Shown: piece by piece, positions 1 through 36,246 of the stretch
Position numbering within the stretch: the first letter of the stretch is position 1
Layout of the letters: each line of letters starts with the position of its first letter
Virus record (IMG/VR): IMGVR_UViG_3300027861_000090
Coordinates: 1 to 36,246 of that record
Direction: 5' to 3' (one strand)
DNA from: a virus
DNA: 36,246 nt
The notes under the pieces: model-generated
Seen by the model: only the letters and a program-made list of their open reading frames with translations
What the model was told of the DNA's origin: nothing
Database searches by the model: none
Position numbers and translations under genes: made by a program

Positions 1-3000
1 ATATGGAAGCCTGGCTCCCTGGAGCAATTCTAAGCACAACCTCATCCCATCCATCGACCAACCTTGACACGGCCTGTTGTGCCCACTGAGAAGCTTTCCT
101 AAATGCCCCCTGCGTTCCCGTCCTCTTCCATGCCTGAATATTATTGCCACCGGTAACATGATTGTTTATCTGTATAGCAGCATTATCAACAGCAATCTGT
201 CTGCCTAATACTCTTGCCTTCGCCGCTTCTCTTCCTTCTGAGAGAAGAATATCTAATACATCTGCCAATTTCTTTAACTCCGCACTGGAGACATTCCTTG
301 GATTAGCTTTCATATTAAGTATGGCATTGCCAAGAGGATCGTTAATCTCATCAGCAATACGACTATCCAACAACTCACTGGCTGCAGACTCGCCTGTGTC
401 CGGATTAACTTTACCACTTGTCTTATTAAGGTCAGAAAGATTATCAAGAACAACCTGAACTTCTGCATCAAACTTGCCCTGCTTCACTCCACTGATAACA
501 TTTGGCTTCAATGTCTTCCTGCTGAGTGATTTATTTATACGCTCCTTCTGCTCTTTGACAGCAAGACGCTCAAACTCACTGGCAATCTTACTCTTAAGCT
601 TCGGAATATTCTTAACGAAATCAGCCTCGCCTGTTACAAACTGAGCAATGATCGCATCCTTTGTTGCCTTCGGTATCGATGAGGCCCTGATAAGTTGCTT
701 AGTATTTTTAATTGCCTGTTTTATGTCCTTCTTTGCCAACCTCGCACCCTCACGTAATCCTTTGGCCAATGCCCGGGATTGATCTTTCAGGCTCCTCTCT
801 TCAAGTTTGACTATTTTTTCTCCTTTTATGAGAATATCCTGCGATGTATCGATATCAACATCCTTCAAAATATCTTTATTCTGAAGAGAATTAAATAGAT
901 CTTCTACAGTAGTTTCGCCACGTTCAGCAGCTATGTCTGCAAGATCTCTAATAGAGTTTCCTCTAAACGGATCCGCAACACCAACTCCAGGAGAGAACCG
1001 TGGCTGCTCATCATTCAATCTATCTTCAATCAAGTCCAGGATCCTCTGATGTAGCGCAGCAGCAGCCGGATCAGAAAGAGGAGCCTTACCATCAACCACT
1101 CGTTGAATCGCAGCTATAACCGTTTTCTTCCTTCTTCTATTAATCTTCTTGCCACCCTGCTTCAATCCAACTATGTCTAAATCTCCAAACAAATAAGGAG
1201 GATTTGTTGACCTGGCCACACTGACAAGTTCAGGATCAACAACCCCCTCATCATCAGTAATAAATACTTTCTCCGGAGCCGTACCCTGCTTAAGCTCCTC
1301 GATCATCAGTCGGGCTTCTTCTGACTGTATAGCCGCCTCAGTGTCAGCCTTTTGCTTTTTCTTGGCCAGAGGAGACTTTGCCTTCTTCAGCTTCAGGTTA
1401 TTTGCAAGGCCAACAATCAATAAATTGTCACGCTCAACGTCTAATTCCTCACGATTAAGCAGAAGTTTTTCGACCTTATTCTCAAGAGCCTTAGTTGTTT
1501 TCGCTGGCTTATCTAATTTCCTCTGAACAATCTGCTTCTCAATAGAATCTATCTCTTTGTCGATTGCCAGGATATCTTTATCAATGACCTTAACACGACC
1601 ACGAATCAACGTCTCTCTTGTCTCCGGAGACTGAGCAATTTCCTCAAGCGACTCATTGACTTTGGCTATTGTCTCAATTTCAGACCCCCTTCCTCCTCTG
1701 CCTTCTACTAATGCCAGTTCTTTTGCACTTAGATCTTCTTTAGTCAGAATCCCTGCATCCAAAGATGCTTGCAAATGCTCTCCTACCAGCAAACCAGCCT
1801 GATCTAATCCGTCTTTCACCGCTTCATCAAACGTATCAAACTGTGTATCACTCAAGGGAATCCCTTTTTTATTATCAAATACCGTTAGCTGAAACTCCTT
1901 ACCCTTTTCCTGTGTAGATGGAGTTATCGAAACCGTTAATACCTCTCCTTCAATTTTTGCAGATTCTCCTGGAGTAATAATTTTTACTCTCGGATCCAAC
2001 TTATTAGCTTCAGTCACAATAGCCTCAACTTCTTTAGATACATTAGCAGAAGTTTCTGGCGTAATATCCTCAACCTCTTCAATTTCAACCTCTGCCTGTT
2101 CAGCTTCTTTCACTCCGCGTTCTAATGCCTTGGTAGCAGATCTACTCTGAGATAAGTCAGATGTCGCTCTCGCTCCTGCAACCGGAACTGTGATGCCACC
2201 ACCCACAATCGCACCTTTAAGTCCAGCCTCCTGTATCCTAGCCCACATATCACCGGTACTGACAGGCTCGTACTCACCTTGAGCGAATGCCTTTAGCACT
2301 TCACCTGTTTCAATCTGAACGCCTTCCTGTAATGATTCTGTTATGCCTTCAGCCGCAGCCACCTTTGCAATATTAAATAAGAACGTCTTCATTGCCTGTG
2401 TAGTGGTAGGAAACTTAAGAGCTTCAGTTGCCCGGATCCCTGCTTTCTGGAATATTTTACTGGCTCCTGGCATTATCTTCGCCAACAGTCCAAATGGCAA
2501 TGCCTCAAGACCGGTTCCAATAACTCCGGACATTACAGCTCCAAGCTTCGCCATATTATCAGGCAGCTTATTTCCTTCTTTATCCGTGAAATCCCTATAT
2601 TCAAGATAAGAACTTCCGGCTATTTGATTGAACGCATAATTCATTGAGCCTGTTGCAAATCCACCACCGAATGATATAGGTACTAATGGGGCCACGGCAG
2701 GAGCAGCAGGACCAGCCAGAGCCGTTGCAGCCATTGTAGTAGCTCCGGCAGCAGTACCAGCTTCAATTCCCTCATGAGCCATTCCAAGAAGATTAGGGAT
2801 CTGTTCGCTAATGGCCGTAGCAATATAATTAACCCAACCCTCCGGAGGAGGAGGAAGAACACCTATAGTCGGATCCGGACCTTCAAGAGATTTCTGAAGC
2901 TTCTTGATCTTCTCTTCAGTCTCCGGAGACTTATCACCAAAGATGACACCAGCTCCCAATTCTCCAAGCTGAGTAGTCTTATCGCCAACATTAAAGCTTC

Positions 3001-3223
3001 GCCTCATCAGCTCCCATGTCCGGCTGATACCACCTTTAGGAAGCTCAACATTGACATTGCGACCAGGAACAAACATATATTCCTTATTGCCAGCATTGTC
3101 ATTGAGCAGATTAATCCTATCCTGACTATCTGGAGTTATGTCACCGTGGCCCTCAATCTCCTCAAAGGGATTAACACCCTGCGCCTCTTCTTCTATCTGT
3201 GTAAATGGATTTGGAACAACCAT
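1..3223 (-). CDS. Large virion/ejection protein, C-terminus cut by window edge
   Basis: I read this frame from ATG at 3223 to the window edge. It gives 1074 codons, and I checked the distal part codon by codon without meeting a stop. An AGGA box lies 8 bases upstream, and the start is 2 bases past the previous stop. The N-terminal 120 residues are acidic and polar, then comes a PPPP turn near residue 125. Ala/Gly-rich hydrophobic segments follow (about 150-200 and 225-250), and long charged coiled-coil stretches fill the rest. The gene occupies the T7 gp16 position, last in a gp11-to-gp15 series, so I infer an ejected internal core protein that helps DNA cross the envelope. I see no lytic transglycosylase motif in the visible part, but the C-terminus is missing. 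Confidence 0.8.
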   Translation of the reverse strand, partial: MVVPNPFTQIEEEAQGVNPFEEIEGHGDITPDSQDRINLLNDNAGNKEYMFVPGRNVNVELPKGGISRTWELMRRSFNVGDKTTQLGELGAGVIFGDKSPETEEKIKKLQKSLEGPDPTIGVLPPPPEGWVNYIATAISEQIPNLLGMAHEGIEAGTAAGATTMAATALAGPAAPAVAPLVPISFGGGFATGSMNYAFNQIAGSSYLEYRDFTDKEGNKLPDNMAKLGAVMSGVIGTGLEALPFGLLAKIMPGASKIFQKAGIRATEALKFPTTTQAMKTFLFNIAKVAAAEGITESLQEGVQIETGEVLKAFAQGEYEPVSTGDMWARIQEAGLKGAIVGGGITVPVAGARATSDLSQSRSATKALERGVKEAEQAEVEIEEVEDITPETSANVSKEVEAIVTEANKLDPRVKIITPGESAKIEGEVLTVSITPSTQEKGKEFQLTVFDNKKGIPLSDTQFDTFDEAVKDGLDQAGLLVGEHLQASLDAGILTKEDLSAKELALVEGRGGRGSEIETIAKVNESLEEIAQSPETRETLIRGRVKVIDKDILAIDKEIDSIEKQIVQRKLDKPAKTTKALENKVEKLLLNREELDVERDNLLIVGLANNLKLKKAKSPLAKKKQKADTEAAIQSEEARLMIEELKQGTAPEKVFITDDEGVVDPELVSVARSTNPPYLFGDLDIVGLKQGGKKINRRRKKTVIAAIQRVVDGKAPLSDPAAAALHQRILDLIEDRLNDEQPRFSPGVGVADPFRGNSIRDLADIAAERGETTVEDLFNSLQNKDILKDVDIDTSQDILIKGEKIVKLEERSLKDQSRALAKGLREGARLAKKDIKQAIKNTKQLIRASSIPKATKDAIIAQFVTGEADFVKNIPKLKSKIASEFERLAVKEQKERINKSLSRKTLKPNVISGVKQGKFDAEVQVVLDNLSDLNKTSGKVNPDTGESAASELLDSRIADEINDPLGNAILNMKANPRNVSSAELKKLADVLDILLSEGREAAKARVLGRQIAVDNAAIQINNHVTGGNNIQAWKRTGTQGAFRKASQWAQQAVSRLVDGWDEVVLRIAPGSQASI

Positions 3224-3225
3224 AA

Positions 3226-5040
3226 TTATTTTCCTAAAATTTTATCTGCTGCACCTTTGCCAAACTTCTGATCAAAAAACTTAATATTAGCTGGCGTTGG
3301 ATTCGCCTGTAAGAAATCGACTGACCTTTGAGATGCACCTGTAGGCTTAAACTCTATTACAGAATCGGTCTTGAGCCCACGAAGAGAAGGATGATTCTCA
3401 TTGTTTAGCATTTGAATTGCCTCATTGCCGATTTTATTTATAGCCTCAATCCGCTTGTCTACATCTTCAATCTTATCAACGTCCATTTCTTCTGCTAATT
3501 GAAATGCATACCTCACAGCCTTTGACTGATTAGTTGTAGAGTTTTGAGCAGGAGTACCTTCAAGCAATGACAGCACATTAGAAAATGCATCAGAATATTT
3601 GTCCTGTTCTCTCTTGACCGGACCGGTAATGCCAACCGCAACATCTGGCCTCCACCATGGACGAGCTATCTCTTCAAAATGCTTAGAAGATATCTTGCTT
3701 CTCATCACCGGAATAAGTTGCTTAAAAAACATATTTCCCTCTGATTCACTTAATAACTGTGCATCTTGGGCATCTGAAACCCTTGTCCAGAAATCTAATA
3801 TATCACTCATCCTTGTGTTAGGATTATCTTTATCTTTTAGCTCAAATTTATCTTTAGATTCAGTGGTCTTCGCCCCAGTTGACACAATATCAAATCCCTG
3901 AAACTCATTAACGAAATCCATAAGAGCATTGCTTCTCTCTGAGACAGAAGGTTTTGTCGCGTTACCTGTACCAGTTATCTGCTTTGCCGCTTCAGTTGCC
4001 TTAATACCCCTCACCTTCTTCTGTGTCGCCTCTCGAAAAAGATCCTCTTCAGACTTATTGGCCTTGTCTCTCGCGCGTTCCAACCATGCCTGTTGGCCAG
4101 CAGCAGTCTCATCTCCGGCAGCAACCGCAACGTCAAGAGATCTTACATGCTGTTCAAGTTCCTGGAACGTAGCAGTTTTGTTATCAATCTTTTGCTGAAG
4201 ATCCTTCCGAGTAGACAAATAAGAATCTTTTATTGTCAACTCCGCTTTTTCGTCTGCATTCCTGGCAGAGCTTATTGCCTGAGCGGTCTTTACCCTCTTA
4301 TCATCTTCCGTCAACCCGGGCAACAGGTCTGCATCTATCATGCTTACCAACGCAGCAGGATTATCCTGAATAAGAGAGTTAGCTACTTCGAGATCAATAG
4401 CCCTGAGCGTGTTCTGTATCACAACAGATGAGTCCTGTTTCTGCCCTTTACCATTTATCAAATAACCATTGGCATCTGCCTCATTTATCAGCCTTATCGA
4501 CTCATCACGGTAAGACTGAAGGTTTCCGAGATCACCGGCAGCAGCATTAATCTGATTAGATATATCAGCATTCACAGCGTTCCTGCCTTGTACAACCTCT
4601 TGTGTCCGAGCCCATGTCGCAGCATTCTTAGCCATTGACGTTCTGGTGGCCAGAGTCTTCTCGTCAAATTTAAGCCTTGCCCTGTCAGAAGAAAGTCCCT
4701 GCCTGATAGTATCCATCCTCTTGTCAAACTCTTCGGTCTGCCGTTTCTGAAACGTAGCAAGATCTCCAGGATTCTTCTTAGCAACTTCAAGCGAATTCAA
4801 TTCACTAATCGGAACATCCCTGAATGCAGTCGAAGCTTCAGTCGAAGTCCTTCGCGCCTCCACCCTTGCAAGCCCCTTGCCTATTTCCTGTGCAGAGAAC
4901 TGGATATTGTTTCCCAAGTTTTCAATCGCACGTCCTTCTGCTCCACCAAATGAATCACTTGGAACATTTATCTGCTGAGATGCCCGGGTTAAATCAGGAG
5001 CAGAAACTGATGGGGTTTTCTTAACATTTATTCTTGGCAT
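3226..5040 (-). CDS. Internal virion protein, T7 gp15-like
   Basis: 604 residues, mostly predicted helix and rich in Ala, Asp, Lys and Gln. There is no membrane segment or signal peptide. A short proline/serine N-terminus (MPRINVKKTPSVSAP) leads into long amphipathic helices. Size, composition and position (between the gp14-like gene and the large ejection gene) match the T7 gp15 class of core proteins that leave the head before DNA and form a periplasmic tube. The start at 5040 has only a weak GAG-type ribosome site and follows the upstream TGA by 7 bases, so translational coupling is likely. The family assignment is by context and composition, not by a diagnostic motif. Confidence 0.75.
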   Translation of the reverse strand: MPRINVKKTPSVSAPDLTRASQQINVPSDSFGGAEGRAIENLGNNIQFSAQEIGKGLARVEARRTSTEASTAFRDVPISELNSLEVAKKNPGDLATFQKRQTEEFDKRMDTIRQGLSSDRARLKFDEKTLATRTSMAKNAATWARTQEVVQGRNAVNADISNQINAAAGDLGNLQSYRDESIRLINEADANGYLINGKGQKQDSSVVIQNTLRAIDLEVANSLIQDNPAALVSMIDADLLPGLTEDDKRVKTAQAISSARNADEKAELTIKDSYLSTRKDLQQKIDNKTATFQELEQHVRSLDVAVAAGDETAAGQQAWLERARDKANKSEEDLFREATQKKVRGIKATEAAKQITGTGNATKPSVSERSNALMDFVNEFQGFDIVSTGAKTTESKDKFELKDKDNPNTRMSDILDFWTRVSDAQDAQLLSESEGNMFFKQLIPVMRSKISSKHFEEIARPWWRPDVAVGITGPVKREQDKYSDAFSNVLSLLEGTPAQNSTTNQSKAVRYAFQLAEEMDVDKIEDVDKRIEAINKIGNEAIQMLNNENHPSLRGLKTDSVIEFKPTGASQRSVDFLQANPTPANIKFFDQKFGKGAADKILGK

Positions 5041-5047
5041 TATATTC

Positions 5048-5554
5048 TCATTTTATAAATACTGATGCAGTCCTTGCCGCACCTGTTATTAAAGTTCCTG
5101 CCGCATTGATCTTTCCTGATTTTTTCTGACTCTTAGATGCGAGTCTCCCTAATGATGCCTCTGTCTCAAAATTGGATGATTGCTGCTTAAAATTATCAGA
5201 TCTATTCTTAGCATCCTCTTCTATTCTTAATACGTCAACTTCTCCTAAAACTGATGTGTCTGTTAATATTTCTATAGAGGACCCAGATGACACATCAAAA
5301 CCTGCACCGGCCAACTGCGCTCTTTGAAGACCTATAGCTTGACTGGTTTCTCTTCTTTTATCCTTAACATCCTCCGAACCTTTTTTAAGAGCAATGACTG
5401 AATTCTGATTTGCAATATCAGCATTATTAGTTGCAATTCGAGATTTAAAATCAGATTCGTTTGAAGCTGCATTTGCCTTTCTAATCTGGCCTAAAGCTGC
5501 TGTGGCAGCACCAACTATTTGAAGCGTAACCACTGCCGCTGTTGCACTACACAT
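5048..5554 (-). CDS. Internal virion protein, T7 gp14-like
   Basis: 168 residues from ATG 5554. That start has AAGGAG 8 bases upstream and shares one base with the upstream stop (TAATG). An upstream GTG at 5563 lies inside the ribosome site, so I rejected it. The N-terminus is short and hydrophobic (AAVVTLQIVGAATAALGQI). A charged helix follows, then a Gly/Ser-rich turn (AGAGFDVSSGSSIEIL) and a second helix, with a hydrophobic C-terminus. This hydrophobic-helix-helix pattern with a QLAGAGFDVSSGS-type turn is typical of podoviral internal core proteins of the gp14 type, which are thought to form the outer-membrane channel during ejection. Confidence 0.75.
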   Translation of the reverse strand: MCSATAAVVTLQIVGAATAALGQIRKANAASNESDFKSRIATNNADIANQNSVIALKKGSEDVKDKRRETSQAIGLQRAQLAGAGFDVSSGSSIEILTDTSVLGEVDVLRIEEDAKNRSDNFKQQSSNFETEASLGRLASKSQKKSGKINAAGTLITGAARTASVFIK

Positions 5555-6018
5555 TATATACACTCCTTGCTAAATCTTCTGAAAGTCACGCCTGTAATAC
5601 TTTTAAAATCTCCTCCTATTGTAAAACCCAAAGCTATCAGCCATCTAAGCGAACATTTGTTTTCTATTGAAACATAATTTTCCAAAGAACTAAACCCCTT
5701 AGACAAGTTCTTTAAAACAAGCCTACTCATTCTCAAAAAAAGCTTCCTGTCTTCTACTAGAGCATCAGTACCCAAAAGCCATATAGTTCCCTTACTACAC
5801 AAAAGAGTACCCCTGCAAACACCTACCATGCCTATAGGGATCCCATTAACCACAATGGTCCACGCGCTCCCTCTTGATTTGATGCCCTTAACCAATGCCT
5901 TGTATGGAGAATATCTATTTGAATCCCAAATCTCTTTGACATCTTCATCTCTCATATTAACCGCGATTGGCAATATATCTTCTTGTATCGATTTTCTTAT
6001 ATCAACTGTTTTTAACAA
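5554..6018 (-). CDS. T7 gp13-like GNAT-fold virion protein (DUF2833 type)
   Basis: About 154 residues. The best start is TTG at 6018, six bases after GGAGG; the upstream TTG at 6024 abuts the GGAGG, and the first ATG is far inside. The frame overlaps the end of the nozzle gene. Features match the T7 gp13 family, a GNAT-like fold: an N-terminal DI-R strand, a conserved MRDEDVKEIWD segment, W-x-x-VVNG-x-PIGMVGV, a WLLGTDAL strand and a C-terminal NKCSLRWLIALGF motif. No acetyltransferase activity is shown for these proteins; they are needed for virion assembly. It sits exactly between the gp12-like and gp14-like genes, as in T7. Confidence 0.85.
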   Translation of the reverse strand: MLKTVDIRKSIQEDILPIAVNMRDEDVKEIWDSNRYSPYKALVKGIKSRGSAWTIVVNGIPIGMVGVCRGTLLCSKGTIWLLGTDALVEDRKLFLRMSRLVLKNLSKGFSSLENYVSIENKCSLRWLIALGFTIGGDFKSITGVTFRRFSKECI

Positions 6019-9000
6019 CTTCAACCTCCGGCAATATATTAAGGATTGTCATTGGCAATGGATCTATTTGCCTGGCAAATACAGTAGCATCAGCATTCCA
6101 TTCTGGCAAAAAGCTTTTCCCGATAATGCCATTTAGAAATGCCTGTCCTTCGTTTGCGTCAACTGTTTCAGGTTTATACGGTTCAAGCGCATCCTTGCTA
6201 GGGCCTAACCTGATACCTGCACTATCCTGGACTCTTATATTCACATGATTAGTTGACTTGACTTTACCAAAAGAATCTCCCAACCCATTAACAGAAGTAA
6301 GGTCAACGCCTATTGTCTCAAGGTCACTTATATAAGGCAATCCCACATGCACCCGGGAAGCAGCATTGTTCAAAGTAATAGATCCATTCGATACTGTTTT
6401 TGTGTCCAAAGCTGAATCATTTGGATTCGATTCAGACCCTCCATCTGCCAAGACCGAGACATCCTCTCCTTCAAGATGCTCTAATCCAGATATTGTAGTT
6501 ACGGCTTTCCTGGCTTCTCCTCCACTGATATATGCCGTAAAATCAGAACCATCAACATCATCATCTATCTCAGCGATTCCATCTGATACATATGCTGTGA
6601 ACGCAGTTGCGTCAAGATCAACCCCTGCAATGCTTTTCAAAGTAACACCAGTTGCAGTTGAAGCCTTTACCTGATAAGTATTGCCGTTAAGTTCAGTCGT
6701 CCCAACTACACCGGAAACCTTTACCTGCTGGCCTTCCCTGTGGGTATTTGCGCCAATGGTAATTTCACATGGGTCTGCTAGAGACACCCCTGTTATTGTG
6801 TCATTGATAGGGGTCCTGTTGAATAGTTCAACACTGTTAGCTGTTTTATTTCCAATCTTATACCTGTTTCCATTTAGAGCAGGAGTATCGTCACTACTTG
6901 AAGTCTCTACTCCTACTATTTCAGATAGATCTATAAAGTCACCATCTGTCAGTGTAGCCGTACTTGCAAGTGTCAAGACAACCGGCAATGCGGCAGTTGA
7001 TCCAGAAATAACAATAGGAATATCCAAACTCAACCCACTATCCACAAAAAAAGAATCTTTAATGTCAAGAATGTCCCTGTTGTGAAGCCTCTCCATATAT
7101 TTCATTGTCTGTCCGTTTACGGTTCTCTCCACAACAAAATACACACCGTATTCGCTAGTGGTTTCAGGAATAGTCTCTACGGACTTAAATAGTCCATCTG
7201 TAGTGTGATGTGACCACGCCCATATCTGATGCTTCCTGAGATATGTCAGCGCATTCACAGTTCCATCATCCATGACACACCAGATTATACTATCCGGATC
7301 CCTGGCGTATGCCCACTCAACAATCTTCCTTGTTTTGAATAAATGGCTTGAAAGCAATGTCAGTTCATCTCCGGAGAAGCCGGTTCTCTCAAGCGACTCC
7401 TGAAGATCCCGGACAACCTTCTCTCCATCCTGTACGTACAATAAAGACTGACCAGCCTTAATAGCTCTTATATCACTAACTCCCCAAGACTCCTGCTCAT
7501 CAGAAGCTATATTCGTAGAAGTAAATGCCAGCGTATCTCCAGTGACAATCGCAAAAATTCCTGAAGAAGTAAATAAAAACAAATCCTTCTGCGACTTCAT
7601 ATCTCTTATTTCATTAACATCATCAGCCACCACATCAAATGTAATAGCATCATCTGCCTGAGATATCGCAGAAACATTCATGTTATCAAACTGTTTTATC
7701 CTACTTGTAAAAAATGTTGAAGGGCTATTATCAGGCCCGGCATATAACCTTCTCTGCTGATGATAAGTTACACATCTTGGCGCAAACCCTTGTTCGGAAA
7801 CAGTTGCTATTTGAGTGCCACCTGCTCCCCATGCACCAAAGCCTGTGCCATCTAATGATGTTCCTGTTTTATCTTCAAGGTCTATAGATGTCGCTGTTGA
7901 TGCCTTAACAAAATAAGTGTTATTATTCAACTCAGTCATACCAACAATGCCTGTAGGATCTACTTGGTCACCAGCAGCAGGAGTCCTTGCCCCAGCAGTT
8001 ATAGTCAGGACAACAGGATCGGCTTGAGTAGCACCTGTAACAACGAAGCCTTCAGACACAAACAACGGACTTCTTGTTTCCGGAGGAGTGAGCGTATAAT
8101 CAGGAGTAATAAAATTATCTTCAAATGTATTAGTCGATGCATCCCCAATAAAACCAAACACGCCAGAATTATTATCATCACAATATACTTTGTAATTAGA
8201 AGCATTTGGAACCAGAGTCCAAGTGCAGTCATTTTTATTTGCAGCTACAGATAAATCATTTGTTGCGTTATTAGTGTTAGAAGCAAGGCTCTCTTCTGCT
8301 GTATCATCGTCAATCGCCGTAGCAACATAGTTTCTTATCTGCGTGCCAGTACCTGGATTTGGAGTCGCAGTAAAAGACGCAGGAACTTGTGTCTTAGACG
8401 TAAAATCAACAGCAGTTACAGTCCAAGCATCATGCGCAGTCCTTGTTATATTGTAAATTGTATTATGGTCTGGATGGGTAACAGTTAGAGTGTCTGCGTT
8501 TTGAGTAAACTTCAACTTAGCCAAATCCGCTTGTGGCCAGAAAGTGTCAAAAATCGGAGATGCCTCAGATGTACCCCCGGTTGTATAAGTGGTAAACGCG
8601 GTACTGTCTATAGTGGTTCCAAATATATCCTTGAGAGTATACGTAGTTGCAGTGACCGTATTAACCCTATAAGCCTTCGCACCAAGCTCTGTCATATCTC
8701 CACCATCTACAAAGACATGTTGCCCCACAACCAAAGAATGAGCTCCAATAGTTACTTCACACGGATCTGCCTTACTTATAGCTGTGATTGTAACTGCAGA
8801 ATTAAGAACTAATGCCTGATCCTTATACACCCTCATTGCAAAGTCGCTGAATTCCAGGATATATGTCTGCTCTGTATTGAACCTGAATCTTATAACCCTT
8901 GTAGTTTCTGAACTGTCATGGCATACATCTATATACTGAAGACCGGCTCTGTTACTTGCTCCACCTTGGACATGCACAATCATGTTCAACAAAGTACGAC

Positions 9001-9091
9001 AGGCTGAGTCAAATTTTTGCAAGTCTGGTCTTCCGTAAATCGACGGATCTACCGCTCCTGCGGCAAATGAAAGTTTCTTGTCAACCGGCAT
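6002..9091 (-). CDS. Tail nozzle, T7 gp12-like, with inserted FCCH-like repeats
   Basis: 1029 residues from ATG 9091 (AAGGAG upstream). The N-terminus has the hallmarks of podoviral tail tubular protein B: an aromatic/Gly start, YGRPDLQKFDSACRTLLNM, GGASNRAG and RVIRFRFNTEQTYILEF. A central beta-propeller-like region runs from about 430 to 690. The protein is longer than T7 gp12 (794 residues) because about 75-residue repeats are inserted near 101-174, 350-426, 695-760 and 766-842. Each has the pattern ADPCEVTIGA, then VGQxVxVxGxxGMTELNxxxYxVK, then an A-F/Y-T-xGGT end, resembling the FCCH beta-barrel domain known in phage tails. A fibronectin-like strand region lies near 245-330. It should form the hexameric tail tip below the gp11-like adaptor. 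Confidence 0.9.
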   Translation of the reverse strand: MPVDKKLSFAAGAVDPSIYGRPDLQKFDSACRTLLNMIVHVQGGASNRAGLQYIDVCHDSSETTRVIRFRFNTEQTYILEFSDFAMRVYKDQALVLNSAVTITAISKADPCEVTIGAHSLVVGQHVFVDGGDMTELGAKAYRVNTVTATTYTLKDIFGTTIDSTAFTTYTTGGTSEASPIFDTFWPQADLAKLKFTQNADTLTVTHPDHNTIYNITRTAHDAWTVTAVDFTSKTQVPASFTATPNPGTGTQIRNYVATAIDDDTAEESLASNTNNATNDLSVAANKNDCTWTLVPNASNYKVYCDDNNSGVFGFIGDASTNTFEDNFITPDYTLTPPETRSPLFVSEGFVVTGATQADPVVLTITAGARTPAAGDQVDPTGIVGMTELNNNTYFVKASTATSIDLEDKTGTSLDGTGFGAWGAGGTQIATVSEQGFAPRCVTYHQQRRLYAGPDNSPSTFFTSRIKQFDNMNVSAISQADDAITFDVVADDVNEIRDMKSQKDLFLFTSSGIFAIVTGDTLAFTSTNIASDEQESWGVSDIRAIKAGQSLLYVQDGEKVVRDLQESLERTGFSGDELTLLSSHLFKTRKIVEWAYARDPDSIIWCVMDDGTVNALTYLRKHQIWAWSHHTTDGLFKSVETIPETTSEYGVYFVVERTVNGQTMKYMERLHNRDILDIKDSFFVDSGLSLDIPIVISGSTAALPVVLTLASTATLTDGDFIDLSEIVGVETSSSDDTPALNGNRYKIGNKTANSVELFNRTPINDTITGVSLADPCEITIGANTHREGQQVKVSGVVGTTELNGNTYQVKASTATGVTLKSIAGVDLDATAFTAYVSDGIAEIDDDVDGSDFTAYISGGEARKAVTTISGLEHLEGEDVSVLADGGSESNPNDSALDTKTVSNGSITLNNAASRVHVGLPYISDLETIGVDLTSVNGLGDSFGKVKSTNHVNIRVQDSAGIRLGPSKDALEPYKPETVDANEGQAFLNGIIGKSFLPEWNADATVFARQIDPLPMTILNILPEVEVVKNS

Positions 9092-9108
9092 TTAATCTCC
9101 TTAAGGAC

Positions 9109-9765
9109 TTAAGTTGAAGGACTCAGCTTAGAATCATGACCAGCAACAAAGCTGCCCCTGGCCTGTATTGATTCCGGATCAGGAGCTTTTCTCTGCGAAG
9201 CTTCATTGAAATCATGCGCCGCTGCCAGAGAAAGAGCAACTGCATATGCATTTTCGGCATTAGATTTTAGAGTCAAATCCTTTGTCAGAGGAATAGCAAT
9301 CAGCGTTGCAAGTTTCCACCCAACGGCCTGTGCCCCACTAGGACTGAGCAATGTTACATTGGCTATCCGCTGTGTATATCTCAACTTTGCCTGATATTTA
9401 TCAGTAACAATCACCTTCCCATTTGAATCGGGATTAAGCATGACATCAAAAGGAACAACAGCTTCATTAGTCGTGTCACGCAGAATCTCTCTTGCAACAA
9501 CACAATCAGAAGGATATGTATATTCATATACCCACGGCGCAGCAGGAGGAGGATCATCGTTTGAATCTCTTTCCAAAGCGAGTCCGTTTTCAGTGAAAGT
9601 TGACGCAAATTTCCAATCATGATCACCAAGAAACGTATCAAACGCACTATCAAACACCGCGCTACAGTACTTACGCTCATTACTGTTTTCCTGTAATGAG
9701 TTGACAAACGCTTTCGCAGAGACACCTGCCAGTGCAAAATTAAATATATCTATTTTACTTGCCAT
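9109..9765 (-). CDS. Tail adaptor, T7 gp11-like tail tubular protein A
   Basis: 218 residues. It shows the family signature: an N-terminal helix with FNFALAGVSAK, then NERKYCSAVFDSAFDTFL, then HDWKFAS, a YEYTYPSDCV strand and LRYTQRIAN, with a helical C-terminus (GWKLATLIAIPLTKDL). The family forms a dodecameric ring joining portal and nozzle and gates DNA release. I see no good ribosome site: the leader is A-rich (AAAAAATAAAAC) and only 3 bases separate it from the upstream stop, so coupling or A-rich initiation is likely. The next gene downstream is the nozzle, as in T7. Confidence 0.9.
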   Translation of the reverse strand: MASKIDIFNFALAGVSAKAFVNSLQENSNERKYCSAVFDSAFDTFLGDHDWKFASTFTENGLALERDSNDDPPPAAPWVYEYTYPSDCVVAREILRDTTNEAVVPFDVMLNPDSNGKVIVTDKYQAKLRYTQRIANVTLLSPSGAQAVGWKLATLIAIPLTKDLTLKSNAENAYAVALSLAAAHDFNEASQRKAPDPESIQARGSFVAGHDSKLSPST

Positions 9766-9768
9766 GTT

Positions 9769-10155
9769 TTATTTTTTAATAGTACCCTTGGATGCGTTAA
9801 ACTCCTCTTTTTCTTTCTTAAATGCAGCCTTCTCCTTTGCAAAGTCGTCCATCTCTTTTTTAACAGCAGGAGATATCTGTTTTGCCATCTCGCTCAGAGC
9901 AATTGGTTTCTGCATGACACTCGGATTATGTGCTGGACGAGTAGCAACGCCCTTGCCTACTGCCTTTGCCCATGTAGGAAGGTATTTCTTCTCTTGATCC
10001 TTAGTCCCAATATTGGATTTTAGAGTACTCATATGAGCTTTATTGAAGTCAATAATATCCCCTTGATCATGCATAGTCTCATCGCCTTTGTTAATACTGT
10101 AATACGCATTCTTGCCAACAACTTCAACCTTTATCAAATCCATCTCTGTCTCCAT
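9769..10155 (-). CDS. Conserved phage protein of unknown function, coiled-coil C-terminus
   Basis: 128 residues from ATG 10155, which has AAAGGTGG close upstream. A TTG at 10182 gives a longer frame but lacks such a site. The N-terminal 50 residues (IKVEVVGKNAYYSINKGDET) look like a small beta-domain. The C-terminus is a highly charged Lys/Glu helix (FAKEKAAFKKEKEEF). It lies directly before the gp11-like adaptor and after the lysis-like genes, so it may be a minor head-tail or assembly factor. I do not recognise the family. Confidence 0.7.
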   Translation of the reverse strand: METEMDLIKVEVVGKNAYYSINKGDETMHDQGDIIDFNKAHMSTLKSNIGTKDQEKKYLPTWAKAVGKGVATRPAHNPSVMQKPIALSEMAKQISPAVKKEMDDFAKEKAAFKKEKEEFNASKGTIKK

Positions 10156-10168
10156 AACACCCACCTTT

Positions 10169-10492
10169 CTATAAAATTCCAATTCTTGATAATAATGTCA
10201 ATATTCCAAAAATCACAATAGCGCTAATTGTCAGTATTCTTGTAACTCTGTCAAATATAAGGTTTCTGCTTCTTCGGTCCTCACCGTCATGCTTTTGTTC
10301 AATGTCATATGTAGTCTCTATGGTATCCAACCTACTTGAATGATCATTCCTGTCATCATATAAACCACTTATCAAGTCTTCATGCCTGCTAACATTGCTT
10401 GTGTTGACAGCATTTTCTTTTGCACACTCTTCTATATCTTTGTGTATCGTATCCAACTTCCCCATCAATGCGCTCACGTCATCGCCAGACAT
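10169..10492 (-). CDS. Small coiled-coil protein with C-terminal membrane anchor (XhlA-like)
   Basis: 107 residues from ATG 10492, with AAAGGAG five bases upstream. The first 75 residues are polar heptad-like helix containing many Asp/Glu and His. A single membrane helix (ILTISAIVIFGILTLLSRIGIL) ends the protein. The topology matches XhlA-type haemolysin accessory proteins and some phage lysis regulators. It belongs to a four-gene group with a lipoprotein, a two-helix membrane protein and a cysteine peptidase, which makes a lysis role plausible. No catalytic motif is visible. Confidence 0.65.
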   Translation of the reverse strand: MSGDDVSALMGKLDTIHKDIEECAKENAVNTSNVSRHEDLISGLYDDRNDHSSRLDTIETTYDIEQKHDGEDRRSRNLIFDRVTRILTISAIVIFGILTLLSRIGIL

Positions 10493-10502
10493 ATATTCTC
10501 CT

Positions 10503-10757
10503 TTAAGGTGCTACAGGAACTCGTTTAATAGCTTCGCCAGCTACATCCAATGCCTTGCTCATGTCGTTGCTTTGCTGCTTGCCAATCTTCATCCTGACTG
10601 TACCGTCTGCCTTTTTCTCAAAAGATACGTCAGATAGGTTCTGAGATCCAAAACGACTATAAGTAATCTCATTACCGTCTGTATGAATCTTTGCACATCC
10701 AATAATGCCAAGTACTAATAAAAAGCAAATAACTACTGATTTAACAGTAATCTTCAT
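10503..10757 (-). CDS. Small lipoprotein, candidate outer-membrane spanin
   Basis: 84 residues. A lysine-containing N-terminus and hydrophobic core (VVICFLLVLGII) end in a lipobox, I-I-G-C, with Cys near residue 21. This predicts signal peptidase II processing and lipid attachment. The mature part is short, polar and ends with a proline (RVPVAP). The start codon overlaps the upstream stop (ATGA) and has AAGGG upstream. Size, lipobox and position among small membrane proteins fit an o-spanin-like role, but typical Rz1 proline richness is absent, so another lipoprotein function is possible. Confidence 0.65.
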   Translation of the reverse strand: MKITVKSVVICFLLVLGIIGCAKIHTDGNEITYSRFGSQNLSDVSFEKKADGTVRMKIGKQQSNDMSKALDVAGEAIKRVPVAP

Positions 10758-10975
10758 TGGATATTCCCTTTTTCTATTTTATCAAACATGCCTTGCTTCC
10801 ATGCATCTACACCACCCAAAGCAGCAATAAACATCATTGCCATTAGACCGCCATAACCAATGTCCTTATTATAGGAAAGATGCATAAATACAATCACGGT
10901 AATAGCCATGACACACCAGAAAACTACTGCCATCTTACGGCTTCCCATTGCGGCTCTTTTAATAACATCTGCCAT
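10754..10975 (-). CDS. Two-helix small membrane protein, candidate holin
   Basis: 73 residues with a basic N-terminus (KRAAMGSRK) and two hydrophobic segments (AVVFWCVMAITVIVFM and GGLMAMMFIAALGG), then a charged tail. The start ATG shares a base with the upstream stop (TAATG), and AGGTAGGA lies before it. Topology and neighbours (cysteine peptidase upstream, lipoprotein downstream) suggest a class II-like holin. Sequence alone cannot separate a holin from another small membrane protein. Confidence 0.6.
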   Translation of the reverse strand: MADVIKRAAMGSRKMAVVFWCVMAITVIVFMHLSYNKDIGYGGLMAMMFIAALGGVDAWKQGMFDKIEKGNIQ

Positions 10976-11565
10976 TATCCTACCTCGATTTCTATAACTT
11001 CTGATAAATTACCTTCCAATAAATCTATTGGGTTTCCCAAATTCGCTGGAGTATATTCATTACTCGATACCTTTTCCGGCAGCAATCCCCATCGTTCATA
11101 CATTTCAGCAACAAGCTCCGAGCAAAACACTGAAGATAAATCTTCTTCGTTGTGACCAAAAGGACCATCATAGGCAGACTTTGCCAACTCAAGCTTGTTT
11201 TGCTCATATGGGCGATCCTTCATCTCTGCTCTGAAATCAGCCAATGCCCTCATCCGACTCTGATTCATTTCCACACCCTCAAGACTTCTGATACCTACCA
11301 ACCCCTCATAAGAATCAACCCTGGCACTTAAACCTACCATTTGGACACCCTGCTTCATTGTGTCGCTATGGATATCCTTTAGCTTACTGAGCGTCGTTGA
11401 CTCCCACAAAAGAAGCATATCAAGCACCTCAGAGCGAATTACCATGCCAACGTGTGACCATGGAGATCTCGTCATAAACTTAATAAGGTTGCTGATAAAG
11501 CCTTCTCCGGAGAAAAGAACAATATCTCCTGTCTTGAGCGTGTCTCTGATTTCTGAATATTTCAT
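10975..11565 (-). CDS. Permuted papain-like cysteine peptidase/amidase (YiiX type)
   Basis: 196 residues. The N-terminus holds GDIVLFSG and, after a helix (ISNLIKFMTRSP), WSHVGMVIR, whose His is the expected base. The catalytic Cys lies near the C-terminus in SSVFCSELVAEMYERWG. This His-before-Cys order is that of circularly permuted NlpC/P60 enzymes. Members cleave peptide, amide or thioester bonds; some phage copies are proposed peptidoglycan enzymes. With a holin-like gene directly downstream and no other endolysin visible, it may be the lysis enzyme. No signal peptide. Alternative: a virion-associated or host-modifying hydrolase. Confidence 0.75.
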   Translation of the reverse strand: MKYSEIRDTLKTGDIVLFSGEGFISNLIKFMTRSPWSHVGMVIRSEVLDMLLLWESTTLSKLKDIHSDTMKQGVQMVGLSARVDSYEGLVGIRSLEGVEMNQSRMRALADFRAEMKDRPYEQNKLELAKSAYDGPFGHNEEDLSSVFCSELVAEMYERWGLLPEKVSSNEYTPANLGNPIDLLEGNLSEVIEIEVG

Positions 11566-11589
11566 TGTTTACTTTTTTAATTGAAACGA

Positions 11590-12456
11590 TTAAGAGGATG
11601 CGCCTCTAAGGACAACAAAATTGATAACCATGGCCCCTGTGTCTGCAGTTGATGCATGAAGATTTGTCAGAGTAATATCAAATGAGCCAGATCCTACCGC
11701 TGAAACTATAGGCACAGACGTTCCTGCTGTCTGCCCTGAAGCGGCATTGACTATAATGGTATCAAGAGCTGTCACTATCGTATTCGTCACCGTAAACGTA
11801 GCCTCTGCTCCTGCAGCCAAGGAAGTCGTGTCAGTCGTAATCTGACCGGAGTGAGTACTGAGCGTGACTCCAGTTGCCCTGGACGTTATCTGCGTCACAG
11901 TTCCTCCGTCTGCCAATATTATTGTTCCTGTGGTCAACGTGGTATCGTCAGCAATAGTCGGAGTAGTCGTGCCAGTTGGAATCACAATAACGTCAGCATC
12001 GGCATCATTTTTAATAGTGACATCATTTGTGGATCCCTGACCGGTAAGAACCAATCCCTCTGTTGCAGTATATCCATGAGCAGAATTGTCTCCTGCCGCC
12101 GTATCACCTGTCGCCTCTATTGCACCACCAGTTATATCTCCAGTGGTATCAATATTAGATGCGCCATTATTAATCGTTCCAAAATTTGAAGTTATAGATC
12201 CAGAATCCAATGCTCCAACAGTTACAATAGTTGCTGCACCTATATTTGCAGCAGAGGCCACAACATCAGAAAGAGCCACCTTGACAGTACTCGATCCCAC
12301 ATCCATATGAACAGTGCTTCCGGCAACCGGCGCGGTACTTGCCGGTAAATCAGTAGTCTTTTGATAACCTGCCTTGAATACAGCAAAGGCAGAAGACATC
12401 GGCATTATCAGCAAAAGACAGATTATTAAAAGTAAAGAATTAAGTTTTCTCATCAT
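11590..12456 (-). CDS. Secreted-type structural protein with beta-repeat body
   Basis: 288 residues starting at ATG 12456 (AAGGAG 4 bases upstream; ATG 12453 is also possible). The N-terminus is a textbook Sec signal: RKLN, a long Leu/Ile core, then SSAFA as the likely cleavage site before VFK. The body is rich in Thr, Gly, Ala and Asp, with repeated short beta elements (GTINNGASNIDTTGDITGG, then a NDVTIKNDADADVIVIPTGT stretch). A compact C-terminal domain ends in NFVVLRGASS. Such bodies occur in phage fibre or decoration proteins; a cleavable signal on one is unexpected. Location between capsid genes and the lysis group supports a virion or cell-surface role. Confidence 0.7.
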   Translation of the reverse strand: MMRKLNSLLLIICLLLIMPMSSAFAVFKAGYQKTTDLPASTAPVAGSTVHMDVGSSTVKVALSDVVASAANIGAATIVTVGALDSGSITSNFGTINNGASNIDTTGDITGGAIEATGDTAAGDNSAHGYTATEGLVLTGQGSTNDVTIKNDADADVIVIPTGTTTPTIADDTTLTTGTIILADGGTVTQITSRATGVTLSTHSGQITTDTTSLAAGAEATFTVTNTIVTALDTIIVNAASGQTAGTSVPIVSAVGSGSFDITLTNLHASTADTGAMVINFVVLRGASS

Positions 12457-12502
12457 TTTTCTCCTTGAGATAAATAGTTTAGAGCTTTTTTAATTTACAA
12501 CT

Positions 12503-13495
12503 TTATTGAGTTATCAACGCATAGCTATTTTGCGTAGTAAGCATTTTGCCGCCTTGAGTCATTAAAACAGTAAAACCAGAAATATCTGTTTTAATGACAC
12601 CGCTCCATCCCGCAGATACATCCATGTCATTTGTTCCGCTAGAAGACTGTAGCTTTGCTATTCCTGGTCCAATAAGCAATCCGTTAAATCCGAAAGAATG
12701 CGATGCTTCTGAACTGCCTACGGTCTGAAGTCCATATGTTTTCTTAGTAAGAAAATTTGTTAATTGCGCATCAGGTTCCGGGTTATACAATAAGGCGAGA
12801 TCCAATAGCCCTGCAGCTCCCCCTGCCTTATTTATGGAAGTGTCCATGCCATCCATCACAAGAGCATCCAAAGACGATATTCCCTTAATACACTGTTGTG
12901 TTTGTCCAAGTCCTGCCCTTATCTGGCTAGTTATTGTTGAGTCTGTATCAGCTGTTGCTTTTATAATACCAACATTTACATTTGTAGCACCTTTTGTCAA
13001 AACCTTCATACGATTAATAATAACACATGAAGGAAGGGCAACATTTGTAGTACCATCCATCACAACGTCTATTGCCATCTCAGGAGTATCCCAATCTTTT
13101 AAATAATACACCCTGACTGTTCTCGCACCAACACCAGCAGGATCACCGTCATCGCTTGTGCTTGACGAAACCAATTGATGCACCCTTGCCTGAGTGGGAG
13201 CAACCCATATAAGAGACACGCCTCCACTGGCAACTGTATGACCACCATCCCACACATCTGCAACCACTCCAGAATCAACCTCAATATTCTCGCCGAACTT
13301 TCCCCCATCTGACTCATCGGCAATCAAACCTAAAGCCACATCGGTTTTGTAATCCCTGACAGTAACAGTAACCAACCCATCACTTCTTCTTATGTTATCA
13401 GTAAATGCCTTGTCAGTAGAGCTACCAGAAAAACAAGATGGTGCAATAAACACCAATGCCAGAAATGACAATAAGGCTACTTTAAATTTCATCAT
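12503..13495 (-). CDS. Structural-type beta protein with N-terminal signal peptide
   Basis: About 330 residues from ATG 13495, seven bases after GGGAG; ATG 13516 lies upstream of that site and would bury the signal sequence. The N-terminus (MMKFK, hydrophobic core, then APSCFS) looks like a Sec signal, possibly with a weak lipobox. The mature part has GKFGENIEVDSGVVADVWDG and GARTVRVYYL segments, like beta-sandwich proteins that are common beside capsid genes in marine podoviruses and are thought to decorate heads or form fibres. It lies directly after the capsid terminator and before another signal-bearing protein of similar style. Confidence 0.7.
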   Translation of the reverse strand: MMKFKVALLSFLALVFIAPSCFSGSSTDKAFTDNIRRSDGLVTVTVRDYKTDVALGLIADESDGGKFGENIEVDSGVVADVWDGGHTVASGGVSLIWVAPTQARVHQLVSSSTSDDGDPAGVGARTVRVYYLKDWDTPEMAIDVVMDGTTNVALPSCVIINRMKVLTKGATNVNVGIIKATADTDSTITSQIRAGLGQTQQCIKGISSLDALVMDGMDTSINKAGGAAGLLDLALLYNPEPDAQLTNFLTKKTYGLQTVGSSEASHSFGFNGLLIGPGIAKLQSSSGTNDMDVSAGWSGVIKTDISGFTVLMTQGGKMLTTQNSYALITQ

Positions 13496-13531
13496 TCTAT
13501 AACTCCCGAAAAACATCTAAACTCTTAATAT

Positions 13532-13567
13532 AAAAAAGGCAAGGGAAGCAATTAACTCCCCTTGCCT
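13532..13567 (-). terminator. Rho-independent terminator after the capsid genes
   Basis: On the minus strand AGGCAAGGGGAG pairs with CTTCCCTTGCCT (12 base pairs, one G-U) around a 7-base loop, followed at once by a T run at 13536-13532. It sits 26 bases after the cement-protein stop. It should end the highly expressed scaffold-capsid-cement transcript before the two signal-bearing genes. Confidence 0.9.
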
Positions 13568-13592
13568 CTCAATAAAAACTATTCACCCCATG

Positions 13593-14000
13593 TTACGCAG
13601 GGGGGAAAGTAGACTTGCTACTCTGTTCATCAAAAATTATACCGGCAGTGATTTTACCAGCTGTTGCATTAGATCCGGCAACGGTCATTTCAAGTCTAAT
13701 AAACTCCTCATTGTTTCTAGGCATGAAGTCTATATTAAACTTATACCCTGCAACCAAAGTCGCAGCCGCTATTGCAGTACCAGTATAGATATCAGTAGGA
13801 GATCCAAACGCAGCAAGTGCATCAGTCTCCACATCAATCTTAAGAGATGTCAGAGTTAAAAATGTCTCTGTCACCTGTACCAGCAATCTCATTGGCTTAC
13901 CAAAGTTTGATCTCTTTGGAAGCTCGATTATGTTCTCGGAATCCGCAGTTGCCGTGATCGCTTGATCATCACAAAGCAGAGCCTGTGTATCTAAAATCAT
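13593..14000 (-). CDS. Capsid cement/decoration protein, Bbp16-like
   Basis: 135 residues from ATG 14000, preceded by AAGGGAGG. The sequence follows the Bbp16-type pattern of phage BPP-1: an N-terminal MILDTQALLCDDQAIT with ENIIELP, then RLLVQVTETF, a SPTDIYTG loop, a RNNEEFIRLEMTVAGSNATAGKITAGI stretch broken by turns, and a short Ser/Lys/Pro tail. In BPP-1 this protein glues capsomers. It lies immediately downstream of the major capsid gene and upstream of a strong terminator, as expected for a stoichiometric head protein. Confidence 0.8.
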   Translation of the reverse strand: MILDTQALLCDDQAITATADSENIIELPKRSNFGKPMRLLVQVTETFLTLTSLKIDVETDALAAFGSPTDIYTGTAIAAATLVAGYKFNIDFMPRNNEEFIRLEMTVAGSNATAGKITAGIIFDEQSSKSTFPPA

Positions 14001-14008
14001 GATTACCT

Positions 14009-14022
14009 CCCTTTTTAAAGGG
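14009..14022 (-). promoter_or_regulatory. Hairpin overlapping the cement-gene ribosome site
   Basis: CCCTTT-TT-AAAGGG is a perfect 6-bp palindrome. On the minus strand its 3' arm supplies the first bases of AAGGGAGG, the ribosome site of the cement gene. It could tune cement translation relative to capsid protein. Two copies of ACCGTAC lie just upstream (about 14041-14065). Stability in RNA is modest because half the stem is A-U. Confidence 0.5.
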
Positions 14023-14070
14023 CAAAATTATAAAATATTAACTGTACGGTTTTTACGTACGGTTGTTTTA

Positions 14071-15084
14071 TTAAGTCACTTGTGCTTCGGTGATCGTAAG
14101 CGCATCCACTCTCTGAACAGGGATACCCTGGAAAGCCATAACCCTGTTAGGCCCACCAAAATCTTCGTATGTCAGATTGACATTCGCCTTTGCTACAGCC
14201 TTCTTTGTGAGCGCAGTATAAACTTCACGGCCACAGTAGAAAGAAAGCTTTCCACCCTCAAGGTGCTCCATCTTTAGATGCATAGCCTCAATCATTAGGT
14301 TGATAAGGTCTGCCGATGTATCTGAACCAGATTCAGCTGTCAGCAAATCACTTATGTCAAGGTTAGCAATCCTAACGATATGACGGTAATCTCTGACAGA
14401 CAAACCGGTTTTCCATTTGTACTGAGTCTGATATCCTATCCTTTTTCCACCATTAGTATCAGTCTCAGTCTGTAAACCCATATCCTTATGAGTCAGCCCC
14501 ATTTCTGTACCTTTAGGGAAGAAAGAATGAAGATAGTTTTCACCATGCTTTAAGAGCCACACTGAAGTGTTATCACTTCCAGTACCACCACCATCTATAA
14601 TCTGGGTACCAGAATTACCAGCAGTAGTGCTTATTGAACTGAACCTTGGGGAAAGACCCATGAACTCTTCAGGATCAGTGTCAGTGTTGCCGTAGAAATA
14701 TGTCTGCATAAACTCCTGATTCATTGATTCGAAAAAAGGCTTATCTTCAGACAGTCTCAACGCAGCAACATCTCCGCTTAGACTTGCAAGATCCTCATCA
14801 ACAAACGAGAAACCTTCCAAGATACCAGCAGCATCATCCACCTGTACTGTGGTTGATTTACTTGGTTGCGTATATCCGTACAACTTTCTCCATGTTACTG
14901 TAGGCAACCCACTTCGCATTGTGGTTCTATGACCGGTCTGCGTATTGCCTTCCTTCACGACAATATCACGCATGAGCAGGTTTGTCTGAGATAACAACTC
15001 AACCACTCTTGCAATTCTATTGTCCGGGTCCTTTCTCTTCACATCATCAGCGATGGTGAGATAAGACGTTCCAACTGTAGCCAT
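14071..15084 (-). CDS. Major capsid protein, BPP-1/epsilon15 type
   Basis: 337 residues starting at ATG 15084, eight bases after GGAGG; a TTG at 15099 overlaps the ribosome site and is rejected. The N-terminus (ATVGTSYLTIADDVKRKDP) is followed by VVELLSQTNLLMRDI, TVTWRKLYGYTQPSKS and VDEDLASLSGDVAALRLSED. Later parts hold QTYFYGNTDTDPEEFMGL, KHGENYLHSFFPKGT and a C-terminal FQGIPVQRVDALT strand. These are features of the epsilon15 gp7/BPP-1 HK97-fold capsid group. The scaffold gene lies upstream and the cement gene downstream, which agrees. Confidence 0.92.
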   Translation of the reverse strand: MATVGTSYLTIADDVKRKDPDNRIARVVELLSQTNLLMRDIVVKEGNTQTGHRTTMRSGLPTVTWRKLYGYTQPSKSTTVQVDDAAGILEGFSFVDEDLASLSGDVAALRLSEDKPFFESMNQEFMQTYFYGNTDTDPEEFMGLSPRFSSISTTAGNSGTQIIDGGGTGSDNTSVWLLKHGENYLHSFFPKGTEMGLTHKDMGLQTETDTNGGKRIGYQTQYKWKTGLSVRDYRHIVRIANLDISDLLTAESGSDTSADLINLMIEAMHLKMEHLEGGKLSFYCGREVYTALTKKAVAKANVNLTYEDFGGPNRVMAFQGIPVQRVDALTITEAQVT

Positions 15085-15112
15085 AATAAAATCCTCCAAT
15101 TTACACTGGTCC

Positions 15113-15181
15113 GGGCAATAAGAAGGGGAGCAAAAGCAAAGAGAGTGGGCCTCCCACTTAGGCTACCCCTAATTATTGCCC
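15113..15181 (-). promoter_or_regulatory. Three-tier stem in the major capsid mRNA leader
   Basis: Arms GGGCAATAA (15113-15121) and TTATTGCCC (15173-15181) pair over 9 bp. Inside, 15124-15131 pairs with 15162-15170 over 8 bp with one bulge, and AGTGGG/CCCACT (15144-15149 with 15153-15158) forms a 6-bp tip with a 3-base loop. There is no T run after it on the minus strand, so it is not a classic terminator. It lies between the scaffold stop and the capsid ribosome site. An RNase III-type processing site or an mRNA-stabilising 5' structure for the capsid message is my inference. Confidence 0.75.
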
Positions 15182-15205
15182 TTCTATATCGCCAGTTATA
15201 AAATA

Positions 15206-15985
15206 CTACTTCTTTACCGGTTCGCCGTAAAGAACCTGTTCATCTGATTTAGGCTCTGTACCGCCTCCTCCAGCTCCTCCGGTTTTAAATGAATCTTCAC
15301 TGATTACCTTTCCAATCTTTACAAACAAATCAAAGATGACCGGATGGCTGCCAAGCCCTGTTTGCTCTCTTGACATTAACTCCGGTAATCCTTTTATGTC
15401 CACCATGTCCATCGCCTTCTTTGCAAAAGCGCGATTTTCATTTAACTTGTCTCCAGTGCCACCAATAAACCTTTTATCAAGAGACACTTCTTTCTCCCAT
15501 GCATCAATCTGGTCCTGATGAGCCTCGGCCTGGGCAGCATATAAATCCTGCTGCAAGTTAATAAAAGCTTGTGCTTTGTCTGCTGGAGACATCTCTTTGT
15601 CGTTTACCAGCGTAAGAAATTTCTCCTGAATATCCTCATTTGCTTTTATACCTTCGGGAATCTCAAGGTTTTCTGCCGTGACAATACCGGCTTCCAAATC
15701 AGCCTTTGCCTTGTCGTCTGCAATTTTCTTTTCAGCATCCTTGTCCTTGTCATCGTCAGCGTCTTTATCTTTACCATCATCAGCATCTTTATCTGCGCCC
15801 TTGTCCTCATCGGCATCTTTATCGGCATCTGCATCAGCGTCTTTGTCACCACCTGCTTCATCATCTTTATCCGGATACAAAATCTCCTTATCACCGGTTT
15901 CCTCTGCACCAGACTCATCACTCTTGTCACCAGTCTCTTCACCGCCATCAGTCAAGATTTCCCACTTTTCCCCACTATTAATCAT
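15206..15985 (-). CDS. Capsid scaffolding protein
   Basis: 259 residues. The first third is extremely acidic, with imperfect Asp-Lys-Asp-Ala repeats (residues about 35-90). The middle has the typical scaffold pattern AGIVTAENLEIPEGIKANED, followed by helices with AQAFINLQQDLYAAQAEA. Then come LDKRFIGGTGDKLNENRAFA, LGSHPVIFDLF and a GGAGGGG linker before a basic end (GEPVKK), the usual capsid-binding tail. The gene overlaps the upstream Bbp19-like gene by 8 bases and precedes the capsid gene. Scaffolds act inside the procapsid and leave before packaging. Confidence 0.88.
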   Translation of the reverse strand: MINSGEKWEILTDGGEETGDKSDESGAEETGDKEILYPDKDDEAGGDKDADADADKDADEDKGADKDADDGKDKDADDDKDKDAEKKIADDKAKADLEAGIVTAENLEIPEGIKANEDIQEKFLTLVNDKEMSPADKAQAFINLQQDLYAAQAEAHQDQIDAWEKEVSLDKRFIGGTGDKLNENRAFAKKAMDMVDIKGLPELMSREQTGLGSHPVIFDLFVKIGKVISEDSFKTGGAGGGGTEPKSDEQVLYGEPVKK

Positions 15986-16301
15986 CTTGGTTTTCCCCCA
16001 TTAGTCTGTGTTCGGCATTCATCATATCGTGTTTCTCCGGACATGCAGACAATATTAAATCTAATAAAATTAATCCTGCTCCTGCTAAACCAACTTTCCT
16101 TGCCATGATAATAGGATTCTCATCAAAAGAATCCTGATATACTCCGTATCTGGCTAACAACTCCCATACAAAATCCCTGCCAGCCTTATGAGACATAGTA
16201 GAATCAACCATAAAATGCAATCTGGCCGCAGCCACTTTTTCATCTGCTGTCGGCTCCGGTTGCTCATCCTGTATGCCTAAATTTTCTTTTCCGTCGCTCA
16301 T
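15978..16301 (-). CDS. Bbp19-like small phage protein
   Basis: 107 residues. The core AGRDFVWELLARYGVYQDSFDENP, then MARKVGLAGAGLILLDLIL, then CPEKHDMMNAE is the pattern of the small protein found between portal and scaffold in BPP-1/epsilon15-type phages. Function is unknown; a helper in head assembly is likely from the constant location. The start overlaps the portal stop by one base (TAATG), and GGGAA lies upstream. Confidence 0.8.
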   Translation of the reverse strand: MSDGKENLGIQDEQPEPTADEKVAAARLHFMVDSTMSHKAGRDFVWELLARYGVYQDSFDENPIIMARKVGLAGAGLILLDLILSACPEKHDMMNAEHRLMGENQDD

Positions 16302-17968
16302 TATGTTCCCACTAATACATCAAGTGCACTACCTGTACCAATCGGCGCGTCAGCTAAATCTTTAGCTGCTGCAGCCGCAGCAACTCCTGATTCCAGTGCA
16401 ACCTGCATGTTATCTCTCTGTTGATTGTCAGCCCTAATCTTAGCTGTATCCTCATCAGATCTTATAATTTTAGACGGAACATCAAGCGCCTCTCCTGCCT
16501 CATCGATCACTTGATCACCGTCTATTTTATCAATAGTACCAGGAATAATTGCGTCTATCGTTCCTGCCAAACTTACCATTCGTTCCATATTACTTATTCC
16601 TGCAAGTTTCTGAGCCTTGGCCAACGCGGAAACATATTCAACCTTCAACTCTTCTTGGTCCAAATCATCAGGAGGTTCAGGAAGAATACCAGCATCCTCT
16701 GACAACCCAAAAACCCTGTCTATAGTAGGGCTCAAGAACTGATTACTGAAGTTGTCAAGTGCAGGTCCTAACATCAAAAGTCTTTCCTTGTCTATCTGGA
16801 AAGCAACTTCTGCTTTCATATCCTGTGGCCTGTCATTGGCCAGTATACTTAAGAACAGATTTACATAATAAGCATTTCTAATCCTCTCCTCAATATCGTT
16901 GTTATCCTGAATTATATCTCCAAGTGGCACACGATTATCAAACATAGACTTGATACCAGCATTCCCACTGCCACCAAACTGATCTACATAGGTAATCCCA
17001 CCAGGCACGTAATGAATATTTGAATTCTTTAAATTAGAAGGAGCCTGTAATGGAGGACGCATATTTAGCTGTAACCCTCTTGCCTTTTCATAGGCTCCTG
17101 ACTGTAACTGTTTTGCATCTCCCAATGCAATAATGCCTGGTTGGTCAGTACCATAAGGGCTATTACCATTAACAGACCACCTCGGCACAACATAAGGAAA
17201 TGAATCAAACCCAGATACACTAAGAAAAGCTTTATCTGTACTCAGAGCATCTACCTCATAGTAAACACTCCTATATGCTTTATTCCTTGCGTCTATCATC
17301 CCAGGGACGCGAGTATCATTTGGCTCAACTGCATGTATAATCTTAACAGGCGTATCTGCGTTGCCACCCTTGACCTTTTCTTTCGTTGCAGCAGATACAT
17401 TTTCTTCTCCAAATTCCTCTATAAGCTGCACAGGAGTCTTGTGTATCCTTCGATAAAGGACATCCACCATTCCCCTATTATTTACTGCTATAAAATATTC
17501 ACCAACCGTATACGCTTCGAAATGAGCAACAGTCTCAAAGTCTGCTACAATTGACATTGGCCCCTGGCCAAATCCCAAAGTCTCCAGATAAACCAGAGAT
17601 GCTTGTGCGTAAAAATTAGACCGGTTAAAAACCTGATATAATGCCTCTTCAACTCCTCGTAAGTATGCCCTAACATCTGCTCTTTCATTAAGTGCAGTAT
17701 TTGCCAGTGCCAACCTAAACCATGGTCTGGATGGACTTGTTATCCCTGCCGTGAGGCCAGCTTGTGATGTTCTCGCTGAAAGCCCCGGAGTGCCATTAAA
17801 GATCTTAAGGTCCTTCCTTAAACCTTTAGTACCAATATCTTCAACAAAATTACCACGATTAGGAATCTGGTAATCCCTTATGTCTTTCCAGGATCCCTGA
17901 TATGGAGACTGCATATTCTCCAACTCCTTAAACCTTACATCAAATTGACTCCTTGCTTTTAATGTCAT
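16301..17968 (-). CDS. Portal (head-to-tail connector) protein, podoviral type
   Basis: 555 residues. The N-terminus carries MQSPYQGSWKDIRDYQIPNRGNF and a RTSQAGLTAGITSPSRPWFRL stretch, both diagnostic of podoviral head-tail connectors (T7 gp8/epsilon15 family). Later segments include FNRSNFYAQASLVYLETLGFGQGPM, YRRIHKTPVQLIEEFGEENVS, a PRWSVNGNSPYG loop, and a long helical barrel ending in an Ala-rich tail. A dodecamer at one vertex would bind TerL and the gp11-like adaptor. An in-frame stop lies just before ATG 17968; the AAGGAG box is 13 bases away, longer than usual. Confidence 0.93.
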   Translation of the reverse strand: MTLKARSQFDVRFKELENMQSPYQGSWKDIRDYQIPNRGNFVEDIGTKGLRKDLKIFNGTPGLSARTSQAGLTAGITSPSRPWFRLALANTALNERADVRAYLRGVEEALYQVFNRSNFYAQASLVYLETLGFGQGPMSIVADFETVAHFEAYTVGEYFIAVNNRGMVDVLYRRIHKTPVQLIEEFGEENVSAATKEKVKGGNADTPVKIIHAVEPNDTRVPGMIDARNKAYRSVYYEVDALSTDKAFLSVSGFDSFPYVVPRWSVNGNSPYGTDQPGIIALGDAKQLQSGAYEKARGLQLNMRPPLQAPSNLKNSNIHYVPGGITYVDQFGGSGNAGIKSMFDNRVPLGDIIQDNNDIEERIRNAYYVNLFLSILANDRPQDMKAEVAFQIDKERLLMLGPALDNFSNQFLSPTIDRVFGLSEDAGILPEPPDDLDQEELKVEYVSALAKAQKLAGISNMERMVSLAGTIDAIIPGTIDKIDGDQVIDEAGEALDVPSKIIRSDEDTAKIRADNQQRDNMQVALESGVAAAAAAKDLADAPIGTGSALDVLVGT

Positions 17969-17985
17969 ATTCTAATCAATACTCC

Positions 17986-18177
17986 TTATGCCCCTGATAA
18001 TGTTTTTTTCTCATCAGTGATCAAAGTACTGCCTAATTTTCGCAGAGCAGCAATCTCCTTCTTGGCCATCTTCTTTGCAGCTGAAAACCTTTTTGGATCA
18101 GCCTCTATCTTCTTTGCGGCCTTCAAGGTGTCCATGTCCATTTGAGCCTCAAAATCTTTATCTGACAAATGCGCCAT
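17986..18177 (-). CDS. Small basic protein ending in KKTLSGA
   Basis: 63 residues from ATG 18177, with GGAG seven bases upstream. Two charged helices (LKAAKKIEADPKRFSAAKKM and KKEIAALRKLG) precede STLITDEKKTLSGA. That C-terminal end resembles the end of the neighbouring upstream gene (GTLVTGAG... KKTLLGA), suggesting a shared docking tail, perhaps to the portal or core. No function is known to me. Confidence 0.75.
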   Translation of the reverse strand: MAHLSDKDFEAQMDMDTLKAAKKIEADPKRFSAAKKMAKKEIAALRKLGSTLITDEKKTLSGA

Positions 18178-18179
18178 GT

Positions 18180-18425
18180 TTATGCTCCTAATAATGTTTT
18201 TTTCTGTGTTGATGCTGCCCCGGACAATCCCCCTGCACCTGTGACCAAGGTTCCCCCTCTTGCAGCAACAGCCCTTGCCTTATTTCTCTGCGTATCTCTA
18301 GCCTTGTTAATTGCAGTACTTGGATCTCTTGATGTTTTAGGAGGTAACTTTGGTGTTGTCCTTACAACCGGCGCTGGTGGTGGCGCTGGCTCTGATGGAG
18401 TTGAAAATGGATTGCTAACACACAT
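18180..18425 (-). CDS. Small proline-rich phage protein ending in KKTLLGA
   Basis: 81 residues. The N-terminus is short (MCVSNPF), then a proline-rich linker (PSEPAPPPAPVVRTTPKLPP) and a basic helix (INKARDTQRNKARAVAARG), ending TLVTGAGGLSGAASTQKKTLLGA in two parts. This layout is widespread next to portal genes in podoviruses, with unknown function. The ribosome site is AAAGGGAA. It is the first gene after the promoter and twin operators. Confidence 0.75.
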   Translation of the reverse strand: MCVSNPFSTPSEPAPPPAPVVRTTPKLPPKTSRDPSTAINKARDTQRNKARAVAARGGTLVTGAGGLSGAASTQKKTLLGA

Positions 18426-18454
18426 ATTGTATTTCCCTTTATAGAAAGTACTAT

Positions 18455-18490
18455 ACCATGTAAATTTTACATGGTGTGTAAATATTACAC
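18455..18490. promoter_or_regulatory. Twin palindromic operators
   Basis: The first palindrome, 18455-18475, has 10-bp arms ACCATGTAAA/TTTACATGGT around one base. The second, 18476-18490, has 6-bp arms GTGTAA/TTACAC. Their cores TGTAAATTTTACA and TGTAAATATTACA differ at one base and are offset by 18 bp. They overlap the predicted transcription start of the promoter at 18494-18522, the position expected for a repressor site controlling the virion genes. Confidence 0.7.
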
Positions 18491-18493
18491 GGT

Positions 18494-18522
18494 TATCTAT
18501 CAGGTCAATATATATTTGTCAA
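18494..18522 (-). promoter_or_regulatory. Candidate sigma-70 promoter for the virion operon
   Basis: On the minus strand TTGACA (18522-18517) is followed after 17 bases by TAGATA (18499-18494). The -35 is perfect; the -10 is weak (3 of 6), so an activator may help. A 15-bp palindrome (GTATTTC-A-GAAATAC, 18539-18553) lies just upstream, with a T run 10 bases beyond; it may be a weak terminator for the terminase gene or another protein site. Confidence 0.5.
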
Positions 18523-18574
18523 GAAAAAACTTTGGAGGGTATTTCAGAAATACTAATATGCTGCGAGGTGATAA

Positions 18575-20140
18575 CTACTGATGAACATTGTTTTTCAGAT
18601 CAGGAAGTTTGATATCAAACGGATCCCATTCGGTAGTGACCTTGCCTTTATTGGCTTTATTGTTCGCTCCCATTGTAGGAGCTACATCGAATGCAAATCC
18701 CAATACAAGAGCTGTACCGAAGTCAAGAGAAGGAAGCCCCCTCTTTTTCATTGATTCGGCGCTTTCCAACACTTTCTTATGTGTTTGGTCTGTATAACTG
18801 TAGGCAGGAGAGGAAAGATCCTCTTTGAGTCTTTGGTGGTCTGGTATCACACCGCCAGCTGCAAACCACTCAGCGGCCTTATCCCACATCTCAATGCGTT
18901 TGTTCAGATACAAATCCTTGCGATCCGCACTGCCACCTTCATCTACTTCTATTACATTAAAGCCCAATTGCTTCAGCCTGTCAATTACGCCTTGGCCACC
19001 ACCGGATCCGATTATAATAACGTCCGGCTCCCATCTAACTGCAATATTGGCAATAACTCCAGCCAACTTCATATTGTCCATCTTCGCAAAATGGATAGGC
19101 ATTTCTGCCAACAGTCCTTGCCTTTGCTGAATAACAGACAAATCATCACCATATCTGGCCACATCTACAGAAAGAACCTTCGCAGAGCCAGCAACGTCTT
19201 CCCTCTTAATCTTGCCCTTACATGCATCGTTGACCGTATCCCAACCAATCAGCTGATTAGATCCAGTACGAGGGAACTGGCCTTTTACTTCTACCCGGGT
19301 AACATCGTCATCTTCGCCGTTTTCATCTACGATCTCCTGTAGTACGGCCTTGTCCAACCCTTCTACATCCCGTGAGTCAATATGTTTTGTGCTCCATGAC
19401 TTACTATTTTTATGAAAACAGTTATAGAAGGCTCCTGATGGTCTACGAGGATTAGAGAACACAATCCACAGTCTTAAAAATATTGGTTCAGTAAAAAACC
19501 CTTTAGACACATTCCATATGGATTCAGGTATTCCGCTGGCCTCATCAAAAATCAGAACCATACCATTGGCATTATGAAGACCAGCAAATGCATCAGGATT
19601 CTCTTCTGACCATAACTGAGCCTGTGCGTAATAATATGCCGTATCAATACCTGTCTTACTGAGATCTAAGAGTTTAGAAGGTCTGAGGGTTGTCGCTGTT
19701 CGATCAAACCAATGAGAGTTGAGCATGAGAGTATGCCACTTGCCAAGCTCCGGCCAGGTACGAGACATGAGCTGCTGTTCTGTGTTTGCCGCAATTACGG
19801 TTGCAGATCCTACGCGAGTTGACATTGCCCACAGAGCTATCCATGCGACAAGGGCACTTTTCCCAGGCCCACGCCCCGAGGCAATGGCTAATCTATAAGG
19901 AATGGGAGTTTCGCCAGCAATAATCCTTAACTGGTTTTGATGGTTATGCAGACCAATTTTCTGCAATTCTTCAATCTGCCAAGCCCGAGGTTCTTTGAAA
20001 TCTTGAAGAGGACCGGGCTCACCCCACGGAAATACCATCCGGACAAACACTTCCGGATACAACAAGCACTCCTCCGACCAGAGCGCATTCATCAGCTCCA
20101 GCTCACCTTTCTTATCAAACTTGCCTGTTTTTTCAGCCAT
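18575..20140 (-). CDS. terL: Terminase large subunit; nuclease acids partly missing
   Basis: 521 residues. The ATPase domain is intact: Walker A SGRGPGKS (88-95), Walker B VLIFDEA (195-201) and a coupling motif near FSNPRRPSGAF (228-238). The nuclease domain begins normally with SVDVARYGDD (324-333). The segment where related terminases have an Asp (I-D-x-T-G-G) reads IIGSGGGQGVIDRL, and the third acidic position (D-A-L-A) reads LDFGTALVL. So two of three metal-binding acids seem replaced, subject to alignment. It powers DNA packaging through the portal. The ribosome site is poor (AAAGC). Confidence 0.93.
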   Translation of the reverse strand: MAEKTGKFDKKGELELMNALWSEECLLYPEVFVRMVFPWGEPGPLQDFKEPRAWQIEELQKIGLHNHQNQLRIIAGETPIPYRLAIASGRGPGKSALVAWIALWAMSTRVGSATVIAANTEQQLMSRTWPELGKWHTLMLNSHWFDRTATTLRPSKLLDLSKTGIDTAYYYAQAQLWSEENPDAFAGLHNANGMVLIFDEASGIPESIWNVSKGFFTEPIFLRLWIVFSNPRRPSGAFYNCFHKNSKSWSTKHIDSRDVEGLDKAVLQEIVDENGEDDDVTRVEVKGQFPRTGSNQLIGWDTVNDACKGKIKREDVAGSAKVLSVDVARYGDDLSVIQQRQGLLAEMPIHFAKMDNMKLAGVIANIAVRWEPDVIIIGSGGGQGVIDRLKQLGFNVIEVDEGGSADRKDLYLNKRIEMWDKAAEWFAAGGVIPDHQRLKEDLSSPAYSYTDQTHKKVLESAESMKKRGLPSLDFGTALVLGFAFDVAPTMGANNKANKGKVTTEWDPFDIKLPDLKNNVHQ

Positions 20141-20152
20141 TGTATTGCTTTA

Positions 20153-20356
20153 TTAAACGGATAATAACTCTAGCTTCTTTTTGTAGTACGCCAACCTCTT
20201 TTCTATACCGATTATTTCGGCTCGCTTACCAATTAAGTAACCACCATCATTCTCAAACTTCCACAGCAATTCAACTTCTTTTTCCATTGAAGCGATTTTG
20301 CTCTTAAGTTCAATTATTTTCTCTTCTGCCGTTTTCTTTTTAAAAATATTAAACAT
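20153..20356 (-). CDS. Small coiled-coil protein
   Basis: 67 residues from ATG 20356, ten bases after GGAGG; a TTG at 20362, four bases after it, is the alternative and would overlap the upstream stop. The sequence is a lysine-rich start (FNIFKKKT), then one long charged helix with heptads (EKIIELKSKIASMEKEVELL) and a second helix. It lies just before TerL. No family recognised. Confidence 0.65.
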   Translation of the reverse strand: MFNIFKKKTAEEKIIELKSKIASMEKEVELLWKFENDGGYLIGKRAEIIGIEKRLAYYKKKLELLSV

Positions 20357-20358
20357 CT

Positions 20359-20688
20359 TCAATTTTCCTCCGGTTTCAATACGCCATCGCCTTCTGCTAA
20401 AACCTTATCCGATTCCTGTTTAAACAGTACATCCTTTGCTCTTTGCAATGCCCCCATCACAACATCGATAGAGGCTATTTCCGTAAACACCATCCGTATC
20501 TTCGTTCTGATTTCTCCAGAATCTTTACCTTGATTATTGTCCATCGTAACTATCTTATTCTTAACGCCCTCGCCCAACAAGACACCGGCAATTGTACCTT
20601 CCTCATCCTCCATCTGGAAGTTTGCCACAACCACCTTCTTATCGCCGAACACAACGCCTTGGGCTCCGTCTTGATCTTTAAAGAACAT
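20359..20688 (-). CDS. Unknown phage protein between P-loop gene and TerL
   Basis: 109 residues. A beta-rich N-terminus (GVVFGDKKVVVANFQMEDEE), then TIAGVLLGEGV, then a helical region (MVFTEIASIDVVMGALQRAKD) and an acidic tail. No membrane segment or metal motif. The frame overlaps the following coiled-coil gene by a TTGA/ATGA-type junction, so they are probably co-translated. Function not recognised. Confidence 0.65.
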   Translation of the reverse strand: MFFKDQDGAQGVVFGDKKVVVANFQMEDEEGTIAGVLLGEGVKNKIVTMDNNQGKDSGEIRTKIRMVFTEIASIDVVMGALQRAKDVLFKQESDKVLAEGDGVLKPEEN

Positions 20689-20689
20689 A

Positions 20690-20785
20690 TTATTTATCCC
20701 ACGCTTTCAATTCATAAAAGAATCTTATTGTTTTCCAGAAACAGTACAGGATTCCAGTCTTAATCATTTTTAGATAATATATCAT
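20690..20785 (-). CDS. Possible 31-residue protein
   Basis: ATG at 20785 follows the upstream stop by 3 bases, and its TAA lies 1 base before the next start. The product is aromatic and basic, with a partly hydrophobic middle (TGILYCFWKTIRFFYEL). Snug fit between two genes favours a real gene; the lack of a clear ribosome site argues against. Confidence 0.4.
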   Translation of the reverse strand: MIYYLKMIKTGILYCFWKTIRFFYELKAWDK

Positions 20786-20788
20786 GAT

Positions 20789-21238
20789 TTAATTGCCCAA
20801 GAATATATATGTCTGGTCCTTGTCTCCTGTTGCTGTATCGAAATACAATTTTTCAAGTTGTCCTTTAACCACAAATACTCGATCTGGCTCGTCAACATAT
20901 ATCGTTTTGTATTTTCTGCTGCGCCGCATAAATCCCCTCTCAAGTTCATGCAGTGCCACAACCCTGATATCCTTACCGCCAAGATACGCCTTCAGCCTCT
21001 CTTTATCCTTGTCCATCGCAACTACTATCAAATCGCCTTCTACCGCGTTCTGTACAATGTACTCGGTTTTTCCTGCACCACGACTAATACAACATTTAAT
21101 GGTACAAAAATTCCTTACCCATGAGACATCATTGATGCCTTCATTAAAATACCTTTCAGCATAGACATCCCTAAACTTTTTGTTCAGAGCCACAAGATCA
21201 TCTATCATTCTATGAAACTCTATTTGAAGCTCTATCAT
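20789..21238 (-). CDS. Small P-loop ATPase-like protein
   Basis: 149 residues from ATG 21238, five bases after AGAGG; a GTG at 21253 is the other candidate. After a helical N-terminus it has a terminase-style P-loop (CCISRGAGKTEYIVQNA) with one strand after it (GDLIVVAMD) and a Walker B-like KTIYVDEPDRVF, then ends YIFLGN. Length is far below a full ATPase domain. It could be a minimal nucleotide-binding protein or a shortened terminase or helicase relative. It lies two genes before TerL, but I cannot say that it acts in packaging. Confidence 0.65.
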   Translation of the reverse strand: MIELQIEFHRMIDDLVALNKKFRDVYAERYFNEGINDVSWVRNFCTIKCCISRGAGKTEYIVQNAVEGDLIVVAMDKDKERLKAYLGGKDIRVVALHELERGFMRRSRKYKTIYVDEPDRVFVVKGQLEKLYFDTATGDKDQTYIFLGN

Positions 21239-21305
21239 CTTAACCTCTCCCACTAAGGATTAAAATTACTTGAGTGATTTATACCAGGATACTCAACCCC
21301 TGGAC

Positions 21306-21380
21306 CTACCAATCGCGCTGCTGTTCATAAGGATCGTCATAATTATTATCCGGATTAACACCATCGTCACTGTCTATCAC
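21306..21380 (-). CDS. Possible acidic 24-residue protein
   Basis: GTG at 21380, three bases after an AAAGGG box, opens a frame with an Asp/Asn/Tyr-rich product (IDSDDGVNPDNNYDDPYEQQ, ending RDW). Composition looks coded rather than random, and it fills part of a 150-base gap. The start is uncertain (TTG 21395 is possible). Confidence 0.4.
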   Translation of the reverse strand: MIDSDDGVNPDNNYDDPYEQQRDW

Positions 21381-21388
21381 CCACCCTT

Positions 21389-21532
21389 TCAATCTAAAAA
21401 TAAACAAATAAGCTTTCCTATAGCCGTTCCTGTTATCGTAGCCACAGCACCCATAACACCACAAGCAATAAATGTTCCACCAATCATCAAGTATCCGAAA
21501 AACCTCATATCCTTGTCGATTTGATCATGCAA
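21389..21532 (-). CDS. Small membrane protein, non-ATG start likely
   Basis: The clear coding part is MRFFGYLMIGGTFIACGVMGAVATITGTAIGKLICLFL, split here as two membrane helices with a short turn. TTG 21532 lies six bases after GGAGG and gives about 47 residues; ATG 21508 is too close to its AAGG. A longer frame to 21643 would overlap the upstream gene by over 100 bases, so I rejected it. Holin-like topology, but far from the other lysis-like genes. Confidence 0.5.
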   Translation of the reverse strand: MHDQIDKDMRFFGYLMIGGTFIACGVMGAVATITGTAIGKLICLFLD

Positions 21533-21770
21533 TGGCAACCTCCGGAGGAAGATGATAATTGCCATTGCATTTAGGACGTAAAGCCTCCAAACGGTGAATA
21601 TCCCTATCAAAGCGCCCCCTCCTTGCATCATCTTCTGTGACAATTACACATTCTCTCATATTCACTCCATACAGATGTGCAAGCCGACACGCATCAATAT
21701 AGTGGATTTGTCCGTCATTTCTAGAAACAACTCTTCCCGGGTATAGTGCATATTTTATTTTATTCGCCAT
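21525..21770 (-). CDS. Conserved small phage protein (YPGRVVSRNDG family)
   Basis: 81 residues from ATG 21770, with AGGAGG six bases upstream. The sequence YPGRVVSRNDGQIHYIDA, RLAHLYGVNMRECVIV and a basic middle resembles a small protein seen in many phages of Proteobacteria, with no known role. It starts one base before the upstream gene's stop region and overlaps the small membrane gene downstream by a few bases. Confidence 0.75.
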   Translation of the reverse strand: MANKIKYALYPGRVVSRNDGQIHYIDACRLAHLYGVNMRECVIVTEDDARRGRFDRDIHRLEALRPKCNGNYHLPPEVAIA

Positions 21771-22094
21771 CTACTTCCTCCTCTTCCTGTTTCGCTTCTT
21801 GGGTAGATTTCTCAAAGACCTTCGTTTCAATAAATTGTTCCCGGCCTTATATAGCGTAACAATCGAATCATTGCAAACAATAAAAACCCACTCACCTAAA
21901 CGATAATAGCTCGTAGCAGAAAACTTATGATTAATCAAAGACGCTACTCTGAACCCAACTGGAGGCTCATAAGGAACGGCCTTTTCGAACATCCTCTCTA
22001 TCCGGCCTCTAATACTTCTATCGGACTTCGTAGACTCTGCTCTCTCCCTGAACTTCTCTACTGCATGGATGGTTACTTTGATTTTTTCGACCAT
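21771..22094 (-). CDS. Basic small phage protein, HAVEKFRERA motif
   Basis: 107 residues. The N-terminal strand and helix (IKVTIHAVEKFRERAE) resemble phage proteins with an H-A-x-x-R-F-x-E-R motif. The middle has strands (YYRLGEWVFIVCNDSIVTLY), and the last 25 residues are almost all Arg/Lys/Leu/Asn, so nucleic-acid binding is likely. It overlaps the upstream zinc-protein gene by 22 bases. Confidence 0.7.
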   Translation of the reverse strand: MVEKIKVTIHAVEKFRERAESTKSDRSIRGRIERMFEKAVPYEPPVGFRVASLINHKFSATSYYRLGEWVFIVCNDSIVTLYKAGNNLLKRRSLRNLPKKRNRKRRK

Positions 22095-22381
22095 CTCTTA
22101 TTTTTCCTAAACCGGGCCTGTGTATAATCCAGACTATGATCCGGAACGCATTTATCACAAAGATACCGCTTCTTTCTCGCAGTCAGGAACGGATCCTTGC
22201 AATGCTCACAGACCTGCTTCCTCCTACGCTTCTTAGCTTTCTTTGCCTGTGTATCAAGACTCTTCTTACCCTTCTCAGTACGCCTCCATTTCTTAATAGT
22301 GCACTTCGGGCTACATATCTCCTTAAGCATCGTCTTTGCAGGAAACACAATTCCGCATTCAGTACATATACACTCGAACAT
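22073..22381 (-). CDS. Double zinc-ribbon basic protein
   Basis: 102 residues from ATG 22381 (AAGGG upstream, start overlapping the previous stop as TAATG). Cys motifs are C-I-C-x2-C-G near the start, C-x3-C (ICSPKC), C-x2-C (CEHC) and C-x2-C (CDKC). Between them is a Lys/Arg-rich helix. This suggests two or more zinc-bound knuckles contacting nucleic acid. No family recognised. Confidence 0.7.
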   Translation of the reverse strand: MFECICTECGIVFPAKTMLKEICSPKCTIKKWRRTEKGKKSLDTQAKKAKKRRRKQVCEHCKDPFLTARKKRYLCDKCVPDHSLDYTQARFRKNKRWSKKSK

Positions 22382-22929
22382 TATATCCCTTTCTTCCATC
22401 TAAAATCACCACACCATTCATTTAATTCTACATATGGGTATACTGTTTTTTCTTCATATTTAAAACTCACAAAAACAGGAGCTCGCTTTTTACATTTATT
22501 AAAGTCTGCGTAGAACTTGCAATTACTACACTTCTCTTCAGGATTCTTAACTGTATCTGGAGTGAAAAAATCCCAAGTTTCTATTGCCCCTACTTGCTTC
22601 TCCTGCCACACAGACCGTTTACACCTACAGCACTCTATAAAGGTTCCGGGAGTATCACCCTTATCATTGTACCTAACTGTCATTACAGGGAACAGGCCAC
22701 AGCACTTCTTGGGTCCAGTAAAAAGTGCCTCTTTCATGCCGGCATGATATTTCTCCCTGAATTCATCAACCGTCTCTGCTTTATTTATATACTCCTCAAT
22801 CTGATTCTTCTTATTCACACAGGTACTCGTACCTTCCTCGTAATGGCCTACCATCTCATACGTAGACAAAAGAGGATTGTTTAGCTTTTCAGCAAACTCC
22901 TTAAGTTTTTTTATCAACCACTTACACAT
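22381..22929 (-). CDS. Cys-rich protein with C-terminal WCGDF zinc domain
   Basis: 182 residues from ATG 22929, six bases after GGGAG; the ATG at 22944 would overlap the upstream gene. A helical N-terminus precedes a CC (KKCCGLFPV) and an ECCRCKRSVW motif. The end has CSNCKFYADFNKCKKRAPVF and WCGDF, a module found in several phage proteins. Cysteines fit two zinc sites. Function unknown. Confidence 0.72.
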   Translation of the reverse strand: MCKWLIKKLKEFAEKLNNPLLSTYEMVGHYEEGTSTCVNKKNQIEEYINKAETVDEFREKYHAGMKEALFTGPKKCCGLFPVMTVRYNDKGDTPGTFIECCRCKRSVWQEKQVGAIETWDFFTPDTVKNPEEKCSNCKFYADFNKCKKRAPVFVSFKYEEKTVYPYVELNEWCGDFRWKKGI

Positions 22930-22931
22930 CT

Positions 22932-23432
22932 TCAGCTCCCACATCCATGTTTATTCATAAAATAATTAGCTATAGCAATATTGTCAGAGCTTTTAAGCTC
23001 ATGCCTATACATTACCATTACCTTATCTATTACGGTGATAACTTCTGCAGACTTGCTTGCATGCACTTCAGGTATCGTAAATTCAAGTGTCTTCACTACA
23101 GGATTTTGTATCTTCTTCTTCAGATTCTCAATTGCTCTCCGATTATGGCAGCAGCTTACACACAATGGTGGAGTACCTGCCTTTGCAGCACATTGCGGAC
23201 ACTCCTCAAATTCAAAAGCATTTGGGATATAAACCTCCGTATCTGGCCTCATAAAATTCCTATATTCCTCTGGCTTATAGCCCAACTTTTCAAACTGCCA
23301 GATCATGTGATCTTCAGCCGTACCGTACCGGAAACGATCTGCATTAACATCAGCCGACTCTAAACATCTATCAGCAATTTCATCCTTATGGGCTACGTCC
23401 TTAGATCCACAACACAGCCAATATTTATTCAT
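22932..23432 (-). CDS. Zinc-binding hypothetical protein
   Basis: 166 residues from ATG 23432 (GAGGGAC box, ATGA overlap with upstream gene). Central knuckles CPQCAAKAGTPPLCVSCCHNRR give C-x2-C and C-x2-CC-H ligands. Outside is a DNA-repair- or regulator-like mix of helix and strand with no catalytic motif. One of four adjacent Cys-rich genes. Confidence 0.7.
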   Translation of the reverse strand: MNKYWLCCGSKDVAHKDEIADRCLESADVNADRFRYGTAEDHMIWQFEKLGYKPEEYRNFMRPDTEVYIPNAFEFEECPQCAAKAGTPPLCVSCCHNRRAIENLKKKIQNPVVKTLEFTIPEVHASKSAEVITVIDKVMVMYRHELKSSDNIAIANYFMNKHGCGS

Positions 23433-23647
23433 CTGTCCCTCACATCCCTCGTATATCGGTTAGAAGTTGTCTTAGATGCCACAGGACTACCGCCAGTAAG
23501 AACAGGAGTACTACCCAAAAACTTAACCTCTGTAATCTCATCAGGCTCCATATTCTCATTATGAAAGAACTGACTATGGTCCTCACATATCAAACAAGGC
23601 TTAGTTGGCTCATACACACAATTTTTGCAGCATCTTACTATACTCAT
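23429..23647 (-). CDS. Small Cys-rich protein
   Basis: 72 residues. CCKNCVYEPTKPCLICEDH gives four or five cysteines and a His that could bind one zinc. A flexible Ser/Thr/Gly tail follows (LTGGSPVASKTTSNRY). No ribosome site is visible before ATG 23647. Co-translated with the next gene through an ATGA overlap. Confidence 0.65.
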   Translation of the reverse strand: MSIVRCCKNCVYEPTKPCLICEDHSQFFHNENMEPDEITEVKFLGSTPVLTGGSPVASKTTSNRYTRDVRDR

Positions 23648-23660
23648 GATTTAACTAAAT

Positions 23661-23771
23661 TTAATTGTTACGCTCTCGCCTATAATGCCATCTACTCAAG
23701 GCATGTACCTCTTTAAGGTTTCCTTTCAAGAACCATCGCGCTCTCACGCATACATGCCCTGAATGAATCAC
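23661..23771 (-). CDS. Possible 36-residue basic protein
   Basis: GTG 23771 is 3 bases after the upstream stop. The product has the look of coding sequence (HVCVRARWFLKGNLKEVHAL, then SRWHYRRERNN) and ends 14 bases before the next start. AAGG is too close to the start to be ideal. It fills an otherwise unexplained 127-base gap. Confidence 0.4.
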   Translation of the reverse strand: MIHSGHVCVRARWFLKGNLKEVHALSRWHYRRERNN

Positions 23772-23774
23772 ACC

Positions 23775-24062
23775 TTATCTATCTCGCTGCCTCTTCTCAC
23801 CGACATCAATACATTTAATCATTACCTTACTAGCCGCATCCATACAGCCATCACCCTTTGCAATATAAAGATCATAAAGCCCTTGAGCCCCTGGAATCTG
23901 AGGTATAAACTCTTTCATCCTGGAATCAGGAGGCCCCACAATAAAAATTTCAACTTCCCCTGTTTTATAATTTTCCCAAGACAGACCTACAGTTTCATCG
24001 CCCCCTATACATTCATTTGCTGCAAAAATTAAGCATAAAATAAATACAAAAAATATCTTCAT
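23775..24062 (-). CDS. Small exported protein
   Basis: 95 residues from ATG 24062, six bases after AGAGGAG. The N-terminus MKIFFVFILCLIFAANEC is a signal peptide, with cleavage probably near C-I-G-G. The mature part is small (about 75 residues), with three cysteines that may form a disulfide. A phage protein sent to the periplasm could alter the envelope or exclude other phages; this is inference. Confidence 0.65.
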   Translation of the reverse strand: MKIFFVFILCLIFAANECIGGDETVGLSWENYKTGEVEIFIVGPPDSRMKEFIPQIPGAQGLYDLYIAKGDGCMDAASKVMIKCIDVGEKRQRDR

Positions 24063-24185
24063 AATATTCTCCTCTCTCAAAATAATAAAATAATAAGCCC
24101 GGGTGATCGTCTGTTTGCCAACGTCTAGCTTTCATGGATCCGTCATCCCGTCTCAGACGCATACGGATCAAGATGCGCCAACCAA

Positions 24186-24386
24186 TTAATACTCTTCCTC
24201 TAATTTACCAGGCTTATACTTAACGCGCAATGCGCCCAAGACTAGCTTAAACTCAACATCCGAAGCTTGCAACCTAACCCTTAACCACTCGATAACCCTC
24301 CTTCGTTGTTCAACGACAGGATACGCCAGCATGATCTCAGGTATTTCACTTTCAGAAATAGTAACCGTTTCAAATATTCCTTCCAT
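24186..24386 (-). CDS. Unknown 66-residue protein
   Basis: ATG 24386 follows AAGGG by six bases; a TTG at 24392 is worse placed. The product has helix (VEQRRRVIEWLRVRLQAS) and a strand end (LGALRVKYKPGKLEEEY). No motif recognised. An extended -10 promoter (TG-T-TATAAG) lies immediately upstream. Confidence 0.6.
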   Translation of the reverse strand: MEGIFETVTISESEIPEIMLAYPVVEQRRRVIEWLRVRLQASDVEFKLVLGALRVKYKPGKLEEEY

Positions 24387-24392
24387 ACCCAA

Positions 24393-24440
24393 CCCTTATA
24401 ACACATCACACATTGCAAATCAATAATAAAATATTACACA
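24393..24440. promoter_or_regulatory. Extended -10 promoter with repeated TTACACA sites
   Basis: On the minus strand TTGATT, 17 bases, then TATAAG preceded by TG-T makes a plausible promoter for the 24386 gene. The plus-strand 20-mer at 24396-24415 (TTATAACACATCACACATTG) recurs with one mismatch in inverted orientation at 29664-29683. ATTACACATT appears again at about 24430. These could be shared protein-binding sites. Confidence 0.45.
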
Positions 24441-24493
24441 TTAGATATTTCTGCATCGCAAGATAGATGCCAAAAAAATAACAGACCAGACAT

Positions 24494-25054
24494 TTACTTC
24501 CTCACAGGAATAATCTTATCCAAATTCTTCAGATGTGCAGCCTTCCACTTTTCATCCACACGGATCTCATCCACAGCAAACTCTGACCGGCCGCCTTTAC
24601 GTACAGCCCCATGATGATCCTTACACAACCAAACTATCTCATATGGCTTATCATAATCAGGATGATGACGCTCCCCAATGTCCTCGCAACCCTCAATTAC
24701 ACATACCTCCACATCAGGAAACCTACGCTTCGTCCGCTTACCCAAACTATCCCTACGCCTGGCCTCATCCAAATTCCGGGAACGCCAATCCTTCACAGCC
24801 TTATACGCATTCTTCTTACGATCCGGCTGACTACGCCTACACTTCTCACTACAATATTCACCACCACGATTACTATTAACAACCTTCCTACATCCCTTAC
24901 CCTTACATACCGACTTCACAATCGCCTTGCCCTCAACACTTCCATATCGATACATAGCTTGATTATGCTTCTGACACAAATCATTTCCAGTACACCAATT
25001 GCCGCAGCCATCTACACTACACTGAACTCCTTTTTGACGTTTTCGTTTTTTCAT
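24494..25054 (-). CDS. HNH-like zinc protein beside the putative cos region
   Basis: 186 residues from ATG 25054 (GGGGA box). The N-terminus has CSVDGCGNWCTGNDLCQKH, a zinc knuckle common in homing and HNH enzymes. The middle has CRKVVNSNRGGEYCSEKCRR. The C-terminus has CVIEGCEDIGERHHPDYDKP and WLCKDHH, a treble-clef core with the HH and C-x2-HH of HNH folds but without the usual Asn. It is the first gene after a strong promoter and lies next to TerS and a GC-rich block, the place where cos phages often keep an HNH packaging nuclease. Catalysis is not certain. Confidence 0.7.
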   Translation of the reverse strand: MKKRKRQKGVQCSVDGCGNWCTGNDLCQKHNQAMYRYGSVEGKAIVKSVCKGKGCRKVVNSNRGGEYCSEKCRRSQPDRKKNAYKAVKDWRSRNLDEARRRDSLGKRTKRRFPDVEVCVIEGCEDIGERHHPDYDKPYEIVWLCKDHHGAVRKGGRSEFAVDEIRVDEKWKAAHLKNLDKIIPVRK

Positions 25055-25093
25055 AATCACTTCCCCACTTATGTCTGTAATAATAATAACGTC

Positions 25094-25121
25094 AGCATAA
25101 CACGAAAGAGATTACAGTCAA
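25094..25121 (-). promoter_or_regulatory. Promoter of the HNH-like gene
   Basis: TTGACT (25121-25116), a 16-base spacer, then TATGCT (25099-25094) preceded by TG-T as an extended -10. It lies 40 bases upstream of the ATG at 25054, with four repeat elements just behind it. Confidence 0.7.
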
Positions 25122-25141
25122 TAGTAAAATAAAATAATATA

Positions 25142-25208
25142 TACCTTATCTTAACCTTATGGAAAATCACCGATCACTTAAACAAACCTTATGACAACCT
25201 TATGGAAA
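25142..25208. repeat. Four phased CATAAGGTT repeats
   Basis: On the plus strand ACCTTAT-type units start at 25142 (variant TACCTTATC), 25153, 25185 and 25196. Spacing is 11, 32 and 11 bp, so all face the same side of the helix. Two copies share the 13-mer AACCTTATGGAAA. The array ends about 20 bp behind the -35 box. It could bind an activator, a terminase subunit, or act as iterons. Confidence 0.7.
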
Positions 25209-25245
25209 GAACAAAGAAGCTTACCTTCGAAAATATAAAAATTCG

Positions 25246-25300
25246 TTGGTGGGGATAGGTGGAGGGGGGAGCGCCGCGTTTTTCCCCCGGGGGTAGCCCA
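25246..25300. other. GC-rich block, candidate cos/packaging site
   Basis: G-runs (GGTGGGGATAGGTGGAGGGG), then GCGCCGCG, TTTTT and CCCCCGGGGG stand out from the surrounding AT-rich DNA. It lies between the small terminase and an HNH-like gene, the usual place of cos sites. The exact nick positions cannot be read from sequence. The alternative is a structured terminator for TerS, though no T run follows on the minus strand. Confidence 0.45.
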
Positions 25301-25467
25301 AGGATATATTCAAGATTACTTTGAAGGATTTGAAATGTGTTTAAGAATTGAAACGATAGTAGGACATGAGATTGATTAACCCAAACTGAAATTGATTTGA
25401 TGCTGTTGTGTGTGTCTGTAATACTATGAGATGTTAGGCTGAGAACATATCTTATGATACTTCCAGA

Positions 25468-25899
25468 CTATTCTATCTGTTTGGCTGATGCTTCAATTAG
25501 TGGCTTAATTGACTGTATCCTACTCATTGCAAGTTGTAATGGTTTAGAAATGTCAAGCTTGACCGTATGTTCAACGTCGATCCGGTCTCCATACTTAGCT
25601 CTATTAATCTTAGCAGCGTACCAGGTAGATACTTTAAATTGAACATCAAGCAACTTAGCGCGCTTTGCGTCTGTCTCGTCTTTGATATTGTCAAATGCTT
25701 CCTCAACCACATTATCAGCAAAGCACTCAGATGCCAAGATAAACAGTTCATCAAAATCAGGATTGTCCTTGCGCCATCTATAAACAGACCATCGAGAGGG
25801 AAAATCCTTATTAGCTTCAAATATCTTACGCATAGTTTTACCGCTAGCGTACAAATCAAGGAATTTTTTTGCTATTTTTGGATCGTAACCATAAGCCAT
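25468..25899 (-). CDS. terS: Terminase small subunit-like DNA-binding protein
   Basis: 143 residues from ATG 25899, seven bases after AGGAGG. The N-terminal helix-turn-helix reads FLDLYASGKTMRKIF, then KDFPSRWSVYRWRKDNPDF, as in Sf6-type small terminases. A central helix holds AFDNIKDETDAKRAKL, then FKVSTWYAAKINRAKYGDRI, the usual oligomerisation core. It recognises the packaging site and regulates TerL. It is 5.3 kb from TerL, separated by small genes, unlike most phages, where they are adjacent. Confidence 0.82.
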   Translation of the reverse strand: MAYGYDPKIAKKFLDLYASGKTMRKIFEANKDFPSRWSVYRWRKDNPDFDELFILASECFADNVVEEAFDNIKDETDAKRAKLLDVQFKVSTWYAAKINRAKYGDRIDVEHTVKLDISKPLQLAMSRIQSIKPLIEASAKQIE

Positions 25900-26491
25900 A
25901 GTTAAACCTCCTATGTGTGAGTAGCAATCGTTATTTGATTTACCTAGTACCAGTTATTAATCTTTTAATCTGTCTTTTTATCATAACTCTTTTAGATTCA
26001 ATCATTTAGATATAGACTTCATAACCTAGACAAGCTTTCAAGCGGTTTCGCCTTTTACAGGTCTATACTTATTGTCTATATCTAATCCCTGTTTGATTAA
26101 GGTAACAGGGCAAACCCTTTTAGATTCAAATAACATATTGATTATTGAATTGTCAAGTCTTTTTTGTTGATGTTGAGTAAACAGAGAAGATCCAGGAAGG
26201 TCTTTAGGTGTGTTTTAGAGCTTTAAAAACAATGTATAGTTATATACATAACGCGCGCTTAGATCATTACTTCAATAGCTCCCGTATCGCTTTTGTTAGC
26301 TCATAGCTTCACTATTTAAGTGATTATAAAGATATTTAGACCGAAGGAAAAAGTCAAGCTTTTTTTGTAATTAAGTTTTAATGTGTTGGTATGTTGTGAG
26401 TTATAATTGATAGGTAGCTATCGTTATTAGGTGAGATGAGATGCCAAAAGGTTTAGTTTTTGACACCTCATTGATGAAATGGATGGTTTAA
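25900..26491. other. 592-base intergenic regulatory region
   Basis: No gene with a good start is visible. It holds a 12-bp inverted repeat (26006-26017 with 26074-26085, TTAGATATAGAC), a direct 13-mer (CTTTTAGATTCAA at 25989 and 26117), an 18-bp dyad (26232-26249, ATGTATA-GTTA-TATACAT) and a candidate minus promoter (TTGACT 26357-26352, TATCTT 26334-26329, with TATAAT just beyond). One 58-codon open frame without ATG (26038-26214) may be a gene remnant. It looks like a control region, perhaps a leader for TerS or an origin. Confidence 0.55.
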
Positions 26492-26758
26492 TTATGTATT
26501 TGTTAGCCATAAACGAAGGTCTTTATCATAATAAGAAAGGGTAACAACCAAGTTATTAAGGCCGAAGAAACCCATTATATATTCATCACCGTCCGGATTC
26601 TTTAAGTAAAAGAATTTATGTGCTTTCTTGTTTAAATACTGCTCTTTGTGTAATATCTGGCGTTTGAGACTTGCAGAGAATCCGATCTTATTATGCTGAG
26701 TATAAGAGCAGCAACATATCCTTTTGCCCCTGAATAATTTAGTGCCTTGAAGCTTCAT
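26492..26758 (-). CDS. Unknown basic 88-residue protein
   Basis: ATG 26758 is about 12 bases after an AAGGAAGGA box. The N-terminus is Lys/Arg/Cys-rich (KLFRGKRICCCSYTQHNKI). The C-terminus has strands (EYIMGFFGLNNLVVTLSYYD). No motif recognised. First gene on the upstream side of the large intergenic region. Confidence 0.55.
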   Translation of the reverse strand: MKLQGTKLFRGKRICCCSYTQHNKIGFSASLKRQILHKEQYLNKKAHKFFYLKNPDGDEYIMGFFGLNNLVVTLSYYDKDLRLWLTNT

Positions 26759-26784
26759 TTTTTTATCATCCTTCCTTACTAAGA

Positions 26785-27021
26785 TTAATCAGACTTTAAA
26801 TTTAACATTTCAATTTCAAGTAGAAACAAGTCTTTTTCTGCTACTCTGTTGACTGCCTCTATAACTGCTGATGTCATCTCTGCTTTTATGCGTTGTTTAT
26901 GAGTGCTTCCGGTGTTCAAATCATATTGATTGACAATGCGAATTATATTCTCTTTGAGTTTTTTTGTTTCGTCCACCTTTTCAATAATATGATTGCCTTT
27001 ATTAAGTGTCTGTATGTCCAT
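26785..27021 (-). CDS. Unknown helical 78-residue protein
   Basis: ATG 27021 has GGAGG upstream. The product is charged and helical (IIEKVDETKKLKENIIRIV), with a leucine-rich end (AEKDLFLLEIEMLNLKSD). No metal or membrane motif. It belongs to a run of small accessory genes. Confidence 0.6.
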   Translation of the reverse strand: MDIQTLNKGNHIIEKVDETKKLKENIIRIVNQYDLNTGSTHKQRIKAEMTSAVIEAVNRVAEKDLFLLEIEMLNLKSD

Positions 27022-27059
27022 TTGTGTATCCTCCAGGATTATTGGAATAGATTAAACTA

Positions 27060-27296
27060 TTATTTAAAGCTAAGAAACTGGATAGAAAAGCCCCTTGTCT
27101 GATCCTTTAGGATTTGGAGCCCCTCTTCAATTCCTGATAACAGTTGACAACTGTTAGTCATAAGTTTCGCGGCAACTATTTCGAGCGCTACCATCTGAAT
27201 GTCAAACGGTTGACATGATTCCATCAATAGTATTTCAATTTGAGACGCTAGTTTTTTGTTACTTGAATCTGTTGTTAGCTTGTCGATATCTGTCAT
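27060..27296 (-). CDS. Unknown helical 78-residue protein
   Basis: ATG 27296 follows AAAGGG. Three helices (KKLASQIEILLMESC, FDIQMVALEIVAAKLM and LLSGIEEGLQILKDQ) suggest a small helical bundle. No family recognised. A GC-rich stem (27315-27342) lies upstream in the gap from 27297 to 27371. Confidence 0.6.
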   Translation of the reverse strand: MTDIDKLTTDSSNKKLASQIEILLMESCQPFDIQMVALEIVAAKLMTNSCQLLSGIEEGLQILKDQTRGFSIQFLSFK

Positions 27297-27371
27297 TTTA
27301 TTCCCTTTGATTAATGCCGGGGGCCTGAGTAAGCAGCTCCGGCGGTTGAAATTATAGATTATTTGATATTA

Positions 27372-27647
27372 TTAAGATATTACTTGTTCAAACGGCTGGC
27401 CAACTGCCACAGCCCTTGCCTCTTCTCGTTCATCTGCAGCCAGGTACAGCCACCATGTCAAATATTCTCTGTTGTGATGCCCTGTCAGCTTAATAACTTC
27501 CTCTCTAAACTGTTCAGCGTTTCCATATGTGGCAATAGGTCGCGTCCTGTCCGCTTTACAAATACTATAAACTGTTTCATCAATGTGATCATGCCTTGAA
27601 ATAACAAAACTATCAATTTCTACAGCATCCGGGCGTCCGTTCACCAT
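27372..27647 (-). CDS. Unknown 91-residue protein
   Basis: Acidic N-terminus (GRPDAVEIDSF), then YSICKADRTRPIATYGNAEQ, and a helical C-terminus with WWLYLAADEREEARAVAVG. Only AAAGAA precedes the ATG. No catalytic motif. It follows the radical SAM gene by 37 bases and could be co-transcribed with it. Confidence 0.6.
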   Translation of the reverse strand: MVNGRPDAVEIDSFVISRHDHIDETVYSICKADRTRPIATYGNAEQFREEVIKLTGHHNREYLTWWLYLAADEREEARAVAVGQPFEQVIS

Positions 27648-27684
27648 TTTTTTAAATTCTTTCTAAATTAGTTGATTAAATTAA

Positions 27685-28410
27685 TTATGCGGGCACGTAT
27701 GCCGCAATTAATGCGTCATAAATTGAATCGCTTGATTTACATAATACGTGTTCTTCTTGGTTTTCATAACTCCAATCACAACCCAGGATTATTTGATTGT
27801 CGCAGTTAAGATATAAAGTGATTTCTGAGAAATAACCGCTCTCTTTGAATTCCTCAAAATCCAGATTATCCAAGCTTTCCGGCGTGTTTTCTCTCCCTTC
27901 ATTATAATTATCAAACTGAAACCCCTCATTGATTAGATATGAGCTATCGTAAAAATCTTGCCTGTCTTTGGTGTATCTCATTTCAGTGAACCGGAACGCC
28001 ATCAACCGCTTGATTGTATCTTGATCCGTTTCGTGAAAATAATCATTTGAGATCGCAACGCCTCCCATGCTATTGTCCAGGTCTTCCATGTCGTCACAGT
28101 ACAGCCACAGATCAAGCAGAGCCTCAAGAAACTCGCCTGATGCTGTCACGGCATTGGTAGCGATATAAAACGAGCCTACGCCTATGCTACGACTCCGGCA
28201 GAGCGTAAGAAAATGTTGTATTGCGCTAGGATTTAAAGAAGGCTCTCCACCTGTAAAAGTTACATTGTTTATATACTCGAACTGGTCTACAACTTCACAC
28301 ATGGCAATAAAAGAGATCTCTTTATTTTGAGCCGCGCCCCTGAGACAATGATCGCATACTAAATTGCATTTTCGCGTGACTTCAATTATTAAATCACCTG
28401 TTAATTTCAT
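27685..28410 (-). CDS. Radical SAM enzyme encoded by the phage
   Basis: 241 residues. The canonical cluster C15-x3-C19-x2-C22 (CNLVCDHC) binds a 4Fe-4S cluster, and FTGGEPSLNP (52-61) is the SAM-contact GGE motif. Three more cysteines near the end (203, 211, 224, in LNCDNQIILGCDW and HVLC) could hold an auxiliary cluster as in Twitch/SPASM enzymes. Length suits a compact member. The substrate is unknown. ATGA overlaps tie it to two small upstream genes, suggesting they are partners or substrates. Not an obvious QueE or anaerobic ribonucleotide reductase activase. Confidence 0.85.
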   Translation of the reverse strand: MKLTGDLIIEVTRKCNLVCDHCLRGAAQNKEISFIAMCEVVDQFEYINNVTFTGGEPSLNPSAIQHFLTLCRSRSIGVGSFYIATNAVTASGEFLEALLDLWLYCDDMEDLDNSMGGVAISNDYFHETDQDTIKRLMAFRFTEMRYTKDRQDFYDSSYLINEGFQFDNYNEGRENTPESLDNLDFEEFKESGYFSEITLYLNCDNQIILGCDWSYENQEEHVLCKSSDSIYDALIAAYVPA

Positions 28411-28676
28411 GAAAGCTCCCCAGTATAAGAATAATTATTATACTGTTCTGGATGTATTTCACCATCTTTGCATAACATATCCGACCAATTATTGAAAGTT
28501 TCATTCAATAGTGGCTCATCTTCGAAAGATTCACCTTTTACGCCGTATTGTTCTATGAGGCCAGGAAGGACGTCTGTATCAAATCTCGCGGATAGATCAT
28601 CCTCGCTTGATATATAGCCCATTTCCTCTGCATATAATTCAACCATCCCTAGTAAGTTTTCGTCATTATAATTCAT
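28407..28676 (-). CDS. Acidic small protein coupled to the radical SAM gene
   Basis: 89 residues, rich in Glu/Asp. Segments LVELYAEEMGYISSEDDLS-like helix (MVELYAEEMGYISSEDDL) and FNNWSDMLCKDGEIHPEQY, then NNYSYTGELS, recall small plasmid and phage proteins of unknown role. The stop overlaps the radical SAM start (ATGA), and its own start overlaps the upstream gene. It could be a substrate, a chaperone or just an operon mate. Confidence 0.7.
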   Translation of the reverse strand: MNYNDENLLGMVELYAEEMGYISSEDDLSARFDTDVLPGLIEQYGVKGESFEDEPLLNETFNNWSDMLCKDGEIHPEQYNNYSYTGELS

Positions 28677-28864
28677 AGTATCCCCAATTTATTAAAATTT
28701 CTAATCCACGCAGAACCTTTGCCGGAAGAAGGTTCTATTTGTAATTCTGGTTGATTGTAAGCGATCCGGCAACCAGTGATGCGGACATTGAAAACCATTT
28801 TATTGACTGAGAAAACAGCAATTTTGCCCACGTATTTGTCCATGTTTTCTTTAGTTAATGACAT
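28673..28864 (-). CDS. Unknown small beta protein in the radical SAM operon
   Basis: 63 residues with strands KIAVFSVNKMVFNVRITGCRI, then AYNQPELQIEPSSGKGSAW in two parts. It resembles a small OB/SH3-like barrel. Overlaps both neighbours (10 bases upstream, ATGA downstream), so all four genes from 29064 to 27685 are probably translated as one unit. Confidence 0.65.
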   Translation of the reverse strand: MSLTKENMDKYVGKIAVFSVNKMVFNVRITGCRIAYNQPELQIEPSSGKGSAWIRNFNKLGIL

Positions 28865-29064
28865 AAATGCCCTATTCCGAAGATAGCGGAAAACTCTTCT
28901 AAAAGGTTAGAAATCCTATTTCTGATCTGTACCGCGTTAATATCTGGTTGTGTCAACCCTATTGCTTTACTGCCACACTGGCTACACCTTTGATTATGTT
29001 CCAATGTATCATCCCATCCGTGACAACAGCTAGAGCATACGTATATATATATAACCTCATTCAT
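28855..29064 (-). CDS. Zinc-ribbon small protein
   Basis: 69 residues. C-x2-C-C (VCSSCCHGW) and C-x2-C (RCSQCGSKAIG) form a typical zinc ribbon, followed by a helix (IRNRISNLLEEFSAIFGI). It starts with AGGGAG-like sequence upstream. It may be a regulator or RNA/DNA-binding partner of the operon. Confidence 0.7.
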   Translation of the reverse strand: MNEVIYIYVCSSCCHGWDDTLEHNQRCSQCGSKAIGLTQPDINAVQIRNRISNLLEEFSAIFGIGHLCH

Positions 29065-29089
29065 AAAACTCCCTCCATTCCTGATTAAA

Positions 29090-29194
29090 TTAATGTGTTA
29101 AAATATAAATTGTTGCAGTTACGTACCCATAACCTAAAATCATACACAACATGACCTTATACGGCAGCGGTAATGCGTTTAAAAGCTTAATCAT
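29090..29194 (-). CDS. Small single-helix membrane protein (34 residues)
   Basis: ATG 29194 is five bases after GGGGG. The product starts MIKLLNALPLPYKVML and continues through a hydrophobic span (CMILGYGYVTATIYILTH). Its stop is 25 bases before the next start. The good ribosome site makes it a likely real small gene. Confidence 0.55.
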   Translation of the reverse strand: MIKLLNALPLPYKVMLCMILGYGYVTATIYILTH

Positions 29195-29264
29195 AATACC
29201 CCCATTAAGAGTTGAAATTAATCTGTTTTAATTGCTCTCTTGCATCCCTGATAAGTTTTATTGG

Positions 29265-29471
29265 TTACCTCAAATCAATTCCTGTTTGCTTATAGAAATA
29301 TTCAAGGCTCGATACTTCAGGATCAAAAACGATAACGACAGGCGCATCTCTTCCGTCAATTGGTTCAAAACTACGAATCCAGCCATGCTTAGATACGTGT
29401 TTTGCGTGCGTCCTGTCTTGCTCTTTTACTACTCCGTATTTACTGTTAAATTCTTTATCTAATAATTTCAT
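29265..29471 (-). CDS. Unknown 68-residue protein downstream of sigma-54-like promoter
   Basis: ATG 29471 follows AAGGGG. A longer frame to 29606 runs through the structured promoter region and is rejected. Segments YGVVKEQDRTHAKHVSKHGW, then APVVIVFDPEVSSLEYF. The charged middle with several His is notable, but no motif is recognised. It is the first gene after a -24/-12-type promoter. Confidence 0.6.
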   Translation of the reverse strand: MKLLDKEFNSKYGVVKEQDRTHAKHVSKHGWIRSFEPIDGRDAPVVIVFDPEVSSLEYFYKQTGIDLR

Positions 29472-29917
29472 ATTGTCCCCTTTTAAAAATGTCTCAATTA
29501 TAGTATACGGCACGCCGTTTGACTGCTTGATACTATAGCAGAAAGCGTGCCAACCTTGCAGCCTGTAGCCTATAGGCGTAAGGATAAGCCTATGATACGT
29601 CAGCACATAGAGAGAAATAATTTATTTTATTTTCTTTTTGGCATGATATTGGAAGAATTGCGTCAATGTGTAATGTGTTATAAATCAGCCATTATTTATG
29701 GAAAGTTTTAGGAAGTGTGTTTTTCGTGTCGTAAATCCAATATTTACACAGTGTTACAATCTGCATAATTTCAACCATATCAAAACGTCAAAAAAACCAT
29801 TCGATTTATCTCAAGATTTGATCATGGCGAATTGACGAATCCTACCTGGTGAAATGTCCCTGGAGAAGTCTACGTTTTTGTCAATCGATTTGAGTTTTTG
29901 GAAGTGAAGGATTTTGT
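29472..29917. other. 446-base intergenic region with dense dyads
   Basis: No gene is supported. It contains the sigma-54-like site (29538-29553), a nested dyad (TATAGTAT 29499-29506 with ATACTATA 29530-29537 enclosing ACGGC-AC-GCCGT), an alternative 7-bp arm pair (GGCACGC 29509-29515 with GCGTGCC 29545-29551), a GCCTATAGGC palindrome (29568-29577) with a further ATAGGC/GCCTAT pair, and a plus-strand extended -10-like TGTGTTATAAA (29674-29684). The stretch 29700-29917 shows nothing that I recognise. Confidence 0.6.
29538..29553 (-). promoter_or_regulatory. Sigma-54-like (-24/-12) promoter
   Basis: The minus strand reads TTGGCACG-CTTT-CTGC, followed by TA. This matches TGGCACG-N4-TTGCW with one mismatch and the required GG-N10-GC spacing. 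It points toward the 29471 gene, about 65 bases away. Palindromes 15-55 bp upstream could be enhancer sites. No sigma-54 activator gene is in the window, so the host would have to supply it. Confidence 0.5.
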
Positions 29918-30358
29918 TCAAGAGTTATCCGCAATCTCTATGGTTTGCACTACTGCTTGCCATACTTTACTGCTCTCAAGATAGCTTCCTGAAACACTTT
30001 CTTTATACGCCTCGTATACATCTCGTATAGGCTTCAATATTTCTTCAATATCGTCTTTGTTTTTAGCCAATCCCATTTGATAATTATGTTCTATAGTTTC
30101 GTCAATGTTGTATTGAGAAGCCTGCACTATCTTCATCTTCTCTTCTTCAGCTTCCTTCTTTGCCTTATCATAGCCATAATCATGTCCGCAGTTATATGCT
30201 ACTACGGATTGAAATTGTTCACGCTTATCTGCGGTGGATTTGAGGAGGTATTCATATGCTATAGGGCTATTTATATCCCTTCTGTCTAATTTACATATAG
30301 CTGAACCCGTTTCTCCATTCAGCCATACCCTCTCAGGTGCATTCTCTGAATCACTCAT
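29918..30358 (-). CDS. Unknown phage accessory protein
   Basis: 146 residues from ATG 30358, six bases after GGTGG; a GTG at 30376 is the alternative. The N-terminus has APERVWLNGETGSAICK, as in several phage-encoded small proteins, then a charged helix (YDKAKKEAEEEKMKIVQ) and an acidic helical C-terminus. No catalytic motif. Lies after the cassette array. Confidence 0.65.
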   Translation of the reverse strand: MSDSENAPERVWLNGETGSAICKLDRRDINSPIAYEYLLKSTADKREQFQSVVAYNCGHDYGYDKAKKEAEEEKMKIVQASQYNIDETIEHNYQMGLAKNKDDIEEILKPIRDVYEAYKESVSGSYLESSKVWQAVVQTIEIADNS

Positions 30359-30446
30359 TTTGTTCCACCTCTCCACGCAGTCTAATTCTGTAATCTACTT
30401 AATAAATCAGGATAAATACGGACATCGGTATATCCCGTTGTTGTGC

Positions 30447-30857
30447 CTACTTTGGGAAGGATGGTCTATCTGCCCAATATACAACTGCATCCATTTTTAA
30501 AGAGTCTGACCGCTTCCATGTTTTTTCTTTTATGTCATACCATCCCATTGCTGTGTCTTTTCCATCATCATTCTTATCTGCACAAAGATACTTGTATGCA
30601 ATTAAAACTGTTTCGCAAAATCCAGGCAGTTTATCCTTTACATTAATCCATTTTATACTGTCAGCACCAGTAGGCTCAACCAACGCATCGTGCGGCTTCT
30701 GGGGTTGGTACTTTTTTAGTTCAAGCAATGGTGCATCATGTATAAAGTTTAAAGTAAAATTAGAGTTGCCAATATCTCTTGCACACCTATCAACATATTT
30801 ATGAATATTATCTTTTTGAATCTGTAATAACTTTAATACTTCTTCTTCAGTGTACAA
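30447..30857 (-). CDS. DUF551-containing protein
   Basis: About 136 residues. The best start is TTG 30857, seven bases after AAGGAG; a GTG at 30887 would lie inside the half attC site. The N-terminus is helical (EEEVLKLLQIQKDNIHKYV). The C-terminal 70 residues follow the DUF551 pattern: IKWINVKDKLPGFCETVLIA, then AMGWYDIKEKTW and VVYWADRPSFP. DUF551 is widespread in phages, with no known function. It is joined directly to a truncated attC-like element, as if a deletion fused it to the array. Confidence 0.75.
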   Translation of the reverse strand: MYTEEEVLKLLQIQKDNIHKYVDRCARDIGNSNFTLNFIHDAPLLELKKYQPQKPHDALVEPTGADSIKWINVKDKLPGFCETVLIAYKYLCADKNDDGKDTAMGWYDIKEKTWKRSDSLKMDAVVYWADRPSFPK

Positions 30858-30871
30858 TATTTCACTCCTTT

Positions 30872-30905
30872 CTGTACAAAGCCGCACATGCAGTGCATGT
30901 TAAAC
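30872..30905 (-). other. Half attC-like site (R'' side only)
   Basis: Minus strand starts GTTTAAC (an RYYYAAC box containing the TAA of the preceding gene), then ATGCACTGCATG. The first 15 bases after the box's TT match the attC at 32262-32380. No GTTRRRY box or pairing arm follows before the DUF551 ribosome site, so it looks truncated. Confidence 0.5.
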
Positions 30906-31151
30906 CGCTTTCTTTTTTATGGTAAACTTCATGGTTGTAATATCATAACCACGATGTTCAAGTTCTTGTCTAAGATTACGGCCTTCAAAATATTCCACAC
31001 CCTCTACAAAGTGTCTCAATAAGCTAGCATCACATTTATAGGCTTCTTTACCACCATGGCAATAAAACAAATCAAGATCGCCTTCATATTTACCGTAGGC
31101 GATCTTTAATTCATTCGGTTTTGCTCTTGGCACTCCCCAACGTTTCTTCAT
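30900..31151 (-). CDS. Cassette gene: unknown 83-residue protein
   Basis: ATG 31151 is seven bases after GGG and 15 bases past the R' box of the preceding attC; a longer frame runs back into that attC. The product has MKKRWGVPRAKPNELKIAYG, then GDLDLFYCHGGKEAYKCD, and a basic end (TMKFTIKKKAV). Its TAA lies in the R'' box of the half attC. No family recognised, though the style is that of phage accessory proteins. Confidence 0.65.
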   Translation of the reverse strand: MKKRWGVPRAKPNELKIAYGKYEGDLDLFYCHGGKEAYKCDASLLRHFVEGVEYFEGRNLRQELEHRGYDITTMKFTIKKKAV

Positions 31152-31165
31152 ATTGTATCCCTGCG

Positions 31166-31253
31166 GTTTAACCAACAAATCCAACGACTGTAACTAATAC
31201 CTATACCACAATCATAACCTCACATCCAGATCGTTGATCCTGAACTGTTAAAT
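31166..31253 (-). other. attC-like site, 88 bases
   Basis: Minus strand R'' ATTTAAC and R' GTTAAAC match RYYYAAC and GTTRRRY. The inner arms pair imperfectly (GGATCAACGATC against the segment GTCGTTGGATTTG). It is clearly related to the next site up (31467-31554): same length, about 70 percent identity by eye. Confidence 0.8.
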
Positions 31254-31262
31254 TTGCTTAGA

Positions 31263-31442
31263 TCATTTAAAAATAATATCACAAGCATTCATAGCAGTTT
31301 TTTCTACTTCAATATTATTAGCATTGATATGTATTCCTTCATCGTTCACTGTTATCCGCACTGTCTTATTTATTGATATTATCTCAAAATATAATTGACC
31401 GTCTTTGCCCCATTTTTCAGATTGTGCTATTAGCCTTGCCAT
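31263..31442 (-). CDS. Cassette gene: unknown 59-residue protein
   Basis: ATG 31442 lies 25 bases past the R' box; GGAG is 12-16 bases upstream, rather far. The product MARLIAQSEKWGKDGQLYFE has a beta-rich continuation (VRITVNDEGIHINANNI). Its TGA is 9 bases before the R'' box. No motif recognised. Confidence 0.6.
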   Translation of the reverse strand: MARLIAQSEKWGKDGQLYFEIISINKTVRITVNDEGIHINANNIEVEKTAMNACDIIFK

Positions 31443-31466
31443 ATTTCTTATATTTCTCCAAGCAAA

Positions 31467-31554
31467 ATTTAACCACAAATTCACCAACTGTAGTTAATAC
31501 TTTACGCCAAAATCTAATCCTCCTATCCAGCTTGGTGATTCTGAACTGTTAGAT
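31467..31554 (-). other. attC-like site, 88 bases
   Basis: R'' ATCTAAC (contains the TAA of the upstream gene) and R' GTTAAAT on the minus strand. The L arms pair: AATCACCAA against TTGGTGAAT, with unpaired bases as in extrahelical attC bases. Confidence 0.85.
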
Positions 31555-31875
31555 TTTTGCGCCTAATTTCAATACAAAATATCTACGTGCCTGTATTGCA
31601 CCCCATTTTGCTTGCCCAGTTCCAATGGATATATCTTTAAGTTCTCTTTCTGTTTGGTCTCTATCTTTAGCATATCCATTTGAAAAGATCACTTTCCATT
31701 TTTCACCTTTTGGTATTCCAAAATGAGAATGAAAGGTATTGTCTCCCTTAATAGAAAAATACTTGAAAAACCGAGAATACCAATAGTCACTAAGCCTGCG
31801 ATATTCTTCGGGCTTTTGCATGTAATGAATCATATCAAACCATTGTTTTTTAACATTTAAATGTAATATTTTCAT
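31549..31875 (-). CDS. Cassette gene: ASCH-like domain protein
   Basis: 108 residues from ATG 31875, 20 bases past the R' box of the preceding attC. The sequence MKILHLNVKKQWFDMIHYMQ, then PEEYRRLSDYWYSRF, a VIFSNGYAKDR strand and turn, and KWGAIQARRYFVLKLG follow the ASCH fold (PUA-like barrel that binds RNA or modified nucleobases). Such proteins are common phage and cassette cargo. The stop TAA is inside the R'' box of the following attC. Confidence 0.7.
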   Translation of the reverse strand: MKILHLNVKKQWFDMIHYMQKPEEYRRLSDYWYSRFFKYFSIKGDNTFHSHFGIPKGEKWKVIFSNGYAKDRDQTERELKDISIGTGQAKWGAIQARRYFVLKLGAKI

Positions 31876-31894
31876 AATTTGTCCGGAGCAAAAC

Positions 31895-32031
31895 ACCTAA
31901 CCAAGTAATCCAGTTGAGCAGAAATACACAGGTGAACTCAGTACCCCCCTTGGCGCCTCTTATGGTTTCGTACTTCGGCCAATGCTTTTTTATCCTGTCT
32001 GATTTCTGCCCACTGATCCTCGCTGTTAGAT
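31895..32031 (-). other. attC-like site, 137 bases
   Basis: R'' ATCTAAC and R' GTTAGGT on the minus strand. Arms are strongly symmetric: ATC-AGTGGGCAGAAAT pairs with the complement of ATCCAGTTGAGCAGAAAT, with one extra base on one side, the extrahelical base that directs strand choice in true attC sites. The central loop is long and variable. Confidence 0.87.
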
Positions 32032-32238
32032 TTTCAGCTTTTCTTCAAGTTCACATATCCGCCTTGCGGAAGCACTCAGCACTAAATCAGCATCCCGATC
32101 TAATTCAGCAGGTATACGCATATCAAATTCTTTGTTTATCGAATCACGCCCTTTAGTAACGGCTTGTGATAATTCTAACAATCTCTTACAGAGGACATCG
32201 CTCGGAACCTTATCTCCGTGTTTATATTTATGACTCAT
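32026..32238 (-). CDS. Cassette gene: unknown 70-residue phage-type protein
   Basis: ATG 32238 follows AAGGA; upstream ATG-like frames fall inside the attC. The product (HGDKVPSDVLCKRLLELSQ, then VTKGRDSINKEFDMRIPAE and LVLSASARRICELEEKL) is a helical protein with conserved-looking DRDAD. It resembles small proteins seen in phage genomes. The stop TAA is within the R'' box. Confidence 0.68.
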   Translation of the reverse strand: MSHKYKHGDKVPSDVLCKRLLELSQAVTKGRDSINKEFDMRIPAELDRDADLVLSASARRICELEEKLKI

Positions 32239-32261
32239 AATATTCCTTAAAAAGCTAAAAT

Positions 32262-32380
32262 ATCTAACCAACGCATCGAACGTCCTCACAAAGAAGGGGG
32301 ATTCCTGATCGTAACTCCATCGCTCTCACCCCCGACATCTAGGGCACTCTGTAAGGACGCTCATGCAGTGCATGTTATAA
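32262..32380 (-). other. attC-like site, 119 bases
   Basis: R'' TTATAAC (contains the TAA of the methyltransferase gene) and R' GTTAGAT. Arms: GCATGAGCGTCCTTACA pairs with the complement of GCATCGAACGTCCTCACA, with small offsets. Confidence 0.85.
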
Positions 32381-32935
32381 TTTATTTAACATAATTTCTA
32401 TGTCGCTGTCTATTTCATTTCCCCACGAATCCCAATCTTTGCGCTTGCGTCTCGCAAACATCTCAAGCCTAGGCTCATTGCTAACAGCCTCAATCATCTC
32501 TTGAAAGTACTCAGGTTTCCTGCTATGAACATTAGTTCGCTTTATATGCCACCAAGTAGAGTCAAGTCTTTTAGTTTTAACCATTTTGCCGTATCTACCA
32601 TGAAGTATAAACTCAGTAGTAGGGCAATAAACCCCGCCTTGTCCCGTTCCCATCGGAGACTTACACCATGTTAATGTTGTTGAGTATTTGACACCCCATT
32701 CTTTAAAGCATTCAAATGCTATAGGTAGATATCTTTGAGTAGTCCACAAATATACTTCACAATTAGTTTCAGCCAAATCTCTAACAGGCAAGGATTTTAT
32801 TTCGTCATTGCTCATTGTTGAATAAGGTATATCGCTATCTGCAGGAATATGATTCTTACTTCTCGGTATAGATGCCTTTCCCCATTTTCCATACTTCCAA
32901 GGTGGGTCAATCAAAAGAGTTCTGTATTTTTTCAT
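32375..32935 (-). CDS. Cassette gene: MT-A70 family N6-adenine methyltransferase
   Basis: 186 residues from ATG 32935 (AGGAA seven bases upstream). The catalytic DPPW lies at residues 10-13 in LLIDPPWKYGKWGKAS. Further family features: CEVYLWTTQRYLPIAFECF, then TTLTWCKSPMGTG, PTTEFILHGRYG, HSRKPEYFQEMIEA and RLEMFARRKRKDWDSWGNE. It should transfer a methyl group from SAM to adenine N6 in DNA (possibly RNA), protecting phage DNA from restriction or altering regulation. Its stop is inside an attC R'' box, marking it as a cassette gene. Confidence 0.9.
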   Translation of the reverse strand: MKKYRTLLIDPPWKYGKWGKASIPRSKNHIPADSDIPYSTMSNDEIKSLPVRDLAETNCEVYLWTTQRYLPIAFECFKEWGVKYSTTLTWCKSPMGTGQGGVYCPTTEFILHGRYGKMVKTKRLDSTWWHIKRTNVHSRKPEYFQEMIEAVSNEPRLEMFARRKRKDWDSWGNEIDSDIEIMLNKL

Positions 32936-32955
32936 AATTCCTCATGTTAAATAAA

Positions 32956-33037
32956 TTATAACCCACGCTTAGTGCGCCGGTTCAGCTCTCACTGTTTGCT
33001 TCTTCCGTGACCGGCGTACAAGCAGTGACTGTTATAA
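32956..33037 (-). other. attC-like site, 82 bases
   Basis: R'' TTATAAC and R' GTTATAA, mirror images. Arms: CACTGCTTGTACGCCGGT pairs with the complement of CACGCTTAGTGCGCCGGT, with one or two unpaired bases. It looks like the VCR type of Vibrio integrons in its TATAAC ends. It lies 10 bases past the stop of the 33048 gene. Confidence 0.87.
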
Positions 33038-33047
33038 ATCTTAGCTA

Positions 33048-33224
33048 TTAAAAAGTGTCTCTAGTTTCTTGTATGGTTATCACTTCAGCATTATCATATT
33101 CGATTTCATCCAATACATCTTCAATCTCATATAAGTCTCCATTCCTATCCAGCGTAGCAATAACTACTTCCGTTACAGTTCTTGTTATTTTAGCTTTAAC
33201 TCTAAACGGTTTTCTATCAGACAT
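33048..33224 (-). CDS. Cassette gene: unknown 58-residue protein
   Basis: ATG 33224 is six bases after GGAG and 20 bases past an R' box. The product MSDRKPFRVKAKITRTVTEV, then LDRNGDLYEIEDVLDEIEYD has an acidic middle and ends in VITIQETRDTF. No family recognised. Confidence 0.65.
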   Translation of the reverse strand: MSDRKPFRVKAKITRTVTEVVIATLDRNGDLYEIEDVLDEIEYDNAEVITIQETRDTF

Positions 33225-33244
33225 AATGGTCTCCAAACAAAGAT

Positions 33245-33367
33245 TTATAACCAACTAATGATACGCCCTCACAAAACACACACCAATTCACAGGAGTAGA
33301 TAATTTACAACTGGAACTACCCGGCCATGCTTTGCAATAAGGGCGCATATCCTGAACTGCTGTAACG
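33245..33367 (-). other. attC-like site with degenerate R'' box, about 123 bases
   Basis: The R' box GTTATAA (33251-33245 on the minus strand) is clear. The outer R'' side reads CGTTACAG, with TAC in place of the invariant AAC. The arms still pair (GATATGCGCCCT with the complement of GATACGCCCT). The cleavage happens at R', so it may still be active. It marks the array's leading edge. Confidence 0.6.
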
Positions 33368-33502
33368 TATCTTAATTCTAAGGCATTGCCTCTCTATATG
33401 CGTGTGGTCATGCCATACTGCCTTTTTGCGCGTGACAAGCCTCACAGGAGCCGCATTCCTAGCTGAATCTACTATAGGGTTAAATATCAGGAGAGGCATC
33501 AT
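33317..33502 (-). CDS. Possible 61-residue protein ending in an attC-like stem
   Basis: The start overlaps the upstream stop (ATGA). The product ARNAAPVRLVTRKKAVWHDH, then THIERQCLRIKIRY looks coded, but the last 15 residues (SSSGYAPLLQSMAG) are encoded by one arm of the attC-like palindrome. That suggests the original C-terminus was replaced when the array was joined. No family recognised. Confidence 0.5.
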   Translation of the reverse strand: MMPLLIFNPIVDSARNAAPVRLVTRKKAVWHDHTHIERQCLRIKIRYSSSGYAPLLQSMAG

Positions 33503-33699
33503 ATATGCTTCGCTCTTAATAACCCAGAATTGTGCTTTTTATGCAAAAGAAACTTCTTGCGCTTGAGCCGGTTATTTTTCATTGCTATACTATGGCAATA
33601 ATCCTTTATGTGTGGCATCTGATACCAGTGGATATAACACAGACCTTTAACATAATGCGAATTAGTGCAGCCAGATTCAGTGCATCCTTTATTTCTCAC
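33499..33699 (-). CDS. Small zinc-knuckle protein
   Basis: 66 residues. GCTESGCTNSHYVKGLCYIH is the C-x4-C-x9-C-x2-H knuckle found in phage HNH and DNA-binding proteins; the rest is basic (NNRLKRKKFLLHKKH). The start overlaps the stop of the loader-like gene (ATGA). Probably binds nucleic acid; no catalytic residues seen. Confidence 0.7.
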   Translation of the reverse strand: MRNKGCTESGCTNSHYVKGLCYIHWYQMPHIKDYCHSIAMKNNRLKRKKFLLHKKHNSGLLRAKHI

Positions 33700-34232
33700 G
33701 CTTGCCCAAACTCCGCTTTTGACAATATCAGACCTTTTGAGTCAAACGACCTGTAAAGAGAAAGTCCTTTTTCGCATAAACAAAATGCGCTTTGATCACT
33801 CATGTATGTATTCGGATCATCATAATGCTTTTTCATATTGGGATCCTGATGGATCTCTCGCCACCTGTTAAACTCCCATAATTCTCTGTGGACCACATAC
33901 CGGCCACTTGTCCTGGTCCCTGTTGAATCTGTTCTCCATTTGATCGCCAGGATAAGAGAGACCCGGCCAGTGCTACCGCATTTTGCACAATGGCTAAAGT
34001 TTTCAGAGTGGCCACCCGGCTTCACTAACTGTATGTATCTTAATATAGTCGAATTTTTAGGAAAGAAGTCTTCGCTATCACAAATTAATTGAATAGCTTT
34101 ATTAAGAACAGAGCTGTCAACATGGCTGAATCGCCTTTGGAGCTGCAGAAATTTCTCCTGCATAATTGGAGACTTTGCGCTCTTGTTGAAATTCGTACAT
34201 AAGTCCTTGAATATTTGGGTAAACTTTATCAT
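33696..34232 (-). CDS. Helicase-loader/replication-organiser-like protein
   Basis: 178 residues. The N-terminal helices (FLQLQRRFSHVDSSVLNKAIQLICDSEDFFP in two parts) followed by KNSTILRYIQLV match the layout of phage helicase loaders, where A-x-x-x-I/L and a FP turn recur. The middle has CAKCGSTGRVSLI as a zinc knuckle, and the end has CLCEKGLSLYRSF. It lies in a replication gene neighbourhood. I am moderately sure of the class, not of the partner helicase. Confidence 0.6.
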   Translation of the reverse strand: MIKFTQIFKDLCTNFNKSAKSPIMQEKFLQLQRRFSHVDSSVLNKAIQLICDSEDFFPKNSTILRYIQLVKPGGHSENFSHCAKCGSTGRVSLILAIKWRTDSTGTRTSGRYVVHRELWEFNRWREIHQDPNMKKHYDDPNTYMSDQSAFCLCEKGLSLYRSFDSKGLILSKAEFGQA

Positions 34233-34241
34233 GGATTAACA

Positions 34242-34436
34242 TTAGCAGTCTCTTGTTTTTTCTGGATACCTACCATGATCTTTGTAGTAGTTTGCTTCTT
34301 CCAGGTTTTTAAACCAAATATTTGAAGCCAGGCCCCACATACTATCTGTCTTTATTGCACCACATCTGTCGCATTTATTATGGTCATATACAGTAATCCA
34401 TGACTCTCTAGGATGATCACATTTTTCATCTTCCAT
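34242..34436 (-). CDS. Small zinc-binding protein
   Basis: 64 residues from ATG 34436, after AAAGGGA; the longer frame to 34535 overlaps the upstream gene too far. Ligands CDHPRESW and CDRCGAIK, with C at the end, fit one zinc. Function unknown. Overlaps the upstream gene by 11 bases. Confidence 0.65.
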   Translation of the reverse strand: MEDEKCDHPRESWITVYDHNKCDRCGAIKTDSMWGLASNIWFKNLEEANYYKDHGRYPEKTRDC

Positions 34437-34617
34437 ATCTCTTCCCTTTGCTAAAATCTCCAATATAACTATTCGGATCCTTGCTGAATATCGGCGGCTT
34501 CTTCCGAACACGCTCAATCTTAGTACCATCTTCATTGATTATGCCATGCTGGATCTGCATACGCCGGTGACAATCCCTGAGTATTGCATCTATTTCTTCG
34601 TCTTTGGATAAGGTCAT
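34426..34617 (-). CDS. Unknown basic 63-residue protein
   Basis: MTLSKDEEIDAILRDCHRRM forms a helix; the rest is basic (IERVRKKPPIFSKDP and FSKGKRYGR). It starts 3 bases after the upstream stop, with GAGTG before the ATG. No motif recognised. Probably an operon mate of the replication genes. Confidence 0.65.
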   Translation of the reverse strand: MTLSKDEEIDAILRDCHRRMQIQHGIINEDGTKIERVRKKPPIFSKDPNSYIGDFSKGKRYGR

Positions 34618-34620
34618 TTT

Positions 34621-34884
34621 TCACTCTACAAACACAGGTAATAGTATCGGATAAATTTTACAATATTCTTTCTCAGGTAGGCCCTTATCACTAAATGCTT
34701 TTGCATAATGATAAGTCCTGTTTATAGCAGAACGCGCCTCCTTCTTATTAGGAAAAACATGACGAATAAGTGGCCCCTCCTGCCAAGAAAGTATACCTTT
34801 CTCTGGTAAACCATGTCCAATATCAAGGCAAAGCACTTGCTCATAATCCTCAGAACATTCAACAACTATATATCCTTTTTTCAT
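34621..34884 (-). CDS. Unknown 87-residue protein
   Basis: Strands KKGYIVVECSEDYEQVLCLD and a LPEKGILSWQEGPLIRHVFP loop, then a helix (KKEARSAINRTYHYAKAF). Start overlaps the upstream stop (ATGA). The loop-helix repeat GLPEKG and GLPEKEY is noteworthy, but the family is not known to me. Confidence 0.65.
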   Translation of the reverse strand: MKKGYIVVECSEDYEQVLCLDIGHGLPEKGILSWQEGPLIRHVFPNKKEARSAINRTYHYAKAFSDKGLPEKEYCKIYPILLPVFVE

Positions 34885-35249
34885 TGTCCAGCCCTCTCTG
34901 CTTTCTCAAATTCACTTAATGGACCTTCTTCGATTTTGTTATCTTTCTCTGACCATTTCAGGATAGTATGGTAATGAGAATCATACTTCGCAAACTTCTT
35001 TTTAAATTGATGACCGTACAAATTCAACGCATCAATCTTTCTATTTGCGATCATAGCACCAAATTTAGTATGAAGTTTCGCGTACTCATCATCAGACAGC
35101 CGGACAAAATCCCGGTACAACGTCTTTCCATCATCCTTCTTCTTGGCCGATTTCTTCTTTGCCTTGGTCGTATTGACATCAATTCTCTCAAGTAAAGTAA
35201 TTACCTGTTCGAGAAAACCGTTCAAAGCTTCAAGTTCAGACTTTTTCAT
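34881..35249 (-). CDS. Phage replication-type protein with Y-x-SHY-x-TIL-x-W motif
   Basis: 122 residues. The first half is helical with a Lys-rich linker (TTKAKKKSAKKKDDGK). The second half, VRLSDDEYAKLHTKFGAMIA, then KIDALNLYGHQFKKKFAKYD and SHYHTILKWSEKDN, is the pattern seen in phage replisome-organiser and related proteins. Overlaps the RuvC-like gene and the next gene by ATGA. A DNA-binding role in replication initiation is plausible. Confidence 0.65.
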   Translation of the reverse strand: MKKSELEALNGFLEQVITLLERIDVNTTKAKKKSAKKKDDGKTLYRDFVRLSDDEYAKLHTKFGAMIANRKIDALNLYGHQFKKKFAKYDSHYHTILKWSEKDNKIEEGPLSEFEKAERAGQ

Positions 35250-35743
35250 TCGTATGTCCTTCTGCCATATTCAGCAATTAAAGCTGCATCTACCAGACCA
35301 TCATGTGCGACTCTACACCTGTCATTCTTGCGCCAATCCTGGTCAGGCCACAACTGACTCGCTACCTTGAGCGCTGCAGCCTTCGTATCAAACTTAACAC
35401 CCTTTGGCATCTTAGGCTTCGACCAGAACATTTTTTGCCACTTCTGAGGAGTTATAGGATCCCTTCTGTATTTCCTCATTGCCATTACAGTATCCATTTT
35501 TGCAAATGAATCTGCCATAGATGCAGCAGCGACAGCCGATTGACTACCTCCTGGCTTTTCATATGTAACAAAATGAGGCATATGCGATATGTAGTCCTGT
35601 AGGATTCTGTCAAACTCCAGCGCATCAACTCGCTTCTTTTTGCCATCACCAGAAACCGGCATCACATGAAGGGTTAATTCCCCTTCATGCAATATCGCAA
35701 TTCCTCCGGTCAGGCCATTGTCTATGCCTATATGGATTGTCAA
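35246..35743 (-). CDS. RuvC-like Holliday junction resolvase
   Basis: 165 residues. The RNase H-fold acids are visible: D8 in IGIDNGLTGGIAIL, E in FVTYEKPGGSQSA, and the C-terminal pair in RVAHDGLVDAALIAEYG. The fold order matches RuvC. It should cut branched DNA formed in phage replication and clear it before packaging. The ATGA overlap couples it with both neighbours. Confidence 0.85.
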   Translation of the reverse strand: MTIHIGIDNGLTGGIAILHEGELTLHVMPVSGDGKKKRVDALEFDRILQDYISHMPHFVTYEKPGGSQSAVAAASMADSFAKMDTVMAMRKYRRDPITPQKWQKMFWSKPKMPKGVKFDTKAAALKVASQLWPDQDWRKNDRCRVAHDGLVDAALIAEYGRRTYE

Positions 35744-36246
35744 TCTTTTGCTCCCTCGGTATCCTCAAAAGATAAATTTTCAGTCTGCGCTTCACCTTTA
35801 GCATCTTCAGCCTGAGTTTCCTCTTCATCAACCTCTTCAGGGTTGGCCAACGGAAGCATTTTCTGACGGTCATTGTCAGTCACCTTGACCATTGAATTAA
35901 GGATCTCCCCGGTATCAAGCCTGACCAAATGCTTCGTACCTTCAGTGAAGTTAAATATCCACTGGCATTCAACATCACGCATCTCTTTCCCTGTGCTGAC
36001 TTTTCTGCTGTTACGAGACAGAGAACTTTCCAAGCTTTGAATGCTTGAAGCAAAATCCTTTGCAACATCCTTTGCCTTTTCCTTAGTCTCACGATGATCA
36101 ATTGTGTCCCTTGCTAGATCTGTAGCATAGCCAGCACGCTCTTTAGATGTCAGATCACACTCCAGATGTTTATCGAACATATCTCCTTTAACAGCAGTCA
36201 TCTCAAGATGATCCTCACTTTGATCAACCGACGATTTGTCTGTTAC
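35740..36246 (-). CDS. Phage protein of unknown function, upstream end open at window edge
   Basis: From ATG 36201 it has 153 residues, but the frame stays open to 36246 (15 more codons), so the true start may be outside the window. Segments FDKHLECDLTSKERAGYATD, then VECQWIFNFTEGTKHLVRLD and TGEILNSMVKVTDNDRQKML, end in a Glu/Asp-rich tail. The C-x-W-x-F then D-TGE pattern recurs in phage early genes of unknown role. Confidence 0.7.
   Translation of the reverse strand, partial: VTDKSSVDQSEDHLEMTAVKGDMFDKHLECDLTSKERAGYATDLARDTIDHRETKEKAKDVAKDFASSIQSLESSLSRNSRKVSTGKEMRDVECQWIFNFTEGTKHLVRLDTGEILNSMVKVTDNDRQKMLPLANPEEVDEEETQAEDAKGEAQTENLSFEDTEGAKD

Follow-up and report, generated by a model that had tools for sequence, protein, structure and literature searches.

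Does a run of small minus-strand genes separated by imperfect palindromes in a phage genome represent an integron-type gene cassette array, and in which direction do its attC sites run relative to the genes? The locus lies in an epsilon15/P22-like podovirus record of 36 kb (IMGVR_UViG_3300027861_000090); the window is this whole stretch of 36,246 nucleotides. The preliminary description had proposed an integron-type cassette array within a phage gene order, and this was borne out, with an array slightly larger than first read: seven units and seven attC-like palindromes between 30440 and 33368, with the ORFs on the minus strand. We consider it fairly probable that this is a podovirus-borne integron array of seven cassettes, with an attC polarity most likely opposite to the ORFs and an integrase acting in trans. 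It was also correct that no integrase lies nearby, as no tyrosine recombinase was detected by PF00589 in the 36 kb record. An intI adjoining the array was matched by neither PF00589 nor TIGR02249 in this record, which is possibly a fragment, and searches for Rfam families and tRNAs found none in it. The features of the array are listed below, with the attC-like sites numbered from right to left.

30440 to 33368, ORFs minus, attC polarity probably plus: whole cassette array, 7 units and 7 attC-like sites
30440 to 30446, probably plus: proximal junction box G/TTGTGC, putative attI-like or target side, no palindrome after it
30447 to 30857, minus: first-unit ORF, 136 aa, weak PHROG 15198 match
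30674 to 30905, probably plus: attC-like site S6, 232 nt with a long loop, within which ORF 30447-30857 begins
30900 to 31151, minus: ORF c6, 83 aa, no family
31166 to 31253, probably plus: attC-like site S5, 88 nt, R boxes 8/8
31263 to 31448, minus: ORF c5, 61 aa, no family
31467 to 31554, probably plus: attC-like site S4, 88 nt, R boxes 8/8
31549 to 31872, minus: ASCH-like ORF, PHROG 625
31895 to 32031, probably plus: attC-like site S3, 137 nt, R boxes 8/8
32026 to 32238, minus: ORF c3, 70 aa, no family
32262 to 32380, probably plus: attC-like site S2, 119 nt, stem score 42
32375 to 32935, minus: MT-A70 family DNA methyltransferase, PF05063 6e-24, PHROG 359 2.4e-42
32956 to 33037, probably plus: attC-like site S1, 82 nt, folding z -3.3
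33048 to 33224, minus: ORF c1, 58 aa, PHROG 25313
33245 to 33368, probably plus: attC-like site S0, 124 nt, degenerate box 33362-33368 forming the distal junction with the phage backbone
33317 to 33502, minus: backbone ORF at the distal junction, core conserved in a relative (G001)

The palindromes of 82 to 137 nt reported between consecutive minus-strand genes were recovered as six sites, S0 to S5, and a seventh, S6 (30905-30674), was missing from the earlier site list. The RYYYAAC and GTTRRRY boxes are present at 8/8 positions at S3 to S6, but only at 6/8 at S2 and 4/8 at S1, and the box on the gene-stop side of S0 is degenerate (ACGTTAC). In a scan of the entire 36 kb on either strand, perfect R boxes with a stem were found in the array interior only. 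Four ORF stops lie inside a box, as described (S2, S3, S4 and S6). The inner sequences differ in general, as had been stated, but S4 and S5 have 78% identity in a stretch of 50 nt, and S2 and S6 have a common arm sequence. The extra unpaired base is also present, but the one nearest the R box is mostly on the arm opposite to that expected from the gene orientation.

A covariance model (R2), a check proposed in the preliminary description, was built in this analysis from 13 canonical sites. Its only plausible hits in the window were S5, the best in the array region (9.4 bits), and S3 (8.9 bits); both were full-length matches on the plus strand with exact site ends, at non-significant E values of about 0.6-0.7 in 8 kb. 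The near-identical twin of this model, R1, recovered class 1 sites withheld from it, with 28-33 bits; the window sites are too divergent for the canonical attC model. In free-energy folding against shuffles only S1 stands out and most sites fold no better than shuffles, so it is position, and not folding energy, that speaks for the sites.

The strongest test concerns the unit ends: within a gene unit, one end is complementary to the other over 7-19 nt, and not to the ends of neighbouring units. Complementarity scores within the same unit were 9, 16, 4, 2, 6 and 7, while mismatched pairs averaged 1.8; in a permutation test, 2 of 720 pairings reached the observed total. The anchored scores of the six inter-site units were 12, 19, 12, 7, 10 and 10, and a seventh unit, beyond S6, likewise has complementary ends. 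In the circular form of an integron cassette, its two complementary ends rebuild attC. Ten canonical cassettes used as controls gave end complementarities of 8-13, with class 1 and Vibrio cassettes behaving alike. The MT-A70 unit has a 19-nt perfect terminal inverted repeat (halves 32374-32392 and 32944-32962). Extended terminal repeats were also considered as a phage-only trait, which was rejected as canonical cassettes reach 13 nt.

By sequence comparison, the cargo resembles phage genes. For the identifiable cargo (MT-A70 and ASCH), relatives occur in phages, in part likewise within cassette arrays of phages, and ASCH is cassette-borne in two further IMG/VR phage contigs, G030 and G031. In bacterial genomes, ASCH was found at 11 loci with 30-44% identity, none of which is an evident source. 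The suggestion that the cassettes had been captured from a host integron is not supported, as the search led to no integron of a host and the relatives of the identifiable cargo are in phages. The same palindromes in related phages, which had been named as evidence against a cassette array, were not seen, and relatives are without the array; no turnover of cassettes was observed. No phage relatives of the window were found at the DNA level, and neither a TerL peptide scan nor the small flanking ORF used as bait returned any. Among 25 portal relatives ASCH was absent, and the canonical attC model gave no match, which is uninformative because the model also misses the window's own sites. Exact attC-arm patterns searched in viral contigs gave zero matches, or eight chance matches.

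In the genus-level relative G001, which is without the array, ASCH is a plain gene, and the occurrence of one gene in both states, plain and cassette-borne, among related phages offers a testable handle on cassette origin. Units could have arisen within phage genomes out of ordinary genes of the phage, by joining of an attC arm at the gene end, with an inverted copy of the gene end becoming the leader, which would make the array partly home-made and not imported. We regard this as unlikely. The free copy in G001 is 97% identical and directly adjoins, on its upstream side, the conserved core of the small ORF also present beside the window array (33317-33502); the window ASCH ends two codons before the G001 copy, at the box; and terminal inverted repeats, of 19 nt in the MT-A70 unit and of 17 nt in the phage contig G003, extend into coding sequence. 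Nevertheless, the direction of change is ambiguous and G001 may have lost sites, canonical cassettes also show 8-13 nt of end complementarity, and the ASCH identity may reflect a gene-conversion tract, as the mismatches are concentrated within the first 45 nt. Such an origin and a podovirus cassette array can hold together.

For the podovirus cassette array, all sites had been described as sharing the orientation of the genes. The extra-helical bases (EHBs, defined as in PMC2727003), the two weak covariance hits and the closure of the array at its two ends point the opposite way, and the attC polarity is most likely plus, against the ORFs. The canonical geometry of AAC, 8 nt and an extra base is on the arm opposite the ORF stop at S0, S1, S2 and S6. 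An L box stem with the EHB on the R''-L'' arm was found in 4/7 sites, only under plus polarity, while two favour the other reading and one is a tie (4 antisense, 2 sense and 1 tie by the EHB metric, which is correct for only 13/17 canonical sites). S6, read as AAC, 8 nt, C and stem, scored 10.0 antisense against 4.5 sense, S1 9.5 against 1.5 and S2 8.0 against 4.0, while sense was slightly favoured at S3 and S5 and S4 was tied. Closure of the array is possible only under plus polarity. Among 35 boxes compared, the one at 30440, beyond S6, scored 9 (next best 5), with 11/12 positions of its flank pairing to the beginning of the next unit. A complementary partner for the S0 outer box, sought upstream, was not found (best score 4).

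It is quite improbable that the attC sites run with the ORFs, as the first unit (30447-30857) would then have no attC and S0 no gene unit, and as the extra base at S0, S1, S2 and S6 is not on the arm that this reading requires. The four ORF stops within a box, as in normal cassettes, the slightly better sense readings of S3 and S5, and the normal-polarity arrays of the phages TJE1, Rctr41k and G002 agree with such a reading; the phage relatives of the identifiable cargo speak against it. Intergenic hairpins (terminators, MITE-like or RNA elements) with a chance likeness to attC would suit the non-significant covariance scores and the ordinary folding energy of most sites, but are very improbable given the confinement of perfect R boxes with stems to the array, the absence of the array from relatives, and an end complementarity within matched units that is specific to cassette exchange and unexpected for terminators.

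A phage cassette array had been thought undescribed, but CALINs in virulent phages were already reported by Qi et al. 2023 (PMC9892861), so the architecture itself is not novel. That study described 17 CALINs in phages, virulent ones included; IntI1 recombined 5/6 tested phage sites, and those of PH101 and TJE1 were active with IntI1. We found nothing on antisense polarity in its text. Polarity is clearly reversed in the phages PH101 and MW202573 and in the contigs G003, G004, G030 and G031, in which genes and covariance hits lie on opposite strands and the EHB metric gave 15 antisense, 1 sense and 1 tie; it is normal in TJE1, Rctr41k and G002. The new point is the attC polarity, not phage CALINs as such.

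G030 (IMGVR_UViG_3300031697_000459) holds a complete integron between TerS and TerL, consisting of intI, an attI-like junction and two reversed cassettes. Its IntI scores 435 bits with TIGR02249 (cut-off 265) and matches 2a3v over its full length, and both cassette end pairs have 8 nt in common. This phage, which has a repressor/antirepressor, is probably temperate.

In the mechanism proposed for the podovirus array, recombination activity, a trans-acting IntI, the transcription source and an adaptive role are all parts that we infer. Each unit would consist of a short ORF with complementary ends and one folded-strand attC site, and the array would be limited by the non-palindromic junction at 30440 on the left and the degenerate S0 outer box at 33368 on the right. 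With plus attC polarity, the folding and recombining strand would be the coding (minus) strand of the ORFs, and crossover would occur in the box adjoining each ORF stop. Units could be inserted and excised by an integron integrase acting in trans, encoded either by an integron of the host or by a further phage, for example G030. Expression of the ORFs would depend on transcription of the minus strand by the phage itself, not on an integron Pc promoter, and the ORFs could have an adaptive role, such as a methyltransferase acting against restriction.

In the usual description, the genes of integron cassettes lack promoters of their own and are directed away from Pc. There is about an even chance that tailed phages keep an integron system of their own with a shared pool of reversed ORFs, in which the integrase comes from some (G030) and other phages carry trans-dependent arrays. 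As part of the same reading, the pool may comprise MT-A70 methyltransferases, ASCH proteins and HNH, with phage transcription replacing the integron promoter. If phage arrays systematically reverse genes, their cassettes would be fitted to phage expression and not just be stolen integron pieces; lytic phages would gain site-specific swapping of small genes such as methyltransferases, with an own integrase in at least one phage.

Compared with known systems, the CALINs of TJE1, P12002L, PH101 and MW202573 (PMC9892861) are, like the array of the window, attC arrays without an integrase in a phage genome, and they also have methyltransferase cargo. The window differs from them in its phage group (epsilon15/P22-like podovirus), its longer terminal repeats and its sites, which are too divergent for the canonical model. 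G030 also has ASCH in a reversed-polarity cassette, along phage transcription, but differs in its own intI, its attI-like junction, its number of cassettes, which is only two, and its repressor/antirepressor.

Class 1 and sedentary chromosomal integrons (Vibrio, Shewanella) have the same complementary unit ends, R boxes, geometry of AAC, 8 nt and an extra base, and units of one or two ORFs. Their ORFs are normally along the attC polarity and read from Pc, whereas those of the window array are most likely opposite to it, without intI. Single antisense ORFs also occur in Vibrio arrays (L020), so that bacteria, too, have antisense cassettes as such. In Treponema-type integrons (PMC3607928), too, the parts are placed atypically relative to one another. 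In these, intI is turned relative to the array and the cassette ORFs keep their normal direction.

A total of seven short ORFs, with palindromes between them, are located at positions 30440-33368 of the window. The palindromes, given in gene orientation with the ORFs on the minus strand, are:

33368-33245, palindrome S0
33037-32956, palindrome S1
32380-32262, palindrome S2
32031-31895, palindrome S3
31554-31467, palindrome S4
31253-31166, palindrome S5
30905-30674, palindrome S6

In a scan of the window on both strands, perfect RYYYAAC/GTTRRRY boxes with a stem were confined to the array. The preliminary description, which had seen an integron-like cassette array here, was right about the array and about its palindromes, including their lengths, the four stop codons within the box and the extra unpaired base. 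At 30674-30857, a gene starts in the loop of S6 and reads through its right arm, the attC arm being coding sequence, and the start of the MT-A70 gene in the viral contig G004 (L009, near 1952-1992) shows a similar overlap of gene and attC arm.

The two ends of a real cassette are complementary to each other, since in the free circle they make up the R box pair of attC, while the two R boxes of a site within an array derive from different cassettes. We see the complementarity of same-unit ends as the principal reason to call the units in the window cassettes. Their same-unit end scores (anchored match score) were 12, 19, 12, 7, 10 and 10, and those of 10 canonical cassettes from class 1 plasmids, a Vibrio prophage, phage TJE1 and viral contig G002 were 8-13. 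When the ends were paired randomly among the window units, 2 of 720 permutations reached the observed sum. Of random GTT/AAC boxes taken from the window, 1.4% scored at least 7 and 0.1% at least 10.

A covariance model of attC built from 13 canonical sites gave 9.4 bits (S5) and 8.9 bits (S3) as its best matches in the window, which is not significant; both covered the full model with exact site ends, on the plus strand. With a near-identical version, R1, differing by one base pair, held-out class 1 sites were found at 28-33 bits. The folding energies of the window sites were ordinary, with the exception of S1.

By definition, extra-helical bases belong to the R''-L'' arm, where the first one sets the recombining strand (PMC2727003). 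In canonical sites this first base was found 8 nt after AAC, in the arm adjoining the ORF stop. For S0, S1, S2 and S6, AAC followed by 8 nt and an extra base fits better when read on the plus strand, so that these sites point opposite to the ORFs. When both readings were scored in a simple way, the window sites split into 4 antisense, 2 sense and 1 tie. Canonical sites came out as 13 sense, 3 antisense and 1 tie, and sites of other phages as 15 antisense, 1 sense and 1 tie. The unit beyond S6 (30680-30440) has complementary ends, GTTGAGCCTACT vs GTTGTGCCTACT, with a score of 9 (next best among 35 boxes, 5), and its far end is without a palindrome. A partner for the outer box of S0, the only degenerate box of the array, was sought before S0 and none was found (best score 4). 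Under plus polarity the array resolves into seven units and seven sites, bounded proximally by a non-palindromic junction and distally by one with the backbone; minus polarity leaves one unit without a site and one site without a unit. This closure of the array is an argument for plus polarity that is independent of the extra-base scoring, and we consider it likely that the attC polarity in the window is reversed relative to the ORFs.

The window, 36,246 bases long, corresponds to a complete IMG/VR record, and its long genes lie on the minus strand. The closest relatives of its terminase were MW202898 (47%) and the epsilon15 group, and the portal and capsid matched head-tail adaptor and major head PHROGs. 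About 14 contigs are related to this phage (terminase 57-67% or portal ~62%), and contig G001 is a genus-level relative (terminase 57-67%, capsid 66%, tail protein 71%). In six other relatives, whose records may be fragments, the early region did not contain the array. In G001 (L071 4473-7082), the large terminase match is split in two by ~1 kb extra within a single 893-aa open frame, a pattern like that of an intein or an inserted domain. The window also carries, in its early region, a Radical SAM-like gene (27685-28410, PHROG 1802), and an ORF in a CALIN contig (attC array without integrase; L008 1409-2257) has a cysteine motif resembling it, as judged by eye.

The identifiable cargo of the array comprises an MT-A70 methyltransferase (PF05063), an ASCH-like protein (31549-31872, PHROG 625) and a match to PHROG 25313. 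The ASCH family is cassette-borne in the window and in viral contigs G030 and G031; the G031 cassette (L184 14036-14095; L057 329-1024) has 10-nt complementary ends and sites antisense to the genes. G001 carries an ASCH gene (L041 5996-6330) 97% identical to that of the window, without attC sites; it comes immediately after the small ORF that borders the window array. Other proteins of the two phages are mostly 40-70% identical. The high identity of the ASCH genes does not extend past the coding sequence on either side, and the window copy stops at the box, two codons earlier than in G001. A gene-conversion tract could be the source of this identity; the window may have gained the sites or G001 may have lost them.

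The search for ASCH cassette relatives led to G030 (IMGVR_UViG_3300031697_000459, 40,370 bp), which has genes for a repressor, primases, small and large terminase, head protease/capsid and tail. TerS and TerL are separated by two cassettes and an integron integrase:

L182 10634-13416, complete integron
L182 12448-13416, intI
L182 near 12376, attI-like junction

The integrase scored 435 bits with TIGR02249 (cut-off 265) and could be aligned over its full length with VchIntIA 2a3v (E 8e-87). The cassettes, containing ASCH with a small ORF and a small ORF with HNH, each have ends sharing 8 nt. The attC sites point away from intI, which is the usual integron arrangement, and the cassette ORFs point towards intI, co-directional with TerL and against the attC polarity.

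In Pseudoalteromonas phage PH101, whose genes all share one strand, four canonical-model matches were on the opposite strand. Matches opposite to the genes were also found in MW202573 and in contigs G003 (L008/L076), G004 (L009/L074), G030 (L058/L182) and G031 (L057/L184). Stretches L004 and L011 gave one weak reversed case each, the latter contradicted by extra-helical base scoring. Polarity was normal in TJE1, G002 and Rctr41k and, single antisense ORFs excepted, in Vibrio and Shewanella prophage arrays that derive from host integrons. The phages compared for polarity, reversed or normal, are a small, bait-selected sample and do not amount to a survey. Virus Rctr41k (KX853513; L186 4680-9435) has an intI-like gene annotated xerD, co-oriented with the array of at least three downstream attC sites, which adjoin methyltransferase genes.

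Most likely, an integron integrase provided in trans, from the host or from a co-infecting phage, would recombine the folded minus strand at the window sites, adding or removing units. These units would be transcribed together with the phage's own minus-strand genes, and therefore the expressed genes would be those facing against attC. One possible role of the methyltransferase is to shield the phage from restriction, which was suggested for phage cassette cargo by Qi et al. (PMC9892861).

The array had been put forward as an undescribed architecture; this does not hold, as it is of a known kind, the phage CALIN. PH101 is important here, as IntI1 has been shown to recombine its sites (PMC9892861), and no remark on their polarity was found in the text of that paper. 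The reversed polarity common to several phages and the complete reversed integron carried by one phage together seem to represent a new variant.
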